A stretch of DNA of 64,000 bases from Prochlorococcus marinus str. MIT 0918 (GTDB taxonomy: Bacteria; Cyanobacteriota; Cyanobacteriia; PCC-6307; Cyanobiaceae): positions 1,510,764 to 1,574,763 of the forward strand of contig NZ_CP114780.1 of the NCBI RefSeq assembly GCF_027359415.1. Direction: 5' to 3'. A program made the translations under genes and the position numbers. The notes beneath the pieces are model-generated. The model ran no database searches, was not told the DNA's origin, and saw nothing but the letters and a program-made list of their open reading frames with translations. This document shows positions 1-64,000 of this stretch, piece after piece (the first letter of the stretch is position 1; each line of letters starts with the position of its first letter).

Positions 1-449
1 AAATCAAGAAGTGCTTGGCTTGGGTGACTATGGAGCCCATCTCCACCATTCAGTATGGAGACCTGTTTTTGGGTTTTATCGAAAAAATTCGCAATTTGCT
101 CAGGTACACCAGCGCTCGCATGACGAACAATGAGAATATCAGCTCCCATTGCTACATAAGTTAGAGCAGTGTCTAGAGGTGTTTCTCCTTTACTTAAAGC
201 GCTAGTAGATGGAGAAAATGATTGAATATCTGCTGATAGACGTTTTGCGGCAAGTTCAAAACTACTTCTGGTTCTTGTACTTGGTTCGAAAAATAAAGTT
301 GTTATTAAGCGTCCTTGCAATGCTGGCAATTTTCTAGAACCAGATTTTGGAAGTAATTTAAATCTATTGGTAAGTTCTAGAACAGTTTTATAGTCTTCAA
401 GAGAGAAGGACGATAAATCTAAAATATGTTTGTGCTTCCAGTTACTCAT
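1..449 (-). CDS. pyrB: Aspartate carbamoyltransferase catalytic chain (N-terminal part, cut by window edge)
   Basis: PyrB joins carbamoyl phosphate to aspartate, the committed step of pyrimidine synthesis in the cytosol. About 149 residues are visible, from an ATG at 449 down to the window edge. The carbamoyl-phosphate loop [10 protein letters not shown] lies at residues 55-64, and the [15 protein letters not shown] stretch comes near the edge. The start overlaps the stop of the upstream glycosylase gene in an ATGA arrangement, which suggests co-transcription and coupled translation. The missing C-terminal half simply lies outside the window, so there is no sign of a broken gene. Identity is near certain from the motif. 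Confidence 0.96.
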
Positions 450-1057
450 GGAGCTTTGTGAGGGGTTGGTGTCCAAGCTAAATGCCTAGGAGGAGTCCTG
501 TCTCCTTTAGATCTTTTGCTTACACTTCGACTAGTTTTTAAATACCATCTCCAAGGTAAATCTTTGCCCTTTGAAATTCCTATTCTTGTTGTTTGAATAA
601 TTTCATGCATATTGGTAGCTGATGGGTTTTGACTTAGCCATATACCATTCTCTATTGAGATAGGACAATTGTCATTGCTTCTATTTAATCCAAATCTATT
701 TGCTAATAATCCTGGCCCTGAAGCAATACGTTCATTTTCATTAGGAATTGCTATTGCTCTAAGGAGAACTCCACTAGCCCAATCATCTTTATCTGTAACT
801 ATGTTGACACAGTGATAAATGCCATAAGTTAAATAAACATATAAACGTCCAGGCTCTCCAAAAAGAGTTTCATTTTTTGAGTTTCTACTTTTGTAACCAT
901 GACATGCTTCTTCTTCTTGGGAATAAGCTTCTGTTTCTACAATTACTCCCCAAAGAAGTCTTTGATTCGATTGTCTTTTAATGAGTAAACAACCAATTAA
1001 ATCTCTTGCAACAACTTTTGCTGGCCTAGAATAGAAGCAGTTTGGGAGAGGAGAAAT
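446..1057 (-). CDS. 3-methyladenine DNA glycosylase (MPG/AAG family), non-canonical start
   Basis: This base-excision repair enzyme removes alkylated purines. The reading frame contains the family hallmarks [15 protein letters not shown], which carries the catalytic glutamate, followed by [18 protein letters not shown] and the late [13 protein letters not shown] segment. The frame is closed upstream by TAA TAG at 1072-1067. Between those stops and the conserved [13 protein letters not shown] segment there is no ATG, GTG or TTG. The only plausible initiators are ATT at 1057 or ATA at 1063. I placed the start at ATT, but this is an inference. The 3' end overlaps the pyrB start by three bases. 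Family assignment is firm; the exact start is not. Confidence 0.85.
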
Positions 1058-1222
1058 AGTTATTTGCTATTAAAGATAAATGGACTAAGTAAATTATTTT
1101 TATTTAGAATATATTTCAATTTTATAAAGTCATAAATTAAAATGGATTAAGTTTCATTTTAATTGAAAAACTTTTAATAGTAAAGGATTCATGTTGAAAA
1201 CCTCTTCTTAATTACTAATTTT

Positions 1223-1969
1223 ATGCGCTTAGATCTTTCTACTTGGCAAGAAGTTGAAGAATATTTAAAAAATTGCAAAGGGATTATTTTGCCTATTGGA
1301 TCTACTGAACAACATGGACCAACTGGCGCAATAGGAACGGATGCTTTAACTGCGAAATCTATAGCACTTGCGGTGGGGAAAAGAACAGGAGTATATGTTG
1401 CTCCTGTTCAGGCATATGGGATGGCTGAGCATCATCTTGGATTCCCAGGGACTATGAGTTTGCAGCCTTCAACTTTACTGCAATTAATTCATGACCTTGT
1501 TTTATCTCTTGCTAAAAATGGGTTTGAGAGGATTTTCATTATTAATGGTCATGGAGGAAATATTTCTACAATTAAATCTGCATTTGCCCAGGCCTATAGC
1601 ACTGCATCAAAATTAGAATTACCAGTGGCTAATTCTTTAAGATGTAAAATTGTTAGTTGGTTCATGACGCCTGAAGTATTAAGAGAAGCTAGATCGTTAT
1701 ATGGAGATAAGGAAGGCCAACATGCCACTCCTAGTGAAATAGCTATTACTCTTTATTTGCATCCCGATTTAATACAAAAGCAATGTAAGCTTCCTCCGCC
1801 TGCCAAATCAGGACCTATATATGATAGTCAGGACTTCAAGAGGAGATATCCTGATGGAAGAATGGGGTCAGACCCTTATCTAGCCAAGCCTGAGCATGGC
1901 AAAATGTTCCTTGACAAAGCAACTATTGCTTTGAGTACGGATTTAGTAAATTTCCTAAAAGAGTTATGA
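1223..1969 (+). CDS. Creatininase-family amidohydrolase
   Basis: This 248-residue protein belongs to the creatinine amidohydrolase family, whose members hydrolyse cyclic amides or formamides with two metal ions. The N-terminal GSTEQHGP motif, the aspartate in GTDALTA, the AEHHLGFPGT segment and the INGHGGN motif supply the expected metal ligands. The cyanobacterial substrate cannot be read from sequence. Known relatives act on creatinine, on the formamide in riboflavin/F420 synthesis, or on mycofactocin precursors. The stop overlaps the gatC start by four bases (ATGA), so the two genes are probably co-transcribed. Confidence 0.85.
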   Translation: MRLDLSTWQEVEEYLKNCKGIILPIGSTEQHGPTGAIGTDALTAKSIALAVGKRTGVYVAPVQAYGMAEHHLGFPGTMSLQPSTLLQLIHDLVLSLAKNGFERIFIINGHGGNISTIKSAFAQAYSTASKLELPVANSLRCKIVSWFMTPEVLREARSLYGDKEGQHATPSEIAITLYLHPDLIQKQCKLPPPAKSGPIYDSQDFKRRYPDGRMGSDPYLAKPEHGKMFLDKATIALSTDLVNFLKEL

Positions 1970-2259
1970 GTAAAATTACTCCTGAAGATGTTCGCAAGGT
2001 TGCTAAACTTGCTCGATTAGAAATTTCTGAAGAAGATGTGAGTATTTATACATCCCAACTTGAGAAGATATTGGAATATGTTGCTCAATTAGATAATATT
2101 AATACTGATAATATTCCACCAACAACAAGGGCAGTAGAGGTAGTAAATGTATTGAGGGAAGATACAGTAACTAAAGAAATTGATAGGGAAGAATTGCTTA
2201 ACTTAGCTCCTGAAAGGGAAGGTGAGTTTTATAAAGTCCCGAAAATACTTTCGGATTGA
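1966..2259 (+). CDS. gatC: Asp-tRNA(Asn)/Glu-tRNA(Gln) amidotransferase subunit C
   Basis: GatC is the small subunit that stabilises the GatAB complex, which converts misacylated Glu-tRNA(Gln) to Gln-tRNA(Gln). At 97 residues it has the normal length. The N-terminal ITPEDVRKVAKLARLEISEED and the C-terminal APEREGEFYKVPKIL are standard for the family. It overlaps the upstream creatininase-family gene by four bases and ends one base before the convergent crtR stop. The gatA and gatB partners are not in this window. Confidence 0.96.
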   Translation: MSKITPEDVRKVAKLARLEISEEDVSIYTSQLEKILEYVAQLDNINTDNIPPTTRAVEVVNVLREDTVTKEIDREELLNLAPEREGEFYKVPKILSD

Positions 2260-2260
2260 T

Positions 2261-3295
2261 TTAATTAATTTTTTCTGGTATCACTGCAGTTTTATGTAAG
2301 AGGTAAATCCATCTTTTTTTCCATTTTATACCTGGTAGAATTTTGGCTAATGGCCTCATTCTACTTCTACTTTTTTTGTGACTTCTTATTCCTAAAAGAA
2401 TATCGTATAAGAAATTAAATCCATCTTTTTTAGATTCAAAAATTCCCATTCTTTGAGGTGAGCCTTTGAGGTCTAAGAGTGGTTTAGTTACTTCATAAGC
2501 TGATTTATATTCAAACCAAGGAATAGAAGGCCATAAATGATGAACAAGGTGATAATTTTGACCCATTATTAGTATATTCATTAAGCGACTAGGATAAACC
2601 CTTGCATTCTTCCATTTGTTGCGCGCTAGGAATGGGCGATGAGGAAGATAATCAAAAAATATTCCTAGTGTTACACCAACCATAAGAGCGGGTCCAAACC
2701 ATAAGTTATAGACAACATTCATGAAATTAAACTTTATACCAGCCAGTACAATTGTGATAAAAATAGCCCGCTCAATTCCCCATTGCATGAGTTCATATTT
2801 TCGCCAAAGTTTTCTTTGAAAAAAGAAATACTCATGGTAAAAAAATCTTGGAGCAATTAACCATACTGGGCCAAAAGTACTCACTATGTGATCTGGGTCA
2901 TTTTTTGGATCATTTACATGTGAGTGATGTTGGAGATGAACTCTTGTAAACACTGGGAAGCTAAAGCCTAATAAAATTGCAGCACCATGCCCCATTATTT
3001 GATTGATCCACTTATTGGGATGAGCTGCTTTATGACATGCATCGTGAATAACAGTTCCTTCCATATGCAAAGCAAGAAAGGCAAGACCAACTAATAAAGG
3101 TAAAGGCCAGACCCCTCTGTACCATTGCCAAATTGCCAAATAAGCTATTGCATAGCCACCTAAAAATAAACCTAATGTAGGGTTGAATTTACCAGGGGGA
3201 TCTAAATATTCTTGAATTTGCTTTTGCCAAAAAGCTGTTGATTGAAATTTGTTAGATACTTCTTCTTCTTTAGTGACATTTAACCTTTTGTTCAT
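2261..3295 (-). CDS. crtR: Beta-carotene hydroxylase (CrtR type)
   Basis: This membrane di-iron hydroxylase adds 3-hydroxyl groups to beta-carotene rings to make zeaxanthin, a photoprotective pigment. Three histidine boxes typical of the fatty-acid-desaturase fold are visible: HDACH and HLQHH in the first half and HLVHH near two-thirds of the length. Hydrophobic segments lie between them. A TTG at 3313 would extend the protein by six residues. I prefer the ATG at 3295, giving 344 residues. The gene is convergent with gatC and separated from it by one base. Confidence 0.9.
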   Translation of the reverse strand: MNKRLNVTKEEEVSNKFQSTAFWQKQIQEYLDPPGKFNPTLGLFLGGYAIAYLAIWQWYRGVWPLPLLVGLAFLALHMEGTVIHDACHKAAHPNKWINQIMGHGAAILLGFSFPVFTRVHLQHHSHVNDPKNDPDHIVSTFGPVWLIAPRFFYHEYFFFQRKLWRKYELMQWGIERAIFITIVLAGIKFNFMNVVYNLWFGPALMVGVTLGIFFDYLPHRPFLARNKWKNARVYPSRLMNILIMGQNYHLVHHLWPSIPWFEYKSAYEVTKPLLDLKGSPQRMGIFESKKDGFNFLYDILLGIRSHKKSRSRMRPLAKILPGIKWKKRWIYLLHKTAVIPEKIN

Positions 3296-3357
3296 TGTTC
3301 TTTTCAAGTGCAAACTCTAAACGAACTCATATTCATACTTTCTATCTTAATAAACAA

Positions 3358-3439
3358 TGCCCACCGGGAGACTTGAACTCCCACGACATAAGTCACTGGT
3401 ACCTAAAACCAGCGCGTCTACCAATTCCGCCAGATGGGC
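3358..3439 (-). tRNA. tRNA-Leu (UAG)
   Basis: An 82-nt cloverleaf is readable on the minus strand. The 7-bp acceptor pairs GCCCATC with GGTGGGC and is followed by discriminator A. The anticodon stem CTGGT/ACCAG encloses loop TTTAGGT with anticodon TAG. The extra-long variable arm is expected for leucine tRNAs, and the T-arm holds GTTCAAGTC. CCA is not encoded. The gene stands alone downstream of the crtR 5' end. Confidence 0.96.
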
Positions 3440-3637
3440 CAATGGATCTCGGAAATTCTGCTCCCTGATCTTCTATTACTATAGCGGTTGACAAGGCAAT
3501 TTTTAAGCTTGTTAGATACGTTGGATCTACCTTTTAGATAAAACCAACGTCTTCTAAAGCAATGAGACACTTTTATTTTAAAGGTTTTAATTGCATGTAA
3601 GTTTTTATTTTGCGTCCGAACCTAAAGCCATTGCGTC

Positions 3638-3643
3638 TATAAT
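3638..3643 (+). promoter_or_regulatory. Putative -10 element very close to the next ATG
   Basis: A perfect TATAAT hexamer ends eight bases before the ATG at 3652. If it is used, transcription would start within about two bases of the start codon. No good -35 box was seen at normal spacing. In a genome this AT-rich the match could be chance. Confidence 0.35.
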
Positions 3644-3651
3644 CCCCTGAG

Positions 3652-4248
3652 ATGGGCTTATTCTCTGATTTTAGACAAAATAGAGACATCTATGGGGCTA
3701 AGAAAATTATGTTGGCAGTTCTGATTGGAGATCTTTCAATTGCTTTTGGTTTTGTTGTTCTTTTACTACCGATTTTGATTAAGGAACTTAGTCGACCGAA
3801 AGATACTGTGTTAGGCGCTTTAATAATGCTTTTTGGATTGACCTTGATTACAAATCACGAAAGATTTGTTGGATCTCCAATGCTTGTAGTTCTTTTTACA
3901 TCATTGATAATTTCTAGGCTTTCTTATGAAGTCTCGGTCCAAAGATGGGAGCAGCTTAGTTCTCAAGAAAAGGGAAATTTTAAGTCTTTTAATAAATGGA
4001 AAAATAGTTTTCAAGAGAATTTTTCTGCTGTAGGAAAAATGGCTTCTATTTTTGTTGAACTGTTGAAATTTAAAAAGAAGCCAAGTCCAATCCAAAAAAA
4101 GTGGGTTCGTCCAGAGAATAAATCAGGAAATGATTTTTCTCAGCTAAAGCAGGTGGGATCTATTGAGGGTAAGATTGAAAAAGAAAAATTATTATCAGAT
4201 CAGCTCTCAAAGCCAACTTCAGGAAATACTACTTCTGACGCTTCATAA
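3652..4248 (+). CDS. Conserved cyanobacterial membrane protein, possibly Ycf66-like
   Basis: This 198-residue protein of unknown function has strongly hydrophobic stretches at about residues 20-42, 52-68 and 74-90. A lysine- and serine-rich hydrophilic tail follows, probably disordered and cytoplasmic. The arrangement of a helix pair, a charged turn after LSRPKD, a third helix and then an EVSVQRWEQL segment recalls the Ycf66 N-terminal domain, but the match is judged by eye and weak. It lies 23 bases upstream of ileS on the same strand and may be co-transcribed with it. Confidence 0.6.
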   Translation: MGLFSDFRQNRDIYGAKKIMLAVLIGDLSIAFGFVVLLLPILIKELSRPKDTVLGALIMLFGLTLITNHERFVGSPMLVVLFTSLIISRLSYEVSVQRWEQLSSQEKGNFKSFNKWKNSFQENFSAVGKMASIFVELLKFKKKPSPIQKKWVRPENKSGNDFSQLKQVGSIEGKIEKEKLLSDQLSKPTSGNTTSDAS

Positions 4249-4271
4249 TCTTTATTTAATCAAATTTCACC

Positions 4272-7184
4272 GTGAATCAAGATAAAAAAATGGATGCAGA
4301 TAATTCTCCTTCTTATAAAGAGACGTTAAACCTCTTACAAACCAATTTTGGTATGCGTGCTAACGCCACTGTTCGTGAGCCAGAACTTCAAAAGTTTTGG
4401 GAAGAGAAAGGCATTGATTTTGAACTTGGAATTAATAATGATGGCCCAATTTTTACATTGCATGATGGCCCTCCTTATGCAAATGGTCCTCTTCATATGG
4501 GACATGCACTTAATAAGGTTTTAAAGGACATAATCAATAAATTTAAGATTATGAGGGGGTATAAAGTGCGATTTATACCTGGTTGGGACTGTCATGGATT
4601 GCCTATTGAATTAAAAGTCCTTCAAACACTTGAAAAAAAAGATCGCGATGTCTTGACCCCATTTAAATTAAGAAAAAAGGCTGCTGCCTATGCGCGCAAA
4701 CAAATTTCTAACCAAAAAGAGGGCTTTCGTAGATGGGGAATTTGGGGCGATTGGAATAACCCTTATTTAACTCTTGAAAAAGAATATGAATCAGCACAAA
4801 TTAAATTATTTGGGGAAATGGTCCTTAAAGGTCATATATATAGGGGGCTTAAACCTGTACATTGGAGTCCAAGTTCCAGGACTGCTCTTGCTGAAGCAGA
4901 GTTAGAGTATCCAGAAGGCCATACAAGTCCAAGTATATATGTTGCTTTTAATGTAATAAAACTTCCCGATTCTTTGCGCCTGAATCTTGCAGAAGAAGGA
5001 TTGCAATTACCTATTGATGAAAAAGAATTATGTGCGATCTTAAAAGTTGCCATATGGACAACTACGCCATGGACTTTACCTGCTAATACAGCAGTGGCTT
5101 TAAATAAAGATATTGAATATGTTTTTGCTCGAGATATATCTTCAGGACACATTTTAATTTTGGCTGCTGACCTTATAGATTTAGTAAGCAAGGATATTGA
5201 TCGAGAGTTAGAAGTTTTAGCAGTAGTCAAAGGTTTAAGTCTTGAGGGAGCTATTTATCAACATCCATTATTTAATATAAATAACCCTTTTGTTTTAGGA
5301 GATAATTATATTACGACCCAATCTGGTACTGGCATAGTTCATACAGCGCCTGGTCATGGTATTGATGATTTTAAAACAGGAATAAAGTATAATTTACCTA
5401 TAATTTGTCCTGTAGATCATAGGGGGTTCTTTACTTCTGAGGCAGGTCAGTTTGAGGGCTTAAATGTTCTAAAAGATGCTAACCAATCTATTATCAATGC
5501 TTTAACTAAATCAGGCAACTTATTAAAGGAAAAGTCATATCAACATAAGTATCCTTATGATTGGCGAACAAAAAAACCAACAATTTTTCGTGCAACTCAA
5601 CAATGGTTCGCTTCGGTTAAAGGATTCCGAACTGATGCTTTAAATGCCATTAATAAAGTTGAATGGCTACCTTCAACTGGTAAAAAGAGAATCAAGTCAA
5701 TGGTCTCTGATAGAGGCGACTGGTGTATTTCTAGACAAAGAACTTGGGGAGTACCTATTCCAGTTTTTTATTCTAAAACAGGCGATGAAGTGCTTTTGAA
5801 TAAAGATACTTTGAAACATATTTATAATTTAATTCGAATTAATGGTTCTGATATTTGGTGGCAATTAGAAGTATCGGAACTATTGCCTGAATCTTATAAA
5901 GATCAAGCTGATAAATGGATAAAAGGAACAGATACTATGGATGTTTGGTTTGACTCAGGATCTAGTTGGGCTGCAGTAACCAAGCAAACTGACAATTTAA
6001 ATTTTCCTGCAGATTTGTATTTGGAAGGATCAGATCAACATCGTGGTTGGTTTCAATCTTCTTTGCTTACATCAGTAGCAGTTAATCAAAACGCACCCTA
6101 TTTAAAAGTTTTAACCCATGGCTTTGCTTTAGATGAAAATGGTCGAAAGATGAGTAAGTCATTGGGTAACATTGTGGATCCTTTAGTGATTATTAATGGC
6201 GGAAAAAATCAGAAAATAGAGCCTGCTTTTGGCGCAGATGTTCTAAGGTTATGGGTTAGTTCTGTTGATTATTCAGTTGATGTTCCAATAGGTGGAAATA
6301 TTTTAAAACAATTATCAGATGTTTATAGAAAGGTCAGAAATACTTCTCGTTACCTTTTAGGTAACTTACATGATTTTAATCCATTAAAATATGAAGTGAA
6401 TATTGAAGAATTACCAATTTTAGATCGCTGGATGTTAAATAGAACAGCTGATGTTATTGATCAAGTCTCAATAGCATTTGAAAAATATGAGTTTTCAAAA
6501 TTTTTTCAAATTTTACAAAGTTTTTGTGTTGTTGATTTATCTAATTTTTATTTGGATATAGCTAAGGACCGTCTATATGTTAGTGCTCCATCTGATTTCA
6601 ATAGAAGATCTTGCCAATATGTATTGTCTCAAATAGTAGAAAGCTTATCTGGATTAATTGCACCAGTATTATGTCATATGGCAGAAGATATATGGCAGAA
6701 CATTCCTTATGAATTAAAAGAAGAATCTGTTTTTCAGCGTGGTTGGCCTAATGCCCCAGAATCCTGGAAAGATGATTCATATAATAAATCAGTAAATTTA
6801 ATTAGAGAATTAAGAAGTTCAGTTAATCGTGGTCTAGAAGATTGTCGCACAAGACAAAAGTTAGGGTCATCTCTTGAAGCATCAGTTCGAATTCATCCCA
6901 ATAATCCTTTACTTCAAGAAGCTTTGGATTATTTACAACATAAAGGGAATTTTGAAATTGATAATTTGTCGAATTGGTTAATTGTTTCTAATGTACAAAT
7001 TGGGGGTGAACCATGGGCTGAAGTATTATTTAACGAAGATAATGATATGGCTATTATTGAGATAGCAAAATCCAGAGGGATCAAATGTGAAAGGTGTTGG
7101 CATTATAAAATTGATATTGGTGAGCATAAAGATCACCCAAGGCTATGTAATCGATGTGTAGATATTTTTGAGCGATTAAGTTGA
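4272..7184 (+). CDS. ileS: Isoleucyl-tRNA synthetase
   Basis: IleS is the class I synthetase that charges tRNA-Ile. At 970 residues it has the usual bacterial length. The HIGH motif appears as HMGH within [13 protein letters not shown] and the KMSKS loop is intact. An editing domain lies between them, and the C-terminus carries a zinc-binding CERCW...CNRC cluster. I kept the GTG at 4272; an in-frame ATG at 4290 is a good alternative, since the first residues are not conserved. It follows the Ycf66-like gene by 23 bases. Confidence 0.98.
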
Positions 7185-7252
7185 AGTTTTCTTTTTTAAG
7201 CTTGTAAGACCAGGTCCAAATTACTTAAATATAAATACTGCAAGCCTTATGT

Positions 7253-7864
7253 TTAAAATCCTCCAGAAATTCTTCCTTGTTTAGGTAAACGTATAAAGAC
7301 CCATTGAATTATCCCTACACAATATATAATTAAAGCTAAGTAACCAATAAATGCAGCCATTCCTTCTGTCCAGTTTGCTCCAAAAAGAAAACTGAAGATA
7401 TTTTTTAACATCACATTTAAATTTGCTGGTGCTTCTTTCCAATAACTACAGATCTTACTTATGTTTCCATTCATACAAGTTAAACTTTGAAATGTTAATG
7501 AAGCATATAAACAGCAAAATATACTTAATGACCACCTCCAAACTCTTACAACAAAAGGTAGTGGTTTCCAAGGAGGTAATTCGTTTAGCTCCTCGTTAAG
7601 ATCTATCCAAAACCAAATAGATATTATCATTAGTAATGGTGATAAAAAAGAAGTCCAATAACCAATAGATCTATTCCCAGTTAAAAGAAGCATGCTGATC
7701 ACCATCAAACTGGATACTTTCCAATAAATTGATAAAAGTCTGAGAATAGATACTTCTTTTTTGATCGAAGACCATATAAAAAGGACTAATGGTAGGCCGA
7801 ATGCAAAAGTTGCTCCTAGCCTATAGGTCAACCAAACAAGAATTTGGTATGAAATTTCTGTCAA
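7253..7864 (-). CDS. DUF3177-family membrane protein
   Basis: This 203-residue protein of unknown function appears restricted to cyanobacteria. It has about five hydrophobic segments spread over its length, tryptophan-rich loops such as WIDLNEELNELPPWKPLPF, and a short basic C-terminus. It fits the DUF3177 family, judged by recall of sequence style and by its position next to trmB, an arrangement I recall from marine picocyanobacteria. It is divergent from trmB across an 87-nt gap and convergent with ileS. Confidence 0.75.
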   Translation of the reverse strand: MTEISYQILVWLTYRLGATFAFGLPLVLFIWSSIKKEVSILRLLSIYWKVSSLMVISMLLLTGNRSIGYWTSFLSPLLMIISIWFWIDLNEELNELPPWKPLPFVVRVWRWSLSIFCCLYASLTFQSLTCMNGNISKICSYWKEAPANLNVMLKNIFSFLFGANWTEGMAAFIGYLALIIYCVGIIQWVFIRLPKQGRISGGF

Positions 7865-7951
7865 TTTTGAAAGCTTCTCATTTAATTATTATCAACCCTC
7901 ATCGGCCTTGTTTAGGATGAAAAAAATAAATTCTCAAAAAGCTTCTACATA

Positions 7952-8590
7952 GTGCGTCAACATGTCAATCCATTGAGCCGTTTCTTTCAGCTAGAAAATG
8001 AGTTACCTGGGCCAGTTGAATTATTTGAGAATGGAGATTTGCCAATACATTTAGATATTGGTTGTGCCAGAGGTAGGTTCCTTTTTGACATGGCCTCTTT
8101 TTACAGAGGATGGAATTATGTAGGTCTTGAGATTCGAAGGCCTCTTGTTGTGGCTGCAGAAAAAGAACGTCTGGAGTTACAATTAAGAAATTTAAAGTTT
8201 TTATTTTGCAATGCAAATGTAAGCCTTGAGAAATGGCTTGCAAAGTTAAATGTTGGTCAATTGAAGAGAGTCTCTATACAATTTCCAGATCCTTGGTATA
8301 AAACACGGCACAAAAAACGTAGGCTTTTACAGCCTTCTTTCCTTTCTTTGCTGTCAAGACATTTGGTAGCTGGGTCTGAACTTTTTATTCAAAGTGATGT
8401 CTTAAGTATTATGCAAGAAATGGTTCAGGTTATAGATATTAGTCAAAATTTTGATAGCAAACACAATGATGATCAATTAGATATGATCAAAAACCCTTTT
8501 AAGTTTTCTACTGAAAGAGAAAGTTATGCTATTAAAAAAGGCTTGGTAATTTATCGTAAATCTTATCGTAGGAATTCTAATGGATTTTGA
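7952..8590 (+). CDS. trmB: tRNA (guanine-N7)-methyltransferase
   Basis: TrmB places m7G at position 46 in the tRNA variable loop, using SAM. The SAM-binding motif [15 protein letters not shown] sits at about residues 34-48. The diagnostic [16 protein letters not shown] segment, which recognises tRNA, follows in the second half. At 212 residues the length is normal. The start is GTG at 7952. The gene is convergent with glmM. Confidence 0.95.
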
Positions 8591-8620
8591 ATAAATATCT
8601 TTTTGTCAAATAAAAGATTA

Positions 8621-10012
8621 TTACATTTTTGAGATTTCTTCAGAAGCTGTCTTTGATATTTTATGAGCCCATTCTTCTACTAATTGAGAATCTTGTGATT
8701 CTATCATTACCCTAAGTAATGATTCGGTCCCACTTTTTCTAATAAAAATACGACCTTCATTTCCAAGTTCTAACTGTGCTTTCTTTATAATTGACTGAAA
8801 GCTTTCTGATTTAGTTGTGAAACTATCTTTGATATGTGGTGCTAAAGGAATATTTATTAACCTTTGTGGATATGGGGTAAAACTTTCATCTAACCAATCT
8901 GATAGTTCTATACCTTTCTCATTGCACATATTTGCTAGTTGAAGTGCAGTTAATAATCCATCTCCACACAATCCATTGATTTTTGTAAGAATGTGCCCCG
9001 ATTGCTCACCTCCAAGACTTGCTTGGGTTTTTAGCATTGTTTCATGAACATATTTATCTCCAACTGCAGTTCTCTCTAAGACTCCACCCCTTTTAACCCA
9101 AGCCTTTTCAAACCCTAGATTAGACATCATGGTTGCAACAAGTCTTTGTTTTGGAAGAATTGCTTTTTCTTGAAGATTTGAGCCCCATAAATAAAGTATA
9201 TGATCCCCATCTAGAACCCGACCCTTCTTATCAATTGCAATTACACGATCAGCATCACCATCAAAAGCAAACCCCATTTGAGAATTAGTTTCCTGAACAG
9301 CTTTTTTAATATCGCTAAGATTAGTTGAACCACAATTCACATTGATTTTTCTTCCATTTGGTTGACTATTGATGCAAATTACTTTTGCACCTAAAGCTGT
9401 AAATATTTCTTTTCCGCAGGCAGTTGCAGATCCCCAGCAAAGGTCAAGAACAATAGGAATCTTGTTAAGACTATCTATTCTAACTGTGCCGAGGAGACTT
9501 TCTTTGTAATCTTTTAGAAGATCATTACGACTGTAAGCATTACCTAAAGTTAAAGTTTCATCAAAAGCAATTCTCTTCTGGAGACTTGCTTCTAGAAATT
9601 TTTGTTTATCTGAGCTAATTTTCTCGCCATTCGAGTCGAAAATTTTGATTCCATTATCTTTTGGAGGATTATGGCTTGCTGAGACCATTAGACCACCTGC
9701 GGCATCAATGCTTTTAATTAAATGTGGGATTGTTGGAGTTGGACATAGGCCTATTGTGAAAACATCTCTTCCATTTGCCATTAACCCAGCAGATAATTCA
9801 GAAACTATTTGCCCGCTGCTTTCTCTTGAATCTTGTCCTATTAGAATCGGCCCTTTTTTCGGGAGCACGTAATGAGTGCAATACCCAACTTCTTTTATAA
9901 GATTTCCTTTCAATAAATTTCTAGCTTCTCCACGGATTCCATCTGTACCAAAGAGAAATTCATTTCCTGTCTCTTGGTTTCTGCCAACAGGATGCAATGC
10001 ATTGTTGGTCAT
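8621..10012 (-). CDS. glmM: Phosphoglucosamine mutase
   Basis: GlmM interconverts glucosamine-6-P and glucosamine-1-P on the route to UDP-GlcNAc, for peptidoglycan and lipid A. It shows GTDGIRG at the N-terminus, the active-site serine loop VSASHNPPKDNG, the metal-binding DGDADR, the GEQSGH sugar-specificity loop and a C-terminal RKSGTESLLRVM phosphate site. The frame opens at 10045, but I prefer the ATG at 10012 (463 residues), because the extra N-terminal residues are not family-like. A second, distinct hexose-phosphate mutase lies near 43 kb. Confidence 0.95.
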   Translation of the reverse strand: MTNNALHPVGRNQETGNEFLFGTDGIRGEARNLLKGNLIKEVGYCTHYVLPKKGPILIGQDSRESSGQIVSELSAGLMANGRDVFTIGLCPTPTIPHLIKSIDAAGGLMVSASHNPPKDNGIKIFDSNGEKISSDKQKFLEASLQKRIAFDETLTLGNAYSRNDLLKDYKESLLGTVRIDSLNKIPIVLDLCWGSATACGKEIFTALGAKVICINSQPNGRKINVNCGSTNLSDIKKAVQETNSQMGFAFDGDADRVIAIDKKGRVLDGDHILYLWGSNLQEKAILPKQRLVATMMSNLGFEKAWVKRGGVLERTAVGDKYVHETMLKTQASLGGEQSGHILTKINGLCGDGLLTALQLANMCNEKGIELSDWLDESFTPYPQRLINIPLAPHIKDSFTTKSESFQSIIKKAQLELGNEGRIFIRKSGTESLLRVMIESQDSQLVEEWAHKISKTASEEISKM

Positions 10013-10119
10013 GGAAAACAAATAATAATTTTTAACTAAAAACAAACATTAGCTCAAATAGAAACATTTTCCTTACAATTCCTTCTGAAAATGTCAAAGT
10101 AATTGTAAAACGCTGTTTT

Positions 10120-10665
10120 GTGGAAAGCACTCCCTTAGTAAAATTAAGTAAGGTTCAAAGGATTTCCTTACTAATAGCTTCTTTTTTGCTGGCAATATTA
10201 CTTTTCGTTTTAAGGCTGTCTTTTGCTCCAACAAATTCGCTTGAAAAGCTTGCTCGAAACTCATTAGAACCAGAAATTGCATTGAGTAATGGTAGACCCA
10301 CAATTATTGAGTTTTATGCAGATTGGTGTGAAGCCTGTCAGGAAATGGCGCCTACAATAATTAGCTTAAAAGAACAAAATCATGATGAAATCAATATTGT
10401 TTTATTAAATGTTGACAATGAAAGATGGTTAGACTTAATTGAAAAATATAAAGTAACTGGAATTCCTCAGCTTGATTTTTTTGATGAGTTAGGTGCTTTT
10501 AAAGGTGAATCAATAGGTTTAAAAAGTATTCACCAATTAGAGCAAATAGCTTACTCTTTATTAAATAACAAACCTTTACCTGAATTCCCAGGAGTTCGTT
10601 CTGATATTAGTTCCTTTACACCTTATCTTAAGAATAATAATATTAGTCCTCGAAGTCATAGTTAA
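10120..10665 (+). CDS. txlA: Membrane-anchored thioredoxin-like protein (TxlA/HCF164 type)
   Basis: This 181-residue protein has one N-terminal membrane helix at about residues 15-34 and a thioredoxin domain with active site WCEAC at about residue 71. A cis-proline motif, TGIPQ, follows. TxlA and its plant homologue HCF164 pass reducing power across the thylakoid membrane and are needed for cytochrome b6f biogenesis. That role here is inferred from family. The start is GTG at 10120. It is convergent with thyX, two bases away. Confidence 0.88.
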   Translation: MESTPLVKLSKVQRISLLIASFLLAILLFVLRLSFAPTNSLEKLARNSLEPEIALSNGRPTIIEFYADWCEACQEMAPTIISLKEQNHDEINIVLLNVDNERWLDLIEKYKVTGIPQLDFFDELGAFKGESIGLKSIHQLEQIAYSLLNNKPLPEFPGVRSDISSFTPYLKNNNISPRSHS

Positions 10666-10667
10666 AC

Positions 10668-11303
10668 TTAGTGCCAATTAAGAGCTTTAGATACTGTTGG
10701 GAATTCTAGGCAGAACTTTTCTTTGCATTGCTGTGCTATCAGTAAATGTTCCTTTTGTGTACCATTGCCACACCTTAGATTTATATAATGAATCCATGAT
10801 CTACATGATCCTGTCATGTAAATCCTTGTCGGGGTTGCTATCGGAAGAACAAACCTTGCGCATTCTTTAGCGATTCCTTTGTCTAACATTTCTTGATAAA
10901 GCTTTAGAGAATTCTCAAATTGAACTGTTATTTTTTCATTAAAGTAATTAGAAACATCTTTGGGTAAATCAGATATTGAATTTTGCCTATTTTTATTATC
11001 TTGTCTGCGCAGTTCTGGGACAGGTATCTCTCCAAGTTGTGTACTATCTGCATATCTTTGTGAGAATTCTTGGAATGTAAAAGATCTATGACGGAGGATT
11101 TGAGCAGCAATGCCTCTATTGGTTTCTATTTGCAGGGTCATATAGGCTTGCTCGAAAACACTCCAGTGTTGATTAGTGATGCAATATTGAAGAAGCTTCT
11201 TAAAATCTTCATTTTCTTGATTTTTAGGGTTACTTACTCTGGCAATGTATGCCATTGTTTTTTCCCCATCTGGAGTGGCCGTAACCAGATGAACTTGATT
11301 CAT
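10668..11303 (-). CDS. thyX: Flavin-dependent thymidylate synthase
   Basis: ThyX makes dTMP from dUMP using FAD, NADPH and methylene-tetrahydrofolate. The ThyX signature RHR-X7-S is intact in RHRSFTFQEFSQRYAD. At 211 residues the length is normal for the family. It is the downstream member of a tight minus-strand cluster with dcd (two-base gap) and a cobO-like gene, a grouping concerned with deoxynucleotides. Confidence 0.97.
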   Translation of the reverse strand: MNQVHLVTATPDGEKTMAYIARVSNPKNQENEDFKKLLQYCITNQHWSVFEQAYMTLQIETNRGIAAQILRHRSFTFQEFSQRYADSTQLGEIPVPELRRQDNKNRQNSISDLPKDVSNYFNEKITVQFENSLKLYQEMLDKGIAKECARFVLPIATPTRIYMTGSCRSWIHYINLRCGNGTQKEHLLIAQQCKEKFCLEFPTVSKALNWH

Positions 11304-11305
11304 GG

Positions 11306-11899
11306 TTAGATTTTTGCAAGTGTTACTTTTTCAGGTTGGTTTTGATATTTGCCTTTGCGATCGCTATAAGTAGTTTCGCAAGGGTCTCCTTCAAAAAACA
11401 ATAATTGGCAGATACCTTCGTTTGCATATATTCTGCAATCCGCGCCTGAACTATTGCTGAACTCTAGAGTTAAGTGACCTTCCCAGCTGGCTTCAGCTGG
11501 TGTTGTATTTACAATTATCCCTAACCTTGCATAGGTGCTTTTCCCTAAACATATGACTGTAATGTTTGAAGGAACTCTCATTTTTTCTAATGCAACGCCT
11601 AGTCCATATGAATGTGCTGGAAGAATAAAGTAATCTCCATCTTCATCCTTATGAAGAGTAGTTTTTTCTAAGTTTTCAGAATTAAATTTTTTGGGATTCA
11701 TCACTGTCCCAGGTACATGACGAAAAATTAGAAACTCTTTGGGAGAAAGCCTTAAATCGTATCCATATGAAGAACATCCAAAACTTAGTACGGGTTTTTG
11801 TTTGGAGTTAGGTTCAAGATGTCTAACAAGATTTGTTTGAAAAGGATTAAGCATGCCTGCTTTGGCTTGCTCAATAATCCATTTATCATTTTTAAGCAT
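11306..11899 (-). CDS. dcd: dCTP deaminase
   Basis: Dcd deaminates dCTP to dUTP, the precursor route to dUMP for ThyX. The 197-residue protein shows the nucleotide-binding CLGKSTYARLG segment and the TPAEASWEGHLTLEFSN motif with the catalytic glutamate. It overlaps the cobO-like stop by one base and precedes thyX by two bases, so all three genes should form one transcript. Confidence 0.96.
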   Translation of the reverse strand: MLKNDKWIIEQAKAGMLNPFQTNLVRHLEPNSKQKPVLSFGCSSYGYDLRLSPKEFLIFRHVPGTVMNPKKFNSENLEKTTLHKDEDGDYFILPAHSYGLGVALEKMRVPSNITVICLGKSTYARLGIIVNTTPAEASWEGHLTLEFSNSSGADCRIYANEGICQLLFFEGDPCETTYSDRKGKYQNQPEKVTLAKI

Positions 11900-12495
11900 T
11901 ATTTTGAAATCCTCAATTGAGTAATTTGATCAGCCATAGAGAAAACTTTAGTAGGAATTGATGGTCCTGTAAGAATTACATCTATGGAGTCATTTCGGTT
12001 TTCTAATGCATTGATTAATTCATCTTCGGGAATAAACCCTAATTGAATTGCTATTCCAATTTCATCAAGAACTAGTTTATTTATTGAATTAAAGGTCAAT
12101 TTTTCTTTACAGATTTCCCAAACTTCTTGTATTGCCTCTTTGTTTTTCAATGATTCTTTTGAACTATTGCTTGGATGATTTTGGCTTATGCAACCATGGA
12201 TGTCTGGCCTCAACCAATTAAGGTTGCCGCAAAGGCTAATGGATTGAGATGGCCCTTGAGCTACTCCCCCTTTTAAAAATTGAGCTATTAAGACTTGACT
12301 TCCTAACCCTGCAGATCGAAGTGCTTCACTCATTACCGCAGAAAAACTTCCTCTATAAGGAGCAGAATGAATTTGTAGTTGTCCTTGCGAGGAAATAAGT
12401 TGAAGTGGAGGCTTTGATTCAACTGAACTAAGCGGTCTTAATCCATATTGATTCCTTTTCAGTTCTTTATTTATTGAGCTAGGGCTTGCAGTCAT
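11899..12495 (-). CDS. CobO/BtuR-family cobalamin adenosyltransferase homologue with degenerate P-loop
   Basis: The 198-residue protein aligns by eye with CobO/BtuR, which transfers the adenosyl group of ATP to corrinoids. The EALRSAGLGSQVLIAQFLKGG segment, the Walker B-like LVLDEI and the late VILTG and ADQITQLR segments all match. The glycine-rich ATP loop does not. Where CobO has GNGKGKTT, this protein reads APYRGSFS, so the P-loop lysine and threonine are missing. It may be catalytically dead, bind nucleotide differently, or have a new role. Its gene starts the cobO-dcd-thyX cluster and is divergent from ntcA. Confidence 0.8.
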   Translation of the reverse strand: MTASPSSINKELKRNQYGLRPLSSVESKPPLQLISSQGQLQIHSAPYRGSFSAVMSEALRSAGLGSQVLIAQFLKGGVAQGPSQSISLCGNLNWLRPDIHGCISQNHPSNSSKESLKNKEAIQEVWEICKEKLTFNSINKLVLDEIGIAIQLGFIPEDELINALENRNDSIDVILTGPSIPTKVFSMADQITQLRISK

Positions 12496-12743
12496 GAAGG
12501 CGTGAAAAGCAATTGAATAAACTCTTTTTTGAATCTAGCGGTGGTATAAGGGTACACAAGTATTTCGACACTATCCATAGCGTTATGCTTTTGCTATAAA
12601 AATTTTTGTTCTTCTTTCTAATTCAAATAATGACTTTTCACGTAATTTCGTTGTTGGATTCCCTTAACTATCAATCAAATAGTCTTTTTTGCTACAAGTC
12701 ATTTTGACTGTAGTACTTATGGTCATTTGAAAATGCTTGCCAA

Positions 12744-13481
12744 ATGGCAACTAATGCTAGCTCATTCAGTCGCTACCCCAGTCATACACTTGGGCAGCAA
12801 TCTCAACTGCAAAATAAGAATGATCACTCCTTAATTCAGAGGACATTATTAGATGTCATTAAAGGTCTTGATGGAGCATCTAATGAAGTTGTAGAAAGGT
12901 CTAAAACAATTTTTTTCCCTGGCGATCCAGCCGAAAGAGTCTATTTAATACGCAGAGGAGCGGTACGTTTAACTCGCGTCTATGAATCTGGTGAAGAGAT
13001 AACCGTTGCCTTGCTAAGAGAAAATAGTTTATTTGGAGTGTTATCTCTTTTGACTGGTCATAGATCAGATAGGTTTTATCATGCAGTTGCTTTTACCAGG
13101 GTGGAGATGATGTCCGCTCCTGCAGGGTCAGTGAGAAATGCTATAGAAGCTGATAGTGGAGTTGGATTGCTTCTTCTGCAGGGGCTTTCGAGCAGGATTT
13201 TGCAAACAGAAACCATGATTGAAACCTTGACTCATAGAGATATGTCATCTCGTTTGGTTAGCTTTTTGCTTGTTCTTTGCAGAGATTTTGGTGTTCCTAG
13301 TGAACAGGGGATTACTATTGACCTTCGGTTGTCTCATCAGTCAATAGCTGAAGCTATAGGATCCACTCGAGTAACGATCACTAGGCTGTTGGGAGACTTA
13401 AGAAATCTGGGATTATTACAGATAGATAGAAAAAAAATAACTGTTTTTGACCCAATTGCACTTGCTAAACGTTTTAATTAA
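12744..13481 (+). CDS. ntcA: Global nitrogen regulator NtcA
   Basis: NtcA is the CRP-family activator of nitrogen assimilation in cyanobacteria, responsive to 2-oxoglutarate and PipX, binding GTA-N8-TAC. The cyclic-nucleotide-type beta barrel spans about residues 45-150, and the C-terminal helix-turn-helix [24 protein letters not shown] is characteristic. The N-terminus is somewhat longer than I recall for freshwater NtcA. The upstream 248-nt gap has no perfect NtcA box; the nearest look-alike at 12544-12555 has a six-base spacer. A perfect box does lie upstream of amt1. Confidence 0.97.
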
Positions 13482-13507
13482 ACCAAGTCCTTTTTTCATA
13501 GTAAAAT

Positions 13508-13521
13508 TGTATTTAAATACA
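13508..13521. repeat. 14-nt perfect palindrome between ntcA and the DUF3084 gene
   Basis: The sequence TGTATTTAAATACA is self-complementary. It sits 27 bases after the ntcA stop and 24 bases before the next start. It contains GTA-N6-TAC, which is not the NtcA spacing. It could be an operator or chance in AT-rich DNA. Confidence 0.5.
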
Positions 13522-13544
13522 GAATTAAATTAAATACTCTTTAA

Positions 13545-14516
13545 GTGACAGGTTGGCAGCTAATTATTTTTTTACTTTTACTAGGAGGAGTTCTCTCTAC
13601 ATTAGGAGATTTGCTTGGTAGTAAAATTGGCAAGGCTAGACTTAGCATATTCAAACTAAGGCCTCGTAGAACAGCTGTTCTGATAACAATTTTAACTGGT
13701 AGTTTGATAAGTGCTATTTCATTAAGCTTAATGCTTTTGGTTAGCCGTGAGTTAAGGGTAGGGCTATTTGAATTAGATGATATTCAGGCCCGATTAAAAG
13801 AAAGTAGAGTAGGCCTTCTTTCGTTGAAAAAACAAAGAGAAACTCTAGAAGGCAAAATCAAGAAATCAGAGAAGGAGCTTGTTAGGCTTGGAAAGGATTT
13901 GTTTGCTTTTCGTAAAGGTGAGGTTGTCATTGCTAGTGGTCAAAGCCTTGCAACTTTCACCGTGAAAGGATTAAATAAATCAAATGTAAAAGAAGAGGTT
14001 GAAAATATTCTCAGAAGAGCCAATCTCAATGCTTTTTTGAGAGTTATGCCAGGTAAAGCTCCTAATAGAAGGATAGTTTTAGTAAGAAAAGATCATATAG
14101 AACGATTAGAAGAAAAGATCGCAGATAAAAGAGAATGGGTTATTAATATACGTTCTGCTGGTAATATTTTATTAGGAGAAAGTTATGTTTATGCTTTCCC
14201 TGAAGCTCTTATAAATAAAAACATTGTTTTAGAAGATGAAGTAATTTCTAGTATAAAAATATTTGCAGATAAACTTAATCTACCCTCTATTCAAAAACAA
14301 GTAAAAATTCTATTAGCATCAACTTTAGCAGAGGTCAAGAAAAGAGGTTCTCTTGTCACTGAAATTCAAGTTGATTCGAAATCTATTAAAAAAATAGTAA
14401 ATCAATTAGGAAATAGAAAGGATGGAGCTTTCTTATTAGAGGCTATTTCTGATAAGAATAGTGACACTGCTGAAATTATTTCAGTCTCATTAAGAATAAA
14501 AAGAACTTCTTCTTAA
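13545..14516 (+). CDS. DUF3084-domain membrane protein
   Basis: This 323-residue cyanobacterial protein has two N-terminal membrane helices, at about residues 4-22 and 44-67, separated by a basic loop (KIGKARLSIFKLRPRR). A coiled coil at about residues 75-120 is rich in K, E, L and R, and a soluble C-terminal domain follows. This is the DUF3084 layout; function is unknown. The start is GTG at 13545. It follows ntcA by 63 bases on the same strand and precedes the RNase H-fold gene by 17 bases. Confidence 0.85.
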   Translation: MTGWQLIIFLLLLGGVLSTLGDLLGSKIGKARLSIFKLRPRRTAVLITILTGSLISAISLSLMLLVSRELRVGLFELDDIQARLKESRVGLLSLKKQRETLEGKIKKSEKELVRLGKDLFAFRKGEVVIASGQSLATFTVKGLNKSNVKEEVENILRRANLNAFLRVMPGKAPNRRIVLVRKDHIERLEEKIADKREWVINIRSAGNILLGESYVYAFPEALINKNIVLEDEVISSIKIFADKLNLPSIQKQVKILLASTLAEVKKRGSLVTEIQVDSKSIKKIVNQLGNRKDGAFLLEAISDKNSDTAEIISVSLRIKRTSS

Positions 14517-14533
14517 GTGAATTTATTTAGTCA

Positions 14534-14971
14534 ATGAGCAAAGTCATTTCAATAGACCCTGGGCAAAAAAAATGTGGATTATTACTTGCAGATATAGAAA
14601 GTAAAGTTGTTTTAGATGGCAGGATTGTTAAGAGAGAATATGTTATAGAATTGATAAATGATTGGATGGAGAATTATAATATAGACCTTTTCATTTTAGG
14701 GAACGGCACTGGTAGTAAATATTGGAAATTATTGTTGATTGATAATAATATTATCTCTATAAGATTGGTTGAGGAAGCCAGGACAACTTTACGTGCAAGA
14801 GATAGATATTGGCAATTATTCCCCCCTAAATCTATTTGTAGCAAGCTTTTAAAAACATTATCTTTAACACCTAAAAATATAGATAGTGTTGTCTCTTTGA
14901 TATTAATAGAGGATTATTTTGGTATTCAAATAACATGGAAATGCCCTCCTAATTTCAAAATTTGGCCCTAA
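14534..14971 (+). CDS. RNase H-fold (RuvC/YqgF-like) resolvase-type protein
   Basis: This 145-residue protein opens with VISIDPGQKKCGLLLAD, the first strand and catalytic aspartate typical of RuvC and YqgF-type nucleases. The LFILGNGTGSKYWK segment and a conserved glutamate in LVEEARTTLRARDRYW follow. These fit a Holliday-junction-resolvase-like fold, but it is not RuvC itself and activity is unproven. Its last 17 bases overlap the 3' end of the convergent DUF3146 gene. Confidence 0.75.
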   Translation: MSKVISIDPGQKKCGLLLADIESKVVLDGRIVKREYVIELINDWMENYNIDLFILGNGTGSKYWKLLLIDNNIISIRLVEEARTTLRARDRYWQLFPPKSICSKLLKTLSLTPKNIDSVVSLILIEDYFGIQITWKCPPNFKIWP

Positions 14972-15212
14972 TTATAAAGTTGTAATCACTTCCTGGCTCA
15001 AGATAATAGTCAGATTTTATAAGAAATCGTAAAAGAGCATCTTGTATTAGTGCTCTACCTAGTGGTGGTTCTATTGTAAGAGTACCATTGCTGAAGCTCC
15101 AAATAAAATCCCAATGAAAACTTCCTGCACATACTTCTCCTTTAATTGTCTGGGTTGCAAAATTTTGACTATAAACTTTTAAATATGCTGTTGTAGAAGT
15201 TTTTTTATTCAT
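14955..15212 (-). CDS. DUF3146-family protein
   Basis: A small 85-residue soluble protein of unknown function that fits DUF3146, a cyanobacterial family. It has several predicted beta-strands, a tryptophan pair in SFHWDFIWSF and a central GRALIQDALLRFLIK helix. No catalytic motif is evident. It lies two bases downstream of pth on the same strand, and its tail overlaps the convergent RNase H-fold gene by 17 bases. Confidence 0.82.
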   Translation of the reverse strand: MNKKTSTTAYLKVYSQNFATQTIKGEVCAGSFHWDFIWSFSNGTLTIEPPLGRALIQDALLRFLIKSDYYLEPGSDYNFIIRAKF

Positions 15213-15214
15213 TT

Positions 15215-15829
15215 CTAACTTTCCAAGCTTGATTGAGAGGAGTTTATAAAAGTCGTACCCCGCTCTAATCCATACTTTTTTATAGTATCCAATCCTTCTA
15301 CTACTTTATTTAAAACTTTTTCTACAATTACTTCTTCCTGTTTATCAAATCTCCCAAGAACATGGCGCGTTGTTTTTGCTTTTCTTTCTTGCATTATTAA
15401 TGAAGGTGCACCAATCCCAATTTTTAACCTGCAAAAATCCTCAGATCCTAAATGTTGAATAATACTTTTGAGACCATTATGACCTCCAGAGCCTCCTTCT
15501 TCTCTAAGCCTTAATTTACCTAGTGGTAGATCCATATCATCTACAAGTATCAAGATTTGATGAATTTCTAGATCAAACCATTTAATTGCAGCATTGATTG
15601 AGCGTCCACTTTCGTTCATAAATGTATTTGGTAATAAAAGCACCTTCTTTTTACTGCTTGAATCTATTTCTGCTAAATGCCCAAGAAGTTTTTTGTTAAG
15701 TTTAAAAGAAGCTGATTCTCTTTTGGCAAGCTTTTCCAGTGCCATATAACCAATGTTATGTCTAGTTTGCAAATATTTAGTTCCTGGGTTCCCTAGACCA
15801 GCTAATAACCTGAAACAACCTCGGCTCAT
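15215..15829 (-). CDS. pth: Peptidyl-tRNA hydrolase
   Basis: Pth frees tRNA from prematurely released peptidyl-tRNA. The 204-residue protein has the N-terminal GLGNPGTKYLQTRHNIGY motif with the catalytic histidine, then FMNESG, the catalytic aspartate in LVDDMDLPLGKLRLR, and GGHNGLKSI. The C-terminal extension is a little long. It sits in a minus-strand run psbH-tatA-pth-DUF3146. Confidence 0.97.
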   Translation of the reverse strand: MSRGCFRLLAGLGNPGTKYLQTRHNIGYMALEKLAKRESASFKLNKKLLGHLAEIDSSSKKKVLLLPNTFMNESGRSINAAIKWFDLEIHQILILVDDMDLPLGKLRLREEGGSGGHNGLKSIIQHLGSEDFCRLKIGIGAPSLIMQERKAKTTRHVLGRFDKQEEVIVEKVLNKVVEGLDTIKKYGLERGTTFINSSQSSLES

Positions 15830-15860
15830 TGAGTTTGCTATGAAGTGTAATAGGGTTTAA

Positions 15861-16112
15861 TTATATTTTGTATTTTTTTTTAGAGGAATCTTCTTGAGGA
15901 TTTAGATCAGTGTTTTTTTCATTAGCATCTTCTTCAGGATCAGAGATTGCTTTTTGAAGCTCATTTTCAAATTCGGAAGATGCTTTTTGAAGACCTTTTA
16001 GAGTCCTGCCAAGATTGCGCCCAAGCTCGGGAAGTTTCTTTGGTCCAAAAATAACCAAAGCAAGAGCTGTTATGACTGCTACTTCAGGCAGCCCCACCCC
16101 GAAAATGTTCAT
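15861..16112 (-). CDS. tatA: Twin-arginine translocase TatA/E-type subunit
   Basis: TatA forms the protein-conducting part of the twin-arginine export system in plasma and thylakoid membranes. The 83-residue protein has one N-terminal membrane helix, the hinge FGPKKLPELGR, an amphipathic helix and a charged, acidic tail. TatB-like subunits look similar, but the FGPKKLPELGR hinge and short length favour TatA. It lies between psbH and pth on the minus strand. Confidence 0.92.
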   Translation of the reverse strand: MNIFGVGLPEVAVITALALVIFGPKKLPELGRNLGRTLKGLQKASSEFENELQKAISDPEEDANEKNTDLNPQEDSSKKKYKI

Positions 16113-16141
16113 AAATGAAATAATTAAGTCAGATTTGTGAC

Positions 16142-16345
16142 TTAATTAACACCATTCCAATCAACGGAGAAACCTTGTAAAAGTAGTGATTGATTGTAAA
16201 TCTGCAGCATTATCACCAGAAAAACCAGAAGTAATACTCCAACCAATGCCATCACTGGTACTGCTCCCCAACCGGCTACAACCTTGCCCTGGCCAGAATT
16301 GCCAATGGATTTAAGTAGAGAGCCAAGAGCTGTTTTTTGTCCCAT
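16142..16345 (-). CDS. psbH: Photosystem II protein PsbH
   Basis: PsbH is a single-span photosystem II core subunit that helps QA-to-QB electron transfer and bicarbonate binding. The 67-residue protein has the typical [23 protein letters not shown] stromal arm (split here by position: residues 5-27), followed by one membrane helix at about residues 28-50. It is divergent from psbN, separated by 86 bases, and starts the run psbH-tatA-pth. Confidence 0.97.
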
Positions 16346-16431
16346 TTTGAGTTTTGTTCCTCAGTTAATGAATCATTTTCGATATTGTATGAGAAATACC
16401 CTCTAAGATGTCCAACCTTTAGAAAGATTTG

Positions 16432-16572
16432 ATGCAAACTTCATCTCCAGCGCTTTCAATAGCAATAACCTTCCTAGTAGTCTTATTGGGATTAACAGGC
16501 TTTGGTCTCTATACAGCATTTGGCCCTCCTGCAAAGGCTTTAGAGGATCCCTGGGATGATCATGATGATTAA
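16432..16572 (+). CDS. psbN: PsbN, photosystem II assembly protein
   Basis: A 46-residue protein with one hydrophobic segment, ITFLVVLLGLTGFGLYTAFG, then PPAKALEDPWDDHDD. The FGPP..L.DP ending is the PsbN signature. PsbN is now regarded as an assembly or repair factor rather than a core subunit. The gene starts at the ATG at 16432 and ends with TAA at 16570-16572. As in most cyanobacteria and chloroplasts, it lies on the strand opposite psbH. Confidence 0.96.
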   Translation: MQTSSPALSIAITFLVVLLGLTGFGLYTAFGPPAKALEDPWDDHDD

Positions 16573-16704
16573 GAATCTGTCTTTTTAATGTCCTTCTTTG
16601 CCAATGTTGAGCATAGAAACATTTCAATCAAAGGTAATAATTGGGTCAATTTGGGTACAACTCCCCATAAGATAAGCATGTTTCTATAGATGATTTAGCT
16701 AGTC

Positions 16705-16833
16705 ATGCTTGCCTTAAAGATATCCGTATATACGGTCGTCTTCTTCTTTGTTGGTGTTTTCCTCTTTGGTTTCTTGGCTAGTGATCCATCAAGGACTCCA
16801 GCCAGAAAAGATCTCGAGGGACCTCAAGACTAA
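16705..16833 (+). CDS. psbI: Photosystem II reaction centre protein PsbI
   Basis: A 42-residue protein reading [20 protein letters not shown] followed by [16 protein letters not shown] and a short tail. This is the classic single-span PsbI, which binds beside D1 and helps its early assembly. It starts at the ATG at 16705 and ends with TAA at 16831-16833. It is 132 bases after psbN on the same strand. Confidence 0.96.
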
Positions 16834-16926
16834 ATACAATCAGCCATTGTTCTAATTAGAACAATGGCTCTAATAGGCCAGCGTTTTTCGGCTTATGAAT
16901 TTTTTATTTGCGTCGGCGATTAGATT

Positions 16927-19137
16927 TTGGCGACGCTAGTACCTACTGCAATCATTGCTGGATCTATTTCAGTAGCAAATCTATGTTTATGCCCTTTGGA
17001 TGCTTATAGCACCTCCTATAGGGCGAATAGCTCTTTAATGGCAGCAAGAGGATTAGAGAACCAACCTGTTGAATCAGGATTTGAATCTAAGCAATACTTG
17101 AAATCTGTTCAGACCTCTTCTCTGTTCGATTTAAGTCAGAATTTTAAAAACCAAAATTTTATTAGAGATGTTCATATTAAAGACTTAGATTCTAAAAGAG
17201 GAAATTTTTTTTTATTTCAACCTTTCTTCTACCTTGCTTCTACGAAGCAAAATAATATCAATGAATTAGAAAATAATTTAAAACTAGAATTTGACGTTAT
17301 TGCAGATAAACAATTTTGGGAAACTGATAATTTATTTGTCGCTGAAGGGAATGTAAAAGTATCTCTTATAGGAGGTATTCTTATTGCAGATAGAATTGAA
17401 TTTGACCAAAACCAGAAAAATATTATAGCAAATGGAAATATAGTCTTTAAAAAAGGTTCTCAATATTTATCAGCTTCTGATTTCCAATATGATTTAGATA
17501 AAAAAGAAGGGATTTTGAATAATGTTTATGGAGTTGTTGACCTTGAATTAATAGCTAAAGATCTGAATTTTCAAAATCAATCTGATTTTGATAATTATAT
17601 TAACTTGTTCGATAATAAAGATAAATTAACCTCTATTTCTAAAAAAGTTAAATTGAAAGATGGGTTTATATTGCAAGGTGGATTTGACCCTGAAATGAAT
17701 ATTATAGACCATGATAAATCAAAGTCTAAATCTATAACTCAATGGCGAATAAAAGCAGCTAAAATTTACATTAAGAAAGATCTTTGGAAAGCTGATCAAG
17801 TTAGTTTGACTAATGATCCTTATTTGCCTGCGCAAAATCGAATTGAATCTTTTAGTGTTGAAGTTAAAGAATCTGATGATTCTTCTGTTAATACAGTAAT
17901 TACTGCTAAACGTAGTTATTTAATATTAGAAGATAAAATCAAATTCCCAATTGGAAATAGAGAGTTTGGAATTGGCGAAGAAAAAATACAGAAGTGGATT
18001 ACTGGTTATGATAAAAACGATAAAGATGGTTTTTTTGTTGGTAGAAAGATAAAGCCTTTTCAAATAAATGATAACTTTGAAATTTTATTGCAACCACAGT
18101 TTTTGATTCAACGTTCAATACAAGGAGATACTAAGTCTTATCCATCAAAAGGAAAATCTGTAATAAGTAAAAAAGTTAAATCTCCAATTGGAGCAAGAGA
18201 TTTATTTGGTTTAGAGACTAATGTTAAAGGGACTACTTTAGATTGGGATACAAATCTAAATATAAAAATTACAACTTTTAATCAAGATAGATTTTTTCAT
18301 GGATCTAGATATTCATTGAATTTTGAGAAGATAATAGATCTTCCAAATATTGACAACTTAAAAACCACATTTTTTGCAGCCTATCGTGACGAGGTTTTCA
18401 ATGGAAGTTTAGGTAGTAATGACATTTATACTTCTTATGGCACAAAGCTAGAAAAGGGTAAAAGTTGGAAGCAAGGCGATAATTTTTTTACATATAAACT
18501 AATAGGTATGACCGGAGAATATCAGGCTGAAAAGTTCAATAAGTCTGAATTAATTACTTTATGGAGATCTAATATAGATGGAAGTTTAAATATTAAGAAG
18601 CCACTCAATGTTTTTAAAGGAAAAAATAAACTGATTTATTCCCCTCTACCTTTTTCTCCTGAAAATATTAATCCTTCACTTTTTTTAAATACTAAAATTA
18701 GTTCTCATAATAATTTTTATAGTAATGGAGATCATCAGTTTGAGCTGACCTTTTCCGTTGGACCTGTATTGACAATAGGGAGATTAGAAAAAAAATATTT
18801 TGATTATACTAAAATATCTTTTATGCCTTCTTATACACTCAAGTCTGGAGATAGTCCATTTAAATTTGATAATGCAAGAGATTTAATTAAATTAAATATG
18901 GAATTTTCTCAGCAAATAATTGGACCTATTTTAATTAAAAATATTTATGAAGTAAACATTGATGCTTCTTCAGATAGCTATGGTAATTCGATTCAATCTA
19001 AAACATCAGTTATTTGGCAAAGAAGGTCTTATGAGATTGGTCTTTTTTATGACTACATGAATGAACGGGGAGGAGCAAGCTTCCGATTAAATGGCTTTGA
19101 CTTCACAGATAAAAGAAGTTCAAAAGAAAATAATTAA
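16927..19137 (+). CDS. LptD/OstA-like outer-membrane protein (DUF3769 type)
   Basis: This 736-residue protein is probably the cyanobacterial counterpart of LptD, which inserts lipopolysaccharide in the outer membrane. An OstA-like repeat region at about residues 125-200 (FVAEGNVKVSL, IIANGNIVFKKGSQYLSA) is followed by a long segment rich in alternating hydrophobic residues and aromatic girdles, as in a beta-barrel. The reading frame is closed by TAG at 16921-16923, so TTG at 16927 is the only usual start before a hydrophobic N-terminus resembling a signal peptide. A one-base change in the T run at 16925-16928 would join it to an ATG at 16895. Confidence 0.82.
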   Translation: MATLVPTAIIAGSISVANLCLCPLDAYSTSYRANSSLMAARGLENQPVESGFESKQYLKSVQTSSLFDLSQNFKNQNFIRDVHIKDLDSKRGNFFLFQPFFYLASTKQNNINELENNLKLEFDVIADKQFWETDNLFVAEGNVKVSLIGGILIADRIEFDQNQKNIIANGNIVFKKGSQYLSASDFQYDLDKKEGILNNVYGVVDLELIAKDLNFQNQSDFDNYINLFDNKDKLTSISKKVKLKDGFILQGGFDPEMNIIDHDKSKSKSITQWRIKAAKIYIKKDLWKADQVSLTNDPYLPAQNRIESFSVEVKESDDSSVNTVITAKRSYLILEDKIKFPIGNREFGIGEEKIQKWITGYDKNDKDGFFVGRKIKPFQINDNFEILLQPQFLIQRSIQGDTKSYPSKGKSVISKKVKSPIGARDLFGLETNVKGTTLDWDTNLNIKITTFNQDRFFHGSRYSLNFEKIIDLPNIDNLKTTFFAAYRDEVFNGSLGSNDIYTSYGTKLEKGKSWKQGDNFFTYKLIGMTGEYQAEKFNKSELITLWRSNIDGSLNIKKPLNVFKGKNKLIYSPLPFSPENINPSLFLNTKISSHNNFYSNGDHQFELTFSVGPVLTIGRLEKKYFDYTKISFMPSYTLKSGDSPFKFDNARDLIKLNMEFSQQIIGPILIKNIYEVNIDASSDSYGNSIQSKTSVIWQRRSYEIGLFYDYMNERGGASFRLNGFDFTDKRSSKENN

Positions 19138-19179
19138 TAATTTCAAATTCTAATTAATTAATTAGAATTTGAAATTATT
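19136..19179. terminator. 44-bp perfect palindrome, likely bidirectional terminator
   Basis: Bases 19136-19179 equal their own reverse complement. The left arm begins inside the stop codon of the DUF3769 gene. The right arm includes the last six codons and the stop of convergent leuD. Transcripts from either side would fold into a long AT-only-stem hairpin. It lacks the GC-rich stem of a textbook terminator, so the function is inferred from position. Confidence 0.6.
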
Positions 19180-19782
19180 TAGATAAGGAATGCTTTTGCT
19201 TTTACTTTTTATCAGATCTTGGCTTTTGATTAAGGTAGAAGTTCCATCCCAATTCCCAGACAAAAACATGTCTAGTGAACTTTTTTCTATATTTAAAGGC
19301 CATGAATTCTTTTTTGATATTAGTTGTTCATTTTGTAGATTTAGTTCAACTTCCATATCTCTCAAAGACGCCATATGATTCACTAAGTTTGTAATATTAG
19401 AATTCGAAATTTTTGCACAAGGGATACCAATTGATAAGCAATTACCATAAAAAATCTCTGCAAAGCTTTCACCTATAATTGCTCTTATTCCCCACCTCAT
19501 TAGGGCTTGGGGAGCATGTTCCCTGCTTGACCCACAACCAAAATTTTTATTAACTATTAAAATAGATTTTGTTTGATTAATTACTAAATCAAAAGGATGT
19601 AATCCATTTTGTTCTTTTCTATCATCTGAAAATACTTGTTCTCCTAATTTTTCAAAACTAATAGATTTGAGGAAACGAGCTGGAATAATTCGATCAGTAT
19701 CTATATCATTACCCTGCAGGTAGAAACATTTCCCCTTTATTTTTTTAATAGGCCCTTGAGGTAAATTTGAAGTTTGATGCAT
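19162..19782 (-). CDS. leuD: 3-isopropylmalate dehydratase small subunit
   Basis: LeuD pairs with LeuC to isomerise 2-isopropylmalate to 3-isopropylmalate in leucine synthesis. The 206-residue protein has the swivel-domain motifs NDIDTDRIIPARFLK, the NFGCGSSREHAPQAL loop and GNCLSIGIPC. It lies 28 bases downstream of leuC. Its final codons form one arm of a 44-bp palindrome shared with the convergent gene. Confidence 0.97.
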   Translation of the reverse strand: MHQTSNLPQGPIKKIKGKCFYLQGNDIDTDRIIPARFLKSISFEKLGEQVFSDDRKEQNGLHPFDLVINQTKSILIVNKNFGCGSSREHAPQALMRWGIRAIIGESFAEIFYGNCLSIGIPCAKISNSNITNLVNHMASLRDMEVELNLQNEQLISKKNSWPLNIEKSSLDMFLSGNWDGTSTLIKSQDLIKSKSKSIPYLNNFKF

Positions 19783-19810
19783 TGATTCTAAGAATTTTTT
19801 CTAGAGAAAT

Positions 19811-21217
19811 TTAATTAATAAGTTTTCGCACATCAATTACTGAGCCTGTAACTGCGGCTGCTGCAACCATTGCAGGACTCATTAAAAGGGTCCTCCCTTT
19901 TGCTGAACCTTGACGACCTTTAAAGTTTCTGTTGCTTGAACTTGCGCTGATTTGATCATTTTCTAGTTTATCTGAGTTCATTGCTAGACACATAGAGCAG
20001 CCAGGTTTTCGCCAATCAAAGCCTGCTTTTTTGAATACTTCATGTAAACCTTCTTCTTCAGCTTGCTTTGCAACTTTCTCTGAGCCAGGAACCACAAAAG
20101 CTTTTACTCCATTTGCTACATGACGATTTTTAGCAATTTCAGCAGCTATTTGTAGATCGCTTAGACGACCATTTGTGCAGCTACCTATAAAGCAAACATC
20201 AATAGGTAGTCCCTCTATGGAACTCCCAGGTTTTAAATTCATATATTGATATGCCTCAATAGCAATTTGTTTATCACTTGGGTCTAATGACTCTGGGCTA
20301 GGAATAGATTCGTCAATCCCAATTGATTGACCAGGTGTGATGCCCCAGGTAACAGTTGGTGGAATATTAGATGCATTAAACCTAACTTCATCGTCATAAA
20401 TTGCTTTTTCATCACTAATAATTGACTCCCACCATTTAATTGCATTCTCCCATTTAATTCCTTTAGGAGAATATTCTCTATGTTTTAAATAATCAAAAGT
20501 TTTTTGATCAGGATTTATATACCCACAGCGAGCACCTCCTTCAATAGCCATATTGCAAATGGTCATCCTTTCTTCCATAGAGAGAGTTTTTATTGCAGGT
20601 CCTGCAAATTCATAGGCATAACCAACTCCTCCTTTTACGCCAAGTTGTTCAATTGCATGAAGTATTAGATCTTTTGCAAATACACCTTTTTTAAGATTTC
20701 CGTCAAACCACAGTCTACGAACCTTAAGTTTTTTCATTGCCAAAGTTTGACTAGCCAGAACATCTCTAACTTGACTAGTTCCAATGCCAAAGGCAATTGA
20801 ACCAAAAGCACCATGAGTGGAAGTATGAGAATCACCGCATGCAATAGTCATTCCTGGTTGTGTTAACCCTGTTTCAGGAGCGATTACATGAACTATTCCT
20901 TGATTTCCAGAACCAATTTGAAAAAATTTGATCGAATGCTTTGAGCAGTTAGATTCAAGTGTTTGGAGCATTTGCTCTGCTAAAGGGTCTAAAAATGGTC
21001 TTTGCTGAGTAGTAGTTGGGACAATATGATCTACCGTTGCAATTGTTCTCTCTGGCAAATAAACGTTTAACCCTTTTTCTTCTAACGCAGCAAATGCTTG
21101 TGGGCTGGTGACTTCATGAATTAAGTGAAGGCCTATAAATAATTGAGTAGAACCTCCTGGTAAATCTTGTACCTTATGGAGATCCCAAATTTTGTCGTAT
21201 AGCGTTCTTGAGCTCAA
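19811..21217 (-). CDS. leuC: 3-isopropylmalate dehydratase large subunit
   Basis: LeuC carries the 4Fe-4S cluster of isopropylmalate isomerase. The 468-residue protein shows [21 protein letters not shown] and cluster ligands in [13 protein letters not shown] and [11 protein letters not shown]. The C-terminal [18 protein letters not shown] is standard. It is followed by leuD on the same strand, with cinA 26 bases upstream. Confidence 0.98.
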
Positions 21218-21243
21218 TGATTAGATTCTTATCTGATTCAACA

Positions 21244-22503
21244 TTAGCTTTGACAGAGCAAAAATAACCGAACTTGATCTAGTGCTCTTACAACACTCAA
21301 TTTTTGGATCTCGGCTCGATCTCGGAAACTACCAAATTTTTCTTGTATTGATTGATTAACCTTAGGACCAGAAATGTAAAACTCTACATTGCCGATGGGT
21401 TTGGAAAGGGTTCCTCCACTTGGTCCAGCAATCCCACTTATTCCTATGGCCCAATCTGTTTTAAATGCTTTTTGAATCCCAAAAGCCATAGATTGAACAA
21501 CAGGTTCTGAAACAGCTCCATGTTTTGTCAATAGATCTTTAGGGACACCCAAAATATTTTCCTTGATTAAATTGTTATAGGCGACTACACCACCTAAAAA
21601 AACATCTGATGACCCTGGGATGGCAGTTAGTGATGCTGCTAATAATCCTCCTGTGCAAGATTCAGCTACAGCAATTGTTTGTTTCTTTTGACGCAATAAA
21701 TCAATCACAACAGAAGATAATGTTTCCTTATCTCTGCCAAAAAAATTATGTTCAAATTTATTTATTAATTCATTTGCAATAGGACTTATTAAAATATTGC
21801 CTTCTTTAGTATCTTTGCTCTTTGCTGTAATTCTTATTTTAACTTCACCTAATGATGCGTAAGGAGCTACAGTCGGATTTTTTTTATTTATTAAATTAGG
21901 TATTTTTTCGACAAGTGCAGATTCTGAAATTCCAGTAAATTTTAGATTTGTACTAGTGAAAATCCTCTTCGAAGGATGATTAATTATAAGCCAATTTCGT
22001 GCAGTTAATTCCCACATTTTTTTCATTTCTGAAGGTACTCCTGGGAACGTAAGAATGGTACAGAATTTTGTTGGTGACCAGATCATTCCTGGAGCAGTCC
22101 CTGATGGGTTGTAAATAATTTCTGCGTCTGGAGGAAAGAATGCTTGCTTTAAATTACTTTTGGGCAGGTTAAAGCTAGATCCCATCTTATTTTTTATATC
22201 TTCTACAATATATTTATTCTCAGTTAAATTTACACCAAAGGCTGAGGCAATTGCTTCAGTTGTTATGTCATCAGGAGTTGGCCCTAATCCCCCAGTTGTA
22301 ATTACAATACGACTTCTCTGAGATGCTTCCAGAATAATTTGTTTCAGTCGATCAAAATTATCTCCTATAACAGTTTGTCTATAGTGTTCGATTCCCAGTT
22401 CAGCTAAATTCTCTGCTAACCACTTTGCATTACTATTTAATATGTTTCCCAGAAGTAATTCTGTTCCAACATTAATAATTTCAACACTTTGATTATTAGA
22501 CAA
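21244..22503 (-). CDS. cinA: CinA-family protein (MoCF domain plus PncC-type C-terminal domain)
   Basis: The 419-residue protein combines an N-terminal molybdopterin-binding-like domain (GTELLLGNILNSNAKWLAE, TTGGLGPTPDDITTEA, FPGVPSEM) with a C-terminal nicotinamide-nucleotide amidase domain (AESCTGGLLAASLTAIPGSS, GISGIAGPSGG). The family cleans up damaged pyridine nucleotides and was first described as competence/damage-inducible. It sits between glyA (five-base gap) and leuC on the minus strand. Confidence 0.94.
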   Translation of the reverse strand: MSNNQSVEIINVGTELLLGNILNSNAKWLAENLAELGIEHYRQTVIGDNFDRLKQIILEASQRSRIVITTGGLGPTPDDITTEAIASAFGVNLTENKYIVEDIKNKMGSSFNLPKSNLKQAFFPPDAEIIYNPSGTAPGMIWSPTKFCTILTFPGVPSEMKKMWELTARNWLIINHPSKRIFTSTNLKFTGISESALVEKIPNLINKKNPTVAPYASLGEVKIRITAKSKDTKEGNILISPIANELINKFEHNFFGRDKETLSSVVIDLLRQKKQTIAVAESCTGGLLAASLTAIPGSSDVFLGGVVAYNNLIKENILGVPKDLLTKHGAVSEPVVQSMAFGIQKAFKTDWAIGISGIAGPSGGTLSKPIGNVEFYISGPKVNQSIQEKFGSFRDRAEIQKLSVVRALDQVRLFLLCQS

Positions 22504-22508
22504 TTTTT

Positions 22509-23810
22509 TTATTTCAATGAATTATAGAGAGGAAATCTTGAACATAGATTAAGTACTTTGTCTTTGCATTTTTCTTTAATAGATATATTCTCTGGATTTA
22601 ATAAACAATCTGATATTACATCAGCTACTTCAAAGAAAGCTTTTTCGTTAAATCCTCTAGTTGTTAAAGCAGCAGTCCCTAATCTTAAACCACTAGTGAC
22701 AAAAGGTGACTCAGGGTCAAAAGGAACTGTATTTTTATTTGCAGTTATATTTATATCTGACATTATTGAATCTGCTTTTTTACCTGTCATTTTTATACTT
22801 CTTAAGTCTAGAAGAACAATATGATTATCAGTTCCATTGCTAACCACTGATATCCCTTTCTCTTGCAATCGTTTGGCTAATACCTTTGCATTAGAAACTA
22901 CTTGACGAGTATATATCTCAAAACTTTTATCTAGTGCTTCGCCAAATGCAACTGCTTTACCAGCGATCACATGTTCTAAAGGACCTCCTTGATTCCCTGG
23001 GAAAACAGCCTTATCAAATTTCTTGCCAAATTGTTCGTCCCTACAAAGTATGATCCCACCTCTGGGACCTCTTAGTGTTTTGTGCGTAGTGGTAGTTACA
23101 ACATCGCAATGAGGGATAGGGCTTGGATGTATTCCAGTGGCTACTAAACCAGCGATATGAGCTATGTCTGCTAACAAATATGCACCTGTTTCATCTGCTA
23201 TGGCTCTGAAGGCCTTGAAATCAATAGTTCTAGGGTATGCGGAAAAACCGCAAATAATTAGCTTTGGTTTGTTTTTAAGTGCAATTTGCTTCACTTCTTC
23301 CATATTGAGCATTTGTGTGTCTTGGTCTACTCCATAAGTCACAACTTGGAACCATTTTCCGCTTACATTTACTGGCGATCCATGAGTTAAGTGTCCACCA
23401 TGAGAGAGATCCATACCCATTATTGTGTCACCAGGATTGAGTAGGGCTAGAAAAACCGCAAAGTTAGCTTGTGCTCCACTATGAGGTTGAACATTTACCC
23501 AAGCCGCATTGAAAAGTTTTTTTGCACGAGAAATAGCTAAATTTTCTATAGCATCTACATGCTCACAACCTCCGTAATAACGTTTGTTAGGGAGACCTTC
23601 TGCATATTTATTAGTTAAAACTGACCCTTGTGCTTCCATTACCGCCTTGGAAGTAAAGTTTTCACTTGCTATTAGTTCCAGATGAGTTTGTTGCCTTGTG
23701 AGCTCTTTGTTAATCAAAAGAGATATTTCTGGATCAGTTGTATGGAGATTTGAATTAATCGAAAGCAAGGGAATAGTTTCCTTTTGGTTCACTGTTCGGA
23801 TAGTAAGCAA
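22509..23810 (-). CDS. glyA: Serine hydroxymethyltransferase
   Basis: GlyA interconverts serine and glycine with tetrahydrofolate and PLP. The 433-residue protein has the LIASENFTS motif, [15 protein letters not shown], and the PLP-lysine loop [14 protein letters not shown]. The frame opens with TTG at 23810, and an in-frame GTG lies six codons later at 23792. Neither lies in a conserved region, so the start is uncertain by a few residues. It heads the minus-strand run glyA-cinA-leuC-leuD. Confidence 0.97.
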
Positions 23811-23881
23811 AGGTTTGGTCTGATTAAGAAAAACCCTGCTTAATTTTCCTTTTTGTGTTGATCACATTAAAAAGTTTGTAA

Positions 23882-23955
23882 CGCGCCTGGAGAGATTCGA
23901 ACTCCCGACCCTCTGATCCGTAGTCAGATGCTCTAATCCGCTGAGCTACAGGCGC
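23882..23955 (-). tRNA. tRNA-Arg (ACG)
   Basis: A 74-nt cloverleaf with acceptor GCGCCTG/CAGGCGC and discriminator G. The anticodon stem TCTGA/TCAGA encloses loop CTACGGA with anticodon ACG, where A34 is normally converted to inosine. The T-arm contains GTTCGAATC. It lies between glyA and a small membrane-protein gene, with no repeat suggesting use as an attachment site. Confidence 0.97.
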
Positions 23956-24032
23956 ATGAGATTAAGTAGAATTTTGAGATCTACTTCTTCAACTATAGGA
24001 TGACGTGAGAATTACATTAATACAAAAAAGCA

Positions 24033-24293
24033 ATGCCTCTTAGGTGGTATGGAAATGGAGATCCTACTGATCCCCTTTATTTGCATTTCTCTCGAATAGT
24101 AAATTTTACTATTCATGCAATGGCTTTTGCAGCGGTTAATAGTGGGTTGTGGTTGGCTCACCAAATCCGTCATAATCTGCCTCAGTTGCAATGGATAACT
24201 GGTTTATGGCTTTTATTTTTAATTTTTCATTTGACATTTGTAATTATTCGAAGACCTTCAGCTCAGAGTGACTCTTCTCTAAAGAGTGAGTAG
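24033..24293 (+). CDS. Small two-helix membrane protein, unknown function
   Basis: An 86-residue protein with two clear membrane helices at about residues 22-42 and 55-73. A tryptophan- and aspartate-containing N-terminus (LRWYGNGDPTDPLYLHFSR) and a short serine-rich tail flank them. I do not recognise a named family, but its compact form and place before the DUF3181 gene look like a conserved picocyanobacterial protein. The ATG start lies 77 bases after the tRNA-Arg edge. Confidence 0.75.
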   Translation: MPLRWYGNGDPTDPLYLHFSRIVNFTIHAMAFAAVNSGLWLAHQIRHNLPQLQWITGLWLLFLIFHLTFVIIRRPSAQSDSSLKSE

Positions 24294-24320
24294 GTTCCCT
24301 ATATCAGATTAGAAATTTTC

Positions 24321-24611
24321 ATGAATATAGATTCTGCCCAGTTAAGAGAGCTACAGCTCGCAATTGCTGATCGAATTTATCTACAGGTTCAGAACTGGAA
24401 TCTGTATTTGGGAGATGCAGGTTTATCTGAAGCCTTGGCAATTGAATGCCAGGCTCATTTTAATGATGAAGCGAATGTAGCTGCACAAAAGGCATTGGAA
24501 GGAGTAGAAGTTGTTCTAGGTAAAGGTAAAACAAAATTACCGTTATCTAATTTAGTATCTTCTGACCAGTTTTTTGAATTAGAAGAGATATTAGCTCCCT
24601 ATTGCAGATAG
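24321..24611 (+). CDS. DUF3181-family protein
   Basis: A soluble 96-residue helical protein that fits DUF3181, a cyanobacterial family of unknown function. Recognisable parts are IADRIYLQVQNWNLYLGDAG at residues 16-35 and the acidic C-terminal EEILAPYC. No catalytic residues are evident. It lies between two other small genes on the same strand (gaps of 27 and 24 bases), likely one transcript. Confidence 0.82.
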   Translation: MNIDSAQLRELQLAIADRIYLQVQNWNLYLGDAGLSEALAIECQAHFNDEANVAAQKALEGVEVVLGKGKTKLPLSNLVSSDQFFELEEILAPYCR

Positions 24612-24635
24612 GGTTATTTAAGTTAGGTCTTTATT

Positions 24636-24896
24636 GTGATAATCATTGAGGTCACTAATGCTAGAGATGTTGTCCGCAAGCAAATCGGCAGATTAGGAGA
24701 GAGACTTATTGGCAAAGTCGCTGATGCAGAGTCACAAGTTGAGAAAGCATTGATTCAGGAGATAGAAAATGCTTTTAATGAATTTGGAATAGAAGCTAGA
24801 ATACTTTCAGTAAAGGGTCCTAATTTGAAAGGGACTGATAGCTTGCAAATACCTTTGCAAATAAGAGAAGAACGTGATGTTATTTTAAACAATTGA
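24636..24896 (+). CDS. Small conserved hypothetical protein
   Basis: An 86-residue soluble protein starting at GTG 24636. It begins with a beta-strand and a basic helix (VRKQIGRLGERLIGKV), has a glutamate-rich helix around residues 32-50, and ends with two strand-like segments. I recognise no family. It follows the DUF3181 gene by 24 bases. Its last 17 bases overlap the 3' end of convergent murJ. Confidence 0.72.
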   Translation: MIIIEVTNARDVVRKQIGRLGERLIGKVADAESQVEKALIQEIENAFNEFGIEARILSVKGPNLKGTDSLQIPLQIREERDVILNN

Positions 24897-26496
24897 CAGC
24901 TTTTAATTTAAATATTTTAGTTAGCTCTTGAACTTCTTTTATTCCTAAAATATTAGATAAAAGGCAGTAAGTGCAGAAACTTATTGTTATAGAGAAAATT
25001 AGTTGCATTACTTCCAATAAAAAGTTATTTACGGGTATTAATGTGATTGAGTTTATACGCCAAGCAATATAGCCTGAAATAATTCCACAAGTTAAAAGTT
25101 TACCTATTTCAAAACCCCATTTTTTTAATGGTATTTCGACTAGTCTTATCTTTAATTTTAGTAAAAGCAGTATGCAAGTAAAAATATTAACTCCTACTGT
25201 AGCGAGAATAATCCCATTCGCTCCAAAATTAATTCCAATCTGATTTGTCCATGGAGTTGGACACCCAATAAATAACCAATCTAAAAAAATATTTAGAATT
25301 ATTCCTATTGTGGATATTTTAAATGGGGTCTTTGCATCTCCAAGAGTATAAAATACTCTAACTAATAAGTCTCTTATTAAATAAGCTGGCATTCCAATTC
25401 CATAGCAAATGAGCAATCCAGAGACAAGCTTGATTGCAGTGGTGTCAAAAACTCCTCTGCCAAAACATATTTCTGTAACTGATTGATTTAGTGCTATAAA
25501 AATAGAGCCTAAAAATATCATGCTAGAGGCTGAAAATATAATACCTTGCCTAACTCTTCTTATTAAATCTTTATTATTATCATTGTGAAAAAGTTTTGAG
25601 AAAGTAGGTAGTAAAGGTATTATTATTGAATTTGATATTATTCCTAAAGGAGCTTGAACTATAAAATTTGCATAACTTAAACCTGCAGCTGCTCCAAGTA
25701 TGTTAGAAGCAAAAAACAGATCTGTAAAAACATTTATTTGTAACATTCCGGATGATAAAGTTGCTGGAATAATAATTTTCCACACTTCTTTAATAGCTGA
25801 ATGCTCAGTGTCAAAATTGAATTTGAATTTTAGCAGTCCTTTCTTTTTTAAAAAAGGAATTTGAATTATCAACTGTAAAATTGCTCCTATTAATGTTGCT
25901 TTTGCCAGTACTATTCCACTTTCTATAGGAAGGTTGATAACGCTAATATTTGGTTTTTGATATAACCAGAAAAAACTTACTCCAGTTATTATTACTAAAC
26001 TAGAAATTAGAGGTGATATAGAAGGAAGAAAGAATTCATCTCTTGCATTTAACGACCCAAAACCTATCCCAATTAATCCAGATAATAGTATAACAGGAGA
26101 CATTATCTGAAGCTGCATTACTGCAATATCATGAGTCTTATTTGTTAGCCCAGGTCCAAATATAGTGATTATTAAATCTGCGTTTAAATACAAAATTAAA
26201 CTAATAAATAATAACGTAATTAAGATATAAGTATTAATAGATGAAACAATATATGCCCCATCTTTTTTTTGAGCCTTACTAAGTACCGAGACTATTGCAT
26301 TATGCAATGGACCATTAATACCACCAATTAGAATAAGAAAAAAACCAGGCAATATATATGCATAATTATATGCATCATATGCAGTGCCAACTCCAAAAAA
26401 ACCAGCTATCACAATTTGACGGGCCATTCCGCCGGCTTTGCTAAGAAATGTACCAAAGCTAATAAGGGCTGAAATTTTTTTCAGTGACCTTTTCAT
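24880..26496 (-). CDS. murJ: Lipid II flippase MurJ (MviN)
   Basis: MurJ moves lipid-linked peptidoglycan precursors across the plasma membrane. The 538-residue protein has about fourteen hydrophobic segments. The N-terminal SFGTFLSKAGGMARQIVIA and the PLLPTFSKLFHN segment are typical of MviN/MurJ in the MATE-like superfamily. It overlaps the preceding convergent gene by 17 bases and is divergent from sfsA. Confidence 0.95.
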   Translation of the reverse strand: MKRSLKKISALISFGTFLSKAGGMARQIVIAGFFGVGTAYDAYNYAYILPGFFLILIGGINGPLHNAIVSVLSKAQKKDGAYIVSSINTYILITLLFISLILYLNADLIITIFGPGLTNKTHDIAVMQLQIMSPVILLSGLIGIGFGSLNARDEFFLPSISPLISSLVIITGVSFFWLYQKPNISVINLPIESGIVLAKATLIGAILQLIIQIPFLKKKGLLKFKFNFDTEHSAIKEVWKIIIPATLSSGMLQINVFTDLFFASNILGAAAGLSYANFIVQAPLGIISNSIIIPLLPTFSKLFHNDNNKDLIRRVRQGIIFSASSMIFLGSIFIALNQSVTEICFGRGVFDTTAIKLVSGLLICYGIGMPAYLIRDLLVRVFYTLGDAKTPFKISTIGIILNIFLDWLFIGCPTPWTNQIGINFGANGIILATVGVNIFTCILLLLKLKIRLVEIPLKKWGFEIGKLLTCGIISGYIAWRINSITLIPVNNFLLEVMQLIFSITISFCTYCLLSNILGIKEVQELTKIFKLKAVNCLK

Positions 26497-26538
26497 ATTT
26501 TTGGTTTATCAAAATGCATAGTTTTTAGATATCGTCTT

Positions 26539-26571
26539 AATCAAGATTCTTGAATTGATTAAATCTTGATT
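26539..26571. repeat. Inverted repeat in the murJ-sfsA divergent promoter region
   Basis: Nine-base arms AATCAAGAT (26539-26547) and ATCTTGATT (26563-26571) are separated by 15 bases. The repeat fills most of the space between the two divergent genes. It may be an operator or a hairpin; no known regulator site was recognised. Confidence 0.45.
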
Positions 26572-26579
26572 TGTTTTTC

Positions 26580-27365
26580 ATGATTGGCCAGACTATTCAA
26601 ACTTTTCCCTCATTAACAGAGGGCATCTTGCTGAAAAGATATAAACGCTTTTTAGCAGATGTGAAACTTGACAGTGGTGAATTGGTCACTGCCCATTGTG
26701 CCAATACTGGCCCCATGACAGGGGTTTTGCAACCAGGAGGTCGTATTAGATTGAGGTATGTACCCTCACCATCTCGTAAATTGTCTTGGTCATGGGAACA
26801 GGCTCAAGTGCCTTCAGGTAAAGGTTTTTGTTGGGTTGGTGTAAATACTTCTGCCCCTAATAAACTTGTTAGACTTGCTATAGAAGCAGGTTTTTTAAAA
26901 AAAGAATTGGGTGAGATCAAAGAAATTAGAAATGAAGTCGTTTATGGAATTGAAAGAAAAAGTCGCATTGATTTACTCCTAACACCCGATAGCAATAATT
27001 GTGATCTTAGAGAAATCTATATAGAAATTAAAAACACAACTTGGACTAAAGAAGAGAAGGCTCTTTTCCCTGACACAGTAACCACAAGAGGGCAAAAACA
27101 TTTGAATGAAATGATGAGCCAACTTCCTCAATCAAGGTCTGTTTTAGTTCCTTGTATTAGTAGGTCTGATGTGGAAGTCTTTGCGCCAGGTGATTCAGCT
27201 GATCCAGTTTATGGCGGTCTTTTTCGAAGGGCTATAACTGCTGGGGTCGAAATAATACCTTGTTCCTTTGGTTTCCATAATGACCATATAACTTGGGAAG
27301 GCACTAAACCTTTTTTAAAAAGGGAAGAAGATTCACTCTCGTTAGCTACAAGAGTTTTGTCTTAA
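26580..27365 (+). CDS. sfsA: SfsA-family protein (sugar fermentation stimulation protein homologue)
   Basis: SfsA proteins have an N-terminal OB-like domain and a C-terminal nuclease-like domain; DNA binding was reported for the E. coli member. The 261-residue protein has FLADVKLDSGELVTAHCANTG split around residues 25-45, then IDLLLTPDS, YIEIKNTTW and FPDTVTTRGQKHL, which carry the D/E/K residues of the nuclease-like core. A TTG at 26571 adds three residues; I prefer the ATG at 26580. It is convergent with a 48-aa gene and overlaps it by 20 bases. Confidence 0.9.
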   Translation: MIGQTIQTFPSLTEGILLKRYKRFLADVKLDSGELVTAHCANTGPMTGVLQPGGRIRLRYVPSPSRKLSWSWEQAQVPSGKGFCWVGVNTSAPNKLVRLAIEAGFLKKELGEIKEIRNEVVYGIERKSRIDLLLTPDSNNCDLREIYIEIKNTTWTKEEKALFPDTVTTRGQKHLNEMMSQLPQSRSVLVPCISRSDVEVFAPGDSADPVYGGLFRRAITAGVEIIPCSFGFHNDHITWEGTKPFLKREEDSLSLATRVLS

Positions 27366-27492
27366 TAATAATTGCTAATACAAATATTGAAGTTAAAGCC
27401 AATATCGTCCCTCCAACAATCATTCCTTTTGCCCCATCAGACTTAACCTTTTCAGTTGTTTTGGGTGAGTTATGAAATTTCTTTTTGGTCAT
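27346..27492 (-). CDS. Small single-span membrane protein (48 aa), unknown function
   Basis: Reading from the ATG at 27492 to the TAG at 27346 gives a 48-residue protein. It has a basic, lysine-rich N-terminus (MTKKKFHNSPKTTEKVKSDG) and one membrane helix at about residues 25-43 (IVGGTILALTSIFVLAIII), ending KTKLL. It fills an otherwise empty gap between sfsA and amt1, and it overlaps the sfsA coding end by 20 bases. The basic-plus-helix design is that of a real small membrane protein, but no family was recognised. Confidence 0.6.
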   Translation of the reverse strand: MTKKKFHNSPKTTEKVKSDGAKGMIVGGTILALTSIFVLAIIIKTKLL

Positions 27493-27539
27493 AGGCCAGA
27501 AAGTTAAATTAAAAACCAAAGAGACAAATCTTTGATTAT

Positions 27540-27553
27540 GTATAAATTATTAC
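27540..27553 (+). promoter_or_regulatory. NtcA-binding box upstream of amt1
   Basis: The sequence GTA-TAAATTAT-TAC is an exact match to the NtcA consensus GTA-N8-TAC. It lies 88 bases upstream of the preferred amt1 start at 27641. NtcA-activated promoters place this box near -41, which would put the transcript start near 27585-27592. Since ntcA is present 15 kb away and amt1 is a classic target, the site is very likely functional. Confidence 0.85.
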
Positions 27554-27640
27554 TGGACAGGGCCTCTAATTTATTCATATTTGTAGATGAAAGAACTAAA
27601 TCGTTCTGATTTAGTTCATTTGTATGATTTGCATTTTTTT

Positions 27641-29134
27641 ATGACCACCGCTTTGCAATCGCCTCCTGGGCGTCGCATGGTTCGTCTTCAGGAAGCCAGT
27701 CTTCTTGAAGGTCCTATGCTACTCCTTCGAAGCGTTCGTGGGTTTCGATCAAGTCAATCTTTGATTTGGTTAGCCACTGTTCCGTTAGCCCTTCTTGGTT
27801 TAGGTGTTTTTGGTTTTGCTGCTCGTGCTGAAGTTGGACTTTCTGATTTAACTGGTGCACAGGCTGCAACTTTCTTAGCTGATAATCTTTGGTTGTTCAT
27901 TGCAACAATACTAGTAATCTTTATGAATGCTGGTTTTGCAATGGTCGAAGCCGGTATGTGTCGCCAAAAGAATGCTGTCAACATTCTTGCCAAAAATCTT
28001 TTTGTTTTTGCATTAGCCGTAACTGCTTATTGGTTTATTGGTTATTCCATAATGTATGGAGATTCTTTAGTTGGCGGCTGGTTATATTTTAAAGGATTGT
28101 TTTTCGATCCTGATCCCTCTGGAGCACTTGCATGTGCTGCTGCAGGTGACAATGGTTGCCTTGTCCCTGCGGTTGATTTTCTCTTTCAAGCTGCATTTGC
28201 AGGTACTGCAGCAACAATTGTTTCAGGGCTGGTTGCTGAAAGAGTCAAATTTGGTGAGTTCGTTGTTTTTTCTTTGATTTTGACTGCTTTTATTTACCCA
28301 ATTTCAGGTAGTTGGCAGTGGAATGGAGGTTGGTTGAGTGAACTGGGCTTTATAGACTTCGCTGGCTCCTCGATTGTGCACTCTGTAGGTGGCTGGGCTG
28401 GTCTTGTAGGCGCAATGCTTCTTGGACCAAGGATTGGCAAATTTGTTGATGGTAAAGCCCAAGCAATGCCAGGTCATAACATGGCAATTGCCACACTTGG
28501 CGCATTGGTGCTTTGGATTGGTTGGTATGGGTTTAACCCAGGTTCTGAACTGGCTATGGATCAATATGTTGCTTATGTTGCAGTAACAACAACCCTTGCT
28601 GCTGCTGGAGGAGCAATAGCTGCAACAGTAGTTTCTACATTGACATCAGGTAAGCCTGATTTGACAATGATCATTAATGGAATTCTTGCTGGTTTAGTAA
28701 GTATTACTGCTGGGTGCGGCAACATGACACTAACTGGATCTTGGCTTGCTGGATTTGTTGGTGGCGTGATTGTTGTCTTTGCAGTTTCAACTTTGGACTC
28801 AGCAGGAATTGATGATCCTGTAGGTGCTTTTTCAGTACATGGTGTCTGTGGTATTTGGGGAACTGTTGTAATTGGACTTTGGGGTGTTGATGGTATGGAT
28901 CCTGGCGCAGCTGGTATTGGACTCTTTAATGGAGGGGGATTATCAGTCTTGTTAATACAAGCACTAGGTGCAGCTGCTTATGCAATTTGGACAGTGATTA
29001 CTTGTTGGATCGCTTGGTCTGTAATTGGGGGCTTCTTTGGTGGCATTCGTGTTAGTGAAGCCGAAGAAATCCAAGGACTTGATATTGGAGAGCATGGAAT
29101 GGAAGCTTATCCAGACTTTGCTTCGTCCAATTAA
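27641..29134 (+). CDS. amt1: Ammonium transporter
   Basis: Amt1 takes up ammonium at low concentration. The protein has an N-terminal signal-like hydrophobic segment, then eleven helices with the family motifs FIATILVIFMNAGFAMVEAG (a stretch before MCRQKNAVNI), SIVHSVGGWAGL with one pore histidine, and SVHGVCGIWGT with the second. The frame also offers an ATG at 27587, but the NtcA box predicts transcription beginning about there. I therefore prefer the ATG at 27641, giving 497 residues. A strong terminator follows at 29154. Confidence 0.97.
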   Translation: MTTALQSPPGRRMVRLQEASLLEGPMLLLRSVRGFRSSQSLIWLATVPLALLGLGVFGFAARAEVGLSDLTGAQAATFLADNLWLFIATILVIFMNAGFAMVEAGMCRQKNAVNILAKNLFVFALAVTAYWFIGYSIMYGDSLVGGWLYFKGLFFDPDPSGALACAAAGDNGCLVPAVDFLFQAAFAGTAATIVSGLVAERVKFGEFVVFSLILTAFIYPISGSWQWNGGWLSELGFIDFAGSSIVHSVGGWAGLVGAMLLGPRIGKFVDGKAQAMPGHNMAIATLGALVLWIGWYGFNPGSELAMDQYVAYVAVTTTLAAAGGAIAATVVSTLTSGKPDLTMIINGILAGLVSITAGCGNMTLTGSWLAGFVGGVIVVFAVSTLDSAGIDDPVGAFSVHGVCGIWGTVVIGLWGVDGMDPGAAGIGLFNGGGLSVLLIQALGAAAYAIWTVITCWIAWSVIGGFFGGIRVSEAEEIQGLDIGEHGMEAYPDFASSN

Positions 29135-29153
29135 TAACAACTTTTACATTTAT

Positions 29154-29184
29154 AAAAAAACCTGGCTTTATGCCAGGTTTTTTT
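29154..29184 (+). terminator. Rho-independent terminator after amt1
   Basis: An A-run leads into stem AACCTGGC, loop TTTAT and GCCAGGTT, followed by a T run. This is the clearest classical terminator in the window and starts 19 bases after the amt1 stop. Confidence 0.92.
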
Positions 29185-29246
29185 GTGCTTTGGAGCTCTT
29201 GCTAATAGAGTCTTATTAAATAATGAAGTCTCTATAAAATATAAAA

Positions 29247-30458
29247 ATGGATACTCAGGCTTTTAAAAGATCTCTACACCACTCTGATCGTTATAACCGG
29301 AGGGGATTTGAGTCCCCTGCAAAAAGAGCACAAGCTCTTGAGAAGGCATACCAAAGTAATTTAATTGCGTCAATTCGTGATAATGGATATTTATTAGAAC
29401 ATGGACGATTACGAGTGAAGCTTGCAGAAGCATTTGGTTTCTGTTGGGGTGTAGAAAGAGCAGTTGCAATGGCATATGAAACAAGGAGACATTATCCAAC
29501 TGAAAGCATTTGGATTACGAATGAAATTATTCATAATCCCTCAGTAAATGATCATTTAAGGCATATGAATGTACGTTTTATATCTGCAGAGAAGGGTGTG
29601 AAAGATTTCTCTTTAGTAGAAGAAGGTGATGTTGTGATTTTGCCAGCCTTTGGAGCAACAGTTCAAGAAATGAAACTTCTTCATGAAAGAGGCTGCCATA
29701 TTATTGACACGACATGCCCTTGGGTTTCAAAGGTCTGGCATACGGTAGAAAAACATAAGAAGCATCAATTCACATCAATTATTCATGGAAAGGTCAAACA
29801 TGAAGAAACTTTAGCCACTAGTTCATTTGCTGGTACATATCTTGTTGTTTTGGATCTAGAAGAAGCTCAATATGTGTCTAATTATATTTTAGGAGAAGGT
29901 AATAGAGATGACTTTTTGAGAAAGTTTTCGAAAGCTTCGTCACAAGGTTTTGATCCAGATAGAGATCTTAAAAGACTTGGAGTGGCAAATCAAACTACAA
30001 TGTTAAAGAGCGAGACTGAAGAGATAGGAAGGCTTTTTGAAAAAACTATGCTTCGCAAATATGGACCAGCAGATTTGAATGAGCATTTTTTAGCTTTTAA
30101 TACTATTTGCGATGCAACTGAAGAAAGACAAGATGCAATGTTTTCTTTAGTAGACGAACCACTTGACTTATTAGTAGTGATTGGAGGCTTTAATTCCTCT
30201 AATACTACTCATTTGCAAGAAATTGCTCTTAGCAAAGGTATTCGTTCCTTTCATATAGATACTCCTGAGCGAATTGGCGATGAGGACAATACTATTACCC
30301 ATAAACCTTTAGGAAATGTTCTTACAACTGAATCGAATTTTCTACCAGAAGGAGAAATTAATGTTGGGATTACTTCTGGAGCATCTACGCCAGATAGAAT
30401 AGTTGAGCATGTCATTCAGAAACTTATAAAACTTAGTACCAAGAAAGTTAAAAGTTGA
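29247..30458 (+). CDS. ispH: 4-hydroxy-3-methylbut-2-enyl diphosphate reductase
   Basis: IspH (LytB) performs the last step of the MEP pathway, making IPP and DMAPP for carotenoids, chlorophyll side chains and quinones. The 403-residue protein is of the longer cyanobacterial/plastid type. Cluster cysteines appear in [12 protein letters not shown] (C66), [11 protein letters not shown] and [15 protein letters not shown]. The glycine-rich [14 protein letters not shown] and the GASTPDR segments complete the active site. A TATAAA at 29233 could be its -10 box. Confidence 0.97.
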
Positions 30459-30602
30459 TATTGATTGTTTTAGATTCAATTAAGATAATGGACTTAATTT
30501 ATACAAACTGAGAATTAGAGATAAGCATAATAAAGAATTAAAATTTATTGTTTTAATCAAGTTTGCTTGTAAACAACTAATATATGTACCTGATGCTTAT
30601 AA

Positions 30603-31166
30603 ATGATGCCTGACTCTATCCAGCTTAACTCAGAGGAATCTCAATCTTCAAAAGCTAATCAATCGCAGAAGGTTGAAGTGGTTGTAGCAAGTCCAAATGA
30701 TGGTGAAGTTAATATTTTGGGAGAACTTGCGATTTTTATTCTTAGAGTTGGATTTAGTATTTTCATGATCCATCATGGCCTTGAAAAGTTTCAAGACCCC
30801 CAAGGCTTTGCAGAGTTTGTTGTTGGTAAATATTTTGGATTTCTTCCAGGAGATCCTGTTATATGGACTTTTGCTGCAGCTATTACTCAGATTGTATGCC
30901 CAATAGGACTTGCTTTAGGAATATTTGCAAGAATTTCTGCCTTGGGCCTTTTAAATACAATGCTTTTTGCAGTTTATTTTCACCTGGTTGATACAGGCTT
31001 AGAAGGATTTCCTTTGGCTGTTGTAGATGATCACAATTATGCTTTTGAGCTGTCTGCAATTTATGCTGCTATTTCTTTATACTTTTTATGTGCTGGTCCT
31101 GGAAGATTGTCTGCTTTTAGAAAGACTAATAAAGTAACCTATTATCCAAAGTCTAATGATAATTAA
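30603..31166 (+). CDS. DoxX-family membrane protein
   Basis: A 187-residue membrane protein with a hydrophilic N-terminus of about 40 residues and four hydrophobic segments. The first, ILRVGFSIFMIHHGLEKFQDP, is typical of the DoxX family (here residues about 47-67). Members are small quinone- or redox-associated membrane proteins of unclear function. It lies 144 bases after ispH; the gap holds a 7-bp inverted repeat at 30478-30499 that could be a weak terminator. Confidence 0.85.
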   Translation: MMPDSIQLNSEESQSSKANQSQKVEVVVASPNDGEVNILGELAIFILRVGFSIFMIHHGLEKFQDPQGFAEFVVGKYFGFLPGDPVIWTFAAAITQIVCPIGLALGIFARISALGLLNTMLFAVYFHLVDTGLEGFPLAVVDDHNYAFELSAIYAAISLYFLCAGPGRLSAFRKTNKVTYYPKSNDN

Positions 31167-31196
31167 TAGATTATTTTTATATGTTTAATTAAGACT

Positions 31197-32753
31197 TTAA
31201 TGTAAAAAATGTCTTCTACCAGTGAAAATCATGCTTAAATTTAATTCATTACAGGCATCGATTGATAGATTATCTTTTATACTTCCTCCAGGTTGAATAA
31301 TTGCACTGATTCCATATTTTGCTGCCAATCTTATGGTGTCATCAAAAGGGAAAAAACCATCACTTGCTAATACAGCATTATTTGCTTTTATCCCTGCTGC
31401 CTCCAGTGCTATTTTAGCTGCACCAATTCTATTCATTTGACCAGCCCCAATCCCTAGAGTTTGTCCAGAGGATGCAATTGATATGGCGTTTGATCTTATA
31501 TGTCTAACTACTTTCCAAGCAAAAGTTAAATCATTAATTTGTATTTTGCTTGGCTCCTTCCTTGTAACTACTTTCCAAGCATTTTCCTGGATTGGCTTAT
31601 CATCTAATTCCTGAACTATTACTCCCCCGAGTATACTTCTTACATTATGCTTGTCTGTTTTTTCTATTGAAATGGGGTCTAGTTCTATAAGTCTTAGATT
31701 TTTCTTTTCTGCCAAGACTGATTTAGCTTGATCATCAAAGTGTGGAGCAACTATGCATTCTAAAAATATACCTTTTAATTGAGATGCGGTTTTGAGATCT
31801 ACAGAGCAATTAAGTGCGACTATTCCTCCAAATGCACTTGTTCTATCGGCGTCTAGAGCTTTGCTAAATGCTGAGGATAATGAATTACTTATTCCAACTC
31901 CGCAGGGGTTAGTATGTTTAATGATAACTGCAGCATTATCACAATTTTGATTTTTGATGTTAGTGCCATATCCAAACTCCCTGATTGTTGATATTGCAGC
32001 TTCTAAATCTAAAAGATTATTTGTGCTCAGTTCTTTGCCTTGAATTTGTTTTGCTTCACCCCAGCCATGTCTTCTTGAGCTATACCAAGATGCTTTTTGA
32101 TGTGGGTTTTCTCCATAACGTAGCGTTTGTTTGAGAGGAGTAGATTGAATCCAAGGAGACTTCTTTTCTGGTTTTTTTGTTTGCATCCATCTAGCTATTG
32201 CTGCGTCATAGTCAGCAGTATGTTCAAAGGCTTCTAAAGCTAATTCAAACCGTATTTGTTTAGATACTTCTCCATTCTTTAAAGCGAGAAGGCAGTTTTC
32301 GTATTGACTTGGATTAGTTAAAACAATTACTGATTGATGATTTTTTGCTGCTGCACGTATCATTGTTGGCCCTCCAATATCAATATTTTCTAAGGCTTCT
32401 TCAAATAGGGTTTCAGGCTTTTCAATGGTTTCTTTAAAGGGATAAAGATTTACTACTACTAAATCAATGAAGGGAATATTTTGTTCCTTCAATTCAGACT
32501 GATGAGATGAATCTGATTTTTTCGCAAGAATTCCTCCATGAACTTTGGGATGCAGTGTTTTGACTCTCCCTCCTAGTATTTCTGGTGCACCAGTGAAATC
32601 TGAGATGCGGCTTACAGGAATAGATGCATCTTCTAATGCTTTTGCAGTTCCACCACTTGAGATTATTTGAAATTTAAATTCTTCAGTTAATGCCTTAGCA
32701 AAAGGCACTATCCCTTTTTTATTTGAAACGCTTAATAATGCAATTGGCGCCAT
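31197..32753 (-). CDS. purH: Bifunctional AICAR transformylase/IMP cyclohydrolase
   Basis: PurH performs the last two steps of IMP synthesis. The 518-residue protein has an N-terminal cyclohydrolase domain ([36 protein letters not shown]) and a C-terminal transformylase domain with [32 protein letters not shown] and SDGFFPFDD. The frame extends eight codons upstream to 32777, but the ATG at 32753 ([12 protein letters not shown]) matches the family. It is divergent from the esterase gene. Confidence 0.97.
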
Positions 32754-32812
32754 AAGAAAAAAATAAAAGCATCCCAAGGGTTAACTTACGCACCAGTGAA
32801 ACTATTTGCTTG

Positions 32813-33418
32813 ATGGAAGAGGATTTTTTTTGTATTACTTCTGAATTTGCAACTCATCGGTTGATTTTGCTTCATGGATGGGGTGCTGATGCTGATGATT
32901 TGCTCCCTTTAGGAGAGAATTTGGCCAATCTACTTGAGAAGAAAATTGAAATTATCTCTTTGAGAGCACCTGAAATGCACCCTCAAGGATTCGGGAGACA
33001 ATGGTATGGACTTTTTCCAGCAGATTGGAAGGCTGCTAAAAATGCTATTAATGATCTTCTAATTCGATTGAAGACACTTAATGACTCTCGAATACCTTTA
33101 GATAAAACAGTTCTCTTGGGATTCTCTCAAGGGGGAGCAATGGCATTAGCTGTTGGGTGTGAATTACCCTTAGCAGGCTTAATTGGTTGTAGCGCTTACC
33201 CTCACCCTGACCTGAATGTTCCTAAAAACAGCCCTTTAGTATTTTTATCTCATGGCCAATTTGATGAAATAGTCCCTATTGAGGCATCTCGAAAGTTATT
33301 AAAGTTATTTGAAAAACAAAATAACTTGGTTGAATTTCATTGTTTTGACGGAGGGCATGAAATACCTCAAATACTTTATGAAAATATCCGTATTTTTCTT
33401 GAAAGTTGTTTTAAGTAA
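32813..33418 (+). CDS. Alpha/beta-hydrolase (carboxylesterase/phospholipase family)
   Basis: A 201-residue serine hydrolase. The nucleophile elbow is GFSQGG, the aspartate is in HGQFDEIVP and the histidine in GGHEIP, giving a complete catalytic triad. The N-terminal LHGWGADADDLLPLG carries the oxyanion-hole HG. It resembles acyl-protein thioesterases and small carboxylesterases; the substrate is unknown. I prefer the ATG at 32813 to the codon just before it. Confidence 0.9.
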   Translation: MEEDFFCITSEFATHRLILLHGWGADADDLLPLGENLANLLEKKIEIISLRAPEMHPQGFGRQWYGLFPADWKAAKNAINDLLIRLKTLNDSRIPLDKTVLLGFSQGGAMALAVGCELPLAGLIGCSAYPHPDLNVPKNSPLVFLSHGQFDEIVPIEASRKLLKLFEKQNNLVEFHCFDGGHEIPQILYENIRIFLESCFK

Positions 33419-33431
33419 CCTTTGTTTTCAA

Positions 33432-33800
33432 TTAAACAAAAGCATATTCATACTCTTCTATCTCTTCCCAATCATCTGCAGTGAGTTCTAACCCTTCAAA
33501 CATATTGTGTTCGCCAACAGCTTCAACAATAGAACGTAAAGATGGGAAAAGGAAATGATTCTCTTCAGCATATTGAGCGCTAAATAATCCTTTCTCACCC
33601 CAGAAAAATCTATCTGTAGTATGTTCATTTCGTCGAACATTTACAACTGCAGGAGCATTAATAGTGGTTTCAGCAATGTACCTTCTAGCTGCTGTTACCG
33701 GCTTATATGAGCCTGTCTCAAGATGAAAAGTAGGGACATGTGCCATAACTCTTTGGCCAGCCAAACGCCTACGGCTAATTCTTTTACGTTTTTTTGACAT
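33432..33800 (-). CDS. DUF3155-family protein
   Basis: A 122-residue soluble protein fitting DUF3155, a cyanobacterial family of unknown function. A very basic N-terminus (MSKKRKRISRRRLAGQRV) suggests nucleic-acid or membrane contact. The middle has an RYIAETTINAPAVVNVRRNE segment and the end is strongly acidic (EEIEEYEYA). It is convergent with the esterase gene. Its promoter would lie in the structured 33.8-34.15 kb region. Confidence 0.85.
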   Translation of the reverse strand: MSKKRKRISRRRLAGQRVMAHVPTFHLETGSYKPVTAARRYIAETTINAPAVVNVRRNEHTTDRFFWGEKGLFSAQYAEENHFLFPSLRSIVEAVGEHNMFEGLELTADDWEEIEEYEYAFV

Positions 33801-34152
33801 GAGAAATGTCCCTTTAAATAGGAAAATGAATTAATATTTTGCGGCTGAAACTAATTAATAAAATTGCTGATTAAAAAGATTTAATTAGCAAATCAGCAGC
33901 TTAAATTTTTCTTTTAACAAGGAGTGTTAAAAAACAATTTAAATTAATTAGGAAGGCCTGATTCAGGGGACCCATCAACCTCTGATATAGCCTTAGAAGC
34001 ACCCTTTGGTGCAACTTTGCCGAATCAACCTTTTAACAGGGGCTTCTTTAATAGCCTATTAAAGGTGTTATCTGATATCTTAATACTTTTTCCAGATTTT
34101 TCAAGCAATTGTCGCTCTCATTTTGTCGTTCTTGGCCTGAAATCTAACCATT
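33801..34152. other. 352-nt intergenic region with five hairpins, possible small RNA
   Basis: No protein reading frame of note was found. Five inverted repeats follow one another: GCTGATT/AATCAGC (33866-33897), an 8-bp stem TTTTAACA/TGTTAAAA (33912-33932), CAGGGG/CCTCTG (33964-33984), GCACC/GGTGC (33999-34012) and an 8-bp stem CTTTAATA/TATTAAAG with a GCC loop (34046-34064). The stretch 33955-34070 is also richer in G and C than its flanks. It does not resemble SRP RNA, tmRNA or a known riboswitch by eye. Confidence 0.45.
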
Positions 34153-35268
34153 ATGCAGTTTTCGGATAGATTTTTAAATTTGGTTGACTTGCAGCTAAAG
34201 AGTTTTGACTCGTATGCAGGGATAGAACATATTGTTGTTTATGTAGCTAAGAATAATTCGAGCAATTCTCCATCTTTAGAGGTAATAGGCCAACGTCCAA
34301 AGAGGCTTAACAAGTTTTTAACCCCTCTAGAAAATGACCCTGAGGTTCGTGTTCCGTCACCTTTTCGGCGATGGTACCCTTTGCAAGAAGGGTCAATTCT
34401 TTTAGGAGTTCTTCGAGTAGAACGACTCCCCGCAGAACAGCATTGGCCAGAATCTCTTGACCATAGCTTGCAGGCAAGTGCCTCTGTGATTGCAAACTGC
34501 TTAAGTTTGGAGCTTGATCGCAAAAAACTTTTGAATGAGCTCAATCAGCAAAGAGACGATATTGGGATGCTTGTACATCAGTTAAAAAACCCTCTTGCTG
34601 CATTGAGAACCTATGCTCAATTACTTTTAAGGAAATTAGGCCCTGAGAGCAGTCATAGAGGTCTGGTTGAAGGCCTTTTAAGTGAACAAGAGCAGGTTGG
34701 GAAATATTTATTGTCATTAGATGAATTTACTCAGCCAAAATTAGTCTCTCAGTCCATTACCCCTTCTCGCTTGTTATTGCCCCCCTTAATTTCAAACGAG
34801 GAACCTATAGATTTATTGGCATTATTACGCCCATTGATCGATCGTGCAGAAGCAAATGCAAAACTTCAAGGTAGAAAATGGATAGGACCTGCAAATATCC
34901 CTGCCTGGATGAAAAAATTGAGACCAGCATCTGAAGGATTTATAGCTGAAATTGTCGCTAATCTTCTGGAAAATGCATTTAAATATAGTTCATCAAAATC
35001 ATCTATAGGCATTTGTTTTAGTAATGATGGAATTTGCGTATGGGATGATTCAGAACCTATTGATTTAGATGAAAGAGAAAAAATCTTTGAAAATGGTTTT
35101 AGAAGTAAAAAAAATCAAAACTCAGTTGGTTCGGGAATAGGCTTAAGCGTGGGTAGGAAATTAGCAAAACAATTTGGGGGTGAATTGAAATTAAATATAA
35201 ATCCATCTTCTTTTGACCAATCTCTGCCAAAGGTAGGGAATGCTTTTGTTATTAACTTGCAGGGATAA
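34153..35268 (+). CDS. Sensor histidine kinase, Hik2/chloroplast-sensor-kinase-like
   Basis: A 371-residue soluble two-component sensor. An N-terminal GAF-like region (residues about 1-120) is followed by a dimerisation helix with the phospho-acceptor histidine in LVHQLKNPLAALRTYAQLL (about residue 140), then an ATPase domain with N box ANLLENAFKYSS, D box VWDDSEPID and G box GSGIGLSVGRKLAKQFGG. The absence of membrane helices and the HQ(L/F)(K/R)NPL-ALRT box resemble Hik2, the cyanobacterial relative of the plant chloroplast sensor kinase. Its end overlaps cobS by 17 bases. Confidence 0.85.
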   Translation: MQFSDRFLNLVDLQLKSFDSYAGIEHIVVYVAKNNSSNSPSLEVIGQRPKRLNKFLTPLENDPEVRVPSPFRRWYPLQEGSILLGVLRVERLPAEQHWPESLDHSLQASASVIANCLSLELDRKKLLNELNQQRDDIGMLVHQLKNPLAALRTYAQLLLRKLGPESSHRGLVEGLLSEQEQVGKYLLSLDEFTQPKLVSQSITPSRLLLPPLISNEEPIDLLALLRPLIDRAEANAKLQGRKWIGPANIPAWMKKLRPASEGFIAEIVANLLENAFKYSSSKSSIGICFSNDGICVWDDSEPIDLDEREKIFENGFRSKKNQNSVGSGIGLSVGRKLAKQFGGELKLNINPSSFDQSLPKVGNAFVINLQG

Positions 35269-36031
35269 TAAATGCTATTAATGTAAGAACAAATGTTTCT
35301 ACTAATATCACTGAAGCTCCATAAGTGTCTCCGGTTTGTCCTCCAAGACAAAAAGCTAGGTAATTAGGAATTAGAATTGCAGGTATAATTCCTATCAAGG
35401 TTATAATTATCAGAAATATCTTGCTATTTTCATCAATATTTATGCTGACTAAATAAGATAGAATGCATGCAATACAAAAAACAGAAGGAATTGATTCTTT
35501 GACATTTCCTCCCCAAGTATCTTGATGGAACTTTGAAAAACCATTGCTATTTATGTATGGATAATTTCCTATTGCTATGATTTGAGAATATCTGCCCCAG
35601 AAACATGCTATTGGAATAGCGTAAATATATAGTAATTTAATTTTATATAATGCTGCTATTTGTAATGCTATATTAATAGTTAATGCCATAACACCTCCTG
35701 CTCCTACTCTGCTATCCTTCATTGCTTCAATAGATTTTTTTTTGCCAGCAGCTATCCCATCTGCTGTATCCATAAGACCATCGAAATGTAATCCTCCTGT
35801 TAGCCATAAATTAATAGATATGGCAATAAAAGGTAGGGATTCATAAGGCCAACCTAAATTAGATAAAAATAATAATATAGATATTTCAAATATCCCAATA
35901 AATAAACCTATGATAGGAGCAAAACGTGCAATTCCTGTGAATTTTGGTTTAACTAATGGGACTTTGGGTAAAATTGTATAAAAGACCCCAGCTCCGACAA
36001 GCTCTCTTAACCAATTAGGTGAAATCAGAAT
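35252..36031 (-). CDS. cobS: Cobalamin synthase (adenosylcobinamide-GDP ribazoletransferase), unusual start
   Basis: CobS, a membrane enzyme, joins adenosylcobinamide-GDP to the lower-ligand riboside in the last steps of cobamide synthesis. The frame contains RFAPIIGLFIG, LTGGLHFDGLMDTADGIAAG with metal-binding aspartates, and several hydrophobic segments. The first ATG (35773) lies within the conserved DGLMDTADG motif and cannot be the true start. The homologous frame continues upstream to a TAA at 36058-36056. Only ATT (36031, 36052) or CTG (36028) codons are available there, so the start at 36031 is approximate. A one-base T-run change would instead link to a TTG at 36066. Confidence 0.82.
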   Translation of the reverse strand: MLISPNWLRELVGAGVFYTILPKVPLVKPKFTGIARFAPIIGLFIGIFEISILLFLSNLGWPYESLPFIAISINLWLTGGLHFDGLMDTADGIAAGKKKSIEAMKDSRVGAGGVMALTINIALQIAALYKIKLLYIYAIPIACFWGRYSQIIAIGNYPYINSNGFSKFHQDTWGGNVKESIPSVFCIACILSYLVSINIDENSKIFLIIITLIGIIPAILIPNYLAFCLGGQTGDTYGASVILVETFVLTLIAFIIPAS

Positions 36032-36087
36032 AAAAAACCTCTTAAAAGAAATAGTTTATATAACAAAGTAGGTTGGAATAAGTTTAA

Positions 36088-37236
<1,149 letters not shown>

Positions 37237-37269
37237 TGTCATTTGCAAAAGTCCATTGATTATTTAGGG

Positions 37270-37413
37270 ATGGTATCGCTTACCTTCGATCTACTTGCTC
37301 AGTTGCCTGAGGCCTATCAAATTTATGCCCCAACGGTTGATGTGCTTCCTTTAATACCACTTCTGTTCTTTTTGCTTGTATTTGTTTGGCAAGCAGCAGT
37401 TGGATTCCGTTAA
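37270..37413 (+). CDS. psbK: Photosystem II reaction centre protein PsbK
   Basis: A 47-residue protein reading [20 protein letters not shown] then [20 protein letters not shown] and QAAVGFR. The mature part [19 protein letters not shown] and the terminal WQAAVGFR are the PsbK hallmarks. The first residues are a short leader that is removed. PsbK is a single-span subunit near CP43. It starts at the ATG at 37270 and ends with TAA at 37411, 33 bases after tgt. Confidence 0.96.
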
Positions 37414-37521
37414 ATCAGGGATCCTTAATCAAATTTAAGTTTTTTGGGATTGATTTAGTCTGTCCCTCTACTTTTTAGGTGTTATTTTTGCTTTTCTCTG
37501 TAATTTGAGTTAAAGCTAGTT

Positions 37522-38526
37522 TTATATTGGTTGATCTAGTGATAATCCTTCACCAGGTTTATCTACAGCTTTTTCAATTAAGTCAGCCAAAATTAATGCT
37601 CTTGATGCTTGTAGCCCATCTACAGCAGGTTTTTCAAGACCCCTAACACATTGGAGGAAATGTTCGAGTTCTGCATAAAGGGGCTCTATAGAGGTTGTAC
37701 TGACTTCTTCAACAAAACCATCTGTACGATAAAGCAGTTCTCCATGATCTGCTGAATACCATTCATGAGCTCTACGGTGAATATGCAGTGTGTGATTTAA
37801 GAAATCAGTTTCTACTAAGCTTTTTTTACAATGTGCACTTAAACTTCTTATTTTTCTGTGACTCATTTTGCTAGAAGTCAGACTAGCAATTACTCCATTT
37901 TCGAAACCAAGTGTTGCATTTACATAATCCATTGGTCCCTTACTACTGCATCCTCCAACCGCTGCGAGCCTTACAACTGGCGCATTTGCTAATTCAAGAA
38001 CTAAATCCAGATCATGAATCATAAGGTCATACACCACTGATACGTCATTGGCTCTGTCAGCATGAGGGCTATGTCGCCTTGCTTCTAGAACAACTACTTC
38101 TTCATCAGTAACAACTTTTGTTAGTTCTTTAAATGCAGGATTAAATCTTTCAATATGACCTACTTGAAGCAAACAATTAGCATTATTTGAGGCGTCTATG
38201 AGTTCTGAAGCTTCTTGTTGATTAGCTGCTATAGGTTTTTCTATAAGGACATGCTTGCCTGCTTTTAAACAATTTAGACCCACTTTGTGATGCAACAAAG
38301 TGGGTACGGCAATGCAGACTGCCTCGACTTCTTCTATTAGATCCTCATAGTTTTCGAACCATGAGCAATTAAATTGTTCTTTTGCTAAGTTCCCTCTCTC
38401 AGGATCCAAGTCTGCTACACCAACAAGCTCAGCGTCTTTAAGAAGACTTAAAACCCTTGCATGGTGCCAACCCATGTTTCCTATACCAATCACCCCAACC
38501 TTTACAGGAATCATGATGGGGTTCAT
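37522..38526 (-). CDS. Gfo/Idh/MocA-family oxidoreductase
   Basis: A 334-residue NAD(P)-dependent dehydrogenase. The Rossmann motif GVIGIGNMGWHHARVL lies at about residues 10-25. The catalytic lysine sits in the family motif HVLIEKPIA at about residue 92, and DLMIHDLDLVLEL gives the second active-site segment. Members oxidise or reduce sugars and related molecules; the substrate here cannot be told. Two nearby ATG codons (38526 and 38514) are both possible starts. It follows the CorC-like gene on the same strand with a 36-base gap. Confidence 0.88.
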   Translation of the reverse strand: MNPIMIPVKVGVIGIGNMGWHHARVLSLLKDAELVGVADLDPERGNLAKEQFNCSWFENYEDLIEEVEAVCIAVPTLLHHKVGLNCLKAGKHVLIEKPIAANQQEASELIDASNNANCLLQVGHIERFNPAFKELTKVVTDEEVVVLEARRHSPHADRANDVSVVYDLMIHDLDLVLELANAPVVRLAAVGGCSSKGPMDYVNATLGFENGVIASLTSSKMSHRKIRSLSAHCKKSLVETDFLNHTLHIHRRAHEWYSADHGELLYRTDGFVEEVSTTSIEPLYAELEHFLQCVRGLEKPAVDGLQASRALILADLIEKAVDKPGEGLSLDQPI

Positions 38527-38562
38527 TGCAAAAACTTCATATTCATTAAATGAGAATATCCT

Positions 38563-39849
38563 TTATGTTTCTTCTTTTGAAGCTTTTTCAGGCAAGATTA
38601 TCTTTACTGTCTCAATCTTAGGACCTTTCATTGAAGTGATTTCAAAATATATTTCATTATCAATAAGAAAATCCCTCTTGGCGGGTACTTCTTGAAATTT
38701 TTCAAGAAGAAAGCCTGCAATTGTATGGTAATTATTTGATTCAGGAATTTGAAGGTGCAATTGACGGTTTATTTCAATAAGTTCTAAGTTCCCTGCTGAA
38801 AGCCATTTATTTGGATTTGAATCAATTTGTTTGAGAAAAGGATCTTTTTTTCCTTGATCTATCTCGTCTCCAACAATTTCACCAGTTAAATCTGCAGATG
38901 TAATTAGACCTTCTGTACCACCATGTTCATCTACAACTAATAAAAATGGGCTCCCACTTTTTATTAATGGAAGGACTTTATCTAAGGTGCAAGTCTCAAG
39001 AACCTTAGGGACAGGATTTATATAGTTATTCAATGGTGTGTCGAGTTGCATAGCCCCTTTTGCTATTGGGTCTGCTAATTGACGGAGATCTAAAACTCCC
39101 AGAACATCATCAAGAGATTTCCCTGTAACTAAAAAACGAGCATGCCTACTTAAATGGACTTCTTTCATTAAGTCAGAGAATTTTACTGTATCTGGAAGAG
39201 TCACCATCCCTGAACGAGGAACCATAATCTCTCTGACTTGTGTGTCCCGAAGAGCAAATACCCCTTCTAAAATATTTTTTTCATCAGGTCTTAGTCCGGT
39301 TACCCCTCCTGATTCTATAAGAGTTTCTAGTTCACCTGCGGATAACGCTGATGCAAGTGAGTCCCATTTATTATTTAGTCCAACTACCTTCAGCAAAGAA
39401 GAAGCAATCTTTTCTAATAAAAAAAGCAAAGGTGAAATGGCTTGAATTATTCCTTCAAGTAGTGGAGCTAGATATAGAGCTGCTGATTCAGGTCGATTTA
39501 GAACAATTGCTTTAGGCACTAATCCAGCAATTATTGTTGTTAGTACTACTACAATTAAAAAAAGGCTGAGATTCCATATAAGTGCATTTTGGTTTTCCAA
39601 TGACCACCAAATATTACTTAGATTATTTAATAACCATCCAAGACTTACCAGGGCAACAGTTATTCCTAACTGCGCCACTATTAACACTTTCCTAAGCCTT
39701 CTTTGTAATCTTTGAACAGAACTAGCTCTAGCTTCTTTCTCCTTTATCAGCTTGGCTACTCGACTAGGCCTGATGCGAAGAATAGCTAATTCTCCTGCAG
39801 CAAAAAAAGCTGTTAAGGCAATGATTATGCCAAGGAGGAGAAACTGCAT
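38563..39849 (-). CDS. CorC/HlyC-family transporter (DUF21, CBS and CorC_HlyC domains)
   Basis: A 428-residue membrane protein. The N-terminal DUF21 domain has about four hydrophobic segments (residues 1-165). A CBS pair follows (residues about 200-330: EIMVPRSGMVTLPDT and the LLVVDEHGGTEGLITSADL motif), and a CorC_HlyC domain lies at the C-terminus. Related proteins are linked to magnesium or cobalt efflux and were once called hemolysins. The ion is unknown here. It lies next to tRNA-Met. Confidence 0.9.
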   Translation of the reverse strand: MQFLLLGIIIALTAFFAAGELAILRIRPSRVAKLIKEKEARASSVQRLQRRLRKVLIVAQLGITVALVSLGWLLNNLSNIWWSLENQNALIWNLSLFLIVVVLTTIIAGLVPKAIVLNRPESAALYLAPLLEGIIQAISPLLFLLEKIASSLLKVVGLNNKWDSLASALSAGELETLIESGGVTGLRPDEKNILEGVFALRDTQVREIMVPRSGMVTLPDTVKFSDLMKEVHLSRHARFLVTGKSLDDVLGVLDLRQLADPIAKGAMQLDTPLNNYINPVPKVLETCTLDKVLPLIKSGSPFLLVVDEHGGTEGLITSADLTGEIVGDEIDQGKKDPFLKQIDSNPNKWLSAGNLELIEINRQLHLQIPESNNYHTIAGFLLEKFQEVPAKRDFLIDNEIYFEITSMKGPKIETVKIILPEKASKEET

Positions 39850-39863
39850 TAATTAAGTTGCAA

Positions 39864-39936
39864 TGGGGGTGGCGAGGATCGAACTCGCCTAAGGCGAATT
39901 ATGAGTTCGCTGCATTCACCAGATTGCTACACCCCC
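39864..39936 (-). tRNA. tRNA-Met (CAU), probably elongator
   Basis: A 73-nt cloverleaf with acceptor GGGGGTG/CACCCCC and discriminator A. The anticodon stem GCGAA/TTCGC encloses loop CTCATAA with anticodon CAT, and the T-arm holds GTTCGATCC. The fully paired first acceptor position excludes initiator tRNA, which has an unpaired 1-72. An isoleucine tRNA with lysidine-modified CAU cannot be wholly excluded, but its overall sequence differs from the one I recall. Confidence 0.92.
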
Positions 39937-40049
39937 AGGGGAAATAAATTTTTAAAAAGGTCTTTGGTGAATTTAAGGCCTTTCAAGGAATAATAATTAA
40001 AAGCTAAGAGGATTAGACAAGTCAATCCTTCAAAGATGTAATTTCCCAA

Positions 40050-40631
40050 ATGAATTTGCTTTTAAAATCGAATAAAAAATCACGTGACAGGTTACTAAAT
40101 CTAATTGCAACTAATGCCTATCGACAAGGAGAATTTACTCTTGCTTCTGGTAAGAAGAGTAATCATTATGTAAATTGCAAGCCTGTAAGTTTGAGTGGCG
40201 AAGGCCTTTTATTGTTAAGCAATATGATGCTTGAAAGAATTGATCCTGATGCAATCGCAGTTGCTGGAGTGACTTTAGGTGGTGACCCTTTGGTTAGTGC
40301 AGTAGCAATGGCAGCCGTAATGGAGGGTAGGTCCCTTGATGCTTTGATTGTGAGGAAGGAGCCCAAGGGGTATGGTACAGCTGCTTGGCTTGAGGGCCCT
40401 TTACCTCCTAAAGGAACATTGATAACTGTTTTGGAGGATGTTGTTACAACCGGAGCTTCTTCTTTGAAAGCAGTTAATCAATTACTAGAAGCTGGTTATA
40501 TCGTCAAAAGTATTGTTTGTATTGTGAATCGCCAAGAAGGTGGTGAAATGGAAATTAAAAAAGGAGGATTGGAGTTGAAGAGTCTTTTTTGCTTAGATGA
40601 AGTGTCAAAAAAGTATAAAGAACTTTCGTAG
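40050..40631 (+). CDS. pyrE: Orotate phosphoribosyltransferase
   Basis: PyrE converts orotate and PRPP to OMP in pyrimidine synthesis. The 193-residue protein has the orotate-binding [16 protein letters not shown] region and the PRPP motif [33 protein letters not shown] is also typical. Its stop overlaps the start of the YgfZ-like gene by one base (TAGTG), suggesting translational coupling. Confidence 0.96.
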
Positions 40632-41464
40632 TGACTTTGTTCCAAGATAAGTTCTGGGATTTATCTTTGCCTCTATACAAAATAGAGGGGAAAGATAGTA
40701 GAAAGTTTCTTCAAGGACAAACTACTGCTGATTTATTAAGTATAGAAGAAGGAACTTTTGTTAGGTCATGTTGGCTTTCACCAACTGGAAGAGTTAAATC
40801 ATTGCTTGAGATTCAGCTGATCAATGATTGTTTATGTTTTGTTGTTTTAGGAGGTAATGAGAAAGATTTAATTAATGGCTTCAATCATGTAATTTTCCCT
40901 TCCGATCAAGTTGAAATTATATGTGAAGATAATATTCGTAGAATTCAACATATGAGTAATAAAGAGTCATGGAAAGCTTCTAAGACAGAATGGATTTTTA
41001 ATGATCAGAAATTACCTCAATACTTTAATAATCTTAAATCTGCTGATAGTTATTCAGTGAATCTATGGATCATTTATCAAGGTTTTCCTATTGGACTAAA
41101 CTATATGAATGGTACTCATAATCCTTTTGAAATAGGATTGTCTGATCTTGTTAGTCTTGATAAGGGTTGTTATTTAGGTCAAGAAACATTGTCTAAACTT
41201 AAAAACATTGGAAAAGTAAAGTGTGAGTTGAGATTGTTTAAGTCTTTACATGAGTTTCACTCTGGCGATAAATTAATAATTTCTGATCAAAATAGTTCAA
41301 ATCAAAACGCAGGACTTGTTACAAATGTAATAAGATATGATTCTTTATATGTTGGACTTGCTTTGATAAAAAGAAATTATTTATATAGGGAGAAACTTGA
41401 TTTAACTAATGAAATTGGATCTATTGAGGTTATGAATCCAATAGGTTCTAGTTATATTAATTAA
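40631..41464 (+). CDS. ygfZ: YgfZ/GcvT-like folate-binding protein
   Basis: A 277-residue protein of the folate-dependent family related to the glycine-cleavage T-protein. The diagnostic motif KGCYLGQETL (family K-GCYxGQE) with its conserved cysteine is at about residue 178, and the N-terminal GKDSRKFLQGQTTADLLSI matches YgfZ. The family supports iron-sulfur cluster assembly and repair. The start is GTG, coupled to the pyrE stop. Its end overlaps the convergent RecB-like nuclease by four bases. Confidence 0.9.
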   Translation: MTLFQDKFWDLSLPLYKIEGKDSRKFLQGQTTADLLSIEEGTFVRSCWLSPTGRVKSLLEIQLINDCLCFVVLGGNEKDLINGFNHVIFPSDQVEIICEDNIRRIQHMSNKESWKASKTEWIFNDQKLPQYFNNLKSADSYSVNLWIIYQGFPIGLNYMNGTHNPFEIGLSDLVSLDKGCYLGQETLSKLKNIGKVKCELRLFKSLHEFHSGDKLIISDQNSSNQNAGLVTNVIRYDSLYVGLALIKRNYLYREKLDLTNEIGSIEVMNPIGSSYIN

Positions 41465-42924
41465 TTGGAATTAGTTAATAACCACTTTGCTATTTCCCAA
41501 GTTGCAAGACAGTCGTCTTGGTTATAATCTAAAATTTTTTTGCATAGATTTGAAGAGGATTTCCTATTGTAGTTAGAGCTTTCCCATTGCCTCCACCAAA
41601 GCAATGCTTTGGCTCCATCAGCCCCTTCCAATCTCCACTTGAAACCTAGCCACTTTGCAACTGTTTTTAAACTGTAATTACTAATAGGTAATAACCAACT
41701 ATTTTTCAAGCAGGCATGAATATCTATTAGCCTAGTTTTAAGATTCTTTAATTCACTAATGTTTGCACCTTGTCTTTTTGCCATTTGATATATAGCCAGT
41801 GATTCAGTTTCACCATAATGAAGTATTGGCCAATTATAGAAATAATTGATCTTCTGATTGATTTTTCCCCATGTTAAATGTTCTTTATCTTTGTAGAGAT
41901 TTAGTATTGCATGATATTTAGTCTCTTCTAAATCCCAACTTTGGTTATTTCTTATTTTAGCACTAACGAATCCATGGAGAAAATCATGTTGATTATCTGG
42001 ATCTGATTCAATGTCATAAATTAAAACTCCTTTAGTATTTCTAATTTCATTTAATAGAGGGTTTAATGTAATTCTTGTAGGATTTAAATCTATTTGAGAC
42101 TTTGCTTGAAGAATCAGTTGGTGTGCGATAGATTCATGCTGATCTCCATACTTGTTTAATTTACGCGTTAGGAAATAGGGATCTGTTGATGCAAGATCAT
42201 TTACACTTTGAATGCCTATCTCTTGAAGAATATTTTTTCTTTTTGCTCCAATTCCACTGACTTCACTTAGGTCACCTTCTTTAGATGCTGTTTTATTACA
42301 TAATTCTCTCCAGGAACAAAGTGTGCATTTTTTTCTCTCATTAGTTAAAGGAGGAATTGCGATTTGAGTTAAATCTTTTTTTGCTTTGATCAAAGATTCA
42401 AATAACTCACTACGAAGATTTTTTGAAATTAATATGTCTTGTATCTCTAGATTCTTTCTTTTCTTAGAGACTGCAATACCGTGGTTAACTTGTCCTTGCT
42501 GAAATTCCTCAAGCAAATAGGCCCACAATGCAATCGCAAGACGATTTTCTCTTGTAAGTCTGTGACCTTGACGAACAATGATTGGAATATAAGAGTAATT
42601 TCCCCAGCAGCTACTACCTTCAATTCTATAGAGCATTGTTGGATGTCCTTCAAGATATATATCTGTAGGACCTACCCTCCTAAGACGTAATCCAATAACA
42701 CCTATGTCTCCTCGTTGGCATGCCTTTACCCCTTTCCCAGGGGTTGTATTTAGAAATTGTTGGATACTCTTGTATTGATGGTCAAGTTGGAGAGCTCGGT
42801 GAGCTGTCCAGACTTTGTGATGATTTTGCTCATATAGATCTAGCCAAGCTTTCCTTTTGCAGCGTATCCAGCTGAAAAACAAACGATCAGTTATTAAGTT
42901 TCTTTCTAGAATGGGATTAAGCAT
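41461..42924 (-). CDS. TM0106-family RecB-like nuclease with probable Fe-S cluster
   Basis: A 487-residue protein. An N-terminal RecB/Cas4-like nuclease domain carries cysteine C22 (SWIRCKRKAWLDL) and a later trio, C-x2-C-x5-C, in KCTLCSWRELC near residue 200. This spacing recalls Cas4/AddB iron-sulfur clusters. A helix-hairpin-helix-like segment (EVSGIGAKRKNILQEIGI) and a C-terminal RNase H-like exonuclease domain (LIYDIESDPDN, LIDIHACLKN, YNQDDCLATW) follow. No CRISPR genes are nearby, so it is not a Cas4 of a local array. Its function is unknown, but DNA processing is likely. Confidence 0.85.
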   Translation of the reverse strand: MLNPILERNLITDRLFFSWIRCKRKAWLDLYEQNHHKVWTAHRALQLDHQYKSIQQFLNTTPGKGVKACQRGDIGVIGLRLRRVGPTDIYLEGHPTMLYRIEGSSCWGNYSYIPIIVRQGHRLTRENRLAIALWAYLLEEFQQGQVNHGIAVSKKRKNLEIQDILISKNLRSELFESLIKAKKDLTQIAIPPLTNERKKCTLCSWRELCNKTASKEGDLSEVSGIGAKRKNILQEIGIQSVNDLASTDPYFLTRKLNKYGDQHESIAHQLILQAKSQIDLNPTRITLNPLLNEIRNTKGVLIYDIESDPDNQHDFLHGFVSAKIRNNQSWDLEETKYHAILNLYKDKEHLTWGKINQKINYFYNWPILHYGETESLAIYQMAKRQGANISELKNLKTRLIDIHACLKNSWLLPISNYSLKTVAKWLGFKWRLEGADGAKALLWWRQWESSNYNRKSSSNLCKKILDYNQDDCLATWEIAKWLLTNSN

Positions 42925-42974
42925 ATATTGAGATTAATTTGGTTTCTTTTCGCTTGTTTATTTAGTTGATTTTC

Positions 42975-44432
42975 ATGTCTAAGAGCTTTATCAAATTAGA
43001 GGCCGATCCAATCAAGTTTGGAACTGATGGGTGGAGAGGTATCTTAGGTGTTGATATCACTCTAGAAAGGCTTTTATTAGTTGCAGTAGCTGCTTCTCAG
43101 GAAATGGTTTATAGAGCCAATGAAGGCTTAACTAATAAAATTATAATTGGCTATGACAGAAGGTTTTTAGCTTTTGAATTCGCAGAAGCTATTGCTTCTG
43201 CCGTTAGAGGGTGTGATTTGGAGCCTTTGTTGGCTGATACAAGTGTTACAACTCCTTCTTGCAGTTGGGCTGTTGTTGAGAACAATGCTTTAGGAGCATT
43301 GGTAATTACTGCTAGTCACAATCCGCCTGAATGGTTAGGCTTAAAAATTAAAGGTCCTCTTGGTGGTTCAGTTGAAGAAGATTTTACAAAAGCTGTAGAA
43401 GATAGGTTGGTTGCAGGAGGGGTGACAATACCCAAAGAAGGAGAGACCAAACTATTTTCTTGTCGTCGAGAACATCTTATTGGATTAAAAAGAAAAATTG
43501 ATATCCCTTCTTTAATTAAGGGGTTAACTGATATTGGTTTGAAGGTTGTAGTCGATTCTATGCATGGAACTGCGGCAGGTTGTATGAAGGAACTTTTAGG
43601 TGATTCTTCAAGTGATTTGGTTCATGAGATCAGAATGAAACGAGACCCACTTTTTGGAGGAACTTCACCTGAGCCTTTGGCTAAAAACTTGGATGAATTA
43701 ATTAATACTGTGAGATCATTTTCTAGTGCTGGACAACTAGCAATTGGTTTGGCCTTTGATGGTGATGGTGATCGTCTAGCTGCTATAGATGAAGAAGGTA
43801 GATTTTGCAGTTCTCAATTATTAATACCTCTTCTAATTGAACATTTAGCAGGTGTCAGGAAAATTCCTGGTTGCGTAATAAAAACAGTTAGTGGTTCTGA
43901 TTGCATGAGTTTGGTTGCAGAAGATTGGGGTAGAGAGGTGATTGAGAAGCCGGTCGGGTTTAAATATGTTGCGGCAGAAATGCTTCAAAGAAAAGTTTTG
44001 ATTGGAGGAGAAGAATCTGGAGGAATTGGTTTCGGAGATCACATACCAGAAAGAGATGCTTTATATGCTGGTCTACTTTTGTTAGAAGCTATTGTTAATG
44101 GAGGAGAACCTTTAGGCGAGCGTTTGAGTTCTCTACAAAAACGTTTTGGGGAAAGTGCTTACGATCGTGTTGATATTCGTCTTTCTGATGATCAGTCAAG
44201 ACAAAAGATAGAATCAGCACTAGCTACTAAAAAAGATTTTTTAATAGGGGATAGCACTGTCAAGGAAGTCATTTTGTTGGATGGATATAAGTTAAGAATT
44301 GCTGAAAGGCATTGGTTAATGTTTCGCTTCTCTGGGACCGAGCCTTTATTAAGAATTTATTGTGAAGCACCAACAAAACAAGAGGTGGAGAAAAATCTTA
44401 ATTGGGCTATTAATTTCGCTCAGAGAATATGA
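42975..44432 (+). CDS. Phosphoglucomutase/phosphomannomutase
   Basis: A 485-residue alpha-D-phosphohexomutase. It shows KFGTDGWRG, the serine loop VITASHNPPEWLGLK, metal-binding FDGDGDRLAAID, sugar-binding IGGEESGGIGFG and the C-terminal phosphate site FRFSGTEPLLRIY. It may interconvert glucose-1-P and glucose-6-P for glycogen and nucleotide sugars, or mannose phosphates. A TTG at 42966 gives three more residues; I prefer ATG 42975. The stop overlaps rdgB by four bases. Confidence 0.92.
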   Translation: MSKSFIKLEADPIKFGTDGWRGILGVDITLERLLLVAVAASQEMVYRANEGLTNKIIIGYDRRFLAFEFAEAIASAVRGCDLEPLLADTSVTTPSCSWAVVENNALGALVITASHNPPEWLGLKIKGPLGGSVEEDFTKAVEDRLVAGGVTIPKEGETKLFSCRREHLIGLKRKIDIPSLIKGLTDIGLKVVVDSMHGTAAGCMKELLGDSSSDLVHEIRMKRDPLFGGTSPEPLAKNLDELINTVRSFSSAGQLAIGLAFDGDGDRLAAIDEEGRFCSSQLLIPLLIEHLAGVRKIPGCVIKTVSGSDCMSLVAEDWGREVIEKPVGFKYVAAEMLQRKVLIGGEESGGIGFGDHIPERDALYAGLLLLEAIVNGGEPLGERLSSLQKRFGESAYDRVDIRLSDDQSRQKIESALATKKDFLIGDSTVKEVILLDGYKLRIAERHWLMFRFSGTEPLLRIYCEAPTKQEVEKNLNWAINFAQRI

Positions 44433-45031
44433 ATTTAAGGACCTATAGAGACTTCTCCAAACTTGTAATTGCTAGTGCTAATGATGGCAAAATTAATGAA
44501 TTTAAAAACTTTTTATCTAATTTCCCTTTGGTTATTCTTGGTCAGCCTCCTGACTTGAAGGTTCAAGAGACCGGTGTGTCTTTTATGGAAAATGCACGTA
44601 TAAAAGCTTTAGCTGCAGCTTCTGCTACAGGAGAAATTTCTCTTGCTGATGATTCAGGATTAAGTGTTTTGTTTCTAAATGGGGCACCTGGTATTTATTC
44701 TTCTAGGTATGCAAAAAATGATTCTGAAAGAATTAAGAGATTATTGAAAGAATTAGAACTTTGCGATAATAGGAGTGCATATTTTTCTTCTGCACTTTGT
44801 ATTGCTTCTCCTAATAATGAAATTTTAGTTGAAGTAGAAGGGCGTTGTGATGGGGTGATTACAAATCTACCAAGAGGGACAAATGGGTTTGGATATGACC
44901 CTGTTTTTGAGGTTGATGGGACAGGTTTAACTTATGCAGAGATGGAACTTAATCAGAAGGAGGCTTTAGGCCATCGTGGCCGTGCATTTAAAGCATTAAC
45001 ACCTTATTTAAAACGGCTTTTAGATTTATAA
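44429..45031 (+). CDS. rdgB: Non-canonical purine NTP pyrophosphatase (RdgB/HAM1)
   Basis: This enzyme removes ITP, dITP and XTP from the nucleotide pool. The 200-residue protein contains the N-terminal LVIASANDGKINEFKNFL, the catalytic LADDSGLSV, GAPGIYSSRYA and the late GTNGFGYDPVFEV and HRGRAFKAL motifs. It overlaps the upstream phosphohexomutase in ATGA style and is convergent with the carotenoid oxygenase, two bases away. Confidence 0.95.
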   Translation: MNLRTYRDFSKLVIASANDGKINEFKNFLSNFPLVILGQPPDLKVQETGVSFMENARIKALAAASATGEISLADDSGLSVLFLNGAPGIYSSRYAKNDSERIKRLLKELELCDNRSAYFSSALCIASPNNEILVEVEGRCDGVITNLPRGTNGFGYDPVFEVDGTGLTYAEMELNQKEALGHRGRAFKALTPYLKRLLDL

Positions 45032-45033
45032 GT

Positions 45034-46551
45034 TTATGTTAATTCTATGGATTTAGTTTGATTTAAATTAACCCAACTTCCATGTAATCCATAAGGAATT
45101 TTTATTGGTAGTTTTAATGTTGCTTGGTGAGATAAATCACTTGCTTGCAAGATAATTAATTCTGAAGTTTTCGATTCCCCGTTCCAAATTAAACTTAGAA
45201 TCCATCCATCATCTTCTTCTATTGCAGGATTATTTGGGACCATAATAGGTTCATTTAAAAATCCTTTAGAACCAGCGTTCCAATAATGTGTTTCATTATT
45301 AATTAGATTTAATTTTTTAACTTGCTGGAGAGGACCGTTCCCGGATTTTTTTGCGGCAGTGGCCATCCAGCTATATTTGGCAGGTAACCCTTGTTTGTTT
45401 GGATTAACCATTGCAAATTCACAGCATTGTTTGCTTAATATTTCACATTCAATTTTGTTTGTTAAAAGATTTATTCGACATCTTTTTAAAATTCCTTCGG
45501 GGAGCTCATTAAAGTTGATTTCGCGAAAATCTTCTTCAGGCCCAATTGAAGGAAAGTCTTTATAGAAAATGCTATCAATAACAACTTCTTGTTTTTTTTC
45601 ATATGCATTTAAGTGATGAAAAACAAAGCCATTAGGAGCATCAAAGATTTGAGGAGGTTTATTAGCAAATTTCCCACAATCTCGAGGTATCAACAAAAAT
45701 TTTCCTTGTCCATTAGGTTTGGATTTCAAACATTGTGCAGCACCTTTTTGGCCAAGTATGAATGGTAAAGGATTGAAATCAATAGCATTTTGAAGAAAAA
45801 TTGCCCAATTTGGAGTAATTGCGAAGTCATGTAAAAACGCAAAACCCTTAAAAGTATCTTTCCTGTCGCTTAAAAGAGAACCTGCATTTTGACCTTGTAT
45901 TGAGAATTCCATTAAGCGAATAGTGCTTTTGGGTCCTGTTTTGACACTAAAGGAAACCATTCTTGGCTCTTTGTGGTGTCCTGGGTCAAAACGAGGGTGA
46001 GCACTAAATGGTTCGTTAGCTTTGAGAGCCCCATTAATGTTGCTTATCCCATGAGTCTCGAGAGTTTCAGGATCAAGAGAATAAGGACTTGCTGCTTCCC
46101 AAAGCGCTAAAAGTTCATTGCCAAGCTTAATTACATTAGTGTTTGCTATGTTTTTTAATCGCAAGTCAAAGGCATTAGAAATTGCACCACCTGGTTTTTT
46201 AGTGCCAAACACACCTCTGTAGAGAAACTCCCCAGCTTTTTCTTCTTCTATCCATTCTTTTGTTCTGATAAAACGATTAGTAAATTTAGCTTTTCCATTT
46301 TGGAAATTTATTGAGGCAATCATTCCATCTCCATCGAATGGGTGATGAACCCATTGCCCATTCCTCTCTAAAACTCCTGGACCGTTTTTATAAAAAATGC
46401 CGCTGAGCTTTTTGGGTATTTCTCCTTTAATTAGATCTAATTGGATATTGCTGCATTCTTTTTCTACATTGCAGTAAGCACTGGACCAATCTTGTTGCTT
46501 AAAAGTCTCAAGCCCACTTGGTAAATCAGTATTTGTTGCAAGTTTTGCCAC
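45034..46551 (-). CDS. Carotenoid cleavage oxygenase (apocarotenoid oxygenase family)
   Basis: A 505-residue non-heme iron enzyme of the RPE65/CCD family. Iron-binding histidines lie in AHPRFDPG, FLHDFAITPN, FVFHHLNAYE and near the C-terminus in GLHGSWV. The HHPFDGDGMIASI segment near the N-terminus is also characteristic. Relatives in Synechocystis cleave apocarotenals to retinal; the substrate here is not known. It is convergent with rdgB. Confidence 0.93.
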   Translation of the reverse strand: MAKLATNTDLPSGLETFKQQDWSSAYCNVEKECSNIQLDLIKGEIPKKLSGIFYKNGPGVLERNGQWVHHPFDGDGMIASINFQNGKAKFTNRFIRTKEWIEEEKAGEFLYRGVFGTKKPGGAISNAFDLRLKNIANTNVIKLGNELLALWEAASPYSLDPETLETHGISNINGALKANEPFSAHPRFDPGHHKEPRMVSFSVKTGPKSTIRLMEFSIQGQNAGSLLSDRKDTFKGFAFLHDFAITPNWAIFLQNAIDFNPLPFILGQKGAAQCLKSKPNGQGKFLLIPRDCGKFANKPPQIFDAPNGFVFHHLNAYEKKQEVVIDSIFYKDFPSIGPEEDFREINFNELPEGILKRCRINLLTNKIECEILSKQCCEFAMVNPNKQGLPAKYSWMATAAKKSGNGPLQQVKKLNLINNETHYWNAGSKGFLNEPIMVPNNPAIEEDDGWILSLIWNGESKTSELIILQASDLSHQATLKLPIKIPYGLHGSWVNLNQTKSIELT

Positions 46552-46637
46552 AAAAAATTGATATATGTCTTTTATGATCTTCGCGTAATTGGTAGCAAAA
46601 CGCGAGTTGGTATTCGTTTAGGTTTTAAAATTAGGTT

Positions 46638-47246
46638 TTACCCAGCTTGTTCAAGGACTCCTTTGCTACTAGGAATTGATTCTGCTCTTCTAGCATCTAA
46701 TTCGATTGCCATCCGAAGTGCTTTCGCGAAAGCTTTAAAGCATGCTTCAACAATATGGTGTGAATTTTGTCCGTTTAATTGATTAATATGTAATGTTAAA
46801 CCACTATTATTTGCTAAAGCAATAAAGAACTCTTTTACTAATTCTGTGTCATAGCTACCAATTTTTTGATTAGGAATATTAAGTCCATAACTTACATGAG
46901 GGCGGCCAGAACAATCGAGCGTAACTTGTACTAATGCCTCATCTAAAGGCGCAATAAAATGACCAAAGCGATAAATTCCTTTTCTATTTCCAAGAGCTTT
47001 CGATAATGCTTGCCCTAGAGCAATGCCTACATCCTCATTGGAGTGATGGTCATCAATATGAGTATCACCGGTCGCTCTAATCTCTAAATCAAGCAGTCCA
47101 TGACTACAAAGTTGATGAAGCATATGATCTAAGAATGCAATCCCAGAAGATACATTGCATTGTCCTGTGCCATCTAATACGACGCGAACTTTGACATTCG
47201 TCTCGTTAGTCTTTCGCTGGACTTCAGCTTGTCTGTTGGAAGTCAT
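46638..47246 (-). CDS. hisB: Imidazoleglycerol-phosphate dehydratase
   Basis: HisB removes water from imidazoleglycerol phosphate in histidine synthesis. The 202-residue monofunctional protein has the metal-binding repeats [13 protein letters not shown] and [17 protein letters not shown], then [15 protein letters not shown]. It lies 36 bases downstream of fabI on the same strand. Confidence 0.96.
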
Positions 47247-47282
47247 ATCATTAGTTCAATTAAAGCCATGGTGACACTTAAA

Positions 47283-48065
47283 TTACATTCCGTTAATGGA
47301 ATAACCAGCATCTACGTAAATAGTTTGTCCAGATATCCCACTAGCTAGATCGCTTAATAAGAATGCTGCAGTATTCCCTACTTCTATTTGGGTAACTGTT
47401 CTGCGCAAAGGAGCTTTTTCCTCCACATTGTGGATCATGTCTAGTATCCCTCCAATTGCAGAACTGGCCAAGGTTCTTATGGGACCTGCACTGATTGCAT
47501 TTACACGTACTTGTTTGTCAGCCCCTAATTCAGCAGAAAGGTAACGAACAGATGCCTCAAGAGCAGCTTTCGCTACTCCCATAACGTTGTAATTAGGTAT
47601 TGCTCTTTCTGCTCCTAAATATGTCAGCGTAACTACACCAGCCTTTTCGCTGAAAAGAGGTTTCGCGTATTTGCATAAAGGGGCCAAAGAATATGCGCTG
47701 ATATCAAGTGCTCGTGCAAACCCTTCAGAAGATGTATCACTATAGTCGCCAATTAATTCTTCTTTCCCTGCAAAAGCTAGACAATGTACTAGTCCATCAA
47801 GCTGGTTCCATTTGTTTTTTATTTCATTAAAGACCTCTTCAATTTGAGAATTATTTTGAACATTTAATGGTAAAAATAGACTTGGATTTAAAGGAGCAGT
47901 TAATTCACGCACTTTACCTTCAAATCTACCTTTTTCATCTGGCAAATATGTTATTCCTAATTCTGCCCCGGCTGCATGAAGTTGTTGAGCAATTCCCCAA
48001 GCAATTGAACGATTGTTAGCTATTCCTGTTACAAGGATTTTTTTGCCACTTAGATCGAGAAGCAT
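47283..48065 (-). CDS. fabI: Enoyl-ACP reductase (NADH)
   Basis: FabI performs the last reduction in each cycle of fatty-acid elongation. The 260-residue short-chain dehydrogenase opens with ILVTGIANNRSIAWGIAQQL and has the catalytic Tyr-x6-Lys in YNVMGVAKAAL. The late GPIRTLASSAIGG segment is typical of FabI. It precedes hisB by 36 bases and is divergent from the thioredoxin-like gene. Confidence 0.96.
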   Translation of the reverse strand: MLLDLSGKKILVTGIANNRSIAWGIAQQLHAAGAELGITYLPDEKGRFEGKVRELTAPLNPSLFLPLNVQNNSQIEEVFNEIKNKWNQLDGLVHCLAFAGKEELIGDYSDTSSEGFARALDISAYSLAPLCKYAKPLFSEKAGVVTLTYLGAERAIPNYNVMGVAKAALEASVRYLSAELGADKQVRVNAISAGPIRTLASSAIGGILDMIHNVEEKAPLRRTVTQIEVGNTAAFLLSDLASGISGQTIYVDAGYSINGM

Positions 48066-48176
48066 CTTTTCTAGAAATATTTAGAGGGTTTTAATGATTC
48101 TCTCCTACTAAGGGTGCATTCATCCATATCAATAAGAAACTATTTTGTTTATATCTTCTTTCTAAATAGTTAAAGC

Positions 48177-48800
48177 ATGGTTCTTGTTTCATCCACGATG
48201 TTGCCACTAGGCACATATTTGCCCTCTTTTGACTTGCCATTATTAAGAGGGTCAGGTCAGAGCTTTCATGGGTTTTCAAGTTCTTTAAAAAGAATTAATA
48301 ACAAGATGCTTTCTAGAAAACCCATTTTAATAATGATACTTTGTGCTCATTGTCCATTCGTAAAGCATATTGAAAGTCAAATAAGTCAATTGGAGATTGA
48401 TTTTAAGGACATAGTTGAATTTGTGGGGGTTGCAAGCAATTGCTTGCTAACTCACCCTGAAGATGGACCTGATTATTTAAAAAAACAGATCTTAGAGAAT
48501 AATTGGCGGTTCCCTTATTTGCTTGATTTAAGCCAGTCTTTTGTAAAATCTTTAAAGGCAGCATGTACGCCTGATTTTTTTCTGTTTTCACCTTCACCTG
48601 AGGATGGTATACAGCAGTTGGTTTATAGAGGTCAATTGGATGAAAGTTCTCCTGGTAATGGTATTCCAGTAACAGGAAATGATCTTAGGGAAGCTTTGGA
48701 TTCTGTTTTGAATTTTAAAGAGGTTGAAAAGAATCAAAAACCTTCTATTGGCTGTAATATTAAATGGATACCGGGTTCTGAGCCTCCTTGGTTTGGTTGA
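48177..48800 (+). CDS. Thioredoxin-like/AhpC-type redox protein
   Basis: A 207-residue protein with a peroxiredoxin/thioredoxin fold. A CXXC pair occurs as CAHCPFVKH at about residues 57-65. FPYLLDLSQSFVKSLKAACT and the TPDFFLF cis-proline region follow. The C-terminal GCNIKWIPGSEPPWFG is typical of a conserved thioredoxin-family group whose partner is unknown. It is divergent from fabI. Confidence 0.85.
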   Translation: MVLVSSTMLPLGTYLPSFDLPLLRGSGQSFHGFSSSLKRINNKMLSRKPILIMILCAHCPFVKHIESQISQLEIDFKDIVEFVGVASNCLLTHPEDGPDYLKKQILENNWRFPYLLDLSQSFVKSLKAACTPDFFLFSPSPEDGIQQLVYRGQLDESSPGNGIPVTGNDLREALDSVLNFKEVEKNQKPSIGCNIKWIPGSEPPWFG

Positions 48801-48862
48801 TTTTTAAATTAAGATGCCTCAAAGCTGGAAGAGTAACTACTTGAGGCATTAAGGTGCCAAAT

Positions 48863-50071
48863 ATGCAGGTACCTCCATTTAGTCTTGATCAACAGTTATC
48901 CGAAATCGGAGAGGATATAAAGTCGTCTGTTTTGAATGTTTTAAGTAGTGGTAATTACATAGGAGGAGAAGAAGTCAAAAAATTTGAAAGTTCTTTTGCA
49001 GAAAAAACTGGTGTTAAGCATGTTATTGGGTGTAACAGTGGAACAGATGCTTTGATACTTGCTTTAAGAGCATTGAATATTGGTCCAGGGGATGAGGTGA
49101 TAACTCCATCTTTTAGTTTTTTTGCGACAGCTGAAGCTATCAGTAATGTAGGGGCTAAACCAGTTTTTGTAGATACTGATCCAGCTAATTATTTGGTGGA
49201 TCTGAATTTACTTCAACAAGCAGTAACTCAATCAACAAAAGCGGTTTTGCCTGTGCATCTTTTTGGCAGACCTGTTGATATGGATCAGATCATGTCGTTT
49301 GCTAAGAGGAATGAGATTAAAGTAATTGAAGATTGTGCTCAGGCTGCTGGTTCTGAATGGGGTGGGAAGCCTGTTGGAAGTATTGGAGATATTGGTTGCT
49401 TTAGTTTTTTTCCTACTAAGAATCTTGGAGCCGCAGGAGATGGTGGCGCTGTAACTACAAATGATGAAAATTTAGCAACAGCAATAAGACAGCTTGCTGT
49501 TCATGGCATGCCTAGAAGATATTTTCATACTCAACTTGGTTACAACAGTCGTTTGGATGCAATACAAGCAGCTGTTTTAAATGTCAAATTGGAGCACCTG
49601 TTTAAATGGGTAATAAAAAGAACAGAAATAGCTAAAAGATATCATCAACTATTAAAAGATATACCAGGTATAATTCTTCCTGAATTCTCTCAAAATCATA
49701 CGCATATTAATTCATGGAATCAATTTGTCGTTAGAGTTCAAAGTTCTATTTTAGATAAGGCAATAATAAATCAAGATGTAAATAAACAACCTATAATTAA
49801 TAATATTAATTTACCTAATAGCTCTTCAAGGGATTGGTTGAAACAAACCTTGTCTGAGTATGGTGTTAATACAATTATCTATTATCCTATACCCATTCAC
49901 CTTCAACCCGTATATCAAAAATTAGGAAATAAAATTAATTCTCTTCCTAATACAGAGATTCTCTGCAGTGAAGTTCTTAGCTTGCCAATATTTCCTGAGT
50001 TAAGTATTGAGCAACAAGATTATGTAGTGAATGCAATTAAGCAATCAATTCAGAAGGCCTCTCTCATTTAG
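48863..50071 (+). CDS. DegT/DnrJ/EryC1/StrS-family aminotransferase
   Basis: A 402-residue PLP-dependent aminotransferase that acts on nucleotide-linked keto-sugars. The phosphate site GCNSGTDALILALRALNI, the aspartate in VIEDCAQAAGSEWGGKPVG and the PLP-lysine in FFPTKNLGAAGDGGAV are all present. It may supply amino sugars for the cell surface, but no other sugar-modification genes lie here. A GTG at 48854 adds three residues; I chose ATG 48863. Confidence 0.9.
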   Translation: MQVPPFSLDQQLSEIGEDIKSSVLNVLSSGNYIGGEEVKKFESSFAEKTGVKHVIGCNSGTDALILALRALNIGPGDEVITPSFSFFATAEAISNVGAKPVFVDTDPANYLVDLNLLQQAVTQSTKAVLPVHLFGRPVDMDQIMSFAKRNEIKVIEDCAQAAGSEWGGKPVGSIGDIGCFSFFPTKNLGAAGDGGAVTTNDENLATAIRQLAVHGMPRRYFHTQLGYNSRLDAIQAAVLNVKLEHLFKWVIKRTEIAKRYHQLLKDIPGIILPEFSQNHTHINSWNQFVVRVQSSILDKAIINQDVNKQPIINNINLPNSSSRDWLKQTLSEYGVNTIIYYPIPIHLQPVYQKLGNKINSLPNTEILCSEVLSLPIFPELSIEQQDYVVNAIKQSIQKASLI

Positions 50072-50089
50072 TTTCAATAAATCAACCTT

Positions 50090-50650
50090 CTATAGGTCTA
50101 AAAAATTACATGCTCTATGCCAAGCGGTAATGCTTTTACCATCTAAAGCTTCATCATTGCTATGTATACTTTTCTCCAATTCATTGCTAGACATTTCTAA
50201 TACTTCAATATCTTCATCGTCATCTCCTTTTGGCTTTTTACTTAAAGGTGTTAGTTCTCGAGCTAGAAAAAGATGAATGACTTCATCGGAATAACCAGGG
50301 CAAGGAAGCATTAAGCCTAAATAATCCCATTGAGAAGCTTTATAGCCAGATTCTTCTTGGAGCTCTCTTTTAATTGTTTTTAAAGGGTCTTCTCCTTCCT
50401 CAAGAGTGCCTGCTGGGAATTCAAGTATTCTTCTTGCAACGGCAAATCTATATTGCCTAAGAATAATGACTTTCCCCTCCTCTGTAATTGGCACTGCTAA
50501 AGCTGCCCCGGGGTGACGTATTAACCCGAAAGTACTTTTTATGCCTATAGGGAGCTCAAATTGGTTTATTTCAAATCGAATTTTTTTTGCATTTAATGAT
50601 TGAACATTTTCAAGAATTTTGGAAGGTTCGGGGGCGGATAATGGACTCAT
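50090..50650 (-). CDS. NUDIX hydrolase
   Basis: A 186-residue protein with a perfect NUDIX box, G-x5-E-x7-RE-x2-EE-x-G, in GTLEEGEDPLKTIKREL followed by QEESGY. The upstream VIILRQYRFAVARRILEFPAG segment points to the ADP-ribose pyrophosphatase subgroup. The substrate is not proven. It is convergent with the aminotransferase and lies downstream of folK. Confidence 0.92.
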   Translation of the reverse strand: MSPLSAPEPSKILENVQSLNAKKIRFEINQFELPIGIKSTFGLIRHPGAALAVPITEEGKVIILRQYRFAVARRILEFPAGTLEEGEDPLKTIKRELQEESGYKASQWDYLGLMLPCPGYSDEVIHLFLARELTPLSKKPKGDDDEDIEVLEMSSNELEKSIHSNDEALDGKSITAWHRACNFLDL

Positions 50651-50715
50651 GTAATTTAAATAATTGAATTAATTTATTTTTCTTACATTACATTTTTGTT
50701 GCTGATAATTGAACT

Positions 50716-51297
50716 TTATTCTGACCAACCTTTTTGAGGTGGAATTCTTTGTGGTTTGTTCTCTCCCTTATTAAGAGCTTCAGATAATGGTATGAGAACA
50801 AAATCTCTTTCTATTAACCTGGGATGGGGAAGTATTAGTTCTGGCGTGTTTATTTGTAAATCACCCCATGCTAAAAGATCCAGATCTAGAGATCTAGGCC
50901 CCCAATGAATTTCTAAAGCTTTCCTGTCTCTGCCAAAAATCTTTTCTATTTCAGCTAATCTTTTTAAAAGATTTTTGGCTGCAAGTTCCGAAGGAGATAT
51001 TTTTGATAGATCTTTTCCACAAATCATTAGGGCAGCATTAATAAATGCTGGTTGCTTCGAAGGCCCTCCTATTGGATGAGTTTTGTATAAAGGTGACCAT
51101 TTAAAGTTGAGGCTTGATGATTTGGAAAGGTTATTTTTCGTGACTTGATTAAGACTTTTAATCCATTGGGTTAATGCTTGTTCTATTAACGGCCTTGCTT
51201 TAATTAAAGTTAGAATTGGAGGGCCTATAGGGCTTTTAATATTGGCTCCTAATCCAATAGCAATTGCTCTTGGCTTTGAATAGTTAATAGAAGACAT
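50716..51297 (-). CDS. folK: 6-hydroxymethyl-dihydropterin pyrophosphokinase
   Basis: FolK activates hydroxymethyl-dihydropterin with ATP for folate synthesis. The 193-residue protein has the LGANI start, the FINAALMI segment, IEKIFGRDRKALEIHWGPRS and RSLDLDLLAWG with catalytic aspartates, and LPHPRLIERDFVLIPL. It is divergent from chlD across a 49-base gap. Confidence 0.94.
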   Translation of the reverse strand: MSSINYSKPRAIAIGLGANIKSPIGPPILTLIKARPLIEQALTQWIKSLNQVTKNNLSKSSSLNFKWSPLYKTHPIGGPSKQPAFINAALMICGKDLSKISPSELAAKNLLKRLAEIEKIFGRDRKALEIHWGPRSLDLDLLAWGDLQINTPELILPHPRLIERDFVLIPLSEALNKGENKPQRIPPQKGWSE

Positions 51298-51346
51298 GCT
51301 CTAATTGGTCAAACTGATGCAAAAATGATCAGGATTGGTACATTCG

Positions 51347-53467
51347 ATGGTTACTTCAGGAAAAGAACTTAATGGTATTAGTTCAGAACTTTCATTTAAG
51401 GAAGAATCGAACAAGGCATTCCCATTAGCCGCAGTAACTGGTCATGGAACTTTAAAGTTAGCTCTAATGCTTGCTGCTGTGGATCCTGGATTAGGAGGTG
51501 TAATTATTGCGGGTGGTCGAGGAACAGGCAAGTCTGTTTTAGCAAGAGGGTTACATGATCTTTTGCCTCCTATCGAAGTAGTTGATATTGATACTTTCAA
51601 GGATTTACCAAATGCTCGGCCTTATGGAAGGAACCTTGATCCAAACCTTCCTGAAGAATGGGATGATGCGACAAAGAAAATACTTGAGGATGTATTAAAT
51701 AAAAAAATAGATGATTCAAATTTAGATATCCCCAAGAAAGTTATACAAGCTCCTTTTGTCCAAGTGCCAATTGGAGTAACAGAGGATCGTCTTGTTGGAG
51801 CAGTGGATGTAGCTTCTTCTTTGGATAGTGGCAGCCCTGTATTTCAACCTGGATTATTAGCAGAAGCTCATCGAGGTGTTTTATATATTGATGAACTCAA
51901 TCTCCTTGATGATGGAATAGTTAACTTGATGCTCGCTGCAGTAGGTTCTGGAGAGAATCAAGTTGAGCGAGAGGGTTTAAGTCTTAAGCATCCATCGCGA
52001 CCTCTTTTAATTGCTACGTATAACCCCGAAGAAGGTGCTGTTCGAGATCATCTTTTAGATAGATTTGCAATTGTTTTATCAGCCGATCAGATTATTTCTA
52101 ATGAACAGAGAGTAGAGATTACAAAATCTGCTATTTCATTTGGACGAAGTAGCAAGAATTTCTGTGAGATTTGGGATGAAGCAACTGACGCTTTGGCTAC
52201 GCAGTTGATATTGGCTAGGCAATGGCTTCCAGATATTGAGTTGTCTTTGGATCAGATTAAATATCTTGTTAATGAGGCTATTCGCGGAGGAGTGGAAGGA
52301 CATCGCTCTGAGCTATATGCTGCACGTGTTGCTAAAGCTCATGCTGCTCTTGCTGGAAGGGATACTGTTGAAGCTGAAGATTTGCAAGTAGCAGTAAGGC
52401 TTGTCATTGCCCCAAGGGCTTTACAGCTTCCACCTGAGGAAGAACAAATGGAGCCACCGCCTCCTGAGGAACAAAACCCACCTCCACCAGATCAAACCCC
52501 TGATGATAACTCTCAAGATGAGGATACCCCTGAAGATGAGGATACCCCTGAAGATGAATCTGCACCTCCCATCCCAGAAGAATTTATGCTTGATCCTGAG
52601 GCTTGCGAGATTGATCCAGACTTATTACTTTTTGCTAGTGCAAAATCAAAAAGTGGTAGTAGCGGAAGCAGGTCAGCAGTTTTTAGTGATAGCAGAGGTA
52701 GATATGTAAAGCCAATTATTCCTAGAGGCCCAGTTACCAGAATTGCTGTTGATGCAACTTTGAGAGCAGCAGCCCCTTATCAAAAAGCCCGTAAAGCAAG
52801 AGAACCTGGAAGAAAAGTAATTGTAGAAGAAGGAGATTTAAGAGCTAAATTACTTCAAAAGAAAGCAGGATCTTTAGTTATCTTTCTTGTGGATGCAAGT
52901 GGGTCAATGGCACTCAATAGAATGCAAAGTGCAAAAGGAGCCTTGATTAGACTTTTAACAGAAGCTTATGAAAGTCGTGACGAAGTATCCTTGATCCCAT
53001 TTAGAGGAGAACAGGCTGAGGTCTTATTGCCACCTACAAGATCTATTACAGCAGCAAAGAGAAGACTGGAAACAATGCCTTGTGGAGGCGGCTCCCCTCT
53101 TGCCCATGGTTTAACACAAGCGGCCCGAGTCGGAGCTAATGCACTTGCTACAGGAGATTTAGGGCAAGTTGTAGTCGTCGCAATAACAGATGGCCGAGGA
53201 AATATTCCCCTTAGTAAATCTTTGGGTCAGCCTGAGCTGGAAGGAGAGAGTTCTGTTGATTTGAAACAAGAGGTCTTAGATGTTGCTTCGCGTTATCGAA
53301 TGTTAGGTATTAAACTATTAGTAATAGATACTGAAAGAAAGTTTATTGCTAGTGGTATTGGTAAAGAGTTGGCAGAAGCTGCAGGAGGTAAATATGTTCA
53401 ACTTCCCAAAGCAACTGATCAAGCTTTGGCTTCAATTGCGATGGATGCAATTAATACCGTGAAATAA
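51347..53467 (+). CDS. chlD: Magnesium chelatase subunit D
   Basis: ChlD works with ChlI and ChlH to insert Mg2+ into protoporphyrin IX, the first committed step to chlorophyll. The 706-residue protein has an AAA-type N-terminal domain ([38 protein letters not shown]), a proline- and acid-rich linker at about residues 365-410, and a C-terminal von Willebrand A domain with the MIDAS motif VDASGSMAL. The Walker A lysine is retained. A TTG at 51335 would add four residues; ATG 51347 is preferred. Confidence 0.97.
52517..52557 (+). repeat. 18-bp tandem duplication in the chlD linker
   Basis: The unit GATGAGGATACCCCTGAA occurs twice in exact tandem (52517-52534 and 52535-52552) and a third, partial copy follows. 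It encodes DEDTPE repeats in the flexible acidic linker, so the frame is kept. The exactness suggests a recent duplication by slippage. Confidence 0.85.
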
Positions 53468-53478
53468 ATATAAATCTA

Positions 53479-54324
53479 TTATTTGTAAATATCATTAAAT
53501 AGTTTACCTATCCCAATTGCAGCATCTTTAAAAGCATTAGTCAAATCTTCATCATTCACGAGCTCATCAACTTTGTCACTTATTTTATCAAGCTTTGCAG
53601 TGAATGATTGTATGGATGCTGTACTAGCCTTGACATCTTTAAGTACTTCAGGATCGTCGATTGAACCTAAAATATTATTTATGTGTGAAACACTTTTTTT
53701 CAGATCTTTGATAATTGGACGAGTCTTTTTTAATTCTAATTTTGACAATTGTATTAATTCATCAAGGTTTGCTTGAGTTGAGTCAAATTGTTCTATAGAA
53801 GTCACAACTTTCTCTATGATTTCTTTGTTTTCAGCTTCATTAAGAAACTTATTTATTTCTCCAGTTAGTTTAGAAATATCTTGCAATTCTCTCCCTTCGA
53901 TGGAATCTCCATCACAAACAATTAACTCTGATGAACAATTGTCTTTTTTTGGCGAAAAACTAAGACTTTTAATTTGCGAACCTTTACTTATTAAGGCTAT
54001 TTCTGCATCCCCTCCAAGAAGTGAGCTGGTTTGAATCTTTGCAAAAACAGGTTGAAATAAAATCAGATCAGGATTGTTGATAGAAACTTTAGCCATTACA
54101 TTGTTTTGCCCAAAAGTTATTTTTTTGACAGATCCTACTTGTATACCTCTAAAAGTTACTGGAGTGCCTTGGGATAAACCACTGGCATCATTGAAACTAG
54201 CTGTTAAAGACCAGGTCTTTGATGTTAGTTTGATCCCTTTTAGCCAAAGAGTTAGTCCTGAAAAAATGACAACTCCTCCTACAAGGGAAAATCCAACAAT
54301 GGCATCACGAAAGCTTCGCCGCAT
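53479..54324 (-). CDS. MCE-domain (MlaD/TGD2-like) lipid-transport protein
   Basis: A 281-residue protein with one N-terminal membrane helix (about residues 8-27), an MCE domain (GLSQGTPVTFRGIQVGSVKKI, then LLGGDAEIALI) and a long helical C-terminal tail. It is the substrate-binding part of an Mla/TGD-type ABC importer that moves phospholipids between membranes. The ATPase gene lies five bases upstream on the same strand. The permease is not in the window. Confidence 0.9.
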   Translation of the reverse strand: MRRSFRDAIVGFSLVGGVVIFSGLTLWLKGIKLTSKTWSLTASFNDASGLSQGTPVTFRGIQVGSVKKITFGQNNVMAKVSINNPDLILFQPVFAKIQTSSLLGGDAEIALISKGSQIKSLSFSPKKDNCSSELIVCDGDSIEGRELQDISKLTGEINKFLNEAENKEIIEKVVTSIEQFDSTQANLDELIQLSKLELKKTRPIIKDLKKSVSHINNILGSIDDPEVLKDVKASTASIQSFTAKLDKISDKVDELVNDEDLTNAFKDAAIGIGKLFNDIYK

Positions 54325-54329
54325 GGGAG

Positions 54330-55145
54330 TTAAATTTCTTTAGGTTTCATTGGCCCTTCAAGGCTACCTGTTCGGAACTGTTTAATGTAAGGGTTTTCAC
54401 TGGTTTTGAAATCTTCAACGGAACCATCCCACTGAAATCCTCCCCCATATAGCATTAAAACCCTTTCAGCAGACCGTTCAATTGTGCTCATTACATGGCT
54501 AACTACTATTGAACATCCTTTGGCTAAAGTGGTTGTTTTGACAATTAGATCTTCAATTCTTGTACTTGCAACAGGATCTAGTCCCGCGGTGGGTTCATCA
54601 AAGAGTAATAGAGGCATGGACGAATAAGAGGGGTGGTAAGGATCTTTTATTAATGCACGTGCAAAACTGACTCGTTTTTGCATGCCTCCACTGAGTTGAC
54701 CTGGGAGTTTGTTTTCAACTTTGTAAAGTCCTACATCCTCAAGACATGAAATAACCATTTCATTTATTTTTTTTTCACTAATGTCTGAGCTTTTTCTTAA
54801 TAAAAAACCTACATTTTCTGCCACAGTTAGTGATGCGATTAAGGCTGGGTTTTGAAAAACCAATCGCACATCAGGGGGATAATTCTGGTCTAATCTTAAA
54901 TATTTCTGTAGGTTCCCAAATATTTTTAATTCTCCACTTGAGGGTAGTAAAAGACCCGCTAATAGCCTTAAAATCGTTGATTTACCTGACCCAGATGGCC
55001 CAACTATCGCAATTCTTTCCCCAGGCTTCATTGTTAAGTTTACTTTGTTTAAAATAGTATTTAGGCCTAGCTTTATTGATAGGTCTCTCATCTGAACAAC
55101 TGGGCAATTCTTAGATAATGTTTTTGTAGATGATACATTTTCCAT
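54330..55145 (-). CDS. ABC transporter ATPase, MlaF/TGD3-like
   Basis: A 271-residue ATP-binding cassette protein. Walker A is GPSGSGKSTILRLLAGL, the signature is LSGGMQKRVSFARAL and Walker B is LLLFDEPTAGLDPVAS. VVSHVMSTIERSAERV ends the core. Its pairing with the MCE gene marks it as the ATPase of a lipid importer. It is divergent from yvcK. Confidence 0.93.
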   Translation of the reverse strand: MENVSSTKTLSKNCPVVQMRDLSIKLGLNTILNKVNLTMKPGERIAIVGPSGSGKSTILRLLAGLLLPSSGELKIFGNLQKYLRLDQNYPPDVRLVFQNPALIASLTVAENVGFLLRKSSDISEKKINEMVISCLEDVGLYKVENKLPGQLSGGMQKRVSFARALIKDPYHPSYSSMPLLLFDEPTAGLDPVASTRIEDLIVKTTTLAKGCSIVVSHVMSTIERSAERVLMLYGGGFQWDGSVEDFKTSENPYIKQFRTGSLEGPMKPKEI

Positions 55146-55240
55146 ATTGTTTATTTATTGAATTTGACTGAAAAGGACTTTCCCTTAGAGTTCGTTTGAG
55201 TCTAATTTGTCAGATTTTGCAATTGTGTTTTTTCTCATAA

Positions 55241-56650
55241 GTGATTGTGAAAGATAGGATCTCTAGAGGCCATAAAAGTTTCGGAGGGCGAAAAAGCAAT
55301 TCGAAAAGAGCGAATCAATTTGATTTGCTTTGGCGAATTCAAAGGTCGTTGAGCTGGCTATTGCCAGGGCTTGTCCTAAAAAGATGGTTGATTATATCTG
55401 GGATTGGATTAATAGTAGCTTTTTTCGGAGCATCTATATGGGCTGATTTGAGGCCAATTTATTGGCTAGTTGAAGGTATCTTCTTTTTAATTGGAGCAAT
55501 TACGAAGTTTTTGCCACGAAGTATTACGGGACCATTGGTATTTCTTCTTGGTATTTCTCTTGTAATATGGGGTCAGAGTAGAAGCTTTACATCTATACAG
55601 AAGGCAGTAGCACCTGATAAGGATGCTCTTTTGCTAGATGCTTTGCGTGCTAAAAGTAAACTCAATAGAGGACCGAATATTGTTGCAATAGGAGGGGGGA
55701 CAGGACTTTCTACTCTGCTTAAAGGGCTGAAAAAATATAGCAGTCGAATTACAGCAATTGTGACTGTTGCTGATGATGGAGGGAGTAGTGGAATTTTGAG
55801 GAGGGAGCTAGGTGTTCAGCCCCCTGGGGATATAAGAAATTGTTTGGCTGCTCTCTCTACTGAAGAATCTCTTCTAACAAGGCTTTTCCAATATCGCTTT
55901 TCCTCTGGCACAGGATTAGTTGGCCATAGTTTTGGGAATTTGTTTTTATCTGCTTTAACTTCGATTACTGGCAATCTTGAAACAGCTATAACAGCTTCAA
56001 GTCGTGTACTTGCTGTTCAAGGCCAAGTTGTCCCTGCTACTAATGCAGATGTTAGTTTATGGGCTGAGCTGGAAAATGGCGATCGAATTGAAGGTGAGTC
56101 TGCGATTGGGAAGGTTAGATCTCCTATTGCAAGAATTGGATGTTATCCAGAATACCCAGCAGCACTACCTAGTGCGATAGAGGCAATAGAAAATGCCGAA
56201 TTAATTGTGCTTGGGCCAGGTAGTTTATATACATCTCTTTTACCTAATTTGCTTGTTCCGCAAATTGTTGAGGCAATACAAAAGAGCAAAGCCCCTAAAA
56301 TATATATATGCAACTTAATGACTCAACCTGGAGAGACTGATGGTCTTGATGTAACAGGTCATGTAAGGGCTATTGAAGCTCAACTGGCTAGTCTTGGGAT
56401 TACAAGAAGAATTTTTAATTTTATCTTGGCGCATGAATCTGTCGCGCCTTCACCTTTGCTTGATTATTATCTTTCAAGAGGTGCGGAACCAGTTCAATGT
56501 GATTTAAATAGTCTTCGAGCCCAAGGGTATAAAGTTTTTACTGCATCGTTACAAAAAGGCATCTCAACTAGTGCAACATTGCGCCATGATCCTGCCCGCC
56601 TTTCAAGAGCTGTGATGCATTTTTACAGAAAATATAAAAGAGAAAATTAA
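55241..56650 (+). CDS. yvcK: YvcK/CofD-like protein with N-terminal membrane helices
   Basis: A 469-residue protein. Two or three hydrophobic segments in the first 130 residues precede a CofD/YvcK-type domain starting [20 protein letters not shown], followed by [21 protein letters not shown] and [10 protein letters not shown]. YvcK-type proteins bind UDP-GlcNAc and affect carbon metabolism and cell shape. The N-terminal membrane part is a cyanobacterial feature. GTG at 55241 starts it; another GTG at 55247 is possible. It overlaps ndhJ by four bases at its end. Confidence 0.9.
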
Positions 56651-57189
56651 TATGCATCTTGCATTTCGTAAAAGTCTGGCTGAATATAGTCTTTTCTTAA
56701 TGGCCATCCTTTCCAATCTTCTGGCATTAATAATCTTTTTAGACGTGGATGACCATCGTAAATAATACCAAACATATCAAAAGTTTCCCTCTCTTGCCAA
56801 TCAGAACCTCGAAATATTTTATAAAGAGATGGTACAGTTAAATCCCCATTTCTATCAAGGAATACTTTTAACCTTACTTCTCTAGGTTGCTTGCTTTTAA
56901 AATAATCTTCTATAGAAATTAGATGGTAGAAAGAAACTAGATTTGCACCTGGGCCTTCATCATATCCGCCTTGACATTGAAGGTAATTAAATCCTATTTC
57001 TTTTAACTTTAATACAACATCAATCAGTTTGCTTGGTGCTAAATTGATAATTTCTATTCCGATATGATCAGGTGCACTGTTTGTATGCTCTAATCCTTCA
57101 TTTGTTAAAAAGTTGCTGATAGGACCAGTCTCATTGACTTGCTCTTTTTCAGAAATATTTTCAATTTTATTGCTCTCTTCTTTTTCCAT
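56647..57189 (-). CDS. ndhJ: NAD(P)H-quinone oxidoreductase subunit J
   Basis: NdhJ belongs to the peripheral arm of the cyanobacterial NDH-1 complex, which accepts electrons from ferredoxin and takes part in cyclic electron flow and respiration. The 180-residue protein shows [19 protein letters not shown] and the signature [19 protein letters not shown]. It ends with LPLRKDY-like [19 protein letters not shown]. It is the last gene of ndhC-ndhK-ndhJ. Confidence 0.97.
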
Positions 57190-57210
57190 GATTAGATTAA
57201 TTTAATTAAT

Positions 57211-57945
57211 TCAGTTAGAAGAAGTTTGTTTTTCTTCTTCTCTTTCTTTTTTAGTTTCTATTTTAATATTTGTTGAAGGGTTTAGCATTATAGATTCATC
57301 ATCAGTTTTTAAATTTAAGTATTGGCCATTAGTTAATGGTGAAACTCTTTTCATTTGATGTGGAATCGTGAAGTAACGATGAGTTGGAGCTATTTTTTCT
57401 CGATCAGTAAATGATTCATTCCCTACTTTTTTTCTTAGCTTTATGACTGCATCAAAGATAGCTTCTGGCCTTGGAGGACAACCTGGTAAATAAAGGTCTA
57501 CGGGAATTAATTTGTCCACTCCCCTTACAGCAGTAGTTGAGTCTGCACTGAACATTCCCCCTGTAATGGTGCAAGCCCCCATAGCAATTACATATTTTGG
57601 ATCTGGCATTTGCTCATAAAGTCTTACTAAAGCCGGTGCCATTTTCATTGTCACTGTCCCTGCCACTATTAAAAGGTCTGCTTGTCGTGGTGAACTTCTA
57701 GGTACAAGTCCAAACCTGTCAAAGTCAAATCTAGAACCAATTAAAGCAGCGAATTCTATAAAACAACATGCAGTTCCATATAAAAGCGGCCATAAGCTGC
57801 TTAATCTTGCCCAATTATGAAGATCATCAAGGCTTGTAAGAATTATGTTTTCGCTTAGGTCACTAGTTATTTGCGGTGCACCAACTGGGCCACAAGTAGC
57901 CTCACGAATGTCTCGAATAGCATCTTTTGAAGGAAGATCAGTCAC
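57211..57945 (-). CDS. ndhK: NAD(P)H-quinone oxidoreductase subunit K
   Basis: NdhK carries the N2-type 4Fe-4S cluster that hands electrons to plastoquinone. The 244-residue protein contains cluster cysteines in [21 protein letters not shown] and [11 protein letters not shown]. The start is GTG at 57945, four bases after the ndhC stop. The C-terminal 30 residues are an acidic, lysine-rich tail with no clear role. Confidence 0.97.
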
Positions 57946-57949
57946 TTAA

Positions 57950-58312
57950 TTAGCTCCATTCAAGTGCTCCTTTGCGCCAGGCATATGCTAGTGCAACAAT
58001 TAGAATTGAGATGAATATGAGCGCTTCAATAAATGCTAATAAACCAAGCTTGTGAAATGCAACTGCCCAAGGATAAAGAAATACAGTCTCAACATCAAAA
58101 ATCACAAAAACAAGCGCGAACATGTAATAACGAATATTAAATTGAATCCATGCACCACCTATAGGTTCCATCCCTGATTCATAGGTCAGCTCTCTTTCCC
58201 CGGATTTGCTTAATGGAGATATAAGTTTGTTTGTGACTAATGCCAGAATGGGCACAGCCGCTGAAATTAAAAGAAAGCCAAGAAATGCGTCGTAACCCTG
58301 AAGAGCAAACAT
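57950..58312 (-). CDS. ndhC: NAD(P)H-quinone oxidoreductase subunit 3
   Basis: NdhC is a three-helix membrane subunit of NDH-1. The 120-residue protein has the loop [17 protein letters not shown] with the conserved glutamate and glycine residues, and [20 protein letters not shown] in helix 2. It heads ndhC-ndhK-ndhJ and is divergent from rubA. Confidence 0.97.
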
Positions 58313-58397
58313 GATGCATCAAAAACTTTATTATTATTTTGACACTCACTTAAGCGCACTTTCCTAGATAGAGTTGGGTTGTGTGAAAGTGCAAACG

Positions 58398-58832
58398 GTG
58401 AGCGATGAACTGAACAATGCATTTGATCAGTCTAAATCCAATGAAATGGAATTTAGTACTGATGATGGTGCAAAACAAAACTCTGATCAAAAAAAACCAG
58501 ATCTCCCGAGAGATCTTAGTTTTAATAGATTTGAATGCAGAGGTTGTGGTTATGTTTATGACCCTAAAGAAGGCCTTAAAAAATATGGAATTCCTCCAGG
58601 GACCTCTTTTTTAGATCTTGACCAAATAAGTTTTAGATGCCCAGTTTGCAGAGCAAGATACCCAGCGTATAAGGATATAGGAGCTAAATTTGAACCTGCT
58701 GATGGATTTGAAGATAATGTGGTTTATGGCTTTGGTTTTAATACTCTTCCACCAGGGCAGAAGAATGTACTTATTTTTGGTGGGTTAGCTTTTGCTGCTG
58801 CTTGTTTCTTGTCCCTCTATTCCTTGCATTAA
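58398..58832 (+). CDS. rubA: Rubredoxin, membrane-anchored
   Basis: RubA is a thylakoid rubredoxin needed for photosystem II assembly. An acidic N-terminal region of about 50 residues precedes the iron site with two CxxC pairs ([11 protein letters not shown] and [13 protein letters not shown]). A C-terminal membrane helix follows ([20 protein letters not shown]). The frame opens with TTG at 58374; GTG at 58398 (144 residues) is preferred. It leads the rubA-ycf48-psbEFLJ block. Confidence 0.95.
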
Positions 58833-58839
58833 GAAAATC

Positions 58840-59859
58840 ATGAAAAAACTACTAGTTTATTCTTTCAATCTCATATTAATTCTCTGCCTAGGCTTAGGTC
58901 TAAGTGGGTGTGTTACAACTACAAGACTTCCTACTCAACAAATGAGCCCATGGGAAGAAATTAAATTAGCGAGCGATGATAATCCATTAGATATTGGATT
59001 TGTAGACGATAGTCATGGGTTTTTAGTAGGGGCAAATAGGTTGATTCTCGAAACAAATGATGGTGGAGTTACTTGGCAAGATAGAGACTTAGAAATTCCG
59101 AGCGAAGAAAATTTTAGGCTAATGAGTATTGATTTTAAAGGTGAGGAAGGATGGCTGGTGGGCCAACCTAATTTGATTATGCATAGTGATAATGCTGGGA
59201 AAACCTGGACTCGTTTATTACTTGGAAATAAATTACCAGGAAACCCTTATTTAATAACTACTCTTGATAAAGACTCAGCTGAACTCGCGACTACCGCAGG
59301 TGCTGTTTATCAAACAACTGATGGAGGAAATAATTGGGAAGCAAGGGTTGCTGAAGCTTCTGGTGGGGTTAGGGATTTGCGTAGAAGAGATGATGGGTCT
59401 TATGTAAGCGTTAGTAGTTTAGGAAATTTCTTTGTCACCTTAGATAAAGAAGATCAAACATGGCAGTCTCATCAAAGGGCTAGTAGTAAGAGAGTTCAAA
59501 CATTGGGATTTCAACCTAATGGACAGCTTTGGATGCTTTCAAGAGGAGCTGAAATTCGTTTAAATGAACAAGCTGATGATTATGAGAGTTGGTCAAAACC
59601 AATTATTCCTTTAGTTAATGGTTATAACTATTTGGATATGGCTTGGGACCCTGAAGGTGAAATTTGGGCTGCAGGTGGGAATGGAACTCTTTTAGTCAGT
59701 AAAGATGAAGGAAAAACTTGGGAAAAAGATCCAATTGGTTACGCAACTCCAACAAATTTTATTCGAATATTTTTTATAGAAAATTCCCAGACTAATTCCT
59801 CTAAAGGCTTTGCCCTAGGGGAAAGAGGACATGTTTTGCGCTGGGTTGGGGATGCATAA
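58840..59859 (+). CDS. ycf48: Photosystem II assembly factor Ycf48 (HCF136), lipoprotein
   Basis: Ycf48 binds newly made D1 and helps form the reaction centre. The 339-residue protein has a lipoprotein signal with lipobox LSGC ([15 protein letters not shown]). A seven-bladed beta-propeller follows, with repeated (S/T)xDxGxTW-type motifs: [39 protein letters not shown] and [11 protein letters not shown]. The start at ATG 58840 is supported by the signal peptide; upstream in-frame codons lie within rubA. Confidence 0.97.
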
Positions 59860-59958
59860 ATTGGATTTAAATGCACAACGCTCTGTAACCATGCTGATAA
59901 ACCTGCCCTATCTTTAGTAACACCCTTGTAGGATCTAGCAGATAATACGCGTGAGGCT

Positions 59959-60207
59959 ATGGCTGCCGGCTCCACCGGGGAACGCCCGTTTTTTGAGATC
60001 ATTACCAGTGTCCGTTATTGGATTATCCATGCTGTGACACTGCCAGCGATCTTTATCGCAGGATTTTTATTTGTGTCAACTGGCCTTGCCTATGACGCAT
60101 TTGGAACTCCACGACCAGATACTTATTTTCAGGCTTCTGAAAGTAAGGCTCCAGTAGTGACGCAACGCTTTGAGTCAAAAGCTCAACTTGATCTGCGCCT
60201 GAAATAA
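59959..60207 (+). CDS. psbE: Cytochrome b559 alpha subunit
   Basis: PsbE is the alpha subunit of cytochrome b559 in photosystem II. The 82-residue protein has [20 protein letters not shown] with the haem-binding histidine, then one membrane helix and the luminal [13 protein letters not shown] motif. It starts the compact psbEFLJ operon, three bases before psbF and 99 bases after ycf48. A GATAAT near 59940 could be its -10 element. Confidence 0.98.
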
Positions 60208-60210
60208 CCA

Positions 60211-60357
60211 ATGACAAATTCTTCTTCTCCCTTACAGGCTGTTGAAGTCCGCACCTACCCAGTTTTTACGGTGCGCTGGCTTGCAGTTCATGCTTTGGCA
60301 ATTCCAACAGTATTTTTCTTAGGTGCCATTGCTGCTATGCAGTTCATCCGTCGTTAA
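60211..60357 (+). CDS. psbF: Cytochrome b559 beta subunit
   Basis: The 48-residue PsbF reads [20 protein letters not shown] followed by [14 protein letters not shown]. The histidine in [11 protein letters not shown] is the second axial ligand of the haem shared with PsbE. The gene runs from ATG 60211 to TAA 60355-60357, between psbE and psbL. Confidence 0.98.
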
Positions 60358-60379
60358 TTTACGACTTACTTTTTTAGCT

Positions 60380-60499
60380 ATGCAAGTCAATCCAAATCCA
60401 AACAAGCTTTCGGTTGAGCTGAACCGAACAAGCCTTTATCTAGGGCTTTTGCTTGTTTTTGTTCTAGGGATTTTGTTCTCAAGCTATTTCTTTAATTAA
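60380..60499 (+). CDS. psbL: Photosystem II protein PsbL
   Basis: The 39-residue PsbL reads [20 protein letters not shown] followed by [19 protein letters not shown]. The [20 protein letters not shown] core is diagnostic. PsbL stabilises QA in photosystem II. It lies 22 bases after psbF and 14 bases before psbJ. Confidence 0.98.
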
Positions 60500-60513
60500 A
60501 TTCTTCTTTAATC

Positions 60514-60711
60514 ATGAGCTCTAAATTAAAGGGACCTGATGGACGTCTACCAGACAGGCTTCCAGATGGTCGACCAGCTGTTTCATGGGAACGACGTTGG
60601 ACAGAAGGGCAACTACCTTTATGGTTAGTAGCAACTGCAGGAGGCATTGCAGTTATTTTTGTTCTAGGTATTTTCTTCTATGGTTCTTATACAGGCGTAG
60701 GTTCTGCTTAA
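60514..60711 (+). CDS. psbJ: Photosystem II protein PsbJ
   Basis: The 65-residue PsbJ has the C-terminal part GRIPLW-like [20 protein letters not shown] and [14 protein letters not shown] typical of the family. It has a longer, polar N-terminus ([20 protein letters not shown]) than freshwater PsbJ (about 39-40 residues), as I recall for marine Prochlorococcus and Synechococcus. It ends the psbEFLJ operon. Confidence 0.96.
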
Positions 60712-60727
60712 GTAATCTGGAATAAAA

Positions 60728-61675
60728 TTATTTTTCATTGAAGTTTCCCCAGTAACTTTCTGTAAAAAGGTTTATTTTTACTCGAGTCTTCTGGGGAACT
60801 TTATCTTTTGAGGTCATAAGGCTGTTTTTTAGTGCTTTATGGGCATCGCTATTTGGCCTTGTTGATGAAATTCTTTTTGCAGTAGAAGTTATTATTTTAG
60901 TTGCGAGCTTTGCGTTGGTTGAAAGGTTATCTAAAACCATATCTACACTTACATTCCCATATCCTTCATGCCAACAGTCGTAGTCAGTCACCATAGATAA
61001 TGAAGAGTATGCGATTTCAGCTTCTCTAGCTAATCTTGCTTCTGTATGGTTTGTCATCCCAATAACTTTGCACCCCCAACTTCGATAAAGATTAGATTCG
61101 GCTTTTGTAGAAAATGCTGGTCCTTCCATTGCAAGATAAGTGCCACCTTTATGAATTTGGCGGCCTTCAGGCATTAGCTTTTCTCCTTCTTCAGTGAGTA
61201 ATCTAGATAATGTGGGGCAAAAAGGATCTGCCATGGTTACATGAGCCACAGCACCGTCAGAAAAAAAAGTTAAAGGCCTTTGATGAGTTCTATCAATAAA
61301 CTGATCAGGTACAACCATATCCAAAGGCCTTACTTGTTCTTGTAGAGATCCAACTGCGGATGGTGAAAGAATCCACCTTACATTTAATGACCTTAAAGCC
61401 CAGATGTTGGCTCTGTAAGGAACTTCAGTAGGAGTAAAAGTGTGATGCCTTCCATGTCGGGCTAGAAAAACCACTTCCATTCCTTCTAGATTGCCTAAGC
61501 GCAAATTGTCAGATGGTTTGCCGTATGGTGTTTCAATTTCTAATTCTTTTACATCTTTAAGATTTTCTATTGAATAAAGACCGCTCCCACCTAAAACACC
61601 AAGCTTTGCATTCTCTAAAAAAGAAGGCTGGTTGGCTTGTTCAATATCATTTGAAGGAAAATGTTGGTTGATCAT
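60728..61675 (-). CDS. mtnP: 5'-methylthioadenosine phosphorylase
   Basis: MtnP splits methylthioadenosine with phosphate, starting methionine salvage. The 315-residue protein has LGVLGGSGLYSI, the phosphate-binding FLARHGRHHTFTPTEV-type segment, the MEGPAFSTKAESN motif and MTNHTEARLAREAEI. The ATG at 61675 lies 15 bases inside the oppositely directed SelD-fusion gene, and no in-frame ATG lies between it and the conserved core. It is convergent with psbJ. Confidence 0.95.
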   Translation of the reverse strand: MINQHFPSNDIEQANQPSFLENAKLGVLGGSGLYSIENLKDVKELEIETPYGKPSDNLRLGNLEGMEVVFLARHGRHHTFTPTEVPYRANIWALRSLNVRWILSPSAVGSLQEQVRPLDMVVPDQFIDRTHQRPLTFFSDGAVAHVTMADPFCPTLSRLLTEEGEKLMPEGRQIHKGGTYLAMEGPAFSTKAESNLYRSWGCKVIGMTNHTEARLAREAEIAYSSLSMVTDYDCWHEGYGNVSVDMVLDNLSTNAKLATKIITSTAKRISSTRPNSDAHKALKNSLMTSKDKVPQKTRVKINLFTESYWGNFNEK

Positions 61676-63841
61676 CTTTTGTTATTAGGAGGTGGCCATA
61701 CCCATGCACTTATTTTGCTGCGTTGGGCAATGAATCCACATTTAAGGCCAAAGGGTTTGATAACTTTGATAAATAGAGATAGTACATCTATTTATTCAGG
61801 AATGTTTCCTGGCCTTGTTGCAGGAAATTATCAGTTAGAGGATTCTTCAATAGACTTAAGAAAATTGGCATCGTGTGCTGGGGTCTCTTTTATTGTTGGG
61901 GAAATTAATGCATTAGATCTTAATGAAAAGAGAGTTTTTATTAACTCTCGTTCTTCTATTGGCTTTTCAAAGTTAAGCATCGATGTTGGATCTGAAACTG
62001 CTGTAGATGCCAAAACATTAAAAATACTTTTAGATAAGAGTTTAAGTGTTCCTATCAAGCCCTTTAAAAAATCTTTCCAATGGATAAAAAATTTAGATTT
62101 AGATAGCGCCTCTAAAACACCATTAACAGTTATAGGGTCGGGACTTGCTGCCATTGAAATTGTTTTTGCATTAAAGAAAAGGTGGCCAAGTAGAAGAATT
62201 AGATTGAGAGCTCATTTGAACAAGCTAGATAAACATTTTAAGCATGCATTGAATCGCGCTAAGATTGAAATATTAGATGAAACAGCTTTAATCTTTGGCC
62301 CTGCATTGTTATGTACGGGGAACCAAGCTCCTCAATGGCTAAAAGCAAGTGGTTTGGAGGTTAATAAGAGTGGCAGGATTCTTACTAAAGCTACTTTTGA
62401 GGTTCTTGGACAATCAGATATATTTGCTGTTGGTGATTGTGGATTGTTAGAAAACAATAATCGCTCTCCATCTGGTGTATGGGCAGTTAGAGCAGCAAAA
62501 CCTTTAGCTAAAAATATTGAAAGATCTTTTGCTGGTGAAAGCCTTATTTCTTGGCACCCTCAAAAAAATGCTTTGCAGTTGGTCGGAGGTTATGCAAATC
62601 CTTATAAAAAAAATGCTGTGTTTGTTTGGGGTCCTTTCCTATTTGGCTTTAAAAATATCTTTTGGAAATTGAAAGAGATTTTAGATAAAAGCTTTATAGA
62701 AAAGTTCAAGAATTTGGCAACAATGGAAAATGAACAATCAATGGATGGTTGTAGAGGTTGTGCTGCGAAAATTTCAGCTACATGCCTTAACTCTGCTTTA
62801 AAAGCATCTGATCTTCAAGAATTACAAAGCAGTCCAGAAGATGCAGCTTTAGTAGCATCTTTTGCAAAAGGTCTTTCTTGGTTTCAAAGTGTAGATGGAT
62901 TTCCTGCACTTATAAGTGATCCTTGGTTGAATGCGCGCTTAACTTCTTTACACGCTTGTTCTGATTTGTGGGCAAAAGGTTCATCTGTTGCTTCTGCTCA
63001 AGCCTTGATTACTCTCCCAGCTGTTTCGCCAACTTTGCAAGAGGAAATGCTGATTCAGTGTATTACTGGAATTAAATCTGCATTAGAACCTCAGGGAGCC
63101 AAGCTGATTGGAGGCCATACTTTTGAATCTAGAGCCCCAGTGCCCTTTTCAATCACTATGGGGATAGAGGTCTCTTTATCAGTAAATGGCTTTATAGCTG
63201 AAAATGAAGGTGAACCTTTAAATAAATTTGGACTTCAATTAGGCGATCAGATCCTTATTAGTAAGGGGCTTGGCAGTGGTGTTATTTTTGCTGCAGCTAT
63301 GGAAGAGAATTGTCATTCTCATTATTTAGATCAAGCATTATTTGAACTTTCGCAAAGCCAACATATTCTTTTGGATGATATTAGATCAAACTGTCTGAAT
63401 TCCTCCCAGAAATCTTTAGTACATGCATGTACGGATATCACAGGTTTTGGGTTGCTCGGACATTTAGGGGAAATGATTCATGCAACAAACATTGATAGAT
63501 TAAAAGCGTGTTTACCGTTATTGAAAGTTAATCTTTTTGCTGACCGTATTCCAAGTTTAAATGGTGCAAAAAAACTTTTAAGATATGGCTATCATAGTAC
63601 TTTGGCCCCAGCTAATAGAACTGCTTGGTCTTTATTAAATCAAGGTAAAAACTCTTCAGGCCTTATAGAATTACTTTTTGATAGCATTTGCTCGGATAAC
63701 GAGGAAGTGGAAATCATTAAGGAGTTGTTAATTGACCCCCAAACATGTGGCCCTTTAATTATTTCTTGTAATTCAGACTTGGCTAAGAAACTTACAATTA
63801 ATTCCTCTTGGACAAGAATAGGAATAGTAGATTTATATTGA
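61661..63841 (+). CDS. selD: Fusion of NDH-2/flavoprotein oxidoreductase and selenide water dikinase
   Basis: A 726-residue two-domain protein. The first ~350 residues are a pyridine-nucleotide/FAD oxidoreductase (HLLLLGGGHTHALILLRW, VIGSGLAAIEIVFALKKRW, IFAVGDCGLL). The rest resembles SelD, which makes selenophosphate, with MDGCRGCAAKISATCLNSAL near residue 360, SPEDAALV and DITGFGLLGHLGEM. The catalytic position is cysteine, not selenocysteine. The same fusion is known in cyanobacteria. It starts at ATG 61661, overlapping divergent mtnP by 15 bases. Confidence 0.9.
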   Translation: MLVDHLLLLGGGHTHALILLRWAMNPHLRPKGLITLINRDSTSIYSGMFPGLVAGNYQLEDSSIDLRKLASCAGVSFIVGEINALDLNEKRVFINSRSSIGFSKLSIDVGSETAVDAKTLKILLDKSLSVPIKPFKKSFQWIKNLDLDSASKTPLTVIGSGLAAIEIVFALKKRWPSRRIRLRAHLNKLDKHFKHALNRAKIEILDETALIFGPALLCTGNQAPQWLKASGLEVNKSGRILTKATFEVLGQSDIFAVGDCGLLENNNRSPSGVWAVRAAKPLAKNIERSFAGESLISWHPQKNALQLVGGYANPYKKNAVFVWGPFLFGFKNIFWKLKEILDKSFIEKFKNLATMENEQSMDGCRGCAAKISATCLNSALKASDLQELQSSPEDAALVASFAKGLSWFQSVDGFPALISDPWLNARLTSLHACSDLWAKGSSVASAQALITLPAVSPTLQEEMLIQCITGIKSALEPQGAKLIGGHTFESRAPVPFSITMGIEVSLSVNGFIAENEGEPLNKFGLQLGDQILISKGLGSGVIFAAAMEENCHSHYLDQALFELSQSQHILLDDIRSNCLNSSQKSLVHACTDITGFGLLGHLGEMIHATNIDRLKACLPLLKVNLFADRIPSLNGAKKLLRYGYHSTLAPANRTAWSLLNQGKNSSGLIELLFDSICSDNEEVEIIKELLIDPQTCGPLIISCNSDLAKKLTINSSWTRIGIVDLY

Positions 63842-63846
63842 CTTAC

Positions 63847-64000
63847 CTATTTTAATTTAATATTTTTATTGAGTTCCATATCCCTTAACCTTTTTAATTC
63901 CATCCCTAATTCTGGGCCCTCGGACCAACCTTTTTTCATAAGGTTTTGAGCAGTAGTTTTTGACTTTATATGGCGCCATCTCCCCCACCAGTGCAATAAA
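63847..64000 (-). CDS. cca: CCA-adding tRNA nucleotidyltransferase / poly(A) polymerase family (C-terminal end)
   Basis: Only the last 50 residues or so are visible, ending at TAG 63849-63847. The tail reads GWSEGPELGMELKRLRDMEL and then a short lysine-asparagine end; a tryptophan-rich LLHWWGRWRHIKSKTTAQ precedes it. The GPELG..LKRLR motif is typical of the C-terminus of nucleotidyltransferases that add CCA to tRNA. The assignment rests on this short tail. It is convergent with the SelD fusion. Confidence 0.6.
   Translation of the reverse strand, partial: LLHWWGRWRHIKSKTTAQNLMKKGWSEGPELGMELKRLRDMELNKNIKLK

Follow-up and report, generated by a model that had tools for sequence, protein, structure and literature searches.

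A conserved promoter-like element and a predicted structured 5' leader upstream of DUF3155 in picocyanobacteria

The DUF3155-kinase locus

The window analysed here is a stretch of 64,000 nucleotides from Prochlorococcus marinus str. MIT 0918, in which two divergent genes flank a gap at positions 33801-34152. On the minus strand lies a gene for a protein of 122 aa with a DUF3155 domain match (PF11352; 33432-33800), and on the plus strand a sensor histidine kinase gene (34153-35268), for which HisKA and HATPase_c were the only domains found. A first-pass annotation had described a hairpin-rich, relatively GC-rich region between these genes, in one of the few long gaps of the stretch, and this description is accurate. 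The gap is the window's fifth longest stretch free of ORFs of at least 90 aa, in a list whose longest entry is the window edge, and GC content is 0.448 across 33955-34070, as against 0.213 for 33861-33954, 0.341 for 34071-34152 and 0.361 for the window.

The inverted repeats are likewise present. They comprise a 12-nt repeat of 92% identity (33864-33875 with 33880-33891), an 8-bp repeat with a loop of 5 (33912-33932), a TCAGGGG/CCTCTGA pair at 33963-33985 and a GCACC/GGTGC pair at 33999-34012, both of which appear in the sequence as well as in the predicted fold, and the repeat CTTTAATAG-C-CTATTAAAG at 34046-34064. Two of the hairpins have perfect 8-bp stems, a number that is rare by chance (when 33861-34070 is dinucleotide-shuffled, 6 of 1000 versions have as many or more), and the fold of 33861-34075 is more stable than its shuffles on either strand (z of -3.11 on the plus and -2.95 on the minus strand; 2 of 200 shuffles as good on each).

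Conservation and distribution

Of 110 fetched loci, 103 contain both genes and the gap. With the other 7 and 18 duplicate gaps left out, 85 distinct gaps result; the 80 named loci are mostly from Prochlorococcus, and they include a single Cyanobium as well as a few assemblies that are unnamed or placed only to family level. Conservation across the gap is uneven, the hairpin-rich region being conserved only in part. One segment within it, designated motif A (33964-33994; AAGGCTATATCAGAGGTTGATGGGTCCCCTG in minus-strand letters), is kept at 0.95 identity to 12 close relatives and contains hairpin A, formed by pairing of 33964-33969 with 33979-33984. The AT-rich part of the minus-strand leader discussed below (33861-33947), which holds the first two hairpins of the earlier description, is poorly conserved (0.47 and 0.38 identity to the 12 relatives). 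The most strongly conserved segment, the core of motif B at 34077-34091 (0.99 identity to the 12 relatives, with 0.77 for the adjoining 34092-34104), falls outside the region that the first-pass annotation had delimited. Motif B was located in 82 of the 85 distinct gaps (at most 5 mismatches of 22), and motif A in 70 of 85 (at most 6 mismatches of 22).

Across a broader sampling of the family, the motif B core, ATYTTAAKACTTTTY, occurs without mismatch somewhere in 189 of 300 genomes, and its backward control in 22 of 300 rows by hand count; DUF3155 adjoins motif B in 69 of the 70 loci fetched from core-bearing genomes. Twenty family genomes were picked for absence of the exact core, and in all 20 the kinase adjoins DUF3155; among the same 20, motif A was found in 16 and motif B in 7, each at no more than 2 mismatches. 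These 20 core-less genomes, like the 40 stretches, the further 19 and the clade groups used for alignment folding and for comparing helices, are samples of our own choosing. In one of the 20 (L261) the gap separating the two genes is only ~138 nt long and carries neither motif.

With up to 3 mismatches allowed, the genome of the window holds a single copy each of motifs A and B, and the motif A core occurs elsewhere in 11 other genomes (at most 2 mismatches) about as often as its backward control, at 30 and 24 places respectively by hand count, so that no regulon is seen. On these grounds a multi-copy RNA or a regulon was rejected. The leaders of five loci (L046, L052, L171, L172 and L173) carry a tandem duplication of ~35 bp that comprises the motif A core and the adjacent hairpin unit, H2.

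A covariance model (R1) of the promoter plus leader, built from the Synechococcus-like genus described below, matches the window at 33959-34107 on the minus strand with an E value of 1.1e-9, the next match having an E of 0.2. It matches 159 of 201 family genomes and 50 of 59 genera, once per listed genome except for G133. The model includes the promoter, and its matches therefore show homology rather than a shared fold; taken as such, they place the promoter and predicted leader in most of the picocyanobacteria sampled. Rfam release 15 gave no match in window positions 30000-38000 up to an E of 5, nor in eight related loci up to an E of 1, in agreement with the earlier remark that no known RNA family is recognizable here.

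A predicted promoter reading toward DUF3155

Read on the minus strand, motif B (34077-34104) matches a promoter, with a -35 hexamer TTGAAA (34104-34099), a 16-nt spacer and a -10 hexamer TAAGAT (34082-34077). The hexamers score 9 of 12 matches in the promoter scan, and their spacing falls within the sigma-70-type range of 16-18 nt. Relatives keep this arrangement; variation in motif B consists of a -10 of TAAAAT and of insertions that lengthen the spacer to 17. Motif B is thus most likely, as judged from its sequence, a promoter reading toward DUF3155, on the strand opposite to that of the kinase. Transcription would begin ~7 nt downstream of the -10, near 34070 (plus or minus 3 nt, as estimated from the -10 position). 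On the plus strand upstream of motif A, the scan found no promoter and no conserved one was seen by eye. The conservation of the motif B spacer exceeds the need of a plain promoter, and GC-rich relatives have a weaker -35 and yet keep the spacer sequence AAAAAGT; a second factor besides polymerase may therefore also bind there.

We assign this promoter to DUF3155 because of its closeness and direction, and not because the kinase is absent from comparable loci. An argument that DUF3155 lacks a kinase neighbour outside the family was dropped, at a slight cost in confidence, since 16 of 30 outside loci (L183-L212) have a divergent kinase match upstream of DUF3155, with its start estimated at 383-879 nt away; in the other 14 no such match was found. 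The pairing of kinase and DUF3155 is accordingly older than the family, and gene order, with the kinase present in 20 of 20 family loci and 16 of 30 outside loci, cannot separate the two genes. Among these 14, the promoter pattern is matched in seven, and five carry the GTAN8TAC box considered next.

DUF3155 upstream regions outside the family

A sampling across the class found PF11352 in 76 of 77 genomes. In the last ~100 nt before DUF3155, the 30 outside loci frequently carry two elements. A strict promoter pattern lies 85-97 nt before the gene, in its direction, in 21 of the 30, and an NtcA-type GTA-N8-TAC box within 75 nt of the gene start in 20 of the 30, where shuffles give an expectation of 0.36; in most of these loci a strong ribosome-binding site separates the box from the gene. 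Among 73 non-redundant gaps of the family, 13 have GTAN8TAC after the -10. The GC content of these 13 ranges from 0.50 to 0.62 (mean of the other 60, 0.40), and the box is also present in 10 of the 20 family genomes without the exact motif B core and in 10 of 10 g10 sequences. The window is not among the 13, and no GTAN8TAC occurs near its predicted start.

The consensus site of NtcA is GTAN8TAC, and in genes that NtcA represses such boxes have been described on the downstream side of the -35 (PMC3898017). To judge from that description, some family members and 20 of the 30 outside loci resemble NtcA-repressed promoters in having the box at or after the predicted start, whereas the window, having no box, does not (PMC3898017). 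Where the box overlaps the start, the sequence suggests that nitrogen control should be added at the promoter, and DUF3155 outside the family may be an overlooked nitrogen-controlled gene. The box thereby offers a testable tie to nitrogen status in these relatives, an input that is absent from the window.

Architecture of the predicted leader

From the predicted start to the gene, the DUF3155 mRNA would carry a 5' leader of ~270 nt (33801-34070, minus strand), and among 73 relatives the predicted length ranges from 166 to 362 nt with a median of 285. These 73 were obtained by thinning 154 gaps at 88% identity, with L024 and L176 retained despite a weak motif A. From its 5' end, the window's leader contains a proximal hairpin with a 9-bp stem (34046-34064), in a part where clades differ in their helices; hairpin H2 (GCACC/GGTGC; 33999-34012), which corresponds to helix 2 in relatives; hairpin A within motif A; and, as read from the sequence, a ribosome-binding-site-like AAAGGG (33810-33815) upstream of the DUF3155 start. 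No conserved terminator was found between motif A and DUF3155, terminator-like sites occurring there in 15 of 73 relatives against 9.4 expected, and the scan of the window found none.

Covariation evidence for an RNA structure comes from one genus, that of G017, for which we infer the name Synechococcus-like. Its alignments (A1 and A2) hold 28 sequences, the most divergent row of an original 29 (L241) having been left out, and they share a three-helix minus-strand fold in which hairpin A is helix 3, H2 is helix 2, and helix 1, the counterpart of 34046-34064, has changes on both sides. This fold is 89.6% paired, includes 43 double-change cells (a number reached in 0 of 500 shuffles, whose mean is 17.2), and has a covariation of 0.239, as against 0.121 or less when slid. 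Of five measures, two are not clearly above shuffles, namely the number of pairs showing a double change and that of further pair types. Read on the plus strand, the same three helices are 85.4% paired with a covariation of 0.166. Two further genera supplied a second set, of 19 sequences, in which two helices are 81.4% paired (slid, at most 60.2%), and H2 and hairpin A show no covariation above shuffles. Compensatory changes, named by the first-pass annotation as a test of its RNA proposal, are supported in the genus of 28 sequences and do not exceed shuffles in the set of 19. Helices at the 5' end differ among clades, including the window's own, so that no single fold describes the family.

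Attempts to establish the strand by other means gave conflicting results across the family. Folding z-scores do not separate the strands (27 of 49 better on plus), alignment folding favours plus in three of five groups, and folding alone was accordingly set aside as a means of settling the question. Wobble pairs, when judged by eye, at first seemed to point strongly to the minus strand, a conclusion that was withdrawn because the test is biased by which letters the conserved arm contains; subject to this bias, the counts favour plus for hairpin A (36 vs 13 in 69 sequences, the 4 of 73 whose hairpin A is weak having been dropped) and minus for H2 (15 vs 3 in 43 sequences, after 30 of 73 without an anchored H2 were dropped). 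We therefore base the strand assignment on the promoter, to which the pair counts within the genus lend support.

Interpretation and alternative explanations

We favour, at a probability of about 0.65, the reading that the region comprises the DUF3155 promoter followed by a long, structured 5' leader on the minus strand that probably acts after initiation. RNA polymerase would start near 34070 from TTGAAA-N16-TAAGAT (34104-34077), the ~270-nt leader would fold into hairpins around the conserved segment, and the transcript would then run into DUF3155. The leader would probably tune DUF3155 output after initiation, at the level of translation or of mRNA stability, and control is perhaps mediated by a protein that binds the conserved leader segment. 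We hold more tentatively, as possible and still rather doubtful, that the leader is a new cis-regulatory RNA of picocyanobacteria (Prochlorococcus, Synechococcus and Cyanobium) that senses a protein or metabolite, controls DUF3155, and has replaced the shorter leader found behind the NtcA-type box of other cyanobacteria.

A transcribed, structured RNA is plausible in view of the one-genus covariation, but its helices could be functionless if the region acted solely as a DNA control element, with motif B, the NtcA-type box and an inverted repeat at motif A serving as protein-binding sites. This is unlikely, even though several features point to it: the sequence of motif A is conserved beyond the needs of pairing, the arms of hairpin A are near-symmetric in many relatives, an inverted repeat surrounds motif A in some of them (CAGCAGAGG-N9-CCTCTGCTG), GTAN8TAC is itself a DNA site, and the 19-sequence set lacks covariation. 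The helices nevertheless covary in one genus beyond both shuffled and slid controls, motif A is farther downstream of the predicted start (76-106 nt) than is usual for an operator, and its core defines no regulon. Transcription in the opposite direction, which would yield a plus-strand small RNA or the kinase mRNA leader that the first-pass annotation had offered as one option, is quite unlikely. The kinase is an old divergent neighbour, the distance from motif B to its start is steady at 42-67 nt (82 of 85 gaps with motif B located), and the hairpin A wobbles and most groups in alignment folding lean toward the plus strand; against this, motif B points the opposite way, the plus strand upstream of motif A has no promoter by eye or by scan, the pair counts within the genus are better on minus, and the H2 wobbles also favour minus.

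The separate small RNA of the earlier proposal, by which we mean an independent trans-acting RNA that would be transcribed from motif B and end before DUF3155, is less likely than the leader and, in our estimate, very unlikely in itself. A promoter and a structured RNA are present, as in small RNAs, and on the minus strand the AT-rich hairpin at 33864-33891 is followed by TTTTATT. However, no terminator is conserved on the DUF3155 side, and a 2005 screen for cyanobacterial ncRNAs bears on the same point. Table 1 of that study lists cluster 217, one MED4 sequence of 153 nt with Z of -1.63 and -4.28, whose flanking genes are said to encode a two-component sensor histidine kinase on one side and a conserved hypothetical protein on the other (PMC1242208). 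As matched by this description rather than by coordinates, it is probably the same DUF3155-kinase gap in MED4. Its entry in the experimental column is '-', a sign that the legend leaves undefined and that also stands on an rpoBC leader stated to be untested, and according to the text MED4 candidates were probed on both strands (PMC1242208). The table entry does not interpret cluster 217 as a DUF3155 promoter and leader; if the match is right, promoter and leader probably explain this ncRNA candidate of 2005. The Prochlorococcus RNAs Yfr1-Yfr21 resemble the leader in being structured and intergenic, and the DUF3155 leader differs from them, as they are presented there, in having no conserved terminator (PMC1242208, PMC2518516). 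Among the Yfr1-Yfr21 entries considered, none names kinase and DUF3155 genes as neighbours, and the table for Yfr8-Yfr21 gives other ones (PMC1242208, PMC2518516).

Possible roles of the leader and of DUF3155

The unusually conserved promoter and predicted leader suggest tight control of DUF3155 dose in very streamlined phototrophs. Autogenous bacterial mRNA leaders of the ribosomal-protein type are long and structured, and the protein encoded after them is small, highly conserved and basic at its N-terminus. By analogy, the predicted DUF3155 leader may be compared with them in being long, structured and placed before a small conserved protein. An AlphaFold2 model of DUF3155 has low confidence (mean pLDDT 57.3, pTM 0.47). 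DUF3155 is a small protein whose N-terminus is basic, and an alignment of 22 family members shows no variation over its residues 54-88, which is unusual for a protein of unknown function; these properties make autoregulation by DUF3155 itself attractive, as a guess founded on the analogy.

A coding role for the gap was also considered and rejected, as its short ORFs are not kept among relatives. The same applies to a short frame beginning MGPL that would be read from an AUG following AGAGGUUG in the leader, which by eye varies in length and is missing in other clades. In the window, the stretch concerned is 33901-33976 on the minus strand, where AGAGGUUG-AUG would open this frame, as it would in the leaders of both LL and HL Prochlorococcus.
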